From the NCBI GenBank assembly GCA_010906965.1, contig JAAFHB010000004.1, positions 1 to 64,000 of the forward strand: a DNA stretch of 64,000 bases, written 5' to 3'. Positions 1 through 64,000 of the stretch are shown in pieces. Under the pieces are notes generated by a model, which ran no database searches, was not told the origin of the DNA, and saw only the letters and a program-made list of their open reading frames with translations. The stretch's first letter is position 1. Each line of letters starts with the position of its first letter. The position numbers and the translations under genes are program-made. The DNA is from Mariniphaga sp. GTDB lineage: Bacteria; Bacteroidota; Bacteroidia; Bacteroidales; Prolixibacteraceae.

Positions 1-456
1 GAAAAACCCTTGCAAAGACTGGCAGAAAAATATACTTTCCGGTTTCTGACTGTAGGTGCCAGACCTGATTACAAAATATTGGGAATTAATCATGTAGCAA
101 AAGCCTGGATTTTTGAGGATGAAAACGAAAATATCGGTCAAATGGACATTGGCTTAATGCCTTTACCCGACACGGACTGGACAAGGATGAAAGGGGGATA
201 CAAACTATTGCAATATATGTCTGCCGGAATACCATGCGTCGCTAGCCCTGTTGGTATCAATCAATCAATTGTAAAGGTTGGCCAAAACGGATTTCTTGCC
301 TCATCAGAGGAGGAATGGTACTCGGAATTGGAGAAGTTAATCACCGATACGGAACTCCACATCCGATTAGGTATAAATGGAAGAAGAGACGCCATCGAAT
401 TGTATAGCAGGAAAGTCTGCTTCGAGAAACTTTTAAAAATCATTCAGAAATTATGA
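1..456 (+). CDS. Glycosyltransferase, C-terminal part (gene begins upstream of the window)
   Basis: ORF open to the window edge; C-terminal GT4-like pattern 'GLMPLPDTDWTRMKGGYKLLQYMSAGIPCVASPVGIN'. Confidence 0.8.
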   Translation, partial: EKPLQRLAEKYTFRFLTVGARPDYKILGINHVAKAWIFEDENENIGQMDIGLMPLPDTDWTRMKGGYKLLQYMSAGIPCVASPVGINQSIVKVGQNGFLASSEEEWYSELEKLITDTELHIRLGINGRRDAIELYSRKVCFEKLLKIIQKL

Positions 457-1049
457 TTTCAGCAATAATTACAGAAAAAATCCGGAGCAACGAACGAATT
501 GTGATCGAATTGGGCTGTGGTCCTAATAAAGTAGCCGGGGCAATTGGAGTGGATAAATTTCAGGATGAAAATGTTGATATCGTTGCAGATATCGAGAACG
601 GACTTCCATTTTTGCCCGACAATTCGGTTGATGAGTTGTTTTCGAGGCATGTGCTCGAACACATCGAAAATCTGGAACTTCTGATCAAAGAGATTCACAG
701 GGTTTTAAAACCCGGAGGAATTCACCGGGTGATTGTTCCCCATTTCAGCAATCCACATTACTATTCCGATTACACGCACCGCCGGTTTTTCGGGTTGTAT
801 ACGTTCGATTATTTTGCTGATGAAGAGTCAAAGCTAAAACGTAAGGTACCTAATTTTTACAACGACTTGCAGTTTCATATCACGAAAAGGTACTTGCGGC
901 TTTACTCGCTGCGACCCTTATTGAACTACAAGAGACGTCTGTTATCGAAGTGGTTTAACCGCAGTTCCGGTGCGCAGGAACGATATGAAGAATCGTGGTG
1001 CTATCAATTTCCTTGTCAGGAAATTCACTATGAAATGACCAAAAAATAG
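453..1049 (+). CDS. Class I SAM-dependent methyltransferase
   Basis: 'VIELGCGPNKVAGAIGVD' motif I and 'FSRHVLEHIENLELLIKEIHRVLKPGG'; overlaps the preceding gene by 4 bp. Confidence 0.85.
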   Translation: MISAIITEKIRSNERIVIELGCGPNKVAGAIGVDKFQDENVDIVADIENGLPFLPDNSVDELFSRHVLEHIENLELLIKEIHRVLKPGGIHRVIVPHFSNPHYYSDYTHRRFFGLYTFDYFADEESKLKRKVPNFYNDLQFHITKRYLRLYSLRPLLNYKRRLLSKWFNRSSGAQERYEESWCYQFPCQEIHYEMTKK

Positions 1050-1080
1050 ATTTGATGACGCATTCTGCCCGTCGCTTAAA

Positions 1081-2574
1081 TTATTCATTTCTATGCTTCA
1101 CCGAGATCATCCTTAATATTTCGTCTGCTTTTTCATTGATATCGGGTGACAATTTCAAAAGATATACCGGCAGACAGAATAAAATGGTTAGGATTGAACT
1201 TCGTACAAAAATATCGATAATAAAACTGGGCATAACTGGTAACAATGTCGATATAAAATAGGCTGAAATTCCAATTACAGCAACGAGTATAAATTTCAAA
1301 TTAAAGGGTTGCAGCTTAAATTTTTGCCACAAATATAGAAAACGGAAAAGATTGAGAATCGAGAGCGATACGGCTCCGCCAATTGCAGCACCTGTAATTC
1401 CGTACGCTGGGATTAACAGCAAATTGCTTACTATCAGCAAAATAACTAGTACAACCAGAAAAAATGTCTGTACTTTATAATAAGGAGATGATCCAAGAAT
1501 CGAACTATTAGCTCCGGTTGTCATGTCGATAAGGCTTCCCATGCCGATGAAAAAGATCACCCACTTGCCGGAGACAAAATTAGGGCCCAAAATTTCAAAT
1601 ATATTATTGATGTTTGCCCAAAGTCCGAGAAACATGAGCAATCCAATGATAAACAATGTTATGCAGCTTTTTTCGTAAATATTTCGTATCGCAGCCATGT
1701 CGTTTTCCTTCCATGCACGGGCAGAAACAATATTTGTAATCTTAAGTATCGAACGTGAGGGCAAACTAACCATCATCCCGAATATCATACACGATCCATA
1801 AATACCGGTTGCACTTAATCCGATCATCCCGGTGATCATAATCGTATCTATTGTGAGGATAATATTGGTTGTGAAGCCGTTAAGGATGCTAAATAAGGCC
1901 ATTAATCCCATTGAAGTTAGCATTGGAGGTTTTAAATAAGCGAAATCTGTTTTCAGCGAAAATTGCCCTTCTTTAATCAAAGTGAACAAGATGAAGAGGG
2001 TGGGAGCAGCCATTGAAGCGATGTAAACAATGATAAATTGGTGAAAATTGATCAAATCAAAATAAAATAATCCTATTCCTATTATTATCAGTATTCTCTG
2101 AAATACCTCGCGCAGAAAGGTTCCATGAATGCTATTCAAAAGGGCGGTGTAATATCCATCAAAAAGCGTAAAAAAGATCTGAAAAAAGATCAGAACGATC
2201 AGGTAATTCAGATATTCGAGGAGCAGCGCCGAATTCTCGCTGGTGTATTCAACGAACCAGGTTTTGAAGATCAAAAACAATACGAGGGAAAACAGGAAAC
2301 CTGCAAGTCCGGTTATGAGTGCCAAAGAAAGAAAACCATGATGGTTACTCTTTGGATCTTTAAAAAATGGGAATAACCTGATTGTTACTCCATTAAATCC
2401 CAAAGTTGCGAATTGAGCTACAAGCGCAGCATAGGCCACTATAATTTTGGTCAGACCAATCTGATCGGTTGAATAAATCCGTGGAAATAAAACACCTTGG
2501 ATCATAAAGCCAAGTGCGACACCGATATACGTATAAATGGCTCCCTTTACTGACTGGCTTACAATAATTCCCAA
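1081..2574 (-). CDS. Oligosaccharide flippase / polysaccharide biosynthesis membrane protein (Wzx-like)
   Basis: 497-aa multi-TM protein with MATE/Wzx-like pattern; adjacent to glycosyltransferase. Confidence 0.8.
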   Translation of the reverse strand: MGIIVSQSVKGAIYTYIGVALGFMIQGVLFPRIYSTDQIGLTKIIVAYAALVAQFATLGFNGVTIRLFPFFKDPKSNHHGFLSLALITGLAGFLFSLVLFLIFKTWFVEYTSENSALLLEYLNYLIVLIFFQIFFTLFDGYYTALLNSIHGTFLREVFQRILIIIGIGLFYFDLINFHQFIIVYIASMAAPTLFILFTLIKEGQFSLKTDFAYLKPPMLTSMGLMALFSILNGFTTNIILTIDTIMITGMIGLSATGIYGSCMIFGMMVSLPSRSILKITNIVSARAWKENDMAAIRNIYEKSCITLFIIGLLMFLGLWANINNIFEILGPNFVSGKWVIFFIGMGSLIDMTTGANSSILGSSPYYKVQTFFLVVLVILLIVSNLLLIPAYGITGAAIGGAVSLSILNLFRFLYLWQKFKLQPFNLKFILVAVIGISAYFISTLLPVMPSFIIDIFVRSSILTILFCLPVYLLKLSPDINEKADEILRMISVKHRNE

Positions 2575-2670
2575 TGGATTTAAATTATGATTTGTTGCAA
2601 AAATAGGTAAATAACTGCAAATTATTGTCTATTAGCAGAAACAGGATTGCCCCAACTTTCAAAAAAAATG

Positions 2671-2678
2671 TACTTTTG
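2671..2678 (+). promoter_or_regulatory. Candidate Bacteroidetes -7 box TACTTTTG
   Basis: Matches TAnnTTTG 26 bp upstream of ATG 2704. Confidence 0.45.
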
Positions 2679-2703
2679 TGATCAATCTGTAAAAGTTACA
2701 ATT

Positions 2704-5169
2704 ATGACGAAGTTTTCGTGGAAGAAAAGTTTACCACATTTTACCGCCATTATCCTTTTCATTCTTTTGCCTATCATCTACTTTTCGCCTGTTTTGGAAA
2801 ACAAACAGCTGAACCAATATGACTCACAGACCTTTACAGGAATGTCGAAAGAGATTGTTGACTACAATAAAAAGAGTAATGATCTGGCCTTATGGACCAA
2901 CTCGATGTTTGGAGGAATGCCATCCTATTTGATCGCTTTACCAACTACGACAGCCATCACTTCGATTTACACGGTCACGAATCTCTATAATTGGAGACCA
3001 ATAAATTTCATATTTCTCTATCTGATAGGATTTTATATAACAATGCTGCTATTTGGTGTGAGTCCTTGGCTGGCTATTGTAGGGGCACTTGCCTTTGGTT
3101 TTGGCTCCTACAATTTTATTATTATTGCTGCCGGACATGCTTCGAAGGCGGTCGCTATCGGCTATATGGCACCTATTATTGCCGGGTTTTACTATGCTTT
3201 TAAAAAGGACAAATGGATTGGAGGATCGGTTTTTGGTATTTTTCTGGCACTCGAAATATACGCCAATCATCCCCAAATCGCTTATTATACCTTCCTGATT
3301 TTGCTGATTATTGGAATCACTGAGCTGGTTTCTGCCATCAGAGAAAAGTATGTTCCTGAACTTCTTAAAAAATCGCTGATAATCATTGCATTTGGGCTTC
3401 TTGCTGTGGCTTCGAATACAAGCCGGCTTTGGACAACCTGGGAATACGGGAAGTATTCATTGCGTGGGAAATCAGAACTCACACATGACCAAGCGAATAA
3501 AACTTCCGGACTCGATCGTGACTATGCAACTGGCTGGAGTTATGGACTTGGAGAAACATTCACGATTCTTATCCCAAATTTCAATGGTGGTTCTTCGGCA
3601 GTTGGTTTCAGCGAAGATTCCGAAACCGGCAAAGTGCTGAAAAGCAATAATGTTCCTAATGCTAATACACTCGTAAAGCAACTTCCCGGATATTGGGGTT
3701 CACAACCAGGTACTTCGGGTCCCGTCTATTTCGGTGCAATTATATGTTTTCTTTTTGTTCTTGGACTATTTCTTTTGAAAGGGAATATCAGAATTTGGGT
3801 TGTGATTGCCACATTGCTTTCGATTGCACTTGCCTGGGGTCATAATTTTATGCCGTTCACTAACTTGTTTCTCGATTACTTTCCGGGATATAATAAATTC
3901 CGAACTGTAACGATGATTCTGGTCATTGCCGGATTTACGTTCCCGCTGTATGCCATTTTGACATTGCAAAAGATTGCGAACGGAGCGGTTGACCATAAAA
4001 CATGGTTCAAACCATTGGCGTGGAGTGTTGGATTAACTGCAGGAATCGCTTTGATTTTTGCATTGATACCCGGAATTGCAGGCTCTTTTATTTCACCTGC
4101 TGATAGTCAGTTCCCCGATTGGCTTCAAAAAAGTCTGATTGCCGACAGACAATCGCTTTTGCAGACCGATGCTTTAAGATCTGCTATTTTTATTTTGCTT
4201 GGAGCTGCTACGATTTGGGCTTTAGTTGAGAAAAAACTCAAAGTAAACACAGCAATTTTGATTTTGGGCGCTTTAATCCTGATAGATTTGTGGGGAGTTG
4301 ATAAGCGTTATTTGAACGATTCAAATTTTGTTTCCGCTCGTGAAGCAAAGAATCCTTATAAAGCCACAGTGGCCGATCTCGATATTTTGAAGGACAAATC
4401 GATCGATTACAGGGTGTTAAATATGTCAATTGGCACTTTCTCAGATGCCAGCACCTCTTACTATCATCAATCTATCGGAGGTTATCATGGTGCAAAAATG
4501 CGCCGTTACCAGGAACTTGTTGATTTTCATGTCGGCAATGAAATGGAATTAATTAGACAGCGTTTCTCAAAAATAAAATCTCAGGAAGGAATGGATTCGT
4601 TGTTTCTGGGTTTGAACGCACTCAATATGCTTAATACCAAATATTTCATATTTAGTCCCGACGCTGCCCCGGTATTGAACAGCCATGCACTTGGTAGCGT
4701 TTGGCTGGTCGACAAATACGAAATGGTTGACAATGCTGATCAGGAAATTGCCGCAGTAAAACTGATCGATCCTGCCAAAGAGGTGGTTATTGATAAGAAA
4801 TTTCAGGAGCAGCTTTCGGGTGTTTCATTGACAAACGATTCAAGTGCAAAAATCTCATTAATAACCTATTCGCCCAATGTAATGACATATCATTATCAGG
4901 GAAATGGTAATCAGCTGGCTGTTTTTTCTTCAATTTATTACCCTAAAGGCTGGAATGCCTACATTGATGGCAAGATAGTTAAGCACTTCCAGGCAAATTA
5001 TGTCTTAAGAAGTATGTTATTGCCGAAAGGGAATTACGATATTGTGTTCAGGTTCGAGCCAACATCATTTTTAACAGGACAAAAAATCTCATTCTGGAGT
5101 TCACTGATTCTATTGCTGCTTATCGCAGGCCTTATTGCAAAAAAGTTTCTCCTTCCTGAGAAAAAATAA
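2704..5169 (+). CDS. YfhO-like multi-TM membrane protein
   Basis: ORF 2647..5169; many TM helices and a C-terminal 'YYPKGWNAYIDGK' YfhO-type motif. Start moved to ATG 2704 because a TAnnTTTG promoter box lies at 2671-2678. Confidence 0.75.
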   Translation: MTKFSWKKSLPHFTAIILFILLPIIYFSPVLENKQLNQYDSQTFTGMSKEIVDYNKKSNDLALWTNSMFGGMPSYLIALPTTTAITSIYTVTNLYNWRPINFIFLYLIGFYITMLLFGVSPWLAIVGALAFGFGSYNFIIIAAGHASKAVAIGYMAPIIAGFYYAFKKDKWIGGSVFGIFLALEIYANHPQIAYYTFLILLIIGITELVSAIREKYVPELLKKSLIIIAFGLLAVASNTSRLWTTWEYGKYSLRGKSELTHDQANKTSGLDRDYATGWSYGLGETFTILIPNFNGGSSAVGFSEDSETGKVLKSNNVPNANTLVKQLPGYWGSQPGTSGPVYFGAIICFLFVLGLFLLKGNIRIWVVIATLLSIALAWGHNFMPFTNLFLDYFPGYNKFRTVTMILVIAGFTFPLYAILTLQKIANGAVDHKTWFKPLAWSVGLTAGIALIFALIPGIAGSFISPADSQFPDWLQKSLIADRQSLLQTDALRSAIFILLGAATIWALVEKKLKVNTAILILGALILIDLWGVDKRYLNDSNFVSAREAKNPYKATVADLDILKDKSIDYRVLNMSIGTFSDASTSYYHQSIGGYHGAKMRRYQELVDFHVGNEMELIRQRFSKIKSQEGMDSLFLGLNALNMLNTKYFIFSPDAAPVLNSHALGSVWLVDKYEMVDNADQEIAAVKLIDPAKEVVIDKKFQEQLSGVSLTNDSSAKISLITYSPNVMTYHYQGNGNQLAVFSSIYYPKGWNAYIDGKIVKHFQANYVLRSMLLPKGNYDIVFRFEPTSFLTGQKISFWSSLILLLLIAGLIAKKFLLPEKK

Positions 5170-5199
5170 TTTCAAGTTTTTGACAAACGATATTTTAAC

Positions 5200-6078
5200 A
5201 TGGCAAAAAAGAAACCACAAAAACTGAAGAAAAGGTTGTTTAGTTCTTACCTGACAACGACGCTCAGTATTTCCATGATTCTTTTCCTTTTTGGATTATT
5301 GGGATTATTGATTATCAATGCCCAACGTCTTTCTGATTATGTGATGGAAAATATCGGAGTAACGCTGATTCTTCGGGACGATGCCAAAGAGGCGGACGTA
5401 ATGAAGCTCCAGAAAAACCTTGAAATGGCTAATTACATAAAATCAACCCGGTTTGTTGACAAGGAGAGCGCTGCAGTTGAACTAAAAAATGAGCTCGGAG
5501 AAGACTTCGTCGATTTTTTGGGTTTTAATCCTTTGCTCTCATCAATCGATGTAACAGTTTATGCAAGCTATGCCAATCCGGACAGTATGGCCATGCTCGA
5601 AAAAAAGCTGCTTGTTAATCCCGAAATTCAGGAAGTGTACTACCAGCGAAACCTCGTTAAACAATTGAATTCGAATGTAAAAAAAATAAGCTTTATTCTA
5701 TTGGCCCTTTGCTTGTTGATGTTTGTTATCTTCACTGCGCTGATCAATAATACAATTCGTTTATCGGTCTATTCAAAGCGATTTTTAATTAATACGATGC
5801 AGCTTGTTGGCGCTACCCGATCGTTTATTCGGGGGCCGTTTATCGCAAAAAGTGCTTTGCATGGAATATACGGAGCATTAATAGCCTGTTTCATGCTTTT
5901 GGCTATATTTTTTTCGTATCAGGATGAGTTAAAATCGTTCGTAGATTTTCAAAATCCGACGGCCCTTATTATGCTTGTCGGAGGCATTTTCTTGATGGGA
6001 ATTCTTATTACAGTGATTTCTACTTACTTTGCTGTAAATAAATTTTTACGATTGAAGTTCGATCAGCTCTTTTATTGA
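5200..6078 (+). CDS. ftsX: Cell division protein FtsX-like permease
   Basis: 292 aa, four TM segments, FtsX-type 'NVKKISFILLALCLLMFVIFTALINNTIRLSVYSKRFLI'; next to DUF3098 and truB. Confidence 0.85.
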   Translation: MAKKKPQKLKKRLFSSYLTTTLSISMILFLFGLLGLLIINAQRLSDYVMENIGVTLILRDDAKEADVMKLQKNLEMANYIKSTRFVDKESAAVELKNELGEDFVDFLGFNPLLSSIDVTVYASYANPDSMAMLEKKLLVNPEIQEVYYQRNLVKQLNSNVKKISFILLALCLLMFVIFTALINNTIRLSVYSKRFLINTMQLVGATRSFIRGPFIAKSALHGIYGALIACFMLLAIFFSYQDELKSFVDFQNPTALIMLVGGIFLMGILITVISTYFAVNKFLRLKFDQLFY

Positions 6079-6080
6079 AC

Positions 6081-6088
6081 TATCTTTG
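6081..6088 (+). promoter_or_regulatory. Candidate -7 box TATCTTTG
   Basis: Matches TAnnTTTG 26 bp upstream of ATG 6114. Confidence 0.4.
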
Positions 6089-6113
6089 TAGGTTAGAAAT
6101 AATATCTGTTTTA

Positions 6114-6368
6114 ATGGCCATAAACATCGAAAACAAGGAGGATAAGGGATTTGCCCTTGGAAAAGAAAACATTCGTCTTTTGGCGATTGGGTTTCTGATA
6201 ATAGTTGTCGGATTTGTTTTAATGATTGGAGGCAAAAGTGAAGGCCTCAATGTTTTTAATAAGGAAATATTTAATTTTCAGCGCATTACGCTCGCACCGA
6301 TCGTGGTTATGATTGGGTTTATTTTTGAGATCTATGCAATCATGAAGAAACCTGGATCAGAAAAGTAA
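6114..6368 (+). CDS. DUF3098-like small membrane protein
   Basis: Two TM helices, 'IRLLAIGFLIIVVGFVLMIGGKSEG'; start moved from 6075 to ATG 6114. Confidence 0.75.
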   Translation: MAINIENKEDKGFALGKENIRLLAIGFLIIVVGFVLMIGGKSEGLNVFNKEIFNFQRITLAPIVVMIGFIFEIYAIMKKPGSEK

Positions 6369-6382
6369 AGATCCAGAAATTC

Positions 6383-7123
6383 ATGACGCAATCAGAAATA
6401 AGAACGTTCGATTTTCAAAAAGGAGAAATATTGGTTTTTGACAAACCACTCGACTGGACCTCGTTTGATTTGGTTCATAAAGTCAGGTATATTATCTGCA
6501 AGCATTTGAAAATTAAAAAATTGAAAGTTGGGCATGCCGGGACACTCGATCCCAAAGCAACCGGAATTTTAGTTTTATGCACCGGTAAAGCCACCTCTAA
6601 GATTGATTCCCTTCAGGCAGATGAAAAGGAGTATGTTGCTACTTTGAAATTCGGAGCAACAACACCGTCATATGATCTTGAAAGCGCAGAAGACAGGCAG
6701 TTTGATATATCAAATCTGACAAAGGATCTTTTAGTTGAAGTTTTAAAACAGTTTATTGGGACGATTTCACAAATACCTCCCGATTATTCTGCAGTTAAGA
6801 TTGATGGTAAAAGGGCCTACGAGTATGCCAGAAAAGGAATTGTGGTTGAGATAAAACCAAAAATTTTAGAGGTAAAAGAGATAGAAGTACTGAGTTTTTC
6901 CCTTCCGGAGGTTAAACTAAGAATTGTTTGCGGCAAAGGCACCTATATTAGGGCACTTGCTCGTGATATTGGGGAAGCACTTAATAATGGAGCTTACCTG
7001 ACCGGTTTACGCCGTACAAGAGTTGGAGATTTTGACCTTAATCAGGCTATTAATCTGGCTGAATTTTTAAAAAATCAACCGATAAATACTGATGTTCAAT
7101 TAATTTCTAATGATATATATTAA
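6383..7123 (+). CDS. truB: tRNA pseudouridine(55) synthase TruB
   Basis: 'VGHAGTLDPKATGILVLCTGKATS' catalytic motif, 'GKGTYIRALARDIGE'. Confidence 0.96.
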   Translation: MTQSEIRTFDFQKGEILVFDKPLDWTSFDLVHKVRYIICKHLKIKKLKVGHAGTLDPKATGILVLCTGKATSKIDSLQADEKEYVATLKFGATTPSYDLESAEDRQFDISNLTKDLLVEVLKQFIGTISQIPPDYSAVKIDGKRAYEYARKGIVVEIKPKILEVKEIEVLSFSLPEVKLRIVCGKGTYIRALARDIGEALNNGAYLTGLRRTRVGDFDLNQAINLAEFLKNQPINTDVQLISNDIY

Positions 7124-7134
7124 TATCCGCATAA

Positions 7135-8196
7135 ATGTCATCATCCATGAAGCTTTCAAAATTTAAGTACAATTTGCCGGAGGAACTCATTGCCCTCCAT
7201 CCTACATTGAATAGAGACGAATCTCGTTTAATGGTTTTAAACCGTAACACTGGAGAAATTGAGCACAAAATATTTAAGGACATCGTTGACTATTTCAAAA
7301 ACGACGATGTAATGGTGTTCAACAATACGAAGGTTTTTCCTGCTCGCCTTTACGGAAACAAGGAGAAAACCGGAGCACAGATCGAAGTTTTTCTTTTGAG
7401 GGAATTAAATCGTGAACAGCGCCTATGGGATGTTTTGGTTGATCCGGCCCGCAAAATAAGGATTGGCAATAAACTTTACTTTGGCGAAGATGATCTTCTT
7501 GTTGCTGAGGTAATTGATAATACAACCTCTCGCGGTCGTACCTTACGTTTCCTTTTCGATGGATCGTACGAAGAATTTAAAGAAACGCTTTATAATCTGG
7601 GCGAAACGCCGCTTCCAAAGTTTATTAATCGTCCTGTAGAAGAAGAAGATGCACTCCGTTATCAGACAGTTTATGCCGAACACGAAGGCGCTGTTGCTGC
7701 TCCAACGGCAGGGTTGCATTTCAGCCGCGAATTGTTGAAACGTCTCGAAATAAATGGGGTCGATTTCGCTAATATCACGTTGCATGTTGGTTTAGGTAAT
7801 TTCCGAAGTGTCGATGTTGAGGATCTTACTAAACACAAGATGGATTCTGAACAAATCTGGATCAGAGACGAAGCAGTTGAAGTCGTTAATAATGCAAAAC
7901 TTAATAAACACCAGATTTGTGCCGTTGGTACTACAGTTATGCGAACGCTCGAAAGTTCAGTTTCTACGAACGGAATGTTGAAGCCTTATGAAGGTTGGAC
8001 AAATAAATTCATTTTCCCTCCCTACGACTTTACTGTTGCCGATAGCATGGTTTCAAACTTTCATTTGCCACTTTCAACGTTGCTGATGATGGTTGCTGCT
8101 TTTGCAGGATACGATAAGCTGATGAATGCCTATAAAGTGGCAATAAAAGAGAAATATCGCTTTGGCACCTATGGTGATGCCATGTTGATTATATAA
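7135..8196 (+). CDS. queA: S-adenosylmethionine:tRNA ribosyltransferase-isomerase QueA
   Basis: '[12 protein letters not shown]', '[17 protein letters not shown]', '[10 protein letters not shown]', '[10 protein letters not shown]'. Confidence 0.96.
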
Positions 8197-8212
8197 TTGA
8201 TAAAGTAAGCGT

Positions 8213-8258
8213 TATAACACAACAAAGGCCGGATAATTCCGGCCTTTGTTGTGTTATA
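8213..8258. terminator. Bidirectional terminator hairpin between convergent queA and efp
   Basis: 21-bp perfect arms TATAACACAACAAAGGCCGGA / TCCGGCCTTTGTTGTGTTATA around a 4-nt loop. Confidence 0.85.
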
Positions 8259-8269
8259 TGTCGAATAGT

Positions 8270-8839
8270 TTATTTTTTAACTCTTTCGTAGTATGATCTT
8301 TCGCGGGTGTCGACGCGAATAACATCCCCTTGATTGATAAAAAGTGGAACCATTATCGTTGCGCCAGTCTCAACAGTTGCTTGCTTTAGTGCTGTTGAGG
8401 AGGCCGTATTGCCACGATCGCCCGATTCGGTATAAGTTACCTCAACTTCAATGAAAGGGGGGAATTCAACTGTTAAAGGCGTTTCAGTGTCCGCATGGTA
8501 CATGATCTCTAATGTCATTCCTTCCTTCATCAGATCTGCATTTTCAACAAGTGCAGCTCCGATCGAAACCTGTTCGAAAGTCTCAGAATTCATAAAATTG
8601 AATCCCATTTCATCTTTGTATAGGTACTGGTATGGTCTGCGCTCGATGCGTACAGTATTAATTTTGGTCCCAACAGAGAAGGTATTGTCAATCACCTTTG
8701 CGGTTTTCAAATTCTTCAGTTTTGTACGGACAAAGGCAGGACCCTTTCCCGGTTTTACATGTTGAAACGATACAACCTGAAATAATCCATCGTTAAATTC
8801 AATACACAGCCCGTTACGAATTTCTGCTGTAGTTGCCAT
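8270..8839 (-). CDS. efp: Elongation factor P
   Basis: 'FQVVSFQHVKPGKGPAFVRTKLKNLKTAKVIDNTF' is diagnostic; 189 aa. Confidence 0.96.
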   Translation of the reverse strand: MATTAEIRNGLCIEFNDGLFQVVSFQHVKPGKGPAFVRTKLKNLKTAKVIDNTFSVGTKINTVRIERRPYQYLYKDEMGFNFMNSETFEQVSIGAALVENADLMKEGMTLEIMYHADTETPLTVEFPPFIEVEVTYTESGDRGNTASSTALKQATVETGATIMVPLFINQGDVIRVDTRERSYYERVKK

Positions 8840-8897
8840 TGTCTTTTGTATTTGTGATATTTATAAACTTACTAATGCCCGGAAGGGAAATTTTTTG

Positions 8898-8905
8898 CAA
8901 ATTTA
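8898..8905 (-). promoter_or_regulatory. Candidate -7 box TAAATTTG for efp
   Basis: Matches TAnnTTTG on the minus strand 59 bp upstream of the efp start. Confidence 0.4.
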
Positions 8906-9094
8906 GACAAAACGGCGAAAAGAATGAAATAAAAATTCAACTTACGTATTTACCTCGATATTTATTTATTCATTTGTAAATTAGATAATTATAATTTATT
9001 GCGTCTTTGTCAAAAACGATGGGTCTAATCAGACAAGTAAATTTCAGCCTGAAAACACCGTTAATTTCAGCAAAATAGAAACATTTTATTTGGC

Positions 9095-9102
9095 TACTTT
9101 TG
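9095..9102 (+). promoter_or_regulatory. Candidate -7 box TACTTTTG
   Basis: Matches TAnnTTTG 27 bp upstream of the permease start. Confidence 0.4.
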
Positions 9103-9128
9103 GCAATGTTTAATTTTCACTACAATTA

Positions 9129-9887
9129 ATGACCGGGTTACTTTCTCCATTTTCGCTGTCAACTGTCGATTGGGTACTGATTGTGTTTTGCGCCATTCTC
9201 ATTGGAATGTCCAAAACCGGTGTCCCGGGAGTGTCAATGATCGTTGTTCCAACGCTTGCCTTGATATTCGGCGGTAAAGCGTCGACGGGTGTTTTGCTTC
9301 CAATACTAATTATTGCTGATGTATTTGCGGTTGTCTATTACCACCGTCATGCGAAGTGGAAACACCTTGTGCGTGCACTCCCATGGGCATTTGCTGGTCT
9401 GTTTATTGCACTCTGGATTGGAAATCTTGTTAATGATGAGCAGTTTAAAAGGATAATCGCCATAACTGTTTTCGTGAGCATTGCGTTAATGATCTGGAAA
9501 GACTACTTTTATAAGAAAGAGTTTACGCCTGATAAATGGTGGTTTGCGGCTTTGATGGGCGTCGTGGGTGGGTTTGCAACCATGATCGGGAATGTAGCAG
9601 GACCTATTTTTGCGATTTATTTGTTAGCAATGCATTTAAACAAGAAAAGCTTTATAGGAACCACTGCCTGGTTTTTCTTCATTATCAATTTATCTAAATT
9701 TCCGCTTCAGGCACTCGTTTGGAAGAACATCAATCTGAACACACTCACCGTTGATATTATGGTTTTACCTGCCATTGCCTTTGGAGCATGGCTGGGAGTT
9801 TTTTTCGTGAAACTGATTCCTGAAAAAGCGTATAAATGGTTTGTAATTGTCATCACTGTTTTATCAGCGTTTTTGATTCTGATCTGA
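9129..9887 (+). CDS. TauE/SafE family sulfite-exporter-like permease
   Basis: 252 aa multi-TM; 'GMSKTGVPG', 'GFATMIGNVAGPIFAIYLLAMHLNKKSFIGTTAWFFFIIN'. Confidence 0.85.
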   Translation: MTGLLSPFSLSTVDWVLIVFCAILIGMSKTGVPGVSMIVVPTLALIFGGKASTGVLLPILIIADVFAVVYYHRHAKWKHLVRALPWAFAGLFIALWIGNLVNDEQFKRIIAITVFVSIALMIWKDYFYKKEFTPDKWWFAALMGVVGGFATMIGNVAGPIFAIYLLAMHLNKKSFIGTTAWFFFIINLSKFPLQALVWKNINLNTLTVDIMVLPAIAFGAWLGVFFVKLIPEKAYKWFVIVITVLSAFLILI

Positions 9888-10082
9888 ATGCGTTGATTTT
9901 TGATCTTTTTGTATGCTTATTTAATTGAATATGAAACAAATGATTAAAAATGACAATCAGTATTTATCAAGTAGGGTTCTGCATTTACTCAAATTATTAT
10001 AACTTTAGCCCGTGCCTTGGTTCGGAGTTTTCCAATGATCGATTGAATCAGGCTGTTTAAAGACCCGGTATTTAAAGAAAAA

Positions 10083-11321
10083 ATGAAAACGATGATATTA
10101 AGCAAAAAGCAAAGATTGATGATCTTGATTCCAGCTGGAATACTTGTCATTTTTGTCCTGATTTTTATTTTACGCAGGATTATCCCAAAGGCAATAAAAA
10201 TAAAAGATTGTATTACGCTTAATGTTGAGCAGGGTAATGTATATGAACCAATCGTTGCGACTGGTACGGTTGAAGCAGAAAACGAAGTGCTGATTCGAAG
10301 TCCTTATTCAAGTATTGTGAAACAGATTATTAAAGAGCCAGGTGCCCGTGTTCTTAAAGGGGATGTTATTCTCGTGATGGAAGATGAGATGATCAAGGAA
10401 GAAATAGATAAACTAAATGATCAGCTTGAACTAAAGCGCAATACCTTGGAAAAGAATAAGCTGAACGAATTTAGCACCAATGTTGATTTGAATTACAGTG
10501 AAGAGGTTAAGAAATTGAATATTACTTCTTTGAAATCACAACTTTCAGACGAAGAGCAACTTTTGGAGGTAGGTGGGATATCTCCTGCTAAAATCGTAAA
10601 GACAAAGCAGGAGATTGCGCTTGCTGAAAAAGACCTCGTGATGCTGAAACAAAAAAATTCAATTCGTCTGAAGCAATTAAAGGCGGAGGAACAGGGATTA
10701 AATCTTGGCATTAAAATTCAGGAGAAAGAATTGGGGGATAAAATCCATATACTGGACAAGATGCGATTGACAGCTCCTTCAAATGGAATCATTCTGTCTG
10801 TATCGAATAAAGTGGGGGAAAAGATTGAAAAGGATAATATATTGATCCGGATGTCTGATCTTTCGACTTTTAAAATTGCGGGATCAGTAGATGATAAACT
10901 TGCTGATTATATTAAAACCGGTAAAAGGGTTTATGTTGTAATCGATTCTGAAAGGCTTGCCGGAAATATTGGGAATGTGACACCCATGATTGAAAATAGC
11001 AAAATCCAGTTCAACGTCCATCTTGAAGAAAAAAATAATCCAAAGCTTATTTCCAATCAAAATTTAGTTTTGTGGGTTGTTGGAAATGAAGCAGAGAATA
11101 CCTTAAGGATTAGAAATTTAAACCTTTTTAGTAAAGAGGTTCCCAATGTTTTGTATGTTTTAAAAAATGGGGAAGCAATTCGTCGTGAAATAATAACAGG
11201 AATCAAAAATCCCGACTATATTCAAGTGCTGTCGGGGCTCGAGGCTGGAGAAAAGGTTATAATTCCAAAACAGGGAATGTCGGCATTCCGCAATTCCAGT
11301 AGTGTTGTAATAAACAATTAA
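10083..11321 (+). CDS. HlyD/MacA-type periplasmic adaptor subunit
   Basis: N-terminal TM, 'ATGTVEAENEVLIRSPYSSIVKQIIKEPGARVLKGDVIL' lipoyl half-motif, coiled coil, 'RLTAPSNGIILSV'. Confidence 0.85.
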   Translation: MKTMILSKKQRLMILIPAGILVIFVLIFILRRIIPKAIKIKDCITLNVEQGNVYEPIVATGTVEAENEVLIRSPYSSIVKQIIKEPGARVLKGDVILVMEDEMIKEEIDKLNDQLELKRNTLEKNKLNEFSTNVDLNYSEEVKKLNITSLKSQLSDEEQLLEVGGISPAKIVKTKQEIALAEKDLVMLKQKNSIRLKQLKAEEQGLNLGIKIQEKELGDKIHILDKMRLTAPSNGIILSVSNKVGEKIEKDNILIRMSDLSTFKIAGSVDDKLADYIKTGKRVYVVIDSERLAGNIGNVTPMIENSKIQFNVHLEEKNNPKLISNQNLVLWVVGNEAENTLRIRNLNLFSKEVPNVLYVLKNGEAIRREIITGIKNPDYIQVLSGLEAGEKVIIPKQGMSAFRNSSSVVINN

Positions 11322-11325
11322 GTTA

Positions 11326-12849
11326 ATGAGTAAAAATCTATATATAAGTGTTTTAAATATTTTTCTTCTCTGTTTTTTTGTCAATGTTTTGAAGGCTCAG
11401 GAGAAATTTGCCGGAGAACCGGCAAAAATAAAAATGAACCTTAGTCTTCAGGATGTTGTCGACTTATCAATTGCGCAATCTTCAGCCGTGAAATACGTTC
11501 AGAACACGAATGTCAATTATTTCTGGCGCTGGAAAAACTTCAGGAAAACATTCCTTCCTAATCTTGTTATGTCCGGAACGTTACCCAGTTACAACCAATC
11601 AACGGTACCTGTAACCCAACCTGACGGAAGTATCGAGTTTAAAGCTGTCTCCAATCTGCTGACATCTGCGAACCTAAGTCTTAATCAGTCTATACCGCTG
11701 ACTGGAACATCTATTTATGCTTCTACATCAGCCAGCAGGGTTCAGGATAATTATAAGAAGCATACAACCTTTTCCGGTAATCCGATCTCTTTTGGCTTTT
11801 ACCAGCCAATTTTTGCCTATAACTGGATGAAATGGTCTAAAAAAACAGAGCCGCTGATTTATAACGAGTCGCAAAAGAATTTTATACAGTCGATTGAAGA
11901 AATAGCCTACACGGCTACCACCCGTTTTTTTAATTACCTGCGGATTCAGACTAATTTTAAACTTGCTGAAAGTGCATTAAAAAACAGTAACGACAATTTA
12001 CGCATTGCGCAAACCAAGCAAAAACTTGGTCAAATTTCTGAGAACGATTTCTCCAGGATTGAACTATCGGTTCTGAACGCTCAAAAGGCGTTAAATTCGG
12101 CTGAAATGCAACTAAAAAACTCTGATTTTGAACTTAAATCGTATATTGGCCTCGATCAATATCAGGAAATAGAGTTGAAAATGCCATTAAATATAACCCT
12201 ATTCGATATCGATTCAAAAAAGGCACTAATGGAAGCAAAAACCAATCGGCCTGAACCAGTAAACTTCGAAAGAAGGTTAATTAATGCAGACAGGGATTTG
12301 ACGCAGGCTAAACGCGGAACTGGATTAAGTGCTACTTTATCTGGTAGTTATGGCCTTTCGAATAGTGGTGAATCACTTCCGGGAATCTACCAGGATCCAC
12401 TCAAATCGCAGGTTCTGCAATTGACCATGAGTGTTCCGATATTAGACTGGGGACGTGCCGCTTCAACAGTGAAGATGGCCGAGGCACAACGCGATCTCGC
12501 TCAATTTGATGTTCAAAAAGCCAAAGAAGATTTTGATAGAAGTGTTATTGTTCAGGTAGAACAGTTTGGTCTTTTAAAGGATCAGTTGAAGACTGCCAAG
12601 GAAGCTGACCGTGTTGCCGAAAACGGGTATCGTATTGCACTGAAACGGTTTCAAAATGGCGAAATTAGCATTACTGATCTTAATATTGCCCTTTCGGAAC
12701 GTGAAACAGCCAAACGCGATTATATCGGTTCACTTGCAACCTACTGGCTTGCTTATTATAATTTGCGGATTTTGACGCTTTACGATTTCGAAACCGATCA
12801 AAAGATTAATTACGAAAATCCAATGCTCTCATCTGAAAATGGAGGATGA
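11326..12849 (+). CDS. TolC-family outer membrane efflux protein
   Basis: Signal peptide, duplicated OEP-like repeats 'RIAQTKQKLGQISENDFSRIELSVLNAQ' and 'RIALKRFQNGEISITDLNIALSERETAKRDY'. Confidence 0.85.
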   Translation: MSKNLYISVLNIFLLCFFVNVLKAQEKFAGEPAKIKMNLSLQDVVDLSIAQSSAVKYVQNTNVNYFWRWKNFRKTFLPNLVMSGTLPSYNQSTVPVTQPDGSIEFKAVSNLLTSANLSLNQSIPLTGTSIYASTSASRVQDNYKKHTTFSGNPISFGFYQPIFAYNWMKWSKKTEPLIYNESQKNFIQSIEEIAYTATTRFFNYLRIQTNFKLAESALKNSNDNLRIAQTKQKLGQISENDFSRIELSVLNAQKALNSAEMQLKNSDFELKSYIGLDQYQEIELKMPLNITLFDIDSKKALMEAKTNRPEPVNFERRLINADRDLTQAKRGTGLSATLSGSYGLSNSGESLPGIYQDPLKSQVLQLTMSVPILDWGRAASTVKMAEAQRDLAQFDVQKAKEDFDRSVIVQVEQFGLLKDQLKTAKEADRVAENGYRIALKRFQNGEISITDLNIALSERETAKRDYIGSLATYWLAYYNLRILTLYDFETDQKINYENPMLSSENGG

Positions 12850-12922
12850 ATTAAATTCGTGACTTGCCTGTTTTCAGAATGATCAATATTTATTTTGTGT
12901 CTTATCATCAATGTTTTATATG

Positions 12923-13561
12923 AAAATAATTTTCCGATTTATTTTATTAATTGTCGCTGTTGGATTTATCGTACAGTGCCATTCCTCTAAACCCGTTAAA
13001 TCCATTGAGGACTTGAAGACTGCTTTCAACAGCGAATCAACCGCCTCCGAAAAGTATGCCAAATTTGCTCAGGCAGCAATGGAAGAAGGATATGATACAA
13101 TCGCTAAATTGTTTGAGGCGACTTCTAAATCTGAAAAAATCCATGCCTTTAATCATGGGAAAGTTCTTGAAAAATACGGCAATAGCATTGGGAATGCCGA
13201 AATTGGTAGTTACGAGATTAAGACGACTATTGAGAATCTTCAGACTGCTATCAATGGCGAAACTTACGAAATGCAGACCATGTATCCAGGTTTTATTAAA
13301 AATGCAGAAATTGAGAAAGCTCCCGAAGCAGCAAAATCATTTACATGGGCATGGGATGGCGAAAAAAAACATTTAAACTATTACCGGCAGGTACAATCTT
13401 TAATTGTAAAAGGCAATGAGAATGGATTATCTTTTGAATGGTATGTATGCCCCACCTGTGGAAATATTTACAACGATATTGATGTAAAAGAAAGTTGTGA
13501 TTTTTGTCTAACCAAAAAAGTCAATTTCGACGGATATACTGAAGAGGTGGGAGGAGAATAA
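12923..13561 (+). CDS. Rubrerythrin-like protein with predicted lipoprotein signal
   Basis: ORF 12911..13561. 'MKIIFRFILLIVAVGFIVQC' lipobox-like start; ferritin-like 'EDLKTAFNSESTASEKYAKFAQ' and rubredoxin-like 'YVCPTCGNIYNDIDVKESCDFC'. Confidence 0.8.
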   Translation, partial: KIIFRFILLIVAVGFIVQCHSSKPVKSIEDLKTAFNSESTASEKYAKFAQAAMEEGYDTIAKLFEATSKSEKIHAFNHGKVLEKYGNSIGNAEIGSYEIKTTIENLQTAINGETYEMQTMYPGFIKNAEIEKAPEAAKSFTWAWDGEKKHLNYYRQVQSLIVKGNENGLSFEWYVCPTCGNIYNDIDVKESCDFCLTKKVNFDGYTEEVGGE

Positions 13562-13563
13562 AA

Positions 13564-13592
13564 AAAAGAGACAACTGACAGCTGTCTCTTTT
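13564..13592. terminator. Hairpin terminator between convergent rubrerythrin and tpx genes
   Basis: AAAAGAGACA...TGTCTCTTTT 10-bp perfect arms, 9-nt loop. Confidence 0.75.
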
Positions 13593-13615
13593 AATTTGGA
13601 TCTTATTTTTAGATG

Positions 13616-14125
13616 TTAAAGCGAATTTACTAAAGCAATTGATGCCTCATAATTTGGCTCATTCGTTACTTCGGGGACGTGTTCAACATATCTTACTATT
13701 CCTAATTTATCAACAACTACTGTTCCACGGGCGAGTAAACGCAATTCCTTTAATACAAAACCATATTTTTCTCCAAAATCGAGGTCTTTATGGTCTGATA
13801 TTGTCTTAATGTTTTCCAAACCTTCTGCTGCACAAAAACGGCTCTGGGCAAATGGAAGATCGCAGGATATAGATAGTACCACAGTATCTTTCAGCTTGTT
13901 CACTTCTGTATTGAATCTTCTGTTCTGGGCAGCGCAAACGCTGGTATCAACCGAAGGGTATACAGCTATTATAACTGTTTTCCCGGCAAAATCAGATAAT
14001 TTGACCGGAATCAGGCCTGCTCCAACAGCTGTAAAATCTGGTGCTTTATCACCAACTTTAATTTCATTACCAAGCAAGGTTAAAGGATTGCCTGCAAACG
14101 TTACTTTTACTGAACTTTCTTTCAT
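13616..14125 (-). CDS. tpx: Thiol peroxidase (Tpx-type peroxiredoxin)
   Basis: 'VTFAGNPLTLLGNEIKVGDKAPDF', 'YPSVDTSVCAAQNRRFN', 'SCDLPFAQSRFC'. Confidence 0.93.
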   Translation of the reverse strand: MKESSVKVTFAGNPLTLLGNEIKVGDKAPDFTAVGAGLIPVKLSDFAGKTVIIAVYPSVDTSVCAAQNRRFNTEVNKLKDTVVLSISCDLPFAQSRFCAAEGLENIKTISDHKDLDFGEKYGFVLKELRLLARGTVVVDKLGIVRYVEHVPEVTNEPNYEASIALVNSL

Positions 14126-14502
14126 CTTTTAAAATTTGTTAATTTATTAATATAATGCAAACCTAGTGCTTTGATTGTGTCTGAATTTTTGGAAACAAAA
14201 TTTGTTACTTCATATTGCACAAAAATCCCTGCAAGACGCAGTAGTGGATTTTTCGAGGAGCGAACCAGTATTTTACGCGAAACATAACCTGATATTAAAC
14301 CAGTGACCGTCTCAATCAGGTTGTCTTTTAAATCAGATGGTGTAGCAATATCACCAATCATCTTGCGTAATATATTTACCGGCCTAAGACTATCGAATGT
14401 ATCCTTGAACTGATCCTTAAGTAAAATGCCTTCTTCCATTTGCCTGCACTCAAGGACGGAAATTGATTTTTTAAGCGCTTCGGCTGCTGTTATTTTCTGC
14501 AT
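14122..14502 (-). CDS. Conserved hypothetical protein
   Basis: 126-aa ORF overlapping the tpx start by 4 bp; same strand as holin-like and YtxH genes. Confidence 0.6.
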   Translation of the reverse strand: MQKITAAEALKKSISVLECRQMEEGILLKDQFKDTFDSLRPVNILRKMIGDIATPSDLKDNLIETVTGLISGYVSRKILVRSSKNPLLRLAGIFVQYEVTNFVSKNSDTIKALGLHYINKLTNFKR

Positions 14503-14583
14503 GAATGAGTAATCACATTGTTAATCCGTAAATTAGTAAAAATCTTTTGTATTGATAATTAACCAACAGTATCAGTAATCACA

Positions 14584-14958
14584 TTAATCGGGTAATTGAT
14601 CATCTTTTAAACTCTCATCCATGAGTAATTCTAGAATAATGGAATTACTTACGGGTCTCTTTATCCACTGATTTCGAAACAAGTAAACAATAATGCCAAT
14701 GAAAAGGTATAATGCGGAAACCAAAATAAATCCGAGCCATATTTTTCCAAATAAATCGCCAAGAAGTAAAGCAATTGCAATATTTAGATTCACGAAGAAC
14801 AGGGCAAGGATAACCACAATGACAAAACCCGAAGCTAAGTTTGAAATGATTTCAGCCAATTTGTCAGTGGCTTTTAATTTAAATAGCTGAAGACTGGTTT
14901 TGGTGTAGGCTTGAGCGCGCGCCAGCAAATCTTCCACAGGAGTTGTCAGTTCTTTCAT
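14584..14958 (-). CDS. Phage-holin-superfamily-like (holin-X) membrane protein
   Basis: Amphipathic N-terminus then two TM helices 'FVIVVILALFFVNLNIAIALLLGDLFGKIWLGFILVSALYLFIGIIVYLF'. Confidence 0.6.
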   Translation of the reverse strand: MKELTTPVEDLLARAQAYTKTSLQLFKLKATDKLAEIISNLASGFVIVVILALFFVNLNIAIALLLGDLFGKIWLGFILVSALYLFIGIIVYLFRNQWIKRPVSNSIILELLMDESLKDDQLPD

Positions 14959-15011
14959 ATTATCCCACCGGATTTATATTAGTTTCAAAATTGAAATTTG
15001 CCAGGCAATAG

Positions 15012-15266
15012 TTAAAGACCACTGTTGGCATTTTTAGTCTCACTTCCTGCCGAATCTTTGGCTTTCTTAACGACGGCTTCAAACTTTTCAGTCATTTCCT
15101 CTACAAAATCGTTCATTTTGTGGGTCAGATCGTCGGCATAATCTTTTCCTTTTTTCGCAATCTTTTTTCTTGTTTCACACCCTTTTTCAGGTGCGAAAAG
15201 AATTCCTAATAAGGCTCCGGTAGCAGCGCCTGCCAAAAGGCCTAGTAAAACTTTTCCTGTGCTCAT
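15012..15266 (-). CDS. YtxH-domain protein
   Basis: 'VLLGLLAGAATGALLGILFAPEKGCETRKKIAKKGKDYADDL' typical YtxH pattern. Confidence 0.8.
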   Translation of the reverse strand: MSTGKVLLGLLAGAATGALLGILFAPEKGCETRKKIAKKGKDYADDLTHKMNDFVEEMTEKFEAVVKKAKDSAGSETKNANSGL

Positions 15267-15452
15267 AATGCAAGATTTTAAATTGTTAATACTCTATCCA
15301 AAGTTACAAATAAACAATCAAAAAGTTGAAAGGTTTTGAATTATTTAGGATGATATTTCTTTCAAGAAAGCAGATTTTGTCTTCCTAACCAAAATTAAAT
15401 TTGCAGGATGATTATTTTTTATAAAAATGAATACAAGTAATTAATACTTTTA

Positions 15453-15460
15453 TAAATTTG
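15453..15460 (+). promoter_or_regulatory. Candidate -7 box TAAATTTG upstream of the NUDIX regulator
   Basis: Matches TAnnTTTG 21 bp upstream of GTG 15481. Confidence 0.4.
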
Positions 15461-15480
15461 CATCAATTAACCAATCAATA

Positions 15481-16194
15481 GTGAAACAAGCTAATTTCAT
15501 TCATATGCTTAGCGAAATGTACAAACAGCATCCAAGACATTATATAGCAGTTGACTGTTCAATTTTCGGTTACGAAGATGGGGAGCTCAAATTGTTGCTT
15601 TACCCACGAGGTTTTGAGCCTTCGATTGGTAAATGGTCATTAATGGGTGGTTTTGTACAGGAAGACGAATCGATGGAAGAGGCCGCCCGACGTGTACTTT
15701 TGCAGACTACCGGACTGAAGGATATATTTTTAGAGCAAGCATCTGCTTTTTCAAAACCGAATCGGGATCCAGGCGCAAGAGTTATAAGCATGACGTTTAT
15801 GGCACTCATAAGAATTGATATTCATGATAAAGATCTGGTGCGTGAAAATGGCGCCCATTGGTGGCCGATAACCAAATTGCCAACCTTGATTTTCGACCAT
15901 GAGGCAATTGTTGAAAATGCCCTTGCTCTTTTACAGCAAAAAGCGAGTATTGATCTGATAGGGAAAGAATTGCTTCCTGAAATGTTTACACTTATGCAAT
16001 TGAGGAATTTGTATGAAGCCATCTTTCAAAAAACATTCGACCCCGGGAATTTCCGCAAAAAAATTCTTTCAATAGATATACTTGAAAAGTTAAATTTAAA
16101 GAATACAACTGAATCGAAGAAAGGAGCCTTTTACTACAAGTTTAAAAACAGCGAAGCTGGCATGAAGAGTGAACGAATCGTCAAGTTTCCGTAA
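15481..16194 (+). CDS. NUDIX-family transcriptional regulator (AraR-like)
   Basis: NUDIX core 'GGFVQEDESMEEAARRVLLQTTGL' plus C-terminal winged-helix-like 'LRNLYEAIFQKTFDPGNFRKKILSIDILEKL'; directly upstream of araA. GTG start. Confidence 0.8.
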   Translation: MKQANFIHMLSEMYKQHPRHYIAVDCSIFGYEDGELKLLLYPRGFEPSIGKWSLMGGFVQEDESMEEAARRVLLQTTGLKDIFLEQASAFSKPNRDPGARVISMTFMALIRIDIHDKDLVRENGAHWWPITKLPTLIFDHEAIVENALALLQQKASIDLIGKELLPEMFTLMQLRNLYEAIFQKTFDPGNFRKKILSIDILEKLNLKNTTESKKGAFYYKFKNSEAGMKSERIVKFP

Positions 16195-16326
16195 TTGTTT
16201 ATATTAAAAGTACTCTTAACTTTTTTAATAAATATTTCAGGCATTTCAAAGATTCTAAAAAGCAAAATATTTTAAATAATTATTGAATATTAATTGATTA
16301 AACAACACTAATTAAAGTATTAAATC

Positions 16327-17838
16327 ATGACAAACACATTATTAAATCAGTTTGAAGTCTGGTTTGTAACAGGAGCACAGCTGCTGTACGGAGGCGATGC
16401 GGTCGTAAAAGTCGACGCACACTCAAACGAAATGGTTAAAGGATTAAACGAATCAGGCAATTTGCCTGTAAAAATTGTTTATAAAGGGACTGCTAATTCG
16501 TCGTCTGAAATTGCAGAAATTATGCGTGCTGCAAACGGAGATACAAAATGTATTGGTTTAATTACCTGGATGCATACTTTCTCTCCTGCAAAAATGTGGA
16601 TTCATGGTTTGATGGATTATAAAAAACCATTAATGCACCTTCATACACAGTTCAATGAGCAAATTCCCTGGGCAGAAATCGACATGGATTTCATGAATCT
16701 GAATCAGTCTGCTCACGGTGACCGTGAATTTGGATTTATTACCAGCCGTTTACGAAAACCACGTAAAGTGGTAGTTGGTTACTGGAAAGATAAATCAACT
16801 CACGATAAAATTTCCGGATGGATGCGCGTTTGTGCCGGATGGGCTGATTCTCAAAATATGCAAATCATCCGTTTTGGCGATAACATGAACAACGTGGCAG
16901 TAACCGATGGAGACAAGGTAGAAGCTGAAATTCGTTTGGGTTACCACGTTGACAATGCTCCAATTGCATTGCTCGTTCCTTACATAGAAGCAGTTACTGA
17001 CGCTGAAATCGAACCTTTAATTGCTGAGTACGAAAAACTGTACGACTTTGCCGATGATTGTAAGAAAGGTACTGATAAACATATCACTGTACGTCAGGCA
17101 GCAGCTCAGGAAATTGGGTTACGCCGTTTTTTACAAGATAAAAACGCAACTGCTTTCACGACCAGCTTCAACGAATTGGAAGGAATGTCTCAATTGATGG
17201 GCTTCGCTTCGCAACGATTGATGGCCGAAGGTTATGGTTTTGGTGCTGAAGGCGACTGGAAAACAGCGGCTCTTACACGTACAATGTGGGTTATGGCTCA
17301 AGGTTTACCAGGTGGATGTTCGTTCCTTGAAGATTACGTATTGAACTTCGATGGAGCAAACAGCTCTATTCTTCAATCGCATATGTTGGAAATCAACCCT
17401 GAAATTGCGGACAATAAACCACGCATCGAAGTTCATTTCTTAGGAATTGGTGATGCAGGTGTTTGTGCCCGCTTAATATTCCAGGCACATGAAGGTGATG
17501 GCATTGCTGCGACTGTTGTCGATATGGGTAACCGTTTCCGCATGCTTGTAAATGAAGTTGAAGTGATAAAACCGGAAGCATTGCCTAAATTGCCTGTTGC
17601 CTGTGCTTTGTGGAAACCAATGCCAAACCTCGAGATAGGTGCAGGTGCCTGGATTACTGCAGGTGGAACGCATCACTCGAGCTTCTCGTTCTCTGTCACT
17701 ACAGAAATGATGGAAGATTACGCTGAGATTGCTGACATCGAAATATTGATTATCGATAAAGACACCAACATCAGAGCGTTCAAGCAAACCATACGCAATA
17801 ACGAAATGTATTACCTATTGAATAAAGCTCTTAGGTAA
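16327..17838 (+). CDS. araA: L-arabinose isomerase
   Basis: 'EVWFVTGAQLLYGGDAV', 'WMHTFSPAKMWIHGL', 'GTHHSSFS'. Confidence 0.96.
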   Translation: MTNTLLNQFEVWFVTGAQLLYGGDAVVKVDAHSNEMVKGLNESGNLPVKIVYKGTANSSSEIAEIMRAANGDTKCIGLITWMHTFSPAKMWIHGLMDYKKPLMHLHTQFNEQIPWAEIDMDFMNLNQSAHGDREFGFITSRLRKPRKVVVGYWKDKSTHDKISGWMRVCAGWADSQNMQIIRFGDNMNNVAVTDGDKVEAEIRLGYHVDNAPIALLVPYIEAVTDAEIEPLIAEYEKLYDFADDCKKGTDKHITVRQAAAQEIGLRRFLQDKNATAFTTSFNELEGMSQLMGFASQRLMAEGYGFGAEGDWKTAALTRTMWVMAQGLPGGCSFLEDYVLNFDGANSSILQSHMLEINPEIADNKPRIEVHFLGIGDAGVCARLIFQAHEGDGIAATVVDMGNRFRMLVNEVEVIKPEALPKLPVACALWKPMPNLEIGAGAWITAGGTHHSSFSFSVTTEMMEDYAEIADIEILIIDKDTNIRAFKQTIRNNEMYYLLNKALR

Positions 17839-17956
17839 TTCACAGTGCATTGCGCGTTTACATCTTCAGTGTTTACCGCTGCTGCAATAGTGTTTACGAT
17901 AAAGTGGAAGATTTAATATAAAGCAATCTTAGTTCAAAATAACCCAACAAAAATTT

Positions 17957-19702
17957 ATGAATTGGAATTCAAATGAATTTATTTGGCTCGACTGGGTAAT
18001 TATCGCGGTTGGGATTTTAGCTGTATCGTGGGCTGTATGGCGTTCGGTACAAAAAGACAAACGTTTGCAAAAGGGTGCCAACAGCGAAGACTACCTGTTC
18101 GGCAAAGGCGAACCATGGTATATCATTGGTGCGGCTATCTTTGCTGCAAATATTGGTTCTGAACACCTTGTAGGACTTGCCGGCACAGGCGCAAAGGCAG
18201 GTGTTGGTATGGCGCACTGGGAGATGCAAGGTTGGATGATACTCATCCTGGGTTGGCTCTTTGTCCCGTTCTACCAATTGATGAATATTAAGTTAGGGAA
18301 AATCATTACAATGCCCGATTTCCTTAAGAATCGCTACACACCCGCTACAGGTTCATGGCTGTCTATCATTACACTTATAGCATACGTGCTGACCAAAGTG
18401 AGTGTAACAGCGTTTACCGGTGGTATCTTCATGGAGAGCCTTCTTGGCTTACCTTTCTGGTACGGGGCTATTGGCTTGATCGTCTTGACGGGTATCTTTA
18501 CCATTTTCGGTGGCATGAAGGGTGTAATGACATTGTCGGCCATTCAAACGCCTATACTTATCATTGGTTCATTCCTTGTACTTTTCCTGGGTTTGTCAGC
18601 ACTTGGAGGTGGCAGTATCGCTGACGGTTGGACTGCGATGATCGACTACTCTAAAACGCTAAATGTAGGTAAAGACGGCGTTGCTTACGGCACAAACCAT
18701 ATGTTCCACTTAGAGACGGGCGACCCGCTGTATGACGATTATCCTGGTTTTTGGGTATTTCTCGGAGCAACAATTATCGGCTTTTGGTACTGGGCTACCG
18801 ACCAGCACATCGTTCAGCGTGTACTCGGTCAACGAAAGGGCGAGTCGAGCGAAGTAGTGATGATGCGAGCACGCAGAGGTACTATTGCTGCAGGTTATTT
18901 TAAATTGTTGCCTGTATTTATGTTCCTGATACCCGGTATGGTAGCTGCCGCATTGGCAGCACGTCCTGAAAGTGGATTCACATTAGACAATCCTGATACT
19001 GCCTTTGGTTCAATGGTTAAGTTTGTATTGCCAGCCGGTGTGAAAGGTATTGTTACCATCGGCTTTATATCAGCACTGGTTGCTTCTTTGGCGGCATTCT
19101 TCAACTCCTGTGCAACGCTGTATACCGAAGACTTTTATAAGCCAATGTTCAAAGGCAAGACTGAAGCCAAATACGTTTTGGTAGGTCGTCTTGCAACAAT
19201 TGGTGTAGTGATACTTGGTATTGCCTGGATACCAGTCATGATGAGTCTCGGCAGTCTTTACTCCTATCTGCAAGGCATTCAATCGCTGCTTGCTCCTGCA
19301 ATGGTGGCAGTATTCGTACTTGGTATATTTTCCAGGAGAATTACGCCCAAGGCAGGTGAAGCAGGTTTAATAGTAGGCTTTCTTCTCGGTATGGTACGCT
19401 TGCTGACCAATATCTTTACAAATACAGGCAAAGATGTAATGACAGGGTGGTATTGGGAATCGACCCAGTGGTTCTGGCATACTAACTGGCTTATTTTTGA
19501 GATATGGTTACTGGTCTTCATCATGTTGTTTATGGTTCTGGTATCGTTTTTCACTCCGAAGCCAACCGCTCAACAGATTGACTTTATCACTTTTACAGGC
19601 GACTACAAGACACTCATCCGGAACAGCTGGAACAAGTGGGATGTAATTGCTTCGTTGGGTGTAGTTGTATTGTGCGTGTCATTCTACATGTATTTCTGGT
19701 AA
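17957..19702 (+). CDS. Sodium/solute symporter (SSS family), predicted L-arabinose uptake
   Basis: 'DYLFGKGEPWYIIGAAIFAANIGSEHLVGLAGTGAKAG', 'WYWATDQHIVQRVLGQR'; between araA and araD. Confidence 0.9.
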   Translation: MNWNSNEFIWLDWVIIAVGILAVSWAVWRSVQKDKRLQKGANSEDYLFGKGEPWYIIGAAIFAANIGSEHLVGLAGTGAKAGVGMAHWEMQGWMILILGWLFVPFYQLMNIKLGKIITMPDFLKNRYTPATGSWLSIITLIAYVLTKVSVTAFTGGIFMESLLGLPFWYGAIGLIVLTGIFTIFGGMKGVMTLSAIQTPILIIGSFLVLFLGLSALGGGSIADGWTAMIDYSKTLNVGKDGVAYGTNHMFHLETGDPLYDDYPGFWVFLGATIIGFWYWATDQHIVQRVLGQRKGESSEVVMMRARRGTIAAGYFKLLPVFMFLIPGMVAAALAARPESGFTLDNPDTAFGSMVKFVLPAGVKGIVTIGFISALVASLAAFFNSCATLYTEDFYKPMFKGKTEAKYVLVGRLATIGVVILGIAWIPVMMSLGSLYSYLQGIQSLLAPAMVAVFVLGIFSRRITPKAGEAGLIVGFLLGMVRLLTNIFTNTGKDVMTGWYWESTQWFWHTNWLIFEIWLLVFIMLFMVLVSFFTPKPTAQQIDFITFTGDYKTLIRNSWNKWDVIASLGVVVLCVSFYMYFW

Positions 19703-19714
19703 AATTTTAAATTT

Positions 19715-19764
19715 AATAAGCACGTTCTTCATTTGATTATTTATTTGGTGAAGTCGTGCTTATT
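19715..19764 (+). other. Intra-operon hairpin between transporter and araD
   Basis: AATAAGCACG...CGTGCTTATT 10-bp perfect arms with inner CTTCA/TGAAG pairing. Confidence 0.55.
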
Positions 19765-19782
19765 TCAAATTCTAATTAAATC

Positions 19783-20475
19783 ATGCTTAACGAGTTAAAA
19801 AAGCAGGTTTTTGAAGCTAATATCGATCTTGTAAAACATGGCCTGGTTATTTTCACCTGGGGCAATGTTTCGGGGATCGATCGTGCCAAAGGCATATTTG
19901 CCATAAAACCAAGTGGTTTGCCTTACGAGACCATGACATGGGAAGATATGGTACTGGTCGATATGGACGGCAAGGTTGTGGATTCGAAGTGCAAGCCATC
20001 GTCAGATACACCAACCCATCTGGTGCTGTATCGTGAATTTGAAAACATTGGTGGCGTGGTGCATACGCATTCAGAGTGGGCAACAACCTGGGCTCAGATG
20101 GGTTTGCCGATACCGGCATTGGGGACAACCCATGCTGATTATTTTTATGGCGAAATTCCTTGCACCCGATCACTGACTGAATTGGAAGTAAAGAATAAAT
20201 ACGAGCTCGAAACCGGAAATGTTATTGTTGAAACCTTTCAGAAACTAAACATCGATCCGCTTGCAGTTCCTGCTGTTCTGATTTCGGGGCATGGTCCGTT
20301 CTCCTGGGGTAAAGATGCCCAAGATGCTGTTCATAATGCGGTTGTTCTCGAGCAAGTTGCTAAAATGGCACACCATGCACTTGTCGTAAATAAGGTTTCG
20401 GGTATCGATCAGTTTTTGCTCGATAAACACTACTTGCGAAAACATGGACCAAACGCTTATTACGGTCAAAAATAG
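19783..20475 (+). CDS. araD: L-ribulose-5-phosphate 4-epimerase
   Basis: '[19 protein letters not shown]', '[40 protein letters not shown]'. Confidence 0.96.
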
Positions 20476-20506
20476 ATTAACCAATTAAATTTTAATTACT
20501 TAAAAG

Positions 20507-22177
20507 ATGACTACAAAAAAATTTGTGATTGGAATTGATTACGGTACTGACTCGGCCAGAGCTGTCATCGTAAATGCATTAAATGGTGATGAAGTTACAT
20601 CATCTGTAAAAACTTACCCACGATGGGCAACCGGAAAATTCTGTGATCCGGCAAAAGATCAGTATCGTCAGCATCCGCTCGATTATATCGAAGCAATGGA
20701 ATATACTGTGAAGGATGCATTGGCGAGAGCTGGTTCCGATGTCGCAGCAAATATTGCAGGTATCTCCTTTGATACAACAGGAAGTACTCCTATTCTGGTC
20801 AACGAAAACGGAATTCCGCTTGCCTTAACCGCCGAATTTGCTGAAAATCCCAATGCAATGTTTGTGCTATGGAAAGATCATACAGCCGTTAAGGAAGCGG
20901 CTGAGATTAACAAACTGTGCAAAAGCTGGAAAACAGATTATGCCCAATATGAAGGCGGTATCTATTCCTCAGAATGGGTCTGGGCGAAAATGCTGCACGT
21001 TCTTCGTACGGACGAAAAGGTTCGTAAAGCAGCCTATTCATGGATTGAACATTGCGACTGGATGCCGGCACTAATAACCGGAGTGGTTAAACCAAAAGAA
21101 GTTTTACGAAGCCGGTGTGCAGCTGGTCATAAATCGATGTGGTTCGAAGGTTGGGATGGTTTGCCATCTGAAGAGTTTCTTACAGTACTCGATCCTTGTT
21201 TGTGTGGCTATCGGGCGAAATTATACGACCAAACCTATACCAGTGATGTGAAAATTGGAAATTTAACTGCAGAATGGGCCGAAAGACTTGGTCTTTCTAC
21301 CGAAGTAGCGGTTGGAGTTGGTGGTTTTGATTGCCACTTTGGGGCAGTCGGCGGTGAAGTTACTCCAAACGTACTGGCCAGGGCAATTGGAACATCAACA
21401 TGTGATATCATGATTGCCTCCTACGATCAAATTGGTGACAAATTGATTGCCGGGATTTGCGGACAAGTTGATGGATCGGTCATTCCGGGTTACATTGGTC
21501 TTGAAGCCGGACAGTCGGCTTTCGGTGATGTTTATGCATGGTTTAAAAAGGTTGTGGCATGGCCATTAGAAAATATTCTTGCCAAATCAACAATTATCGA
21601 TGCTGAAACTCGTGACAAACTAATCGCGGAAACGCTGGATCAGATTATTCCTGAATTGTCGGCAGAAGCAATGTTAGTTCCAATTGAAGAATCGACAATT
21701 ATAGCGGTCGACTGGATGAATGGAAGAAGGACACCGGATGCAACACAGGAGGTTACAGGGTCCATAATCGGCTTAAAATTAGGATCAACAACTCCAAAAA
21801 TATTCCGTGCACTTGTTGAAGCAACAGCGTTCGGATCGAAAGCCATTGTCGACAGGTTTACTCGCGAAGGGGTTGAGATTAAGGAAATCATTGGATTAGG
21901 CGGCGTGGCAAAAAAATCACCATTTGTAATGCAGACGCTTGCTGATGTTTTGAATATGCCAATAAAAATTGCCAGAACCGAACAGACTTGCGCCTTTGGT
22001 GCGGCAATGTTTGCTTCTGTCGTTGCAGGAATCTATCCTAAAGTCGAAGATGCTCAGAAAGCGATGGGAAAAGGTTTCGAGAAAGAATATTTTCCCAATC
22101 CGGGAAATGTGGTAAAGTATGCTGAGATCTACCATAAATACTTGAAGATCGGAGCTTTTACCGAAAAAGAACTTTAG
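20507..22177 (+). CDS. araB: Ribulokinase
   Basis: 'FVIGIDYGTDSARAVIVNALNGDEV', 'RCAAGHKSMWFEGWDGLP', 'WMNGRRTPDA'. Confidence 0.96.
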   Translation: MTTKKFVIGIDYGTDSARAVIVNALNGDEVTSSVKTYPRWATGKFCDPAKDQYRQHPLDYIEAMEYTVKDALARAGSDVAANIAGISFDTTGSTPILVNENGIPLALTAEFAENPNAMFVLWKDHTAVKEAAEINKLCKSWKTDYAQYEGGIYSSEWVWAKMLHVLRTDEKVRKAAYSWIEHCDWMPALITGVVKPKEVLRSRCAAGHKSMWFEGWDGLPSEEFLTVLDPCLCGYRAKLYDQTYTSDVKIGNLTAEWAERLGLSTEVAVGVGGFDCHFGAVGGEVTPNVLARAIGTSTCDIMIASYDQIGDKLIAGICGQVDGSVIPGYIGLEAGQSAFGDVYAWFKKVVAWPLENILAKSTIIDAETRDKLIAETLDQIIPELSAEAMLVPIEESTIIAVDWMNGRRTPDATQEVTGSIIGLKLGSTTPKIFRALVEATAFGSKAIVDRFTREGVEIKEIIGLGGVAKKSPFVMQTLADVLNMPIKIARTEQTCAFGAAMFASVVAGIYPKVEDAQKAMGKGFEKEYFPNPGNVVKYAEIYHKYLKIGAFTEKEL

Positions 22178-22220
22178 ATTCTATTGGGCCGGAAGCATTC
22201 CAGGTAAACTTGAAATTTGT

Positions 22221-22268
22221 AATGAGAATGACTATAATATGTTGAATTATAATCATTCTCATTTTTTT
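22221..22268 (+). terminator. Rho-independent terminator after araB
   Basis: AATGAGAATGACTATAAT / ATTATAATCATTCTCATT (17/18 complementary) followed by a T-run. Confidence 0.85.
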
Positions 22269-22428
22269 TGTTTTGAGAAACCTTTTGTCCCTTATTTCGA
22301 CTACTTTAGCCAAACGAAAAAAAGAAAGATCTTGATTTGTATTTCTTTTTTGATCGGTTGGATACCAGTACTAATTAGGTTTAAAACATTAGATGCTTTA
22401 AACTGTTAAATTACATTATTGGATTAAT

Positions 22429-25239
22429 ATGGTTATTCCTGAAAATATTAATATTTTAATAGTTGATGATAATGCGTTGGTTCTTAAAGCCTACGAAAAT
22501 GTATTGTCTAAACGGGGATATCATGTTTTGACTGCTGAAAACGGCAATAATGCTCTTCAAATTATTAATAAGGAAAAAATTTCGCTAATTCTTCTTGATG
22601 TAATGTTGCCTGATCTTTCGGGGTTGGAAATTCTGAGATTAATTAAATCCAATCCGAAAACGGAGCATATTTTCGTTGTTCTTATTTCGTCTATGGCAAC
22701 CTCATCGGGAAACCAGATTGAGGGAATGGAATTAGGTGCTGACGGATACCTGGTAAAACCAATGCCAGTTTGGGAATTGGTGGTGAGGATAAATGGTTTC
22801 TTAAAACATATGCTCGCCATCGATCTTTTAAAGAAGAGTGAGGAGCGCTATCGTAGGATATCTGAAAAGGTTAAAGAAGAATTGAATGAATCAAATTCTT
22901 ATTTGAAGGCAATTCTTGAGAACAACAGCAACATCTTCGTGGCCATGGACAAAGATTGTAAGGTCCAGTTTGCAAGTAAACCTGCCATCGAGATGTCCAG
23001 AATTATTTATGGAACCGAACTTGAACTAGGGAAATCTCTAATGGATATTCTTAGCGATGATCAGCTTGTCCTATTTAAGGAAGACATTATATTAGCTTTA
23101 AATGGAAGTCCGGTATATATCGAAAGACCATATATTAAAAAGAATCATGTGAAAACCTGGTTTGGAATTCAATATTCGCCTTCTATCGACAATTTAGGTA
23201 ACGTAATTGGTCTGTTTATAATTATTTCAGATATTTCTCAGCGCAAAGAAGCTGAAACATTAATTTTGAATTATCAGACTGAACTTGAGCAAACTGTTAA
23301 AAAAAGAACTTCCGAGCTCGTCAGCTTAAATGAGGGATTGATACAGGAAATCAATGAACGTAAACGGGCAGAACAAGAATTACTAAAACTCTCGAGCGTA
23401 GTAGAACAGGCAGCCGACCATGTACTGATTACGGATAAATACGGAATTATTGAATATGTTAATCCTGCATTTGAGGTTGCTACCGGATATTCGAGAAACG
23501 AAGTAGTCGGTTTAACTCCGAATTTTCTTAAATCGGAAAAGAGTGATCCTGAATTATCTAAAGAGCTTTGGAATACCGTCTTGCAAGGCAGGACTTACAG
23601 GGGAGTAACGATCAATAGGAAAAAGGATGGTTCACTTTACTACGAATCAATGACCGTAACACCGCTTTTTGATTCAAACAATAATATTGTCCATTTAGTA
23701 TCTGTAGCAAGTGACATTACCGAGCGACATCAATCTGAAAAAGATAAGATTGCACGAGAGGCAGCCGACCAGGCAAATAAGGCCAAAAGCATGTTCCTTG
23801 CAAATATGAGTCACGAAATCAGAACTCCAATGAACGCCATTATCGGATTCTCTGATTTGCTTTATTCAAGTTTAAAAGACGAGAAGCAACGTTCGCAGAT
23901 TGATGCGATTCGCAGCAGTGGTAAAAACCTTTTGCGAATTATCAACGACATCCTTGATCTGTCGAAGATAGAAGCCGGAAAAATGGTTATTCAAAATGAG
24001 CCTATTAACATTCATAGTATTATAAAAGAAGTCGAAACAATTTTCACACATATTACAAAGGAAAAGGGAATCAGGTTTGTTATTGATGAAGTAGAAGAAA
24101 TACCTTCGGCACTGATGCTTGACGAAACCCGGATTCGGCAGATTCTTTTCAATCTTATCGGCAACGCCTTCAAATTTACGGAATCTGGTGAAGTGACTCT
24201 TTCTGTGATGGAAAAGATTAAAGAGAAAGACAAAATTGATTTGATAATCTCGGTTAAAGATACGGGAATTGGAATTCCGATCGATCAGCAGAACCTTATA
24301 TTTGAAGCTTTTAATCAGCAGGAAGGACAACGAACAGTTCAATATGGCGGAACCGGACTGGGACTTACGATTACCAAACGCCTTGTTGAGATGATGGGTG
24401 GTGATATAAAGTTAAGCAGTGAGCCTGGCAAAGGAAGTGTATTTACGATTATACTTCCGGATATCATTGTAAAAGAGGATGAAAAGGAAGTTACCGAAAT
24501 TAACTTGTCAGGTCCGTCAACACTATTTTTTGATAAAGGATCTGTACTGATAGCCGATGATAATCCTGAGAACAGGAAGTATTTAGTCGATCTGCTGAGT
24601 CATTTCCCATTGGAATTATACGAAGCGGAAAATGGAATTGAAGCGATAGAAAAAGCGGTGAAATATCTTCCGCAGGTAATATTGATGGATTTTAAAATGC
24701 CCTTGATGAGTGGTGGTGAAGCTATCGAAATACTTAAAAAGCAGGAAACCACCAAAGCAATCCCCATTATTGCTTTATCTGCTTCATCGCGCGAAGTTAT
24801 TGAGGAACAAAGTGGGGCAGCTTTTGACGATTTTATATTAAAACCAATCAGTGCATCAGAATTACTGGAACACCTAAAAAAGTATCTTAAGTTTCATGTA
24901 CTTGCTGAATCTGTTCCTACTGAACCTGAAATCGATTCGGATCACATTTCCAATCTGGCCAATACAAATAAAGATCAGCTGCCGGAACTTATTGAAATTC
25001 TCGAAAACGAATATGTCCCGATTTTTACAAATGTTGCAAAGAAACAAGTGATCGGACAAATAAAAACTCTTGGAGAGCAGCTTATTGCACTGGGAATCGA
25101 TTGTTCAAATACGATCGTTACCGAGTTTGGCAGAGAGCTTTCTACCTATGCCAACAATTTTGAAATTAGTAAGATGATGAAAAAATTGATGACATTTCCT
25201 GAATTAATAAACAGATTAAAAAAGCTAATGGAGGAATAA
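22429..25239 (+). CDS. Hybrid histidine kinase (REC-PAS-PAS-HisKA-HATPase-REC)
   Basis: REC 'NILIVDDNALVLKAYE...LLDVMLPDLSGLE'; H-box 'MSHEIRTPMNAIIGFSDLL'; 'KDTGIGIP', 'GGTGLGLTITKRLVEMMGG'; C-terminal REC 'VLIADDNPENRKYL'. Confidence 0.93.
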   Translation: MVIPENINILIVDDNALVLKAYENVLSKRGYHVLTAENGNNALQIINKEKISLILLDVMLPDLSGLEILRLIKSNPKTEHIFVVLISSMATSSGNQIEGMELGADGYLVKPMPVWELVVRINGFLKHMLAIDLLKKSEERYRRISEKVKEELNESNSYLKAILENNSNIFVAMDKDCKVQFASKPAIEMSRIIYGTELELGKSLMDILSDDQLVLFKEDIILALNGSPVYIERPYIKKNHVKTWFGIQYSPSIDNLGNVIGLFIIISDISQRKEAETLILNYQTELEQTVKKRTSELVSLNEGLIQEINERKRAEQELLKLSSVVEQAADHVLITDKYGIIEYVNPAFEVATGYSRNEVVGLTPNFLKSEKSDPELSKELWNTVLQGRTYRGVTINRKKDGSLYYESMTVTPLFDSNNNIVHLVSVASDITERHQSEKDKIAREAADQANKAKSMFLANMSHEIRTPMNAIIGFSDLLYSSLKDEKQRSQIDAIRSSGKNLLRIINDILDLSKIEAGKMVIQNEPINIHSIIKEVETIFTHITKEKGIRFVIDEVEEIPSALMLDETRIRQILFNLIGNAFKFTESGEVTLSVMEKIKEKDKIDLIISVKDTGIGIPIDQQNLIFEAFNQQEGQRTVQYGGTGLGLTITKRLVEMMGGDIKLSSEPGKGSVFTIILPDIIVKEDEKEVTEINLSGPSTLFFDKGSVLIADDNPENRKYLVDLLSHFPLELYEAENGIEAIEKAVKYLPQVILMDFKMPLMSGGEAIEILKKQETTKAIPIIALSASSREVIEEQSGAAFDDFILKPISASELLEHLKKYLKFHVLAESVPTEPEIDSDHISNLANTNKDQLPELIEILENEYVPIFTNVAKKQVIGQIKTLGEQLIALGIDCSNTIVTEFGRELSTYANNFEISKMMKKLMTFPELINRLKKLMEE

Positions 25240-25242
25240 CTT

Positions 25243-26439
25243 ATGAATGAGGTTCTAAAAGATTTTAAAGTTTTGGCAGTTGATGATAACCCGAAAAATA
25301 TTCAGGTTATCGGAAGTATTCTGATGGAGGCAAATTATGAGGTTGGTTTTGCGATGGATGGTAAACAAGCGCTCGAACTGCTTTCAGAATCAAAAGACTA
25401 TGATTTGGTTTTGCTCGATGTAAATATGCCGGTCATGAATGGGTTCGAGACTTGCAAAGCAATGCGTCACAGCGAATTTCTTCGTGAGATCCCCGTTATC
25501 TTTTTGACAGCACTGAATGAACCCGAGAATATTCTTACCGGATTTGATGTGGGCGGGCAAGACTATGTCTCTAAGCCTTTCAATTCCAAAGAACTACTTT
25601 CAAGGGTAAAAACCCATCTTGATTTAAAGCGGAGCAAAGATCAGTTGAAAATGGTCAATCAATGGCTTGAGATCAAAGTAAAAGAACGGACCCAGGAGTT
25701 ACAAAAAGCAAACGCAGATCTTGAAATTGCCAATAACGAATTAATATACCTTGACAAGGCAAAAGGTGACTTTCTTGAAAAATTAAGTCACGAAATTCGT
25801 GCGCCGTTAGCTGGAATTATAGGCTTTATCACGGTACTTCAAAATGAAATAAATCCGACAGAGTTGATGGATTTACTTAAATACCTTGACGTTTCTGCTG
25901 CCCGGCTCGAAAGATTCACAACGATAAGTATGCTAATCACCGAATTAAGGACCAAAACGACTTCAATTAAAAGGGAAGAAGTGAAGGTTGACGATCTGAT
26001 TGAATTTATCAGGCAGCGGCAATCGGAACAGATAGAGCTCAGAAACATGTCCGTTGCTGTTGAGGGGGCAATCGATACTATAACTATCAATGGTGAACGA
26101 AATCTTTTGGAGATTTGTTTCGAAAGTTTACTCGATAATGCGCTGAAATATTCTCCCAACGGAAGTAAATTGACGATCAGCATAAAATCGATCGAAGGAC
26201 AGGTTATTTGTTCTTTTATTGATCAGGGACGTAAATTTAACAAGGAAACCTTGGCTAAAATATATGATTTTCTTTCGTTAAAAGATAAGCAATTTGAAGA
26301 TAATGAGGCACTTGATATTGCTTTGGTGAATTTGATTATGGATGCTCATCTTGGCAAAATGGAAGTGACAAACAATGACAAAGCCGGTGCGACCATTTGT
26401 TTGATTTTTCCCGACTTTAGTGGCGTTAACAATAATTAA
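25243..26439 (+). CDS. Response regulator-histidine kinase fusion with degenerate ATPase motifs
   Basis: REC 'VLAVDDNPKNIQVI...LLDVNMPVMNGFE'; H-box 'KLSHEIRAPLAGIIGFI'; N-box 'ESLLDNALKYSP'; G-boxes not canonical. Confidence 0.88.
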   Translation: MNEVLKDFKVLAVDDNPKNIQVIGSILMEANYEVGFAMDGKQALELLSESKDYDLVLLDVNMPVMNGFETCKAMRHSEFLREIPVIFLTALNEPENILTGFDVGGQDYVSKPFNSKELLSRVKTHLDLKRSKDQLKMVNQWLEIKVKERTQELQKANADLEIANNELIYLDKAKGDFLEKLSHEIRAPLAGIIGFITVLQNEINPTELMDLLKYLDVSAARLERFTTISMLITELRTKTTSIKREEVKVDDLIEFIRQRQSEQIELRNMSVAVEGAIDTITINGERNLLEICFESLLDNALKYSPNGSKLTISIKSIEGQVICSFIDQGRKFNKETLAKIYDFLSLKDKQFEDNEALDIALVNLIMDAHLGKMEVTNNDKAGATICLIFPDFSGVNNN

Positions 26440-26845
26440 CTTAAAATGCTTTGCCATTAATTTAAAATTATCCATAGTGCCAATGATGCGGTGATTACCA
26501 ATTTAATACAAACATTTTACACATCGAATATTTTGATCAGAAAGTTATTATGTTTCATCTTTAAGGACAGTTTATCCAATGAATCAGAATAGTTAGAGGA
26601 TACAAAGCCGAAGATTCCGGGGAGCTATTTTTTTTAACAAAAAATTATTTTATATTTGGCCATGGCCAGATTGTGTATTTCCGATGCAAATAAATACAGA
26701 GGGAACAGCATAATTTATTATTAATAGCTCCGTTAAAAGCAAATTATTTTGGCTTTTTAGGGAGTTTTAACAAATAGAAGAGAAACAAAATCGGCAAATT
26801 TTCGTTACTCTGAGCAATGAACAACGTTTATTAAAATTTTAAAAT

Positions 26846-27082
26846 ATGGGAAGACCACCAACAAGAGCGAAAGAATATAGAGATGGTTTTTATATTGAAG
26901 TTCGCAATAAAGGATCCTTAACAGGAATAAAGATTATTCGAAAGAGCAAAGAGGAGATGATGCTGGCTATCAGTGAATATGGCAAATCGAAAGAAGTTGT
27001 CGTATTGGGTGAATCAAAAGGGGGCAAATGGACCAATAAGCCAGAGGTTTACCAGAAAGTAGACAGCGTTGAGCGTGATTAG
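26846..27082 (+). CDS. Small hypothetical protein
   Basis: 78-aa ORF with good initiation context after a long intergenic region; 'MGRPPTRAKEYRDGFYIEVRNKGSLTGIKI'. Confidence 0.65.
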   Translation: MGRPPTRAKEYRDGFYIEVRNKGSLTGIKIIRKSKEEMMLAISEYGKSKEVVVLGESKGGKWTNKPEVYQKVDSVERD

Positions 27083-27134
27083 CTTTAGATACTGATTTAA
27101 TTGTTACATTGGCACAGTTTTTTAAAGCCACTCA

Positions 27135-28682
27135 ATGAAGACTTCGCAATTATTCAGTACGAAACCTTTTCATCAATTGATACATCATGCCAATGAAGAT
27201 AATGGCATGAAAAGAGCGCTCAGCGCTACAAACCTTACCACTCTTGGTATTGGTGCAGTTATTGGAGCCGGTATCTTTGTTTTAACCGGACAAGCTGCTG
27301 CACAATATGCCGGACCGGGAATCGTGATATCATTTCTGATTTCCGGTCTGGCATGTTTGTTTGCAGGATTGTGTTATGCCGAATTTGCTTCGATGATCCC
27401 CATTTCAGGAAGCGCTTACACTTATGCATATGCCACCCTCGGCGAATTTATTGCATGGATCATCGGATGGGATCTCATTCTCGAATATTTATTTGCTGCT
27501 TCCACGGTTTCGGTAGGTTGGTCGGGATATGTCGTTAGTTTTCTGAAAGATTTTGGCATTTTTATTCCTCCCCAGTTTACGGCCGCATGGAGTACTGTTT
27601 TGGTTGATATTCCAAACCTTGGATGGAAACCACTTACAAGTCAAATTACCGACAGTTTAGTCGCTTCCGGAATTGTCGTTAGTAGTCTTCCCCATATTAC
27701 AGCCGTATTAAATCTTCCTGCAATGTTTATTATTGCAGCAATTACTGTCTTGCTTATTATCGGAATTAAAGAATCTGCCAGCTTTAATAATATCATGGTT
27801 ATGATTAAAGTATTCGTGATTCTACTTTTTATCGGTATAGGCTTTTTCTTTGTCAATAAGGCAAACTGGCATCCGTTTATTCCGGAGAATACAGGGGTTT
27901 GGGGTCATTTCGGATGGAGTGGAATACTTCGGGGTTCTGCAGTCATCTTTTTCGCTTATATCGGGTTCGATGCTGTCTCGACCGCAGCCCAGGAAGCGAA
28001 GAATCCGCAGCGCGACATGCCGATTGGTATTCTGGGATCACTGGGTATCTCTACCGTTTTATACATCCTGGTCGCGATTGTGTTAACAGGAATTGTAAGC
28101 TATACTTTTCTGAATGTTGCCGATCCGATTGCCGTTGGAGTTGACGCGATGGGGAAGGGGCTTTTCTGGTTACGACCCATCATTAAAATTGCAGCAATTG
28201 CAGGTTTAAGCTCCGTCGTACTTGTGATGATGCTTGGTCAGCCACGAATTTTTTATGCAATGTCCAAAGACGGATTACTGCCACCACGCTTTGCAAAAAT
28301 ACATCCCCGTTTTAAAACACCTTATTTCAGCACTATTATTACCGGAGTTGTTGCATGTATTCTTGCCGGGATCTTACCAATTAATATTCTGGGTGAATTG
28401 GTTTCAATCGGGACATTGCTCGCCTTTGCAATTGTTTGTATTGGCATCCTCTTTTTAAGATACAAGAGCCCTGAACTTAAACGTCCTTTCAGAACACCCT
28501 GGGTTCCGCTTATTCCTATACTTGGAGCATCTATCTGCCTGCTTCAAATGTATTCCTTACCTTTCGACACATGGCTTCGTTTAATCGTCTGGATGGCGAT
28601 TGGCATGGTCATCTATTTTACTTATAGTATTCGACACAGTGTTTTAAGAAATGAAACCCAGCAGGACAAAACGAAGCGCTAG
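27135..28682 (+). CDS. APC-family amino acid permease
   Basis: '[31 protein letters not shown]', '[25 protein letters not shown]'. Confidence 0.93.
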
Positions 28683-28722
28683 TTCTGAAATATTTTAGGC
28701 TCCGGCTTGCTTCCTGGACGGT

Positions 28723-28730
28723 TACTTTTG
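28723..28730 (+). promoter_or_regulatory. Candidate -7 box TACTTTTG
   Basis: Matches TAnnTTTG 69 bp upstream of the methyltransferase start. Confidence 0.35.
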
Positions 28731-28798
28731 CTACAAAGATTAAGCTTCTACGCAGCTATAAAAAAATAAATTCCGTTATACCTAAAATCCATCTGCTG

Positions 28799-29425
28799 AT
28801 GAACCCTTCTACTTTAATCAACTCAAATCGCTGGAACCGGTTTCGGTATACGCTTTATGCACCCGGTTATGATATTGCAGGCCGGATATTTTCGAAATCA
28901 CGAAATAGATCAATCAACGAACTTGGAATTAACCCGGACGACGAAGTATTGATTGTTGGGGCAGGTACTGGTCTCGATCTTGAATTTATCACGCAGGATT
29001 GCCACATCATTGCGACCGATATTACACCGGCAATGATAACGCAAACCATCAAAAAGAACACAATTTTAAAACTTAATCTGACAGCAGTTGTAATGGATGG
29101 GCAGCACCTGAACTTTGCCGACAATTCCGTTGACAAAATAATACTCCACCTGATACTGGCCGTTATTCCTGATCCTGTACTTTGTTTAAAAGAGTGTGAA
29201 AGGGTGCTGAAACCAGGGGGAAGGATCACCATCTTTGATAAGTTTGTTCCCAAAGGGCGCCCGCTTTCGTTTTGGAGGAAATTTTTCAATCCCCTCACCA
29301 ATTTATTATTCAGTAATATAAACCGCCGGTTCGAAAGCATCGTCTGCGCAACCAGTTTAATAACGGAATCGGATGTCGCAGCCGATTTTAATGGCAATTT
29401 CAGATTAATCAGGTTAGTAAAATAA
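28799..29425 (+). CDS. Class I SAM-dependent methyltransferase
   Basis: 'VLIVGAGTGLDLEFI', 'ATDITPAMI', 'ECERVLKPGGRITIFDKF'. Confidence 0.85.
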   Translation: MNPSTLINSNRWNRFRYTLYAPGYDIAGRIFSKSRNRSINELGINPDDEVLIVGAGTGLDLEFITQDCHIIATDITPAMITQTIKKNTILKLNLTAVVMDGQHLNFADNSVDKIILHLILAVIPDPVLCLKECERVLKPGGRITIFDKFVPKGRPLSFWRKFFNPLTNLLFSNINRRFESIVCATSLITESDVAADFNGNFRLIRLVK

Positions 29426-29680
29426 TGTACCGACGTCTCTACCCATCATCACATGCGTGGAAAGTAATTCCAAAGAACTGACCACCTTTTTCCCACGTAT
29501 TCTGACCAGGATTATTTTTATCCTTTGTTTTTTATTGGCAGGCCATTACAATCACCTTATTGTTGTTTTATTGCCTGTTGGCAGTCGATCCGTGGTGGAA
29601 CTGACTGATTCTTTGTGTGCATTTTCATATTCGTGAACAATAATCCGTTAATGTGGTTTAATAGAAATCCATTTGATGTC

Positions 29681-29737
29681 TCGGAAAAATTTCCGACAGT
29701 CCAAATGAACTACTTTGGTATTTCGGAAAAATTTCGA
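29681..29737. promoter_or_regulatory. Paired palindromic sites upstream of histidine kinase
   Basis: TCGGAAAAATTTCCGA (29681-29696) and TCGGAAAAATTTCGA (29723-29737), exactly 42 bp apart. Confidence 0.4.
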
Positions 29738-29827
29738 AGGATATTTCACGGAAATAGTGGGTTTATAATTGGAATCATATAGCCAGATTACAAACGGGAT
29801 TGATGTTAACTTATTCTATTTTAGCAT

Positions 29828-30823
29828 ATGAGAACGGAAAGAGTTTTAACTTTTAAAAGAATAAAATTCCAGCATAGAATAACCATTCTATATTTTATTG
29901 TCGGCTTGCTATGGATCTATTTATCCGACACTATTTTTAGTAGTATTATCGGAGATAGGGAAGTATTGCTTGGAATTCAGATATTAAAAGGCTTTCTGTA
30001 CGTTTTAATTACTTCACTTCTGTTGTTTTTTTTAATAAATAACCATTTGAAGATGCTGCAAATAGCAAAAGAAAAAGCCGAGGAAAGTGATCGCTTAAAA
30101 TCAGCCTTCTTAGCCAACATGAGTCACGAAATCCGCACGCCAATGAATGGTATTCTGGGTTTTGCCGAACTGCTCAAAGAACCAAAACTAAATGACAAAG
30201 AGCAGTTGGAGTACATCGGTATCATCGAAAAAAGCGGTAACCGATTGCTTAATATTATCAATGATATTATTGATATATCGAAAATAGAAGCGGGACAAGT
30301 GGAGGTTAATATTGTCGAATCAAATATCAATGATCAAATCGAATACATTGATATGTTTTTTCAACCTGAATTCGAAAGAAAAGGTTTGAAACACTCATTC
30401 AAAAATGGCTTATCAGCGAATGAGTCCATCATTAAAACAGACCGCGAGAAAATCTATGCTATTCTGTCAAACCTTGTTAAAAATGCAATTAAATATACGA
30501 ATACCGGCTCAATAGAATTTGGATATGACATTGTAAGGACACAGCCTGGTGCAGCTGCTCAAGATCAGTTATTTCTACAGTTTTACATTAAAGACACAGG
30601 GATCGGGATTCCAAAAGACAGACAGAAGGCTGTTTTTGAACGATTTATTCAGGCGGATATTTCCGATAAGATGGCATTGCAGGGAGCCGGCCTGGGATTG
30701 TCGATTTCGAAAGCTTATGTGGAAATGCTGGGAGGGAAAATGTGGGTTGAAAGTGAGCCTGGAAGCGGGACAATATTTTATTTTACGATTCCATATAATT
30801 CTGAAAATAAACCTGACCGTTGA
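29828..30823 (+). CDS. Membrane-bound sensor histidine kinase
   Basis: Two N-terminal TM segments, 'FLANMSHEIRTPMNGILGFAELL', 'KDTGIGIPKDRQKAVFERF', 'GAGLGLSISKAYVEMLGG'. Confidence 0.93.
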   Translation: MRTERVLTFKRIKFQHRITILYFIVGLLWIYLSDTIFSSIIGDREVLLGIQILKGFLYVLITSLLLFFLINNHLKMLQIAKEKAEESDRLKSAFLANMSHEIRTPMNGILGFAELLKEPKLNDKEQLEYIGIIEKSGNRLLNIINDIIDISKIEAGQVEVNIVESNINDQIEYIDMFFQPEFERKGLKHSFKNGLSANESIIKTDREKIYAILSNLVKNAIKYTNTGSIEFGYDIVRTQPGAAAQDQLFLQFYIKDTGIGIPKDRQKAVFERFIQADISDKMALQGAGLGLSISKAYVEMLGGKMWVESEPGSGTIFYFTIPYNSENKPDR

Positions 30824-30914
30824 TATTGCAAAAGCCAAAAATCTTTCTGTCCCCGCTCATGGATTTAAAGATTCGCTTAACCTTCAACTCGGTAGCACAT
30901 TGATTTATTGTTAT

Positions 30915-30922
30915 TACTTTTG
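30915..30922 (+). promoter_or_regulatory. Candidate -7 box TACTTTTG
   Basis: Matches TAnnTTTG 34 bp upstream of ATG 30956. Confidence 0.4.
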
Positions 30923-30955
30923 GACGTTGCAAGACGACACACTCAAATTACTACA

Positions 30956-31888
30956 ATGCAAACAATTTTAGGTGCTGGTGGATCAATAAGTATTGAACTG
31001 GCCAAATCGTTGAAATATTTCACAGATGATATCAGGTTGGTTGGTCGTAATCCAAAGAAAGTAAACGAGACAGACCAATTGTTTCCTGCTGATTTAACGG
31101 CCCCGGAACAGGTGTTTAAAGCTGTTGCAGGTTCCGAAATCGTTTACCTCACCGTTGGACTCGAATATAGTGCAAAGGTGTGGCAGAAACAATGGCCCCC
31201 GCTCATGCAAAATGTAATTGATGCATGTATTGCGAATAATGCGAAGCTGGTCTTCTTCGACAATGTTTATTCAATCGGCGGCGATTTTGTAAAGCACATT
31301 ACCGAAGAAACGCCCATCTATCCGACAAGCAAAAAAGGTGAAGTCAGGGCACAGGTTGACCTTTTGCTGCTCGATAAGATGAAAGCAGGAAAGATCAAAG
31401 CCATTATTGCACGCGCACCCGATTTCTATGGTGTAGATATTGACAAAAGTATTTTGATGTCTTTAATTTACAAAAATCTTGCTGCAGGGAAAAAAGCGCA
31501 ATGGATGTTTAATGCGAAGGTTAAACACTCTTATATTTATACGCGTGATGCCGGAGCTGCTACTGCTTTACTTGGGAATACGCCCGATGCCTATAATCAA
31601 ATATGGAATCTTCCAACCGATCGCAGATCGATGAATGCAGAACAATGGATCGACCTTTTTTCGAAAGAGATGGGAAAGCGTAATGAATACAAATTGATTT
31701 CGGGATGGATGGTGCGATTGTTGGGTGTTTTCATCCCTTTTTTGAAAGAGCTCTTTGAAATGCGCTACCAGTTCGACCGCGATTATTTTTTCGATAGTAT
31801 CAAGTTCGAAAAGTATTTTAAATACCAGCCAACCAAATATCAGGATGGTGTTAAAGAGATTGTTCAGAAACTCGCTACAAAGAAATGA
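30956..31888 (+). CDS. NAD-dependent epimerase/dehydratase family protein
   Basis: ORF 30908..31888; 'MQTILGAGGSISIELAKSL' nucleotide-binding start at 30956, 'VFFDNVYSIGG'. Confidence 0.82.
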   Translation: MQTILGAGGSISIELAKSLKYFTDDIRLVGRNPKKVNETDQLFPADLTAPEQVFKAVAGSEIVYLTVGLEYSAKVWQKQWPPLMQNVIDACIANNAKLVFFDNVYSIGGDFVKHITEETPIYPTSKKGEVRAQVDLLLLDKMKAGKIKAIIARAPDFYGVDIDKSILMSLIYKNLAAGKKAQWMFNAKVKHSYIYTRDAGAATALLGNTPDAYNQIWNLPTDRRSMNAEQWIDLFSKEMGKRNEYKLISGWMVRLLGVFIPFLKELFEMRYQFDRDYFFDSIKFEKYFKYQPTKYQDGVKEIVQKLATKK

Positions 31889-31897
31889 AAGCTTTAA

Positions 31898-32731
31898 ATG
31901 ACGATTTTACTTCAAAATAAATTGATTATTAGGCTATTGATCATATCAGGTCTCTTCTTTCTCTCTTATAGCTTTTTCGAATCGCGGTGGATAAAAATCA
32001 CCGAAATCGAAATCAAATCAGTTGACGTGCCTGATTCGTTTGACGGATCAAAAATTGTTTTTATATCTGATATTCACCGGGGACCATTCCTTTCTGCTCA
32101 GCGGCTATCTGGCATTGTCGATCGGATTAATGCGATCGAACCCGAAGTGATTATTTTAGGTGGCGATTATGTCCATTATAATATCAAATATGTTGAACCG
32201 GCTTTTATCGGATTCAGTAAACTTCGTGCCGATCTGGGCGTTTACGCCGTTTTAGGAAATCATGATCATTATGCAGATGCCGGTTTTACCAGGAAGATGA
32301 TGACGAAATATGGGATTAATAACATTGATAACCAATCTTCGTGGGTAAGGAAGGGCAATGATAGTATCAAAATCGGGGGAGTTGGAGATATGTGGGAGGA
32401 CATACAACAACCTGAAAACACGTTTAAAGGATTAAAGGAATCGAACTTTGCCATTTTGGTTACCCACAATCCCGATTATATCGAAAGGATGAATACTGAT
32501 CTGATTGATTTAACCCTTTCTGGTCATACGCATGGCGGACAGATCACCTTTTTTGGTTTGTGGGCTCCCATTTTACCTTCCCTATATGGACAGAAGTATC
32601 GGTATGGCTTAGTTGACTGGGGAAAGATGAAATCTTATATCTCATCCGGCGTTGGAGCTGTTGACCTTCCTTTCCGATTTTTCTGCAGACCCGAAATAGT
32701 TGTTATCAGGCTTAAGAAGACAAAATTGTAA
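31898..32731 (+). CDS. Metallophosphoesterase (YaeI-like)
   Basis: 'IVFISDIHRGPFLS', 'VIILGGDYVHY', 'YAVLGNHDHY', 'TLSGHTHGGQI' calcineurin-type motifs. Confidence 0.92.
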   Translation: MTILLQNKLIIRLLIISGLFFLSYSFFESRWIKITEIEIKSVDVPDSFDGSKIVFISDIHRGPFLSAQRLSGIVDRINAIEPEVIILGGDYVHYNIKYVEPAFIGFSKLRADLGVYAVLGNHDHYADAGFTRKMMTKYGINNIDNQSSWVRKGNDSIKIGGVGDMWEDIQQPENTFKGLKESNFAILVTHNPDYIERMNTDLIDLTLSGHTHGGQITFFGLWAPILPSLYGQKYRYGLVDWGKMKSYISSGVGAVDLPFRFFCRPEIVVIRLKKTKL

Positions 32732-32870
32732 TTAGCCAAATTCCATTCATCCTCAAAATCGGGGTATTCGCCGATATATTCTGACAATTGGTCAGTATTT
32801 ATTTTTTTAATTTGAAGGGATAAACCAGCTTTGTTGTGTAAATTGATAATACGATCAGCCATGAACTGTT

Positions 32871-35228
32871 TTAAAACCTGAAATTCCAGGTAACTGAAGG
32901 AATGACAGAGAAAAGATAAAGTTTTACAGCTTCAGTTTGAGATGAATTACCTTCTTTTGTCTGGAATGAAATTGAGTAAGCATTTTTTCGGCCATAAGCA
33001 TTGAAAACGCCGAAGCTAAGTTCCGATCTGAATTTTGGTGTTTCCTTTAACAATAAACTTGCTCCAAGATCTAAACGGTGATAAGCCGGCATCCGATATC
33101 CATTTCGACTTGTGTAATAGTTCACAATATTATCATCGATTTCATATTTTCCGCTCGGAAAAGTAATCGCGTTTCCGGTATAATAGACCCATGTTGCTGA
33201 TAAGGAAAGCTTTTTGCCCGCTTTTAAGTTTGTTACTATTGAGATATCGTGTGTGCGATCCTGCCGCGCCGGATACCATGATCCATCATTAATCTCATCA
33301 AATCGTTTTTCTGTCCGTGATAAAGTGTAAGAGATCCATCCCGTAAAAATACCATCGTCTTTTTTGCATAGAAACTCAAGTCCGTACGAACGTCCTTTCC
33401 CGAAAAGAAGTTCTGCTTCAGCATTTTCATTTAGAAATACGTCAGCGTTATTCCTGTAATCGATCTGGTTCTCCATGTCCTTATAATATCCTTCAACCGA
33501 AAAATTAATTCCGTTCGACTTAAACTGCCTGAAATATCCTGCCGATATTTGTGATATAAACTGCGGTTTGATGTTGTTCGAGCTCGGCAGCCAATAATCG
33601 ACAGGAGTGCCAACCGAAGAATTCGACAACAAATGAATGTATTGGCTCATACGGTTGTATCCGGCTTTAATCGAAGATTGGTCAGATATGAGCCAGGTTA
33701 AGTTAAATCTTGGTTCAAACCCGAAATAGTTACGGTAAAACTTTCCCGAATCAAATGTTTCAGTTTTAGCGATGCTACCTGACGTGTTATAAGTATTCTC
33801 GGTGCCCGGAGCAATTCTCGAGAATGTTGACATTCGAATCCCATAACCAACATTAAGTTTTTCAGATATTTGATGTTCCAAAAATGCATAAATAGCATTC
33901 TCCCAGCCATCCTTTTCAGAGATTTTAAAACTTTGAATGTTTTTGGAACTCGACATTACTTCGCCGGGTTTGAAATGATGAAGCACCGAATTAAACCCGA
34001 AAAGGAAACTAAGATGATTAAACAGCGATAACGCGTAATCCTGTTTGAGAGACAGATCATTAATTCCTGCCTCCAATGAAAATTTTCCATCAATATCTCC
34101 TTCCGTTTTGTAGTTGTAATCGTTGATAACCATTGTTGTATTCGCAAAAAGTGATGGCGAAAACTGATGATTCCAACGAAGTGAGCCCGCTTTATTTCCC
34201 CAGCTAAATCCAAAATCCTTCGCTTGCAATACATCACGACCAAAATATCCCGAAAGAAATACCCGGTTATTCTTATTAATGATCAGATTCGTCTTTAAAT
34301 TTAAATCATAGAAATACAACTTGTTATCCTTTATTTTCTCATCGTTTGACAAAGGAAGAAAAAGATCGGCATAGGTTCTTCGGCCCGAAATCATAAATGA
34401 AGATTTATCCTGCGAAATCGGACCTTCTGCCATCAATCGCGAAGATATCAGGCCAATTCCTCCTGATACATGGTAATCCTTCAGATTTCCCTCTTTCATC
34501 CTGATATCCATCACCGATGAGGCACGGCCACCGTATCGCGCCGGAACGCCACCTTTGTACAACTTAACATCACGAATAACATCGGAGTTGAAGACTGAAA
34601 AGAATCCAAGGAGATGCGAGGGATTAAATACCGGAGCATCATCCAGTAAGATAAGATTCTGATCGGGATTGCCTCCACGGACATAAAATCCTGAATTCCC
34701 TTCACCAACAGGCGAAACGCCTGGCATCAACTGAATCGATTTCAGGATGTCCTGTTCTCCAAAAAGTACCGGGATGGTACTTAACTCTTTGACATCGAGG
34801 CGTACGGTTCCAATTTCATTTTGCCTGATCAGATTTTCTTTAGGATGTCCGATAATGGTAATCTCTTTGATATTGGTTTCCTGGGGTGAAAGTGAAATGT
34901 TTTCATGCAGGTTTTTATCAAAAGGTATCTCCTTTTTAATTGTTTGATATCCGACATATGAGAAAACAACATTGTATTTTCCTTCAGGCAAGGTAATTGA
35001 GAAAAAACCATATTCGTTTGTAGATACACCTGTTTTCAGTGTTTCAGGATAGATGGTGGCATAAATGAGCGCTTCGCCTGAAGTCGCATCGTGGAGATAA
35101 CCACTCAATGTAAATCGTTGCTGAGCCAGGGATATTAAAGGGAAAAACATGTATAGCAGGAAAACAACGCAAAAATGCGCTTTTAACAATGAAGGGATTC
35201 TGGCCGTTTTACTTGTAAAAATAGGCAT
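32871..35228 (-). CDS. TonB-dependent receptor with N-terminal carboxypeptidase-regulatory-like domain
   Basis: 'FTLSGYLHDATSGEALIYATIYPETLKTGVSTNEYGFFSITLPEGKYNV', 'GFYVRGGNPDQNLILLDDAPVFNPSHLLGFFSVFNSDVI' plug domain. Confidence 0.92.
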   Translation of the reverse strand: MPIFTSKTARIPSLLKAHFCVVFLLYMFFPLISLAQQRFTLSGYLHDATSGEALIYATIYPETLKTGVSTNEYGFFSITLPEGKYNVVFSYVGYQTIKKEIPFDKNLHENISLSPQETNIKEITIIGHPKENLIRQNEIGTVRLDVKELSTIPVLFGEQDILKSIQLMPGVSPVGEGNSGFYVRGGNPDQNLILLDDAPVFNPSHLLGFFSVFNSDVIRDVKLYKGGVPARYGGRASSVMDIRMKEGNLKDYHVSGGIGLISSRLMAEGPISQDKSSFMISGRRTYADLFLPLSNDEKIKDNKLYFYDLNLKTNLIINKNNRVFLSGYFGRDVLQAKDFGFSWGNKAGSLRWNHQFSPSLFANTTMVINDYNYKTEGDIDGKFSLEAGINDLSLKQDYALSLFNHLSFLFGFNSVLHHFKPGEVMSSSKNIQSFKISEKDGWENAIYAFLEHQISEKLNVGYGIRMSTFSRIAPGTENTYNTSGSIAKTETFDSGKFYRNYFGFEPRFNLTWLISDQSSIKAGYNRMSQYIHLLSNSSVGTPVDYWLPSSNNIKPQFISQISAGYFRQFKSNGINFSVEGYYKDMENQIDYRNNADVFLNENAEAELLFGKGRSYGLEFLCKKDDGIFTGWISYTLSRTEKRFDEINDGSWYPARQDRTHDISIVTNLKAGKKLSLSATWVYYTGNAITFPSGKYEIDDNIVNYYTSRNGYRMPAYHRLDLGASLLLKETPKFRSELSFGVFNAYGRKNAYSISFQTKEGNSSQTEAVKLYLFSVIPSVTWNFRF

Positions 35229-35275
35229 TAATCGAAATTAGATCGTTCGTTTCCGCTAGTCAAACAGATATTCAG

Positions 35276-35283
35276 CAAATTTA
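35276..35283 (-). promoter_or_regulatory. Candidate -7 box TAAATTTG for the TonB receptor
   Basis: CAAATTTA on + strand, 48 bp upstream of the start. Confidence 0.4.
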
Positions 35284-35293
35284 GTTTTTTTAT

Positions 35294-35301
35294 TAAATTT
35301 G
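35294..35301 (+). promoter_or_regulatory. Candidate divergent -7 box TAAATTTG
   Basis: Matches TAnnTTTG 23 bp upstream of ORF 35324. Confidence 0.4.
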
Positions 35302-35323
35302 GTGTCAAATTATACTTAAGATA

Positions 35324-35515
35324 ATGGATTTCAAAGCAACTAAATTAGTTTACGATGCGCAACTTCAGGGAAAAAATAAAGCGGTTATCTTTTTGGGTCA
35401 TGCCATTTCTGAAGCATACGGCATGAACTATTGCGCACGCTGGCTTAAAGGATTCCTGCCGAAAGATATGACTGTGCGGTTTATTGAAAACAAATCAAGC
35501 TTTATTACCTATTGA
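35324..35515 (+). CDS. Small protein resembling the C-terminal end of NIF3-like proteins
   Basis: 63 aa; 'AVIFLGHAISEAYGMNYCARWLKGFLPKDMTVRFIE' resembles the NIF3 C-terminal GH-x-x-SE-x-x-G pattern; own promoter box and terminator. Confidence 0.5.
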   Translation: MDFKATKLVYDAQLQGKNKAVIFLGHAISEAYGMNYCARWLKGFLPKDMTVRFIENKSSFITY

Positions 35516-35528
35516 ACTGTTCGATAGT

Positions 35529-35569
35529 CATATCAATTGCCATAGCTTTAAGCCTTGGCAATTGATATG
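35529..35569. terminator. Bidirectional terminator hairpin
   Basis: 14-bp perfect arms CATATCAATTGCCA / TGGCAATTGATATG between convergent genes. Confidence 0.8.
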
Positions 35570-35582
35570 CTTTCTTAACTTT

Positions 35583-37460
35583 CTATTTCCTTGGATCAAA
35601 TGATTGTGGCAGCCAAACCCTGAACCACGAATGTTCGTCGAGGGTATTCCCCGCAGAAGCATAATCGCAAAATGTAATTTCAACCGGTTTACTGGCACCT
35701 TCCTGGTGTGATTCAATTATAAAAGAACTCTTGTATTTCATCCAGATGCCGTCCTGATTTGTTCCTGCTGGTTCAAGGTTGACAAACCCGTCTTTATCAA
35801 GTACTGGCTGAATCGTTTCGTCAACATGAGGTGCTCCAAGCCTTGCATCGCGTGTAAGCACGATGGGACCACGAATTATTGCAATATTCTCTGGTAATTC
35901 GCCCATGTGAACGATTCGTCCCCGCATATCAACCATAAGATTGATCACATCTCCTGATTTCCAAACGCGGGAAATCTCTGCAAACTTTCCGGGAACAACA
36001 TTTTCAACCGGCTGACCATTAATTGTCAGAGCTGATTGCTGGCTCCAAAGCGGAATGCGGATCCGAACTTTTAACTGTTCTTCTTTTGGTACAACCATCT
36101 TTATAGAGATACTTCCTGAAACCGGATAATCTGTTTGCTGAATAACTTCCAGTGGTTTGCCGGCAGGAGTTAACAAATGGTAACTTCCATCAACAAAGAA
36201 ATTGACACTGATTCCGTCCTTTTCATTCATCACGGCTGTAAGTGGAAGTGTAAACAGACCACGTGGGCCGCTTGCAACACAACAATTAAGACCCATACCA
36301 CATTGTTCGCTTCCTTGCAGTCGTTGACCGGCTAAAGGAGAATATTTCGCCCAGTCAGATCCGTCAGTATACATTGATCCTAATAACGCATTGTAATAGG
36401 TCTGCTCAATTGCATCGGCATATTTTACCTCTCCTGTAAGCCGTAACAGTTGCTGACTCAATTTAATCCATGTAGCGGTTACACATGTTTCCTGATAATG
36501 ATCAATATGCATGGTTTGAAGATGTTTTCCTCCAAACCAACACTCAACGCCTGAACCTGATCCGGAAATGTTGATTTCGGTGTCGGATATATTTTGCCAG
36601 GTTTTCTCAACAGCATCCCGGTATTCTGTTTTGCCTGTCAACCTGTAAAGTTCAAGTAATCCTTCGTAGCACGACATCATTTCGTACGCTTTCTGTCCCT
36701 GTTCAGCACCAAACCAGTTTTCAGGTTTTGGAAATCGTTTGGCAACATCGACGCCAGATTTGGAGATCAGTTGTGGTCCATCAGGAGTTTCCCATTCCCT
36801 GACAATCTCATTGGCAAAGTCGAGGTAACGCTGGTCACCAGTTCTGGAATAAAGCTGACAAATCGGTTCAAGTACTGAACTTGCGGCCATTCCGTGGTGA
36901 TTTCCTTTCTTCACAATCAATGCATTCTTATCCGACAATTCTTTAATCAGATGATCAGCCAGTTTCCGCGCTGCCAGCAATGTATTTTTATCTTTTGTAA
37001 GATCGTAATACGCCAGCAATCCTAACATGCAATATTTTCTGCCCCAGATATCCCATTGCTCAAGCTGTTTATTCGCTGCATAATTTCCAATATAACCATC
37101 GGGTGTTTGTGTTGAAAGAAGACCTGAAATGGCCTGATCGAGCTTGGCTTTTAATTGAGGTTCGGGACGGTAACGATAGGCCGATACGGCTGAAGTAAAC
37201 CATTTCCCCCAAAATTCACTCTGCCAGCAACGATCTTCTGTCCGGTTTCGAAATGGCTCAACCAGCCGGTTAACATCCTGCGCAAGAATTCTGTTCTGAT
37301 ACGAAGCATCCAGTCTTACACCAACAAATCCTCCAAGGGTAGCCGATTGAGCGGGAAACAGGGTGTCGTTTTTCGCGGGTTTAATGGTCTTTTGCCCCAA
37401 TAAAGTAATAGAAAGTGTCAACTGCAGAAAGCAGATTAAAAAAAGGCTAATTTGTTTCAT
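35583..37460 (-). CDS. GH127-like (DUF1680) glycoside hydrolase, putative beta-L-arabinofuranosidase
   Basis: Signal peptide; 'LAQDVNRLVEPFRNRTEDRCWQSEFWGKW', 'QTPDGYIGNY', 'YQETCVTATWIKLSQQLLRLTGEVKYADAIEQTYYNALLG', 'NCCVASGPRGLF'. Confidence 0.85.
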   Translation of the reverse strand: MKQISLFLICFLQLTLSITLLGQKTIKPAKNDTLFPAQSATLGGFVGVRLDASYQNRILAQDVNRLVEPFRNRTEDRCWQSEFWGKWFTSAVSAYRYRPEPQLKAKLDQAISGLLSTQTPDGYIGNYAANKQLEQWDIWGRKYCMLGLLAYYDLTKDKNTLLAARKLADHLIKELSDKNALIVKKGNHHGMAASSVLEPICQLYSRTGDQRYLDFANEIVREWETPDGPQLISKSGVDVAKRFPKPENWFGAEQGQKAYEMMSCYEGLLELYRLTGKTEYRDAVEKTWQNISDTEINISGSGSGVECWFGGKHLQTMHIDHYQETCVTATWIKLSQQLLRLTGEVKYADAIEQTYYNALLGSMYTDGSDWAKYSPLAGQRLQGSEQCGMGLNCCVASGPRGLFTLPLTAVMNEKDGISVNFFVDGSYHLLTPAGKPLEVIQQTDYPVSGSISIKMVVPKEEQLKVRIRIPLWSQQSALTINGQPVENVVPGKFAEISRVWKSGDVINLMVDMRGRIVHMGELPENIAIIRGPIVLTRDARLGAPHVDETIQPVLDKDGFVNLEPAGTNQDGIWMKYKSSFIIESHQEGASKPVEITFCDYASAGNTLDEHSWFRVWLPQSFDPRK

Positions 37461-37496
37461 AAGTTTTTTAGTAACTTTAATTCTTCCTCTTCTACT

Positions 37497-38870
37497 TTAC
37501 TTCTTCAACTCAATTCTCACAACTGCATCATATTTTGCCGGTTTATCGGTTGTACTGCTTGCTGTAATGAAAAGATTACCGGTCTCCGTATTTCCCCACC
37601 ATGTTTTCTGATAAGGCAGTTCCGCACCCGACTTTAAAAGCGTTACATTTTTCACATTCTCTCCGCTGATACCTTTGGCATTCAGCTGTCCAAGATTTGG
37701 GTACATCCAATGCGCATAAATCGTATTCCCTTTCTGCGTATAACGTCCCCAATCGGGTTTGGCCAGACTGGAAGATCCAGATCCGTAAATGCTTTCGCCA
37801 TTTTTGTCCAGCCATTTACCAACTTCAGTAAGGATTTCGACACATTCTGCAGGAATATTTCCGCGCGCATCGGGTCCGACATTCAGTAACAGATTGCCGT
37901 TTTTACTCACGCAGTTAACCAGACTATGAACAATCAGTTCAGGCGATTTCCAGTTGTGGTCGAATTCATTGTAACCCCAAACTCCGTTAAGGGTCAGACA
38001 GGTTTCCCATGGAATCGGGTTGTTGTATTTATCAACAAGCGGTAAATCCGGAATGCCCTGCTCTGGTGTTTCAAAATCGCCTAAAGTACTTACCATCCTT
38101 TGTTTGGAAGACGACCCTTCGTGTGTTGAAAGCCGGTTGTCCATGATTATATCGGGTTGGTATTTGCGAACCATTGCGACGAGTTCTTTTGCCTTCCACT
38201 TCTCTCCGCTATATTCGTCAAACGAATAGTCGAACCACATGATGTCGAGCTTTCCGTAGTTTTTCACGAGCTCCTCAACCTGACCGTGCATATATTTGAG
38301 GTAGTTATCCCAGTTGAAAGTCCGTTTTGCATAATCCTTATCGCCGCGTTGCGGATGATTACCTACATTCGGATAGTCGGGATGGTGCCAGTCGATGATC
38401 GAATAGTAAAGACCGACTTTTATCCCTTCGGCACGAAACGCTTCAAGGAATTCACGAACCAGGTCGCGACCACCAAACCGGGTACTTAGCTTATAATCTG
38501 TTAATTTACTGTCAAAGTTGCAATAACCATCGTGATGTTTGGCGGTAAGCACGGCGTATTTCATACCAGCCGCTTTGGCAGTTTTGGCCCACGCTTTGGC
38601 ATCAAAGTCAACCGGGTTAAACGTGTCGATGTATTTCTGATATTGTTCTGTCGTCAACTTTTCATTCGATTTCACCCATTCTCCACGTGCCGGTACCGCA
38701 TAAGCGCCGAAATGGATAAACATGCCAAATCGCGACTGGCGCCACCAATCTGTTCGCGCCATCACCTGGTCGTAGTTGGTTTTGTATTCCTTCGAAGGAG
38801 CCTCTTGTCCATTCAGAAAATTCAATGCGACCCAAAGAACGAGGGAGCAGGTTACGAGTAATTTTTTCAT
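37497..38870 (-). CDS. Alpha-L-fucosidase, GH29
   Basis: 'WWRQSRFGMFIHFGAYAVPARGEW', 'LTAKHHDGYCNFDSKLTDY', 'LDIMWFDYSFDEY', 'NGNLLLNVGPDARG'. Confidence 0.95.
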   Translation of the reverse strand: MKKLLVTCSLVLWVALNFLNGQEAPSKEYKTNYDQVMARTDWWRQSRFGMFIHFGAYAVPARGEWVKSNEKLTTEQYQKYIDTFNPVDFDAKAWAKTAKAAGMKYAVLTAKHHDGYCNFDSKLTDYKLSTRFGGRDLVREFLEAFRAEGIKVGLYYSIIDWHHPDYPNVGNHPQRGDKDYAKRTFNWDNYLKYMHGQVEELVKNYGKLDIMWFDYSFDEYSGEKWKAKELVAMVRKYQPDIIMDNRLSTHEGSSSKQRMVSTLGDFETPEQGIPDLPLVDKYNNPIPWETCLTLNGVWGYNEFDHNWKSPELIVHSLVNCVSKNGNLLLNVGPDARGNIPAECVEILTEVGKWLDKNGESIYGSGSSSLAKPDWGRYTQKGNTIYAHWMYPNLGQLNAKGISGENVKNVTLLKSGAELPYQKTWWGNTETGNLFITASSTTDKPAKYDAVVRIELKK

Positions 38871-38891
38871 CCTTATAAATTAATTTAGTTC

Positions 38892-39593
38892 TTACTTTTT
38901 CTGATGTTTTAAAAACCAGTCGAATAAACCGGCCTTGTCGTAAGCATAAACCCATGCATCAACATGACCACCTTCGGGCAAAACAGTGTATTCCACATCG
39001 GCGCCGATTTTTTTCAATTCCTCAACCATGATGGCAGATTGTTGTTCAGGAACAGCAGTATCTTTCTTGCCATGAAACACCCAAACCGGAATATTTTTCA
39101 ATTTTGATACAAGAAGCGGATTTCCTCCTCCGCAAATGGGTGCAATTGCTGCGAAATAGTCGGGAAAAGTCATTGCCAATTCCCATGCTCCAAATCCACC
39201 CATGCTCAATCCGGTGAGGTACACTCTACTCTTATCGACATTATATTTTGCCAGCACATCGTCGATCATACCTTTAAGCAGGTACGTATTCCACCACTGC
39301 CCTTCAGGACATTGCGGTGAAACGACAATAAACGGGAAATCGGGATTTTTCTCAACGATGGCGGGTGGTCCCCATGCTTTTACTTTTTCAAGATCGATAC
39401 CACGCTCGCCCGACCCGTGCAAAAAGACAATCATTGGTGAAGGCTTCCCTGTCTTGGCGTAATCTTTGGGCAAAAATAGCAGGTAATTGATTTCCGCCTG
39501 AATCGTGGTTTTCATCTTCTGCTGTGCAGTCTGGCCCATGGAAGGAACAATCACGCTAAGGCTCAGCAAAGTGATAATGATCAATTTTCTCAT
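38892..39593 (-). CDS. Secreted alpha/beta-hydrolase (prolyl oligopeptidase / esterase-like)
   Basis: Signal peptide, 'PMIVFLHGSGERG', nucleophile 'YLTGLSMGGFGAWEL', 'PEGGHVDAWVYAY'. Confidence 0.88.
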   Translation of the reverse strand: MRKLIIITLLSLSVIVPSMGQTAQQKMKTTIQAEINYLLFLPKDYAKTGKPSPMIVFLHGSGERGIDLEKVKAWGPPAIVEKNPDFPFIVVSPQCPEGQWWNTYLLKGMIDDVLAKYNVDKSRVYLTGLSMGGFGAWELAMTFPDYFAAIAPICGGGNPLLVSKLKNIPVWVFHGKKDTAVPEQQSAIMVEELKKIGADVEYTVLPEGGHVDAWVYAYDKAGLFDWFLKHQKK

Positions 39594-39762
39594 AATGCAT
39601 TAATTTATTGGTTTGTAAAATTATGACACGCAAAAAAACAGTTGCAACCTGTTTTAGGAAAGTTCTTGTTGATAAACAAAAATAGCGACTTTGTCGGAAG
39701 TATTGCGTTTTAAAAGATTATAATCCCATTATTTCGCGAATTTCATTTAAACGTCATAAAAC

Positions 39763-39798
39763 AACGAAGCCTCTGCTTGTGAAAAGAGAGGCTTCGTT
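39763..39798 (-). terminator. Hairpin terminator downstream of the sugar isomerase-like gene
   Basis: 12-bp perfect arms AACGAAGCCTCT / AGAGGCTTCGTT. Confidence 0.75.
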
Positions 39799-39861
39799 AA
39801 TGATGCTTTTTTATATTTTCTTATTCCTAAATAACCCTGTTTGTAAGACAAAATAAAAGCA

Positions 39862-40857
39862 TTAGATCAATATATTTTTAGCGAATTGAACACACTTTGC
39901 CACTTCTTTAGCGGCATCAGAATCAGCAGGCACATTATATTCAAGTTCGACATCAACGTAAATGGGCCATTTTTCCTTTTTCAACAATAAAAGTACATCG
40001 GAAATTGGCATTTCGCCTTTGCCCCATACCTGGTTGGTATTTGGAGGTGTCGATTTCGGCCCGGTTTTGTCTTTCAGATGAATGCTGACAATCCGGTCGT
40101 GCAGTCTTTTTATCAGGTCATTGGGAGGTAATCCGGTACTGCCGAAATAGTGGCCTGCATCAAAATTCAGCATGTTATTTGGTGAGTAAGCAAGAAATTT
40201 ATCAAAGTTCCATCCTGGTTCTGCAGGTTGCATGTGCTGATGGAAAATAGCGTACATTTTATGTTTTTCGGCAAATGGCCCAAGACGTTTGCAGGCCTCA
40301 TCGCCTATTTCGTTCGTAACACCCTTCGCGCCCATCGCTTTTGCTGCATTAAACGCGTAATCAATCTCTTCGTCGGTCCAGTTTGCAGGCGAGAATTTCA
40401 CAATATGAATATTGATACCCGCATCATTAAACAACTTTCGGAGATCAGTGTACTTTTGCATCGGAAGAGAAATTCTCCATTTTCGCTGAGCCTCGGTGGC
40501 ATCAGCCTGTTCTTTTTCATACTTTTCTTTTTGCTCCTTACTTTGAACAACATCACGCGGAAGCCGGGCCGGTCCCTGTGGTAATCCAAGATAATCTTCA
40601 GCAACGATCCCCATTAATTCCAGATCGCTTATCCCAGCCTGCTGACAATAACTGATAATGTCTTTGGGAGTAGACGGCATACTGCGCCAGCTATAAGTTA
40701 TTGCACCAATCTGAACACCCCCGAATTTAGAATTTGGTTTTGCATCCTTTGCAGCTGCGGAAATACTCGTGAAACCGTAATTAAATGGGATTGCAGCTAA
40801 TGCAGCCGCGGCAGCAGCTGTATTTAGAAACTTACGGCGTGACAACCTGTTTTCCAT
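39862..40857 (-). CDS. Sugar phosphate isomerase/epimerase-like protein with Tat signal
   Basis: 'SRRKFLNTAAAAAALAAIPF' twin-arginine signal; TIM-barrel AP-endonuclease-like 'VTNEIGDEACKRLGPFAEKHKMYAIFHQHM', 'IVSIHLKD'. Confidence 0.88.
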   Translation of the reverse strand: MENRLSRRKFLNTAAAAAALAAIPFNYGFTSISAAAKDAKPNSKFGGVQIGAITYSWRSMPSTPKDIISYCQQAGISDLELMGIVAEDYLGLPQGPARLPRDVVQSKEQKEKYEKEQADATEAQRKWRISLPMQKYTDLRKLFNDAGINIHIVKFSPANWTDEEIDYAFNAAKAMGAKGVTNEIGDEACKRLGPFAEKHKMYAIFHQHMQPAEPGWNFDKFLAYSPNNMLNFDAGHYFGSTGLPPNDLIKRLHDRIVSIHLKDKTGPKSTPPNTNQVWGKGEMPISDVLLLLKKEKWPIYVDVELEYNVPADSDAAKEVAKCVQFAKNILI

Positions 40858-41250
40858 AGATTCAATTTTTTAAATGATGTGTTTATGAAATGTTTTATGC
40901 GTTCCTGAAAGTCAAAGCTAATAAATTTTAAAATACCAACATTAAAACTACTATTAGTAACTGAACTAAATGAGATTTTGTTTGAAAAAAATCGAAGAAT
41001 TTCAGGAACCCAAATCAGGTTGTATTTGAAACCTCCAAACAAAAGCAGTTCGAATATAAAAGTGTCCTTGTTGATGGATTTCACCAATAGCTGTAAGTTG
41101 TTCCCGATCTGAGCAATATTCATTAGGCGCTTGTTTGTTCAGTAAACGGGTCTGCAGTCCGGTCGCGAAAGTGCATCCGGATTTAAAGATCGCAAGATAA
41201 GCAATTATGTTTTATAATACAATATGTTTGAAAAGGTATTGGGGTATGGG

Positions 41251-41413
41251 ATTTTCCTGCATTCTGCAAATACTAAAAGATTGGAGGTAAGAGGGATCAA
41301 ATCAGTTGTTGGCAGAATGCAGAATTGATGAGACCATTTACCTTTAAAAAAGATACTGGAAATGGTATCTGCAAATTCCCTTACCTGTTGCCCGCGGATG
41401 GGATATCCGGGTT
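41251..41413. repeat. Dispersed direct repeat, copy A
   Basis: Shares ATTTTCCTGC, TCAAATCAGTTGTT, ACCTTTAAAAAAGATACTGGAAATGG (26/26), CGGATGGGATATCCGGG with 42838-42997. Confidence 0.85.
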
Positions 41414-41496
41414 AACGAGGACTAATCATATCGCTATTTTGCTTGTTTTTAATACTTCACCACTTTAAAGCCCAATCTTATTCGGCTGTTGCACTA

Positions 41497-41765
41497 CGTA
41501 AATACCATGATGCACATCGTAAAAGATTCGTGACACATCGTAAGAGCAATAATGCAACCTGTGATTTGTTGTTTGCACTTCGTATGAGCAATAATGCAAC
41601 GCGTAATTTGTTGTTTACACATCGTAAGAGCAATAATGCAACGCGTAATTTGTTGTTTACACATCGTAAGAGCAATAATGCAACGCGTAATTTGTTGCTT
41701 AAACATCGTAAGAGCAATAATGCAACGCTGAATTTGGTATTTACACAGCATAAAAGCTTAAATAC
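41497..41765. repeat. 42-bp tandem repeat built from two 21-bp half-units
   Basis: Copies of CGTAAGAGCAATAATGCAACG-CGTAATTTGTTGTTTACACAT start at 41539, 41581, 41623, 41665 and 41707; degenerate units on both sides. Confidence 0.95.
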
Positions 41766-41942
41766 ATTGTGTTAATAGCTGGTTACATGTGTATTAAAGA
41801 TATGATTTTTTAGAAGAAAATTAATTTATCGAAATTTCGACTAATTATAAAAATATTTCAAAAAAACCTGTAACCATTTAAGAACAATCCTCGTAGACAC
41901 AATAAATTCTAAACCAAATTTATTAATTAAAAAAAACAGAAT

Positions 41943-42626
41943 ATGGAAGCAAGAGGTAGAACATTTTGGGAAATGGAAAAAGAAGCTGTCTCCTATGTAC
42001 TGAAAAACGAAAGCGTATGGTCGCATTTGGCAGTTATTGTCACTAACGTAACCTTACTCGAACAGAATGAGCGGGATTTGGATGCTGCCTATAAAGCTCA
42101 GGACGCTAGTGATCCTGGTGGATATACCGACCAAAAGAACATGATGTTAAACTTATTTTACCACAAAATTTATAAGCTTAGTTGTAAGCTCTCCTTTTAT
42201 GGTAAAAATGTTGGCGACAAAATTTTACTCAATGATGTTAATATTGCCGAAAGCTCTTTTAATAAAGTGACAGAAAAAGAAGCGTTAATCCAATGCAATA
42301 CTATTATTAAACGGGGAAATGAATACCTCAGCAGAACTGCAGAATATGGCGTTACTGCAGATGGACTTAAATCACTGGGATCCGAACTTGCCATTTTGGA
42401 GCAAATGAAGCCAACTATCGGCGTGATCACTAACGACCACAAGAGTGCCACGCGATCGATTAAAGATATAATTTCGGAAGCCCGCATTCAACTTGACAAA
42501 CTGGATGATGCATTCGAAGGAATGCTCGATGATGATGATTTTATCGATGGTTGGTTTGCAGTACGTAAAATCAAAGGACGTCATAAACCTAAAGGGCCGA
42601 TTACTACAAAACCGGCCTCGGAATAA
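41943..42626 (+). CDS. Hypothetical protein, predicted alpha-helical, acidic segment and basic tail
   Basis: 227-aa ORF with ATG, A-rich leader and downstream terminator; no recognised family motif. Confidence 0.75.
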   Translation: MEARGRTFWEMEKEAVSYVLKNESVWSHLAVIVTNVTLLEQNERDLDAAYKAQDASDPGGYTDQKNMMLNLFYHKIYKLSCKLSFYGKNVGDKILLNDVNIAESSFNKVTEKEALIQCNTIIKRGNEYLSRTAEYGVTADGLKSLGSELAILEQMKPTIGVITNDHKSATRSIKDIISEARIQLDKLDDAFEGMLDDDDFIDGWFAVRKIKGRHKPKGPITTKPASE

Positions 42627-42657
42627 TTTTCGAAACGGAAGTTTGAATTAAATAAAA

Positions 42658-42694
42658 AAAGGTGCTGGCAGATATTTTAATCTCCGGCACCTTT
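42658..42694 (+). terminator. Hairpin terminator after the 227-aa ORF
   Basis: AAAGGTGCTGG / CCGGCACCTTT (one G-T pair). Confidence 0.7.
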
Positions 42695-42837
42695 CTGTAT
42701 AAAGAGGGTTTATTAATACTTTCGTTATCTCAAAAAAAGGTCAGGCTTACTAACGGAGTTTGATTGCTGATTATGATTTTCATATACAGAGAAGGCGAAC
42801 CAAAAAAAATAATTTGAAGGAGGATGGAGTGATGTAG

Positions 42838-42997
42838 ATTTTCCTGCCTCATACAAACTAAAAGTAGGAAGGAAACTGGATTCAAATCAGTTGTTTGAGA
42901 AATACCGAATGGATCAGACCGGTACCTTTAAAAAAGATACTGGAAATGGGAATAGTAAATTCCCTTGTCTGTTGCCCCCGGATGGGATATCCGGGGG
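42838..42997. repeat. Dispersed direct repeat, copy B (contains hairpins)
   Basis: Same blocks as copy A; contains GGGAATagtaaATTCCC and CCCCCGGATgggatATCCGGGGG. Confidence 0.85.
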
Positions 42998-43045
42998 AGG
43001 GAATTGAAAAATTCAAGTTTTAAACCGGGCAGAGCATCATAGGCA

Positions 43046-43204
43046 TTATCCGTATTTGCAATCGGCTTTTTCTTTGTCAAAGTCATCATCAGTTATCAGT
43101 TTGTTTTCCATATATTTGTAATGAAACTTCAAATCCTCGAGTCGGGAACCAAGAGAAGAATATTTACTATCAGGGTTACATGTCCTGCACCTGGGGATTA
43201 GCAT
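43046..43204 (-). CDS. Small SHOCT-like ORF (52 aa), below the ORF-track size cut-off
   Basis: Reverse-strand translation MLIPRCRTCNPDSKYSSLGSRLEDLKFHYKYMENKLITDDDFDKEKADCKYG*; SHOCT-like 'LEDLKFHYKYMENKLITDDDFDKEKA'. Confidence 0.45.
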   Translation of the reverse strand: MLIPRCRTCNPDSKYSSLGSRLEDLKFHYKYMENKLITDDDFDKEKADCKYG

Positions 43205-43375
43205 ATTATAACACAAATAAAATAATTCATTATGAACTTACAGTATATTTCAGATAGTGACGGACAAACAACATGTGTTTTCATTCCTATTAAAAGAGGG
43301 AAGTTGCCAAATGGTATAATATGAAGCAAAAAGGACTTGGCAAAAGATTTACATAAAAAAATTGTCTGGAATATT

Positions 43376-44767
43376 TTATTTATTATTTTCAATTGCAAAA
43401 TGTGTTGAAATTTCCCTATATGGAAATGCATAATATGCAAACTCTGCTAAAAAGAATTCAGAAAGATTCAGTTTAGAATAATTATAATGACTAATTACAT
43501 GTTCTACGATTTCACGATTTACACTATCGCCTGCCAAGGCAATGATTGCAGCGGCGGCAAGAGGATTAGTCATATATGTCCGTTCATATAGTTTTCGCTC
43601 ACCCAACTTTTCTTTATTTCCCATTGAAGCAAGCTTTGCTGCGTCAGATTGCGTTTTTTGCGTGAACCATGTCGGATAGCCCTCCCGCCAATTTGAATGT
43701 CCAAATTTTTTTGTGTCATTATTGTTAAAGGTTTTATATGCTTCAATTACCTCCAGTGCATTAGTAACATTTTGTTCTATTCCGATACGATATGAGGCCT
43801 TAATTTTCTCATCATTTTCCATCGCGGCAAGATAAACTATTGTAGCCTGATTTTTGACATAAATCCACAATTGACTGTCGAAGTGTTTATTTTGAAATAT
43901 TACGCTGTCTATTCGAATACCGGCAGCACAAATATCTATCCGCGTTTTATTTAATTCTGAAGGTTTTTCAACCGACCCTCGGGGATATTCGAATAGTGCC
44001 GTTTGATATCGTTCCAGCCATATGGGATCTTGAAACAATTGGTACATCATTCGCAGTAAAAATAGATATGAAGTAACTTCAAGGTAATTATTTGATTTAA
44101 GATCTCCACGAAATTCACTTTTGAAACATCCATCGCAAGGAAGTTTCCAGTCTAAAGCGTTTAATGCGGATGTCACCTCCCTTAGTTTGTTCATTACAAT
44201 TTTGCGATGTTGAGGCGTTGGAATATCGCTTTTAAGATAACTGTATAATCCAAGATACCATGGGATTGTCTGGTCAACAGATCCCAATGGATAATGGCAT
44301 TGCCCATCTGTTCCTACACCTCGTGCAATAAAACCAGCCACATCTGAAACCGATGCGCATTTTAATAAACCATCGGCCAAACGTCTGGCTTTCTCATCGT
44401 CTATTTTGTCACCACTTCTGCGAGCCCTTTCACACGCAGCAGATAAATACAAACCTGTAAAAAAAGGACCATTCTCGATAGGACTCCACCAGCCGACAGC
44501 ATTAGGTCTACCCAAAACGCAATCTTCAGGTGTTGGCGTTTCACCAACAAAATCATGGATTATTCCATACTTGTCAATGAATTTTTTCCAGAGTACGGTA
44601 TTTGCCTGTTCTACTGTATAGGAAATATGTGTTTGAGCACCAGCAAACCATGCAGACATCATTATCGCTGAGAATACCGCCATTGTTCTAAAAATGCTAC
44701 GATGAAATTTGATTCTTATTTTTTGATTTCTCGAATTGAGTCGGAAATATTTTGAGTTGATATTCAT
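43376..44767 (-). CDS. Uncharacterised secreted protein of a polysaccharide utilisation locus, possibly (alpha/alpha) toroid
   Basis: 463 aa with signal peptide ending 'AWFAGAQ'; helical repeats rich in W/Y/H; same strand and directly downstream of susD. Confidence 0.75.
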   Translation of the reverse strand: MNINSKYFRLNSRNQKIRIKFHRSIFRTMAVFSAIMMSAWFAGAQTHISYTVEQANTVLWKKFIDKYGIIHDFVGETPTPEDCVLGRPNAVGWWSPIENGPFFTGLYLSAACERARRSGDKIDDEKARRLADGLLKCASVSDVAGFIARGVGTDGQCHYPLGSVDQTIPWYLGLYSYLKSDIPTPQHRKIVMNKLREVTSALNALDWKLPCDGCFKSEFRGDLKSNNYLEVTSYLFLLRMMYQLFQDPIWLERYQTALFEYPRGSVEKPSELNKTRIDICAAGIRIDSVIFQNKHFDSQLWIYVKNQATIVYLAAMENDEKIKASYRIGIEQNVTNALEVIEAYKTFNNNDTKKFGHSNWREGYPTWFTQKTQSDAAKLASMGNKEKLGERKLYERTYMTNPLAAAAIIALAGDSVNREIVEHVISHYNYSKLNLSEFFLAEFAYYAFPYREISTHFAIENNK

Positions 44768-44905
44768 TTATTTCTCTGGTTTATATATGTTTCAAACAAT
44801 CTACGCAATGAATATTTAGGGAATACCTGTTAGATTTTAACAGGCATTCCTTAATAATCTTCTAGCGATGTCCATTTCAACTTTTGACTAACTTACAGGA
44901 CTAAC

Positions 44906-46723
44906 CTATTTTCCGCTTGTCCATCCTGGATTCTGCACAAGTTTCGGATTCATCAGGAGTTCTTCAATTGGGATAGGGAAGTAATACTGCTTAGGCTCAA
45001 TGAATGCTCTGCCGTTTGGTAACGATTTTTGATAAGGGGCTAAGTATCCATTATTATCCAAATAAACGTCAGTCCCAGTCCTCACTTTTGGATACTGATA
45101 TTGATTAAATTTCATCCCTCTGATAGCTTCAGGTGCAAGTAGTAATTTCCCTGCTTTCCAACGAATAAGGTCATCCCATCGGAAATTTTCAAATACCAGT
45201 TCCACTCTCCTTTCCCTTCTAATTTCACGAATTAATGAAGAAGGTTTATATCCGCAATATGTCTGGTACCTAGTATCTAACTGAGGATCGTTTGGTATAT
45301 TACTGAGTTGCAAGTGTGGCATTCCGACCCTGTCACGTAATTTATTTATAGTATTATCCAGATCAGACTGAGTGCATTGTCCAAGTTCTGTTTTAGATTC
45401 TGCATTGATCAATAAAGCTTCAGCATACCTAAAAACAGGACATGGCATCACTCCATTAGTTAACTGATCAACTTCTGTAAGATCCACTTTCCAAAATTTT
45501 ATTGGCCAATATCCTGTTGGTGAAGGATATTCATCCCCAGAGCCTCTGATTGGAGGCATTATCTTATTATAGCCCGATCCCCGATCTAACAATGAAGATG
45601 ATGGATTTAGATCAAACGAGTATTCTCCCGGTATACTGATAGTTTGATGTAATCGTGGGTCTCTATTAATAACTTCGCTTTGAATGCTGTCATCTCCAAC
45701 ATACAAAGGACTAACGCTAATTGGCAGCCCGTCTTTGCATAGATACTCTTCCACCATTGATTTGGAAAAACCAGCTAGATTTTCAGATTGATGCCATGCA
45801 TAATATCTGAGAAATGCATGACCTAATAAACCAGTAGCATATCTTTTCCACAAAATAACTTCCGAATGATTATCATACTGATTCTGAACAAATAATTCAT
45901 GATAATCCTTTTCCTTATTCCCTGTAGACCATATAGAATAATGTTTAGAATCCATCAACTCATTACTGGCACTTGCAGCTTCCTGTAGAAATTTATCTCC
46001 GGAAAGGTTTAGTTCTGTGTGATATTTACGAAATGTACCTTCAAACAGGCATATACGTGCTTTCAAAAGTAAAGCCATATCTCTGTTCAATCGGTCTTTT
46101 TTTTCCAATCCTTTTACAGGTAGCCATTTTACTGCTTGATTAATGGTGGCAAGCACTGAATCCATCAATTCACCGCGAGGTGTTCTTGCATTATATAATT
46201 CTTCAGAATTTGTTTGCAATGGTTTGGAAAACCAAGGGACTTCACCAAACATCTTTACCTTTTCAAAATAATCCCACGCTTTAAAAAACAGCATTTCGCC
46301 GGCATATGCTTGCTTTATATTTTGGGCAATCTCAGCTTTCTGGTAGTTGGCAAGAAAATTATTCAAGGCTCGCATTCGTGTCCAACTCCAACCTCCACTA
46401 CCTGCTGCTGTGGTTTCAACATAGGTTCCGCTGACCATTTTAACCAACGAATAATCTGTAGAAACGATATTGTCTGAATGTATATCTCCATATGGGATTG
46501 CAGGTCCTTTATATCCCCATGGAACTGATACTGAAAGAGAACCGTCAAAGCCCTGAATTAAACTGGCATAAATCGGATTACAGGACAATTGTAGGTCAGA
46601 TTCACTTTTCCAATATGTTTGGTCAGTAATACTATCCAAAGGATATCGTTCCATAAATCCGTCGTTGCATCCTGTTAATAGCAACAAGGCAAAAAACACT
46701 GATATATAATATTTATAATTCAT
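44906..46723 (-). CDS. susD: SusD/RagB-family nutrient-binding outer membrane lipoprotein
   Basis: 'LLLLTGCNDGFMERYPLDSITDQTYWKSESDLQ', 'RYAEALLINAESKTELG', 'REIRRERRVELVFENFRWDDLIRWK'. Confidence 0.95.
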   Translation of the reverse strand: MNYKYYISVFFALLLLTGCNDGFMERYPLDSITDQTYWKSESDLQLSCNPIYASLIQGFDGSLSVSVPWGYKGPAIPYGDIHSDNIVSTDYSLVKMVSGTYVETTAAGSGGWSWTRMRALNNFLANYQKAEIAQNIKQAYAGEMLFFKAWDYFEKVKMFGEVPWFSKPLQTNSEELYNARTPRGELMDSVLATINQAVKWLPVKGLEKKDRLNRDMALLLKARICLFEGTFRKYHTELNLSGDKFLQEAASASNELMDSKHYSIWSTGNKEKDYHELFVQNQYDNHSEVILWKRYATGLLGHAFLRYYAWHQSENLAGFSKSMVEEYLCKDGLPISVSPLYVGDDSIQSEVINRDPRLHQTISIPGEYSFDLNPSSSLLDRGSGYNKIMPPIRGSGDEYPSPTGYWPIKFWKVDLTEVDQLTNGVMPCPVFRYAEALLINAESKTELGQCTQSDLDNTINKLRDRVGMPHLQLSNIPNDPQLDTRYQTYCGYKPSSLIREIRRERRVELVFENFRWDDLIRWKAGKLLLAPEAIRGMKFNQYQYPKVRTGTDVYLDNNGYLAPYQKSLPNGRAFIEPKQYYFPIPIEELLMNPKLVQNPGWTSGK

Positions 46724-46765
46724 AGTAATGTCTCCTTAAAATCTGATTAGAAAATTTATTTGTAA

Positions 46766-49700
46766 TTAAAAAGTTACTTGCACTCCAAATGTATAGGAAT
46801 GTAACATTGGGTATGCATCGCCCATTAATTCTGGATCCAACACATCAGGCACTTTACTAATAGTTAGAAGGTTGTACCCTGAAGCATATACTCTTAACTT
46901 ACTAATGGCTATTTTCTTTGAGAGCCATTGTGGCAAAGTGTATCCAAAAGTAATATTTTTTAAACGAGCATAGGCAGCGTTGAGCATATAGCGGGATTGT
47001 ACTTCCTTGTTCTTCAACGCTGGTTTAAATGCTGGGAAAAATGCATTAGTTCTTTCAGGAGTCCATGAATCATAGTATGTATATTTAGTCCCTGACCCTC
47101 CGTTAATATTGCTTCCTTTGATTAAGCCCCAATAATAGTAACTATCCGTCCAATAGTCTCTTTCCCCTGTACCTTGCCAAAAAATGTTGAAATCAAGACT
47201 TTTCCAAGCAACATCAATGTTTAACCCATATTGATAGCGCGGTGTTGAATTCCCGAGAATTTTTTTGTCGCCAGGGTCATTAACAGTAGTCGATCCGAAG
47301 CCAATGATTTTATCATTATTCAAATCTTTATAACGTACATCTCCAGGCCTCCATACTCCACCATTAATTTTGGACTGATTCGGAGCATTTGCAATTTCTT
47401 CATATGTCTGAAAAATGTTTTCTGATTCATATCCCCATATTTCCCCCATCTTTTTTCCCTGGTAGAGAGAGGAAATTAGTTTTTGGGGGTTACCAGAATA
47501 ACTAATAATTTCGGATTGGTTATCGGACAGCACAAAGGCGATGCTATAACTGAGACCATTTTTTAGTCGGTCATTCCATCTGGCGGAAAATTCCCATCCT
47601 GTTGTTTTCATGCTTCCTGAATTTTGATTGGGAACAGAGGTACCTAACACGGACGGCAATTTTTCGGCCGATGTAAGAATAGCCTTCGTTTTCCTATTAT
47701 ACCAGTCATAATTCAATGTCAACTTATCCAATACGGTAACATCTACGCCAAAGTCCAGAGTCGAAGCTGTTTCCCATGTCAGGTTTGAGCTGACAAGTCC
47801 TGGAGGTGTAATTCCAATTGGTCGGGTGCCATTGATGACATATCCTACTTGAGGGGTCAGTCCATAAGTAGAAATATAAGCATAATTGGCTACATCCTGA
47901 TTTCCCAAACTACCATAAGAGGCCCTTAACTTGAGGTTTGGGATTATTGGCTGTAATCCCTTCATGAAAACTTCTTCCGATATTCTCCATCCGGCTGAAA
48001 AGGACGGAAAAAATTTGAACCGACTATCTTTTGGAAATTTTGAGGTTCCATCATATCTTCCATTCATCTCGAAGAGGTATTTTTTGTCGAAAATGTAATT
48101 GAATCTTCCGAAAGCACCTCTGATTGCCCAGTGCGACTCACCGTCTCCAAGCGTCCTCACTCCCGAAGCTAATTGTAAAACAGGAATATTGTCTGAAACC
48201 AAATCCTGTCCTTGTGCCCAAAGACTTTCGTCTTGATACAATTCTTGATTGAAACCTGCGACCATGGCTAATTCATGCTTCTCTGCTATATTTTTTGAAA
48301 AATCGAGGTATGCATTATAAACAGTATAATCACTTTGATAATGCGTTTTCTTAACTGTTGAGTTTCCTTCACTGGCGCGAGGCGTCCATGATCTGTCTAT
48401 ATTTGGGAAAAGCGGTAGAAATAGCTTTTCATTAGTGTTGATGGTTCGATAAGCAAAATCCGTCTTAAAACTAAGACCATCAATGATTTTAACTGTTGCA
48501 CCAACTTTTAGCATTAAAGTTCCAGATTTCGTTTTAATGTTGCCTTGCATCCCATTCGCAAAATTAGCGGTCAATCTGGTTCCTACCGGAGAATCAGTTG
48601 GTGTAAGCAAAGGGGTCATTAAGTTTCTCCATCCCTGCATCGCCATGAATTCGAAATAATTTGCGCCTTCTACATATCCTCCGAAACCATGCGGTATTTG
48701 CGAATTATATAGAGTATATATCGCTTTTGTATCTATTTTTAACCAATTAGTCACTTCCGTTGAAAATCCCAGTGATGCATTATAGGTTTTCTTAAAATCC
48801 TGGTTCTGCTTCATAATTCCATCTTGATCACGGTATCCAAAGGAAGCATGATAACTGCTTTTTGAGCCTCCTCCAGATACAGACAATAGGTGATTTTGCA
48901 TAGGTGTACTCTTTCGAATAACTTCTTTCCAAGGATTAACATTGCCTACCCAAACAATTGCACTGCCATTCATATAATAACTCTGAGCTGTTTCAGGATT
49001 GTTAAAGTAGTTATTTACTTGAGTTAATTTGTAATTATCATCGGCAGATGGATTTCCTCCTTCTAAAGTTGTTGCATTCATTATTGCTTGCTGATATTCT
49101 ACAGAATTTAACAAGCCAGGATCGTTAACAGGCACTTGTACCTGAGAACTTCCTGAATACATAATTTGAGGGGTAGAATCTTTATTTCCTTTTTTAGTAG
49201 TTACCAAAATCACACCATAGGATGCTCTGGCACCATAGATTGCTGAAGCAGATGCATCTTTTATGACTGTAATGTTATCGATGTCATCCGGGCTCAGGTT
49301 ATTTATATCCATTGGAACTCCATCAACAAGAATCAATGGAGTTCCTGTTTGAAAACTTCCTCCAGAAAAAGAAGTTCCACCCCTTATGTTGTAAGAAGCA
49401 TTTGCAACCGGATTTCCATTTGCTGTAGTTACATTTAGGTTAGGAATCAGACCCTGTAAGGCTTGTCCCATATTAGAGACAGACTTTTTTGCTAAATCTT
49501 TTGAGGTAACTTGTTCTATGGCCCCTGTTAAATTTATCTTCTTCTGTGTACCGTAACCAACAACAACCACTTCATCTACTCCAATGGTCTCTTCGCCCAG
49601 TGCTACATTCATCGTTGTCTTATTTCCGATAGCAATCTCCTGCATCTTCATTCCCACAAAAGAAAATTGCAGAGTGGCGTTTTCAGGAATATTTGCAAGG

Positions 49701-50227
49701 GAAAAAGTTCCGCTGTTGTCTGTAACTACGCCTGTGGTAGTCCCTTTTACAACAACAGAAACCCCGGGGAGTGATGCGCCGGTTGAGTCTGTGACTTTGC
49801 CGGTTACTTTTTTACCCTGTTGCTGGTTACTTTGCGCCATAAATCCAGCCTGATCGGCCTTGTTGGTCAGCACAATCTGGCGGTCAACAACCGTGTAAAC
49901 GACGCCGGTTTCCTGGAAAAGACCGTTGAGAATCTCGTCAATTCTTTCATCTTTTGCATCAACACTCACTTTACGGTTGACATCTACCAGTTTGCTGTTG
50001 TAAAGGAAGAAGAACTCACTTTTGTCTTCGATCTGATCCAGTACCTGCTTAACCGCAACACCTTTAAGTTGTAGGGTCATTTTAGTCGTTTGGGAATACG
50101 CTTCGGAAGCTACCATCTGTGTAATAGCCATGAAGAACAGAAACGTCGTAAGTTTCATAATCATCCAGGTTTTTCGGAGATGGACATTTTTTTCACATCC
50201 CCGCATTAAACGGAATTTTTTTTTCAT
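46766..50227 (-). CDS. susC: SusC/RagA-family TonB-linked outer membrane protein with N-terminal STN domain
   Basis: STN-like 'QLKGVAVKQVLDQIEDKSEFFFLYNSKLVDVNRKVSV', CarbopepD-like 'KKVTGKVTDSTGASLPGVSVVVKGTTTGVVTD', 'VVVGYGTQKKINLTGAIEQV', 'DASASAIYGARASYGVILVTTKKG'. Confidence 0.96.
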   Translation of the reverse strand: MKKKFRLMRGCEKNVHLRKTWMIMKLTTFLFFMAITQMVASEAYSQTTKMTLQLKGVAVKQVLDQIEDKSEFFFLYNSKLVDVNRKVSVDAKDERIDEILNGLFQETGVVYTVVDRQIVLTNKADQAGFMAQSNQQQGKKVTGKVTDSTGASLPGVSVVVKGTTTGVVTDNSGTFSLANIPENATLQFSFVGMKMQEIAIGNKTTMNVALGEETIGVDEVVVVGYGTQKKINLTGAIEQVTSKDLAKKSVSNMGQALQGLIPNLNVTTANGNPVANASYNIRGGTSFSGGSFQTGTPLILVDGVPMDINNLSPDDIDNITVIKDASASAIYGARASYGVILVTTKKGNKDSTPQIMYSGSSQVQVPVNDPGLLNSVEYQQAIMNATTLEGGNPSADDNYKLTQVNNYFNNPETAQSYYMNGSAIVWVGNVNPWKEVIRKSTPMQNHLLSVSGGGSKSSYHASFGYRDQDGIMKQNQDFKKTYNASLGFSTEVTNWLKIDTKAIYTLYNSQIPHGFGGYVEGANYFEFMAMQGWRNLMTPLLTPTDSPVGTRLTANFANGMQGNIKTKSGTLMLKVGATVKIIDGLSFKTDFAYRTINTNEKLFLPLFPNIDRSWTPRASEGNSTVKKTHYQSDYTVYNAYLDFSKNIAEKHELAMVAGFNQELYQDESLWAQGQDLVSDNIPVLQLASGVRTLGDGESHWAIRGAFGRFNYIFDKKYLFEMNGRYDGTSKFPKDSRFKFFPSFSAGWRISEEVFMKGLQPIIPNLKLRASYGSLGNQDVANYAYISTYGLTPQVGYVINGTRPIGITPPGLVSSNLTWETASTLDFGVDVTVLDKLTLNYDWYNRKTKAILTSAEKLPSVLGTSVPNQNSGSMKTTGWEFSARWNDRLKNGLSYSIAFVLSDNQSEIISYSGNPQKLISSLYQGKKMGEIWGYESENIFQTYEEIANAPNQSKINGGVWRPGDVRYKDLNNDKIIGFGSTTVNDPGDKKILGNSTPRYQYGLNIDVAWKSLDFNIFWQGTGERDYWTDSYYYWGLIKGSNINGGSGTKYTYYDSWTPERTNAFFPAFKPALKNKEVQSRYMLNAAYARLKNITFGYTLPQWLSKKIAISKLRVYASGYNLLTISKVPDVLDPELMGDAYPMLHSYTFGVQVTF

Positions 50228-50338
50228 ACTTTTGAAATGATTTTAGTTATTACTATTTATCCAGGCAATCTTTCGTCGAAAAAAGTTTTGCCAGTACGTG
50301 TCGGGGCAGGTGTGGCTAACATCTTCCCCGATATTTTT

Positions 50339-51385
50339 TTAACTTTTTTTCTTCATCAGAAATACTTTTTGTTTGGTGAAATCTCCACTTGTCAGCGCCT
50401 TCCGATCTGTAATCCTGTAATCAATCGGGGCAGACAATTTTAATAAATTCAATACCTGTACCAGGTTTTCGTTGCGGAATGTTGCTTTATAAATGTAATT
50501 GTTTATTTCAGGATCACTGATTGTAATCTCTACATTAAACCAGCGGCTCAGCCTTTTTACCACATCTTCCATCGAATCGTCCTGGAAAATAAGGTTCCCG
50601 TCACGCCATGCAATATACTTTGCAACATCTACTTCCCGGGTTGTGACCTTTTGAATCTCTTTTTCATAAATAGCCCTTTGTCCGGGTATCATATTGCCGT
50701 ATTCTTTTACAATTGGCCCTTTTTCGGAAGAGAGTGCCACTTTTCCTGTCACCAAAACAACTTCTGATTGGGTTTCATCATCAAAACTTACCACATTAAA
50801 AGAGGTACCCAGAACTTCCACTTTCAGTTCGTTGGTATTTACACGGAAAGGAAGTTTCTCATTTTTAGTTACCTCGAAAAAGGCTTCACCTTTAAGCATT
50901 ACCTCTCTTTTGTTTCCGGCAAAACGGGTTGGGAATTGCAGTTCTGATCCTGAATTCAGCCAGACCTTTGTCCCATCGGCAAGTGCAAATTGGGTGACCA
51001 TCCCCTGCCGGGAGGAGATCGTCTGCATCATTACCTGCTCTTGCGGAATTACTTTTGTTTCGTTTTGAAAGGTCAGGTAACCTGAATAAATCAATAAGGG
51101 GAGTAATAGTATTGCTGCAACGCGCTGAATCGTAATCCACCATTTAGCCGACTGCGGCTGCGATATTTTTGCATTGACCTTTTTTAAAGCCTCAAAGGAG
51201 TTGAACTGCTCCATCTCATTGAGCAAAGTAAGGGCTTGCCATGATTTCATGCTTTCGAGGTAGAATGCTTCATTGTCAGGCGATTCACTTCTCCAATCAT
51301 CAATCATTGCCCGGTCTTTATCAGACACGTCACCAGATAAATATCCGGGCAATAACGCTTCTATTTCACTAAAACTAATCTTCAT
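50339..51385 (-). CDS. FecR-family anti-sigma factor
   Basis: One TM, 'ADGTKVWLNSGSELQFPTRFAGNKREVMLKGEAFFEVTKNEKLPFRV', C-terminal 'DSMEDVVKRLSRWFNVEITI'. Confidence 0.94.
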   Translation of the reverse strand: MKISFSEIEALLPGYLSGDVSDKDRAMIDDWRSESPDNEAFYLESMKSWQALTLLNEMEQFNSFEALKKVNAKISQPQSAKWWITIQRVAAILLLPLLIYSGYLTFQNETKVIPQEQVMMQTISSRQGMVTQFALADGTKVWLNSGSELQFPTRFAGNKREVMLKGEAFFEVTKNEKLPFRVNTNELKVEVLGTSFNVVSFDDETQSEVVLVTGKVALSSEKGPIVKEYGNMIPGQRAIYEKEIQKVTTREVDVAKYIAWRDGNLIFQDDSMEDVVKRLSRWFNVEITISDPEINNYIYKATFRNENLVQVLNLLKLSAPIDYRITDRKALTSGDFTKQKVFLMKKKS

Positions 51386-51695
51386 CTGCTATACTAATAA
51401 TTGGAAAAATGCTGTGTGCATCTGGTCTGTTCAGTATTAAGACGACTAAAGACATTGGCACACATATACTGAAATTAAATATTTTTGGTTGGAAAACGGA
51501 AATCAGCTCTCTTACATTCGTTAATTTTTTCACCTTCTCATTTACTCTGCCTCACCTTAATGCATCTAATAACCTTATTTTTACTGGAAATTATCAAGAT
51601 TTTTTTCATTGTGTAGGTTACCATTTGCGGTGCATACGACAAAATATTTTCTATTAGCATTTCGAGATGCACCTTTATCTTGTTTCCAGTTCTTA

Positions 51696-51747
51696 CCCCG
51701 GGTTGCGTGCTCCCGAGAGGAACGATTCGGGATACTTACCCGGGGTT
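51696..51747. repeat. Nested palindromic element (possible REP-like)
   Basis: ACCCCGGGT ... ACCCGGGGT outer arms with TCCCGA ... TCGGGA inner arms. Confidence 0.6.
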
Positions 51748-51865
51748 ATTTAAATTAAACCCATTCAGGGTTTTATAATTGTCATTCAGTATATTATATG
51801 ACGTATTCTCATTTCCACTCTCCCCATTCTCTAGGTCTCCCCTTCGCCTTTTCGCCCCTTCTTCA

Positions 51866-52432
51866 TTATCCTATCAGCCATCCTATCAACCATATTTGTA
51901 GAAATTCGACAAGTTCTTTCCGAAGGATTTTCAACGAATTACTGATTTGCAACTCAACCGTGCGTTTCGAAATTTCCAGTTTGTCCGAAATTTCCTGATT
52001 CGACAATCCGTTGAGGCGGCTTAACTCAAAAATTTCACGACAGCGGGGAGGTAGTTTTGACATGCTTTTTTCAATTGCCTGACGCAATTCTGATTCGGCG
52101 AAATAATGGTCGAAGGAATTGTCTTCATTTTCGGCAGTGAAGAGTATAAATGCTTTGTATTTTTCGGTGACTTTTCGGTGTTTTTCGGAATCAAGACACC
52201 TGTTTTTCACGCCGGCAAAGAGGTATGATTTCAAAGAGGTACTGATTTGCATATGGGGCGCTTCCAGCCAGACAGTAACAAAAAAATCCTGCACAAGATC
52301 TTCAACAGCATCTCTGTCGTGCAGGTATTTCATGGCAAATGCACAAAGAGAGGAGTAGTAATAATTGAAAATATAGTCGAATATTACTTTGTCCCTCCGT
52401 CCGAGTCCTTCTATCAACAAAAGATCTTTCAA
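51866..52432 (-). CDS. RNA polymerase ECF sigma factor (FecI/RpoE-like)
   Basis: 'DRDAVEDLVQDFFVTVW' region 2 and 'LPPRCREIFELSRLNGLSNQEISDKLEISKRTVELQISNSLKILRKEL' region 4. Confidence 0.94.
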   Translation of the reverse strand: MKDLLLIEGLGRRDKVIFDYIFNYYYSSLCAFAMKYLHDRDAVEDLVQDFFVTVWLEAPHMQISTSLKSYLFAGVKNRCLDSEKHRKVTEKYKAFILFTAENEDNSFDHYFAESELRQAIEKSMSKLPPRCREIFELSRLNGLSNQEISDKLEISKRTVELQISNSLKILRKELVEFLQIWLIGWLIG

Positions 52433-52695
52433 CGCCGTTCTGTTAGTTCTACCGCAAAACTAACACTATTCAGAGTGAAAAAACGATAAACTTTTAAAAA
52501 TTGCCATATTCATTTTTTTGTGAACCTTAGCGTCTTGGAGACTTAGTGGCATTCTTTATCTTTTGGCTTATCGGAGTAGACTCAATATCCTAATTTTCAA
52601 ATAGCGGGAAACGTCGTTGGGTAAAGCGATGAAGTCAGATACCGGAAAGTATGCCGATTATTTCAAAACGACACTTGATAGTATATTTTCATGTT

Positions 52696-53571
52696 TTAAA
52701 CCCTTCTTTTTCTGTATTCGGCGGGTGACATGTCCATTACCTTCCGGAACACGCGCGAGAAATAAAACTGATCGTCGAAACCGGTTTCGCGCGACACATC
52801 CGCAATCGTCCAGCCTGAATTATCAAGAAGACGGCAGGCTCGCTGAATTTTTAGCTGAATGAAATAATCGATGGGCGGATGACCTGTCCGGTTCAGGAAA
52901 AGGCGCGAATAATGGGAAGCCGACAGTCCTGTTTCCCTGGCGATATCTCCAAGTTTCAGCTTTTTACGGAGGTTCTCGAGCATGAAATTGATGCTTTGTG
53001 CAATTGGGTCGTTCTCTCCTGCTTGCTTCACCAATCTGAACTGGCTCAGGTGTGTGAATGATGCAAGCAAATAATTCAAGCAAAGATTAATATATTCAAG
53101 TGTCTCGATGCTGAAGCCCCGGTCGAGATTACGCAAGATCTCTGCGAACAAATCAATCCGGTCGCTGATACGCGATGTTTTACTTCGGTCGATTTGCAAA
53201 CACTGGCAGGCCTGACGCGCAAATAAACCGGCTTTGGCTCCGGAAAAATGAATCCAGTAAATCGACCACGGATTTTGCACGTCGGAATGATAGGCATGTG
53301 TCATACCTGCCGGAATAATGAAATAATGATCGGCTAAAACCAGATGCGAAGTCTCTCCCAGTCTAATTTCACCCTGTCCTTCAATGCAATAGATCAGAAT
53401 AAATTGAGCACTTCCGGTGGGACGCTCTCTAAAGTGGTGACTTGCCTGTGGATAATAGCCTATATCTGTGAGGTACAAATCCGAAATCAGCGGATTTCCT
53501 TTGATCAGTCCGATAATCTTTTCCGGAAGCACAAAGCTTATCTGCCCCGGAAATCCATCTTCTTTCTTCAT
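52696..53571 (-). CDS. AraC-family transcriptional regulator with cupin sensor domain
   Basis: C-terminal 'KLGDIARETGLSASHYSRLFLNRTGHPPIDYFIQLKIQRACRLLDNSGWTIADVSRETGFDDQFYFSRVFRKVMDMSPAEYRKR'. Confidence 0.94.
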   Translation of the reverse strand: MKKEDGFPGQISFVLPEKIIGLIKGNPLISDLYLTDIGYYPQASHHFRERPTGSAQFILIYCIEGQGEIRLGETSHLVLADHYFIIPAGMTHAYHSDVQNPWSIYWIHFSGAKAGLFARQACQCLQIDRSKTSRISDRIDLFAEILRNLDRGFSIETLEYINLCLNYLLASFTHLSQFRLVKQAGENDPIAQSINFMLENLRKKLKLGDIARETGLSASHYSRLFLNRTGHPPIDYFIQLKIQRACRLLDNSGWTIADVSRETGFDDQFYFSRVFRKVMDMSPAEYRKRRV

Positions 53572-53786
53572 TTCTATTCTAATTTATGCTAAAAATCATC
53601 GAATTGTCAATGTATTCAACTAAGAAAAGCAGTTGTATTTGTTTTAAATCAACACAAAATATGCTAAATTTCAGCGCTTAAATGATTATTAAGTCTTATC
53701 AAATAAACGGCGGTAAAATTAATGAAATGATGATATAATCCATAAAATCATAGAATCGTTCATTTTATGAGTAAGATCCAGGATTG

Positions 53787-53794
53787 TATCTTTG
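53787..53794 (+). promoter_or_regulatory. Candidate -7 box TATCTTTG
   Basis: Matches TAnnTTTG 22 bp upstream of the MFS gene. Confidence 0.4.
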
Positions 53795-53815
53795 CTTCAG
53801 CTAAATCATTAACTC

Positions 53816-55207
53816 GTGGACAAAACAAAATTCAACAAACAATTTATTCTTGGTATCACACTCGTGTCGGCCATGGGTGGCCTTTTATTCGGTTACGACT
53901 GGGTTGTAATCGGCGGGGCCAAACCGTTTTACGAGCGGTTTTTTGACATTACCAACTCACCTTATATGCAAGGCTGGGCCATGAGTAGTGCATTGATCGG
54001 CTGTCTTGTCGGGGCGATGGCATCGGGTTATCTTGCCGACCGTTTCGGGCGCAAACGGCCGCTGATTGCCGCGGCGGCATTGTTCACAATAGCAGCTTTG
54101 GGGACAGGTGCTGCTAACCAATTTACGATTTTCATCATCTTCCGGCTTGTCGGAGGATTGGGAATAGGGCTTGCCTCTGCCATTTCACCGATGTATATTG
54201 CCGAGATTTCACCGGCTAAAATGCGTGGTCGGTTGGTTTCGGTCAATCAGCTCACCATCGTGATCGGTATTTTAGCGGCTCAAATCATCAACTACCTGAT
54301 TGCAGAAAAGGTTCCCGAAGGTGTTACAGATTCGATGATCCTTCAGTCATGGAACGGACAAACAGGCTGGCGATGGATGTTCTGGGCCGGAACCGTACCA
54401 GCTGTGATGTTCTTTATATTCTCCTTTTTTATTCCTGAAAGTCCCCGCTTCCTGGCAAAATCAGGAAAATGGAAATCGGCAGCAGCCATCCTGGAAAGGA
54501 TTGGCGGCGCTCAATATGCCATTCAGGAACAAAAAGATATCGCAGAAACCTTACATGGAACCAGCTCAAAGATCGATTGGAAGGCATTATCATCGAAAAA
54601 AGTACGACCAGTTCTCGTATTAGGTGTTGTTCTGGCTGTGTTCCAGCAATGGTGCGGCATCAATGTGATTTTTAATTATGCTGAAGAAGTTTTTACCTCA
54701 GCCGGATATTCGGTTGGTGATATGCTCTTTAATATAGTGATTACGGGAACTGTGAACCTGGTCTTCACATTTTTGGCGATGCGGATGGTCGATAGCTGGG
54801 GACGTCGCAAACTGATGTTGCTAGGTTCAATCGGATTGGCGGTTATCTATTTTATGCTCGGTTCGAGTTATTATTTCGAACTGAAAGGATTAGCGATACT
54901 GGTGCTTGTAATGGTAGCGATTGCTACTTACGCGATGACTTTAGCCCCGATCACGTGGGTTGTGCTTTCTGAAATATTCCCAAACAGCATACGTGGCACT
55001 GCCATGGCAATTTCGACAACTGCACTTTGGATCGCTTGTTTTGTACTCACCTACACGTTCCCTATTCTGAACAAACTGTTGAACGCAAGCGGAACATTTT
55101 GGTTGTACGGATTCATCTGCTTCTTCGGTTTCCTGTTTATCCTGAAAAAATTGCCTGAAACCAAGGGGAAGAGTCTGGAAGAAATTGAAAAAGGGAATCA
55201 ATCCTGA
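53816..55207 (+). CDS. MFS sugar porter (XylE/AraE-like)
   Basis: 'SAMGGLLFGYDWVVIGGA', 'GYLADRFGRKRPL', 'RLVGGLGIGLASAISPMYIAEISPAKMRGRLVSVNQL', 'PETKGKSLEEIE'; GTG start. Confidence 0.94.
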   Translation: MDKTKFNKQFILGITLVSAMGGLLFGYDWVVIGGAKPFYERFFDITNSPYMQGWAMSSALIGCLVGAMASGYLADRFGRKRPLIAAAALFTIAALGTGAANQFTIFIIFRLVGGLGIGLASAISPMYIAEISPAKMRGRLVSVNQLTIVIGILAAQIINYLIAEKVPEGVTDSMILQSWNGQTGWRWMFWAGTVPAVMFFIFSFFIPESPRFLAKSGKWKSAAAILERIGGAQYAIQEQKDIAETLHGTSSKIDWKALSSKKVRPVLVLGVVLAVFQQWCGINVIFNYAEEVFTSAGYSVGDMLFNIVITGTVNLVFTFLAMRMVDSWGRRKLMLLGSIGLAVIYFMLGSSYYFELKGLAILVLVMVAIATYAMTLAPITWVVLSEIFPNSIRGTAMAISTTALWIACFVLTYTFPILNKLLNASGTFWLYGFICFFGFLFILKKLPETKGKSLEEIEKGNQS

Positions 55208-55248
55208 AAGGATGACATGATTAAAGATTTGAGGTTGAATGAACAGAT

Positions 55249-55301
55249 CCATGAATCCCGAAGGGATGACATAAATAATACCATCCCTTCGGGATTCATG
55301 G
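55249..55301. repeat. Long palindrome after the MFS gene (terminator or dispersed repeat)
   Basis: 20-bp perfect arms CCATGAATCCCGAAGGGATG / CATCCCTTCGGGATTCATGG; a related 'AATCCTGAAAGGATGACAT' half-site sits at ~55200-55218. Confidence 0.85.
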
Positions 55302-55394
55302 TTCAAACGAGACTGCATCATTATAATCATGACACACCATTGGTGTTAAAAATGGGTATAAAAAAAATCTTGATAATCTTAATAAATCATCAAT

Positions 55395-58232
55395 ATGAAA
55401 TCCAAATTATTACTTATCACCGTTCTTGCTATTCTGACTATCTCGTGTCAAAAACAAGCCATCCAACAAAAAATTAACCTCGCCGGAACCTGGCAGTATG
55501 CACTTGATCCTTCTGACAAAGGTATTTCGGAAGGATGGTTCAACCAGATTTTATTGGATACCCTTACTTTGCCCGGATCACTAACCTCAAATGGGAAAGG
55601 TGATGACATCACATTGACAACCCCATGGACAGGGCAAATCGTGGATAGTTCATTCTATAAAAACCCGGAATATGCCAAATACCGTGAACCGGGAAACATC
55701 AAGATTCCATTCTGGCTGCAACCTTTAAAATATTATAAAGGTGCCGCCTGGTATCAGAAAGATGTCGTTATACCAAAGGATTGGGATGGACAGTTTATTG
55801 GATTATTCCTCGAACGGTGCCATTGGGAAAGCCGGTTATGGGTTGACGGAAAGGAAGCGGGTATGCAAAATTCACTTGGAACACCCCATCAGTACGATCT
55901 GACTAAAATGTTGGCTCCCGGAAAGCACCGCCTGACAGTGTGTATTGATAACCGCACCAAAGAGATTGATCCGGGTGTAAACTCGCACAGCATTTCGGAT
56001 CACACCCAAACCAACTGGAATGGCATGATTGGTCAGCTATATCTTGAGGCCAGACCGTCTGTAAACATCCGCAATATACAGGTTTATCCTGATATTCAGA
56101 ATAAAACAGTTAAAGCTAAAGTAAAGGTGATCAATTCTTCAGAACGAACTGTTAAAGTTGAACTCTCGTTAATCGTTACAGGTGCCGGAACTCCCGGTAG
56201 TAAAGCAAGCAACTTTGTACTTGTTGCCGGCGATAATATCCTGACCATGGAATATCCGATGGGAAACGACCTGAAACTTTGGAACGAATTTCATCCTGAA
56301 ATTTACAAGCTCACGGCAGTTTTAAAGGACCAGAATTCGAAAATGGCCGATACCAGCCAGACAACTTTTGGAATGCGTGAATTTAAGGCTGTTGGCAAAC
56401 AATTGCAAATCAATGGCCAGCCAACCTTTCTACGCGGCACACTCGAATGTGCGATCTTCCCAAAAACAGGTTATCCTGCAACTGATATAAAAGAATGGCT
56501 TCGTATATTTAATGTTAGCCGTGCTCATGGACTGAACCATATGCGTTTCCACTCGTGGTGCCCGCCACAAGCCGCCTTCGATGCTGCCGATCAAACCGGG
56601 TTCTATCTTCAGGTGGAATGTTCGTCATGGGCTAATCAATCAACCACTTTGGGAGATGGAAAGCCGTTTGACAAATACCTTTACGAAGAGAGCCAACGCA
56701 TGGTCGAACAATACGGAAATCATCCTTCGTTCTGCATGATGCTTTACGGAAATGAACCTGGTGGTGACAATCAAATCCCTTTCCTGACTGAGTTTGTCAA
56801 ATTCTGGAAAAACCTGGATAGCCGACGGATTTATACCTCCGGCGCAGGTTGGCCAAACCTTCCCGTAAATGATTATTTAAGTTCTGCTGACCCACGTATT
56901 CAGGGTTGGGGACAGGAGTTGAAAAGCATCATTAACGGCGAAGCTCCACGCACCGATTACGATTGGTCAAATAAAATTTCAAAATTCACACAACCAGTTG
57001 TTAGTCATGAAATTGGTCAATGGTGCGTTTACCCTAATTTTAAAGAAATTGCCAAATACGATGGCGTCATGCGTGCCCGAAACTTCGAATTGTTCCAGGA
57101 AACCCTTAAAGATCATGGCATGGCTCAACTGGGTGACAGCTTTTTACTGGCTTCGGGCAAATTGCAGGCTTTGTGTTATAAAGCCGATATTGAAGCAGCT
57201 TTGCGCACCAAAGATTTTGGCGGATTTCAGTTGCTCGATCTTCATGATTTCCCCGGACAAGGAACTGCATTGGTAGGCGTTTTGGATGCTTTTTGGGGCG
57301 AGAAGGGATATATTTCACCCGCAGAATACAAGCGTTTTTGCAACAGCACGGTTCCGCTGGCGCGTCTGAAAAAGTGTGTTTTCGCGAACAACGAAATTTT
57401 TGAAGCAGCTGTCGAGGTTGCTCACTACGGAGACGGAGCGATGAAGGGTTGTACGCCAGAATGGAAAATCACCGATAAAAATGGCAAAGAGATTACCTCA
57501 GGCAAATTCTCCAGTACAGATATTCCACTTGGAAATGGCTTTAAACTTGGCGATGTTTCTTTCCCGTTAGCAACAGTTTTAAAGCCTGAAAACCTGAAAC
57601 TTGAAGTAACAGTCAATGGCTTAAGCAATAGCTGGGACTTCTGGGTTTATCCGCTAAAAAAGGAGGTAATTAAAGGAGCAGAAGAAATAAGAACAGTTCA
57701 GAAAATTGATGCCCAAACTGCTCAATTTCTTGTAAATGGCGGTTCTGTTATTCTCACCTTGAAAAAAGGGACGCTCCCTCAGAAAATGGGTGGCGATATC
57801 AAGATTGGTTTCTCAAGTATTTTCTGGAATACAGCCTGGACACGCGGACAGGCACCTCACACACTTGGGATTCTTTGCAATCCGAAACATCCGGCGCTGA
57901 GCGAATTTCCAACCGACTACTACAGTAACTGGCAATGGTGGGATGCGATGAGCCATTCAGGTGCGATCAATATCAGCTGTTTCCCATCCACGATTAAACC
58001 GATTGTCAGGGTGATTGACGACTGGGTTACAAACCGTCCATTGGCATTGATTTTTGAAGGTAAAGTCGGCAAAGGAAAAATTCTGGTTTCGGGAATCGAC
58101 CTGGTACAGGATTTCGACAAACGTCCTGAAGCACAACAATTGCTTTTTAGCCTTAAAAAATACATGGCCGGATCAAAATTCAATCCAACGGTGGAACTAA
58201 ATATGGATGAGCTGAAAAAATTGTATAATTAA
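55395..58232 (+). CDS. Glycoside hydrolase family 2-like lipoprotein
   Basis: Lipobox 'LTISCQKQ'; sugar-binding 'LFLERCHWESRLWVDGKEAG'; putative catalytic 'FCMMLYGNEPGG' and 'VVSHEIGQW'. Confidence 0.87.
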   Translation: MKSKLLLITVLAILTISCQKQAIQQKINLAGTWQYALDPSDKGISEGWFNQILLDTLTLPGSLTSNGKGDDITLTTPWTGQIVDSSFYKNPEYAKYREPGNIKIPFWLQPLKYYKGAAWYQKDVVIPKDWDGQFIGLFLERCHWESRLWVDGKEAGMQNSLGTPHQYDLTKMLAPGKHRLTVCIDNRTKEIDPGVNSHSISDHTQTNWNGMIGQLYLEARPSVNIRNIQVYPDIQNKTVKAKVKVINSSERTVKVELSLIVTGAGTPGSKASNFVLVAGDNILTMEYPMGNDLKLWNEFHPEIYKLTAVLKDQNSKMADTSQTTFGMREFKAVGKQLQINGQPTFLRGTLECAIFPKTGYPATDIKEWLRIFNVSRAHGLNHMRFHSWCPPQAAFDAADQTGFYLQVECSSWANQSTTLGDGKPFDKYLYEESQRMVEQYGNHPSFCMMLYGNEPGGDNQIPFLTEFVKFWKNLDSRRIYTSGAGWPNLPVNDYLSSADPRIQGWGQELKSIINGEAPRTDYDWSNKISKFTQPVVSHEIGQWCVYPNFKEIAKYDGVMRARNFELFQETLKDHGMAQLGDSFLLASGKLQALCYKADIEAALRTKDFGGFQLLDLHDFPGQGTALVGVLDAFWGEKGYISPAEYKRFCNSTVPLARLKKCVFANNEIFEAAVEVAHYGDGAMKGCTPEWKITDKNGKEITSGKFSSTDIPLGNGFKLGDVSFPLATVLKPENLKLEVTVNGLSNSWDFWVYPLKKEVIKGAEEIRTVQKIDAQTAQFLVNGGSVILTLKKGTLPQKMGGDIKIGFSSIFWNTAWTRGQAPHTLGILCNPKHPALSEFPTDYYSNWQWWDAMSHSGAINISCFPSTIKPIVRVIDDWVTNRPLALIFEGKVGKGKILVSGIDLVQDFDKRPEAQQLLFSLKKYMAGSKFNPTVELNMDELKKLYN

Positions 58233-58242
58233 AATAATTATC

Positions 58243-59787
58243 ATGAAGCAAAAATTGATTTCTTGTTTACTGGTACTCACGTTTGCCTGCTTTCTGGCAA
58301 TGACTTCGAATTCATCGTATGGTATTGAGATAGAGAAGCCTGCAAATGCGGATATTTATACACCTCTTCCGAAATCTCAACCACGTATTAACGGCCCTTT
58401 AGTTTATGGTTGCCGTCCAGGTCACCCGTTTTTATACCGGATTCCTTGTCAGGGTAAACGCCCGATTACCTTTTTGGTAGAAGGTTTACCATCCGGATTA
58501 AAATTTGATCCTGCCTCAGGCATCATTACCGGTACTGTGCCTAACAAAGGAGAATACGATGTTTTAATACTTGCCCGCAATTCAAAAGGAACCGACACAC
58601 GAAAACTGAAGATTGTTGCTGGTGACCAGCTTGCGCTTACCCCTCCAATGGGTTATAACCACTGGTATGCTCATTACGACCGGATCACCGATAAAATGAT
58701 GCGCGAGGCGGCAGATGTACTGATCAGCAGTGGCATGGCAGATGTTGGCTATCAGTATGTAAACATCGACGATTGCTGGATGAATGCTCCAAGTAATAAC
58801 GATTCATTGCGCGTCGGGCCGTTGAGGGATGAGCAGGGAAATATACTTCCCAACCATCATTTTCCTGACATGAAAGGTCTTACGGATTATATTCATTCCA
58901 AAGGTCTTAAAGCAGGTATATATACTTCGCCTGGCACCTTAACTTGTGGAGGTTTTGCAGGGGCTTATCAGTACGAAGAACAGGATGCAAGGCAGTTTGC
59001 AGCATGGGGATTCGATTTTCTGAAGTATGACTGGTGTTCGTATGGAAAGATCGTTGGCATTGATAAAAGCCTGGAGACGTACCAGAAACCTTACCGCCAA
59101 ATGGGAACCATCCTGAAATCGCTTGACCGCGACATCGTTTTTAACCTCTGTCAATACGGTATGGGTGACGTTTGGAAATGGGGCAGTGATGTTGGTGGTC
59201 AATGCTGGCGGACGTCCGGTGATCTGGGCTTCGAACTTGACCGTATCTTCGATGTGGCTATAAAAAACAGCGAATACAGGCAATACTCAAAACCCGGATC
59301 ATGGAACGACCCCGATTATATTCAGATCGGCTGGATTGGAAATGCTTCCAAACAAGGTATTCCCGAACTTACTCCAATGCCGGCAGCTATGCAATATGCC
59401 TATATGTCGTTGTGGAGCCTGATGGCCGCGCCGTTGATTTACAGTGGTGACATGTCGAAGCTGGATAAATTCACGATCAATGTCCTTTGTAACCCCGAAG
59501 TGATTGAAGTTAATCAGGATCCGCTGGGAGAAAGTGGTCTTGTGATTAAAATAGACAATGACCGCTTTTTGATGATCAAAAATTTAGAGGATGGATCCAA
59601 GGCTGTTGGTCTTTTCAACCGCGGAAAAAATGAAGCTGAAGTATCTGTTGATTGGACCGCACTTCAATTGTCAGGTAAACAATTAGTTCGTGATCTTTGG
59701 CATCAAAAAGAGTTAGGAGTTTTCGACCAGAAGTTTAATGCGCTGGTTCCCGCACAGGGAGTTGTTTTGATTAAACTGACAAAATAA
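58243..59787 (+). CDS. Alpha-galactosidase-like glycoside hydrolase GH27 with N-terminal Ig-like domain
   Basis: 'LTPPMGYNHWYAHYDRITDKMMREAADVLISSGMADVGYQYVNIDDCWM', 'WGFDFLKYDWCSYG', 'SGDLGF', 'MAAPLIYSGDMSKLD'. Confidence 0.94.
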   Translation: MKQKLISCLLVLTFACFLAMTSNSSYGIEIEKPANADIYTPLPKSQPRINGPLVYGCRPGHPFLYRIPCQGKRPITFLVEGLPSGLKFDPASGIITGTVPNKGEYDVLILARNSKGTDTRKLKIVAGDQLALTPPMGYNHWYAHYDRITDKMMREAADVLISSGMADVGYQYVNIDDCWMNAPSNNDSLRVGPLRDEQGNILPNHHFPDMKGLTDYIHSKGLKAGIYTSPGTLTCGGFAGAYQYEEQDARQFAAWGFDFLKYDWCSYGKIVGIDKSLETYQKPYRQMGTILKSLDRDIVFNLCQYGMGDVWKWGSDVGGQCWRTSGDLGFELDRIFDVAIKNSEYRQYSKPGSWNDPDYIQIGWIGNASKQGIPELTPMPAAMQYAYMSLWSLMAAPLIYSGDMSKLDKFTINVLCNPEVIEVNQDPLGESGLVIKIDNDRFLMIKNLEDGSKAVGLFNRGKNEAEVSVDWTALQLSGKQLVRDLWHQKELGVFDQKFNALVPAQGVVLIKLTK

Positions 59788-59812
59788 AAATATTTCCAAA
59801 CATGATTATAGA

Positions 59813-62800
59813 ATGAACGTCAAAGCCTGGTACGAAAAAGTAATTATTCCAACCTACGGAATCGGAAAACCTGAGAAGAACCCAATGTTTCTGGAGAAGC
59901 GTGTTTACCAGGGAAGCAGCGGTGTTGTTTACCCGCACCCTGTGATTGAAAAGATTTTGGATGAAAAGGTTGATCAGGAATGGAATGCCATTTATCTTGA
60001 AAACCAGTATTTGAAAATCATGATCCTTCCCGAGTTGGGCGGACGTATTCAAATGGCCTACGACAAAACCAAACAGCGCCATTTCGTCTATTACAATCAG
60101 GTGATCAAACCGGCATTGGTCGGGCTTACAGGTCCATGGATTTCGGGCGGAATTGAGTTTAACTGGCCGCAGCACCACCGTCCCTCAACCTACGAAGCAG
60201 TCGATCATTGCATTGAGGAAAATGCCGATGGCAGCATAACAGTTTGGTGTAGCGAAGTCGAACGCATGTTCCATACCCGAGGCATGGCTGGTTTTACACT
60301 CTATCCCGATAAGGCTTATATGGAGATTAAGGTAAAATTATTCAACCGGACCAACCATCCGCAAACTTTTTTGTGGTGGGCCAATCCGGCAGTTAAGGTA
60401 AATGATGATTACCAGTCGGTTTTCCCACCCGATGTGAATGCTGTTTTCGATCATGGCAAGCGCGATGTATCTGAATTTCCGATTGCCAGGGGAACTTATT
60501 ATAAAGTCGATTATTCTCCTGGGACTGATATCTCGCGGTATAAAAATATTCCGGTTCCTACTTCCTATATGGCGGTCAATTCGAAATATAATTTTGTTGG
60601 TGGATACGAAAATGACAGTAAAGGTGGCTTGCTGCACGTGGCCAATCACCATGTTTCTCCCGGGAAAAAGCAGTGGACATGGGGCAACAGTGACTTCGGT
60701 CAGGCCTGGGATCGAAACCTGACAGATGAAGATGGACCTTATATCGAACTCATGTGTGGTGTATATACAGACAACCAGCCCGATTTCTCGTGGATCATGC
60801 CCGGTGAGGAAAAGAGATTCTCGCAGTATTTTATGCCTTACCGCGATCTGGGTGTAGTCAAAAATGCCACCAAAGAGGCAATGGTCAATCTCGAAACCGG
60901 GAATGGAAGAATCACAGTAAAAGCCTACACAACTGCAGCTTATCATTCAGGGAAAGTTATTCTGAAAACCGGACTCAAGCTTTTACTTGACGAGACATTC
61001 GATTTCACACCTGCAACCTCTTTCGAAAAAACAATTGATATACAGGATTCCGACCCCAAAATGCTGGAAGTTGAAATTCTGACTTCTGAAGGCAAAATAT
61101 TGGTGAATTGGAAGCCTGAATCTGATGCTGAAAAAGAAATTCCGGAGGCAGCAAAGCCAGCTAAACTTCCGGAAGATATAGAAAGCTGCGAACAGCTATA
61201 CCTTAATGGTTTGCACCTTGAACAATACCGTCATGCCACCTACGATCCGCTCGATTATTACAAGGAAGCATTGCGCCGCGATAAAAAGGATAGCCGGTGT
61301 AACAATGCGATGGGTTTGTGGTTTTTACGATGTGGAAAATTTGCTGAATCTGAAAGCTATTTCAGGCTGGCCATCGTGACTCTCACGGAACGCAATCCGA
61401 ATCCGATCAATGGCGAATCCTTCTACAACCTCGGGTTGGCACTCCGTTTTCAGCAACGAGAGACTGAAGCTTATGAAGCGTTTTACAAATCAGTCTGGAA
61501 CGATGCCTTTATGGCGAGTGGCTATTTTCAATTGGCTCAGCTCGAATGCATCCGTCACAATTGGGACGAAGCGTTAGACCTTGTCGATCGTTCGCTGATC
61601 AAAAACTGGCACAACCACAAGACCCGACAGTTAAAAGGGAGCATTCTCCGGAAATTAGGGAAAATCACACAAGCAGAACAACTGATAGAAGAATCGCTGA
61701 AGCTGGATCGGTTTAACTTCGGGGTTTTGTTTGAAGAGTATTTGCTTAAACCTTCGAGATTTTCAAAACCTCGAAGGTTTAAAGAATTGATTCGCGGCAA
61801 CATTCATACTTACATCGAATTTGCCCTCGATTTCGCTTTTGCCGGACTGTTCGACGAAGCCATTGAACTGATCACCATTGGTATCAGTGAGCAAAATGAG
61901 AAACCTGTTTACCCGATGTCGTTGTATTACAAGGCGTGGTTCGAATCTCAAAATGGGAATCAAACCGCTGCTGCAGAAACTTTGAAGGAAGCTGCAAAAG
62001 CTTGTTCTGATTATTGTTTCCCAAATCAAAATGAAGCGGTTATGGTTTTGGAGTGGGCCAAAAAACAAAATCCGGTTGATTCAAAAGCACCTTATTACCT
62101 GGGTAATCTCTGGTACAATAACCGGCAATACGACGAAGCAATTGCAAACTGGGAATTGTCAGTAAAACTGGATGATGCATTTCCAACCGTCCACCGAAAC
62201 CTGGCACTCGCCTATTTCAACAAACAAAATGTACCTGAAAAAGCATTGGCAGAGCTCGAAAAAGCATTCGCCCTCGATGAAACCGATTCCCGTATTTTGA
62301 TGGAATTGGATCAGCTTTACAAACGAATGAACCATCCACCCATAAAACGCCTTGAAACGCTTGAAAAGTATACGAAACTTGTAAATTACCGGGACGATCT
62401 TTATTTAGAACATGCAACTCTTTATAATTCACTTGGGCAATATGAGAAGGCCTTCGAACTTTTAAAGACCCGAAAATTTCATCCCTGGGAAGGTGGTGAA
62501 GGTAAGGTAACCGGACAGTATGTTTTTAGTCTTACAGAAATGGCAAAAAAAGCCATTGAGTCAAAAGAATTCGAAAAGGCGGTTAATTTGCTTAACCTGG
62601 CTCAGCATTATCCGGATAATTTGGGTGAAGGAAAACTCTATGGTGCGCAGGAAAATACAATCTTTTATTGGCTGGGGTGTGCACTCAACGGATTGGGAAA
62701 TCCCGATCGGGCGAACGAATATTGGCAAATTGCGTCCCATGGTTTAAAAGAACCTTCGCCAGCCATCTTTTACAATGACCAGCAACCCGATACGATATTT

Positions 62801-63028
62801 TACCAGGGATTGGCGCTGATCAAATTACAGAAAATAGGAGAGGCCAGGGAGCGTTTTGAAACGCTGATAGGTTTTGGTAAGTCACACCTCAACGATGTAT
62901 TTAAGCTCGACTATTTCGCCGTCTCACTACCCGATTTGCAGATCTGGGACGATGACCTCACAAAGCGAAATCATCAAAACTGCCTGAACCTGATTAAATT
63001 GGGAGAATTCGGTTTATCGGCAATCTGA
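59813..63028 (+). CDS. DUF5107-domain protein with C-terminal tetratricopeptide repeats
   Basis: N-terminal 'ENQYLKIMILPELGGRIQMAYDKTKQRHFVYYNQVIKPALVGLTGPWISGGIEFNWPQHHRP'; TPR-like repeats from ~61200. Confidence 0.9.
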   Translation: MNVKAWYEKVIIPTYGIGKPEKNPMFLEKRVYQGSSGVVYPHPVIEKILDEKVDQEWNAIYLENQYLKIMILPELGGRIQMAYDKTKQRHFVYYNQVIKPALVGLTGPWISGGIEFNWPQHHRPSTYEAVDHCIEENADGSITVWCSEVERMFHTRGMAGFTLYPDKAYMEIKVKLFNRTNHPQTFLWWANPAVKVNDDYQSVFPPDVNAVFDHGKRDVSEFPIARGTYYKVDYSPGTDISRYKNIPVPTSYMAVNSKYNFVGGYENDSKGGLLHVANHHVSPGKKQWTWGNSDFGQAWDRNLTDEDGPYIELMCGVYTDNQPDFSWIMPGEEKRFSQYFMPYRDLGVVKNATKEAMVNLETGNGRITVKAYTTAAYHSGKVILKTGLKLLLDETFDFTPATSFEKTIDIQDSDPKMLEVEILTSEGKILVNWKPESDAEKEIPEAAKPAKLPEDIESCEQLYLNGLHLEQYRHATYDPLDYYKEALRRDKKDSRCNNAMGLWFLRCGKFAESESYFRLAIVTLTERNPNPINGESFYNLGLALRFQQRETEAYEAFYKSVWNDAFMASGYFQLAQLECIRHNWDEALDLVDRSLIKNWHNHKTRQLKGSILRKLGKITQAEQLIEESLKLDRFNFGVLFEEYLLKPSRFSKPRRFKELIRGNIHTYIEFALDFAFAGLFDEAIELITIGISEQNEKPVYPMSLYYKAWFESQNGNQTAAAETLKEAAKACSDYCFPNQNEAVMVLEWAKKQNPVDSKAPYYLGNLWYNNRQYDEAIANWELSVKLDDAFPTVHRNLALAYFNKQNVPEKALAELEKAFALDETDSRILMELDQLYKRMNHPPIKRLETLEKYTKLVNYRDDLYLEHATLYNSLGQYEKAFELLKTRKFHPWEGGEGKVTGQYVFSLTEMAKKAIESKEFEKAVNLLNLAQHYPDNLGEGKLYGAQENTIFYWLGCALNGLGNPDRANEYWQIASHGLKEPSPAIFYNDQQPDTIFYQGLALIKLQKIGEARERFETLIGFGKSHLNDVFKLDYFAVSLPDLQIWDDDLTKRNHQNCLNLIKLGEFGLSAI
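61746..61782. repeat. 37-bp palindromic element inside the DUF5107 CDS
   Basis: TTAAACCTTCGAG attttcaaaac CTCGAAGGTTTAA, 13-bp perfect arms with inner TTTTcAAAA. Confidence 0.8.
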
Positions 63029-63100
63029 AATTAAAAAGGCTGTTATTATTATGAATTCAATATTCCAATCATTTATTGGTTTTAAATGGTTTAAAGGAAA

Positions 63101-63224
63101 AGTTACACAATGTTTCACAGAGTTCACACAGTGTTACACAATATTTTTCAGCAAACAATTTGACGCTGTAAAGTAAAACTAAACCTTAAAATCTGCGCTT
63201 TACCCAGTGAAACACTGTGTAACT
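63101..63224. repeat. Inverted repeat of an AGTTACACA-type motif
   Basis: AGTTACACAATGTTTCAC (63101-63118) vs GTGAAACACTGTGTAACT (63207-63224), 17/18 complementary; related internal motif CACACAGTGTTACAC. Confidence 0.7.
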
Positions 63225-63302
63225 TATTTTACATTCAGCTTCTTCTGAGTTTGTCTTTGAAGCCAAAAAAAGCTCTAGTAAGCTCTAATAACCGCTTAAT
63301 AA

Positions 63303-64000
63303 TTACTTCCTCTTCTGATCTTCAAGCCGATATTCCTTCTTTTCCTTCTGATCGGTTTGCATATCTTTCACATCATCAATCAGTGGTGAGTTTTTCACCG
63401 CTTTCCAATCAAACTTTTCATCCAGTGGCGTTAATGCCTTCTTCGGATCAAAAATCAGTGAATCAACTGAAACCGCGTTGTAAGGAGTAAAATCTGGCGT
63501 AGCAATGAACATGTCAGAAAAATCGGTTGCAGCTGCATCATACTGATTTAAATACGGCATTCCGAGCACATTCCAGAAAGTTTTAAAAATACTTCCAAAG
63601 CTATAGTGAACCTTCGAAACGTAATTCCGCTTCACATATGGCGAAATAACCATTAGTACACTGCGATGAGCATCAATATGATCGATTCCGTTTTGAGCAT
63701 CATCTTCGGTAATTACGATGGCCATGTTCTTCCAGAAAGGGGTGTGCGACAAGTATTCAACGATACGGCCAACAGCAAGATCATTGTCAGCCATGTAACT
63801 TTCCCTGAATGGATAACCAGACTCCGGACGTTCGTCGGCGCCATGGTCGTTAGGGATAATCACGGTAATGATGGATGGCATTTCGATCTTAGGTGTTATC
63901 CATTTTTCGTCAAATTCCTTCATGAACTGATGGATCCTAAACTGATCCGGAATGGCCATATTGTAAGTCGGATAAACTTTTGAAGTTCTTGAAAACATGG
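63303..64000 (-). CDS. Phosphoesterase / alkaline-phosphatase-superfamily protein, C-terminal part (truncated by window edge)
   Basis: 'ITVIIPNDHGADERP', 'AIVITEDDAQNGIDHIDAHRSVLMVISPYVKR'. Confidence 0.8.
   Translation of the reverse strand, partial: MFSRTSKVYPTYNMAIPDQFRIHQFMKEFDEKWITPKIEMPSIITVIIPNDHGADERPESGYPFRESYMADNDLAVGRIVEYLSHTPFWKNMAIVITEDDAQNGIDHIDAHRSVLMVISPYVKRNYVSKVHYSFGSIFKTFWNVLGMPYLNQYDAAATDFSDMFIATPDFTPYNAVSVDSLIFDPKKALTPLDEKFDWKAVKNSPLIDDVKDMQTDQKEKKEYRLEDQKRK

Follow-up and report, generated by a model that had tools for sequence, protein, structure and literature searches.

The 64,000-nt window examined here, a term that covers the whole stretch of DNA analysed (Mariniphaga sp., GCA_010906965.1, contig JAAFHB010000004.1), contains a tandem array and a protein-coding gene lying between two direct repeats. 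The question that this locus raises is where the genetic unit ends, at the direct repeats or at the array and the gene, and what the array may be for. A previous sequence-only reading had proposed the repeat-bracketed segment as a candidate uncharacterised module, which proved right for the array plus the gene and wrong for the bracketed segment. The real unit is the array together with the 227-aa gene, and it is one of several in this genome. The features of the locus are the following:

41250..41411, + strand, direct repeat copy 1, judged to be outside the module
41533..41747, + strand, 42-bp tandem array of 5.1 copies (Tandem Repeats Finder), with degenerate units on both sides
41748..41942, + strand, gap between array and gene, the presumed promoter location
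41943..42626, + strand, 227-aa gene (ORF call), belonging to an unnamed multicopy Bacteroidota family
42658..42694, + strand, inverted repeat 3′ of the gene and possible terminator (11-bp stem, 15-nt loop, read from the sequence)
42837..42997, + strand, direct repeat copy 2 (two terminal hairpins), judged to be outside the module

The source genome is a 509-contig draft; among named organisms, metagenome assemblies of Mariniphaga and other Prolixibacteraceae come closest to it. Carbohydrate-use genes were found on both sides of the locus, in agreement with its description as lying between two glycan-utilisation clusters. In particular, the left neighbours were GH127, alpha-L-fucosidase, esterase and sugar-isomerase-like genes, and the right neighbours were SusD, FecR and a SusC-like ORF. 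The module is followed, before the SusCD genes, by an ORF (43376-44767) for a 463-aa protein that looks secreted and gave no Pfam match, with relatives in one same-genus genome only, where three copies were present. The gene had also been credited with its own terminator; the hairpin at 42658-42694 is present, but it is followed by only a short T run and was not picked up by a consensus terminator scan. Moreover, no Rfam family reached the gathering threshold over the locus or the whole window.

The 42-bp tandem array was recovered as previously described, with 90% matches between its copies, and degenerate further units extended it to about 41489-41787. Taken as 21-bp half-units, it showed a core T.CA...CGTAA with eight columns kept in nearly every half-unit, followed by a variable spacer. 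The best internal lag was 21, although the half-period of this array was not significant when considered alone (p = 0.13). A CRISPR array was discarded, as the units run head-to-tail and match one another at about 90% from end to end, with no unique spacers. Furthermore, no strong inverted pair closely bracketing the array was found.

A multicopy gene family linked to upstream arrays

The 227-aa ORF had been regarded as an orphan, and indeed it matched no Pfam or NCBIfam family (including PF19775, DUF6261), but it belongs to a multicopy family of the Bacteroidota. Five copies were found in its own genome by a single-sequence search and seven by a profile search, one of which (C129) was interrupted by a stop. 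The family appeared in 41 of the 295 genomes of the order that were sampled, as well as in other classes of the phylum, with paralogues in non-syntenic places. Its short members have about 227 aa, whereas the long ones reach about 310 aa and carry a carboxypeptidase-regulatory-like beta domain at the C-terminus. The AlphaFold2 model of the 227-aa protein was all-helical (mean pLDDT 88, pTM 0.60), and its fold gave no match at E ≤ 0.001 in the PDB or in a viral library, DNA-binding proteins included. The protein is acidic (pI 5.7) and has no known DNA-binding domain. PADLOC gave one weak match, in one relative only. Local duplications of the family gene were also observed, namely L011 with L019 (G014:C114) and L023 with L031 (G008:C81), some of the copies being truncated.

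To establish the association between gene and array, arrays scoring at least 100 within 1 kb of the gene were counted, with units at multiples of 20-22 bp. Across all sets, 66 of 122 family genes had an array upstream and 4 of 115 had one downstream. The first set accounted for 53 of 99 genes with an upstream array, against three with a downstream one, and the other orders and classes of the phylum gave 13/22 and 0, respectively. All seven family genes examined in the own genome had an adjacent array (five upstream and two downstream), compared to 8/179 upstream and 2/179 downstream for the control ORFs, a set that still includes family members. Similarly, six of the eight family genes of the closed genome G229 had an upstream array and none a downstream one, versus 22 and 22 of 173 control ORFs. 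At the threshold used, about 45% of the family genes had no detectable array. The pairing is thus not exclusive, but the enrichment is strong and has a direction. The two downstream arrays of the own genome belonged to two of the most divergent of its seven family genes, and a divergent subgroup with the array downstream was observed (L026, L027 and L083, corresponding to G008:C132, G000:C95 and G000:C202).

According to Tandem Repeats Finder, a period of about 21 bp underlay the upstream array of most distinct family genes, and the unit sequence differed from array to array. Every paralogue locus carried a private unit sequence, its length being kept at 42 (2x21) bp. For proteins more than 50% identical, the units agreed on the same strand only (mean of 0.53 vs. 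0.45 on the opposite strand), and for proteins below 50% identity the agreement was at chance. One cross-species pair, with proteins 82% identical, had identical units in 5.7 and 6.7 copies. Gene and array are inherited together in a fixed orientation, with units that diverge fast.

Arrays were also found away from these genes. An evenly spaced 400-kb sample of G229 (L142-L161) had 29 arrays scoring at least 70, about one per 14 kb; nearly all their units were near multiples of 21, and many lay between ordinary genes. The own-genome sample comprised 513 kb, including the window, C30 and C432, three stretches picked because family genes lie on them. Over the remaining roughly 410 kb, 21-bp-type arrays scoring at least 100 appeared at five loci. 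Two of these were close to contig ends, and the others adjoined a DUF6261 gene, a 204-aa protein without Pfam match and ordinary genes, one each. In addition, small proteins without a clear Pfam match were seen beside 21-/42-bp-type arrays at L187:5041-5655, L150:3757-4380, L149:19010-19495 and L155:13721-14212 (the unit of the L155 array being 109), some of them possibly with an Ig/fn3-like C-terminus; these are possible additional linked families. Separately, a CRISPR-like array with the repeat GTTTCAATTCCAATATGGTGCGATTAAGG was noted at L169:728-1942 (G000:C8), where a large ORF on the other strand (9331-11949) may be a candidate cas gene.

No report of a linkage between gene and array was found in the literature, the search covering open-licence papers only. 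Tandem repeats between genes with units of about 21-22 bp have, we presume, been noted before in Bacteroidetes, and the arrays by themselves may not be new.

Array geometry in two gene families

The geometry of the family arrays was largely uniform, with 42 as the best lag in 58 out of 63 arrays and significant head-to-tail 21-bp half-sites in 80% of 55 units. In many of them, the columns shared by the half-sites formed a core followed by a variable spacer. Some units were not multiples of three (62, 83, 43 and 44 bp), and neither open frames nor folding as structured RNA exceeded the level of shuffled units. Thus, neither codons nor hairpins account for the unit spacing.

DUF6261 (PF19775) genes were met beside arrays in the background samples and were then searched for directly. 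Like the 227-aa family, they are multicopy orphan genes of the Bacteroidota that tend to be preceded by a tandem array (48/68 upstream and 1/65 downstream), but homology between the two families could not be demonstrated (HHalign probability of 14%) and the arrays were built differently. Among 44 DUF6261 arrays, 19 had 41-bp units and 21 had 42-bp units. Half-sites of 21 bp appeared in 7% of the units of this family and dyad symmetry in 29%. Restricting the comparison to the genera that hold both families, half-sites were found in 16 of 27 arrays of the 227-aa family and in none of the 21 of DUF6261 (p = 6e-8), and the ratio of 42-bp to 41-bp units was 24:0 and 10:11, respectively (p = 3e-5). 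Hence, array geometry depends on the adjoining gene family and not only on the genome, as observed in samples of genomes. Since this difference occurs within the same genera, a genome-wide copying mechanism is not the sole cause. Nevertheless, the choice between 41 and 42 bp did not follow the DUF6261 protein tree beyond chance (28 of 300 free shuffles were as low, and 96 of 300 when shuffling within genomes), which limits how finely the dependence of geometry on the gene can be drawn.

Possible roles of the arrays

The position of the arrays was considered with respect to the putative promoters. In the first set, arrays ended a median of 251 bp before the start codon, and promoter-like matches (TTG-N17-23-TAnnTTTG) were found in the last 200 bp of 13 out of 104 family genes against 1.6 expected, which probably places the array outside the transcript. 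An ECF-like motif (TGTAACC-N17-CGTA) was also detected at about 41869-41900, a weak signal that recurred in L005 and L022 only (3/104 family genes).

Phased binding sites are the best explanation for the two-turn spacing, the position upstream of the promoter and the geometry set by the family. This layout leads us to infer that a protein binds the array, that this protein is the encoded one and that the binding may have some regulatory effect. The array would act in cis as a run of putative protein-binding sites two DNA turns (21 bp) apart, and its reader would most likely be the product of the neighbouring gene in the form of an oligomer, as this would explain both the private sequences and the family-specific geometry. 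The bound protein would lie along one face of the helix, and its binding may control its own gene or build a local nucleoprotein complex. As gene and array are passed on together, the array would homogenise and drift quickly, leaving each paralogue with a private unit sequence. We favour this reading of the array as helically phased sites, most likely bound by the neighbour's product, but tentatively and at slightly short of an even chance. Against it stand the acidic protein with neither a Pfam or NCBIfam family nor a DNA-binding fold match, the family genes without an array, the many arrays beside other genes (especially in G229), the 41/42 choice that does not follow the DUF6261 protein tree beyond chance and the half-period of the window array that is not significant alone.

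In another reading, the arrays would provide phased sites for a factor acting in trans and encoded elsewhere, for instance a nucleoid protein or a regulator common to them, and the orphan genes would be its clients instead of its source. An acidic protein with no known DNA-binding domain is consistent with such a factor, as are the solitary arrays beside ordinary genes and a layout common to several unrelated gene families. However, a single factor recognizing a single sequence is hard to reconcile with array sequences that are private and with a geometry that differs by family in the same genera, and we consider this alternative unlikely.

Alternatively, the arrays could be selfish or neutral satellite DNA tolerated beside dispensable orphan genes, which would agree with their frequency away from these genes (as in the G229 sample) and with the patchy distribution of the gene families. 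Nonetheless, the strong upstream-only bias in both families and their distinct phasing within shared genera argue against satellite DNA, making it quite improbable. It is similarly doubtful that the array works as a variable-number switch, in which the promoter would be tuned by the number of units, without a dedicated partner that binds them. Both the upstream position and the change from 5.7 to 6.7 copies of an identical unit between close relatives point to such a switch, but arrays arising by slippage or neutrally need neither keep 42 in 58 of 63 cases nor track the neighbouring family.

Two known systems were compared with the array and its gene. Plasmid iterons are direct repeats of about 21 bp located upstream of a gene whose protein binds them, and theirs is the layout that the module most resembles among the systems met, with direct repeats two turns apart upstream of a gene. 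In contrast to iterons, the module is chromosomal and multicopy, with no replication-initiator domain and no plasmid relatives. An iteron/Rep replicon was thus rejected, given the lack of any Pfam, NCBIfam or fold match to an initiator and of any plasmid or phage relative, together with the location among chromosomal genes. Bacterial minisatellites, for their part, are mostly regarded as markers for typing or as sites of slippage. The nearest published element found was BrickBuilt of Porphyromonas gingivalis, an intergenic minisatellite-containing MITE with many copies near promoters, which consists of 23-nt units of one common sequence with a leader, a tail and small inverted-repeat ends (PMC4596501). 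Both are intergenic tandem arrays from Bacteroidales genomes, with a spacing of about two DNA turns; however, the abstract on BrickBuilt names no linked gene (PMC4596501), and here the 42-bp units are private and an orphan gene is linked to them. A MITE of this type was discarded for the window array, whose unit is 42 bp and not 23 nt, is particular to its locus and has no inverted-repeat ends around it.

In this phylum, which is abundant in gut and sediment, the unit length is kept to two DNA turns and depends on the adjoining orphan gene. If the encoded proteins read the arrays, hundreds of genes of unknown function would gain a testable role, and the pairs of paralogue and array would constitute a natural experiment in the evolution of protein-DNA specificity. 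More broadly, private 'address' modules might form a large class in the Bacteroidota, made up of orphan gene families in which each product recognizes its own helically phased array. The geometry would be fixed by the family, as head-to-tail 21-bp sites or as 41-42-bp units that are often dyadic, and the sequence by the paralogue; this generalization is conceivable though somewhat unlikely, and if true it would represent an undescribed and fast-evolving system of protein-DNA recognition.

The flanking direct repeats

The existence of two diverged repeats of ~160 bp in the same orientation was confirmed. They aligned on the same strand over 162 columns with 79% identity (E = 8.7e-32, the whole own genome being searched), and chance is excluded for them as well as for the array. 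The identical block reported within them is real, its length being 27/27 nt instead of 26 (TACCTTTAAAAAAGATACTGGAAATGG, at 41339 and 42923), and the end CGGATGGGATATCCGGG is common to both copies, as had been read. Copy 2 terminates in two hairpins, GGGAAT..ATTCCC and CCCCCGGAT..ATCCGGGGG. The suggestion of a structured-RNA pair found weak support in the fold z-scores (about -2 for each copy), but neither copy matched an Rfam family.

In the own genome, only one further partial copy was found (50 nt of the 3′ end), giving three places in total, and similar repeat ends were present in two same-genus genomes. The part common to other genomes was the hairpin pair, GGGAAT..ATTCCC and then CCGGAT..ATATCCGG, followed by GGGAG. 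Copies of this pair elsewhere adjoined genes of other kinds, including an RHS-like ORF and AAA-ATPase-like ORFs (names read from the sequence). No viral contig contained the repeat core. With three places in the own genome and partial copies elsewhere, a transposon family was rejected.

Regarding the family, any repeat common to both flanks was found at 7 of the 92 loci with enough flank (window locus included), and its sequence was different every time. For control mid-sized ORFs with 1-kb flanks, the counts were 4/179 in the own genome, the window locus being one of the four, and 15/173 in another Bacteroidales genome. Sharing a repeat between its two 1-kb flanks is therefore not rare for a mid-sized gene, and direct repeats as module ends showed no enrichment above control ORFs. 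At the syntenic site, the one near-identical neighbour gene (94% at the protein level) was found on a contig that ends 41 bp past the gene.

A non-autonomous mobile cassette between the direct repeats, as the sequence-only reading had suggested, is very improbable despite its same-orientation ends and the non-syntenic paralogues, since identical repeats would be required at the ends of every copy and other gene copies lack them, the repeat's end occurs without the gene, and no inverted ends at the bracketed segment, no transposase ORF between the repeats (none had been read there either) and no plasmid or phage copies of the module were found. That reading had itself named two findings that would speak against it, and both were largely observed: the gene occurs elsewhere without the repeats, and the 3′ hairpin half of the repeats recurs away from the gene in the own and related genomes. 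Because other family loci are without them and their hairpin ends occur away from the gene, the direct repeats do not belong to the module; they are unrelated intergenic repeats, incidental to it. REP-like elements are short palindromic intergenic repeats, and the hairpin ends of the flanking repeats resemble a low-copy palindromic intergenic repeat of several genomes, differing from REP-like elements in having few copies per genome.
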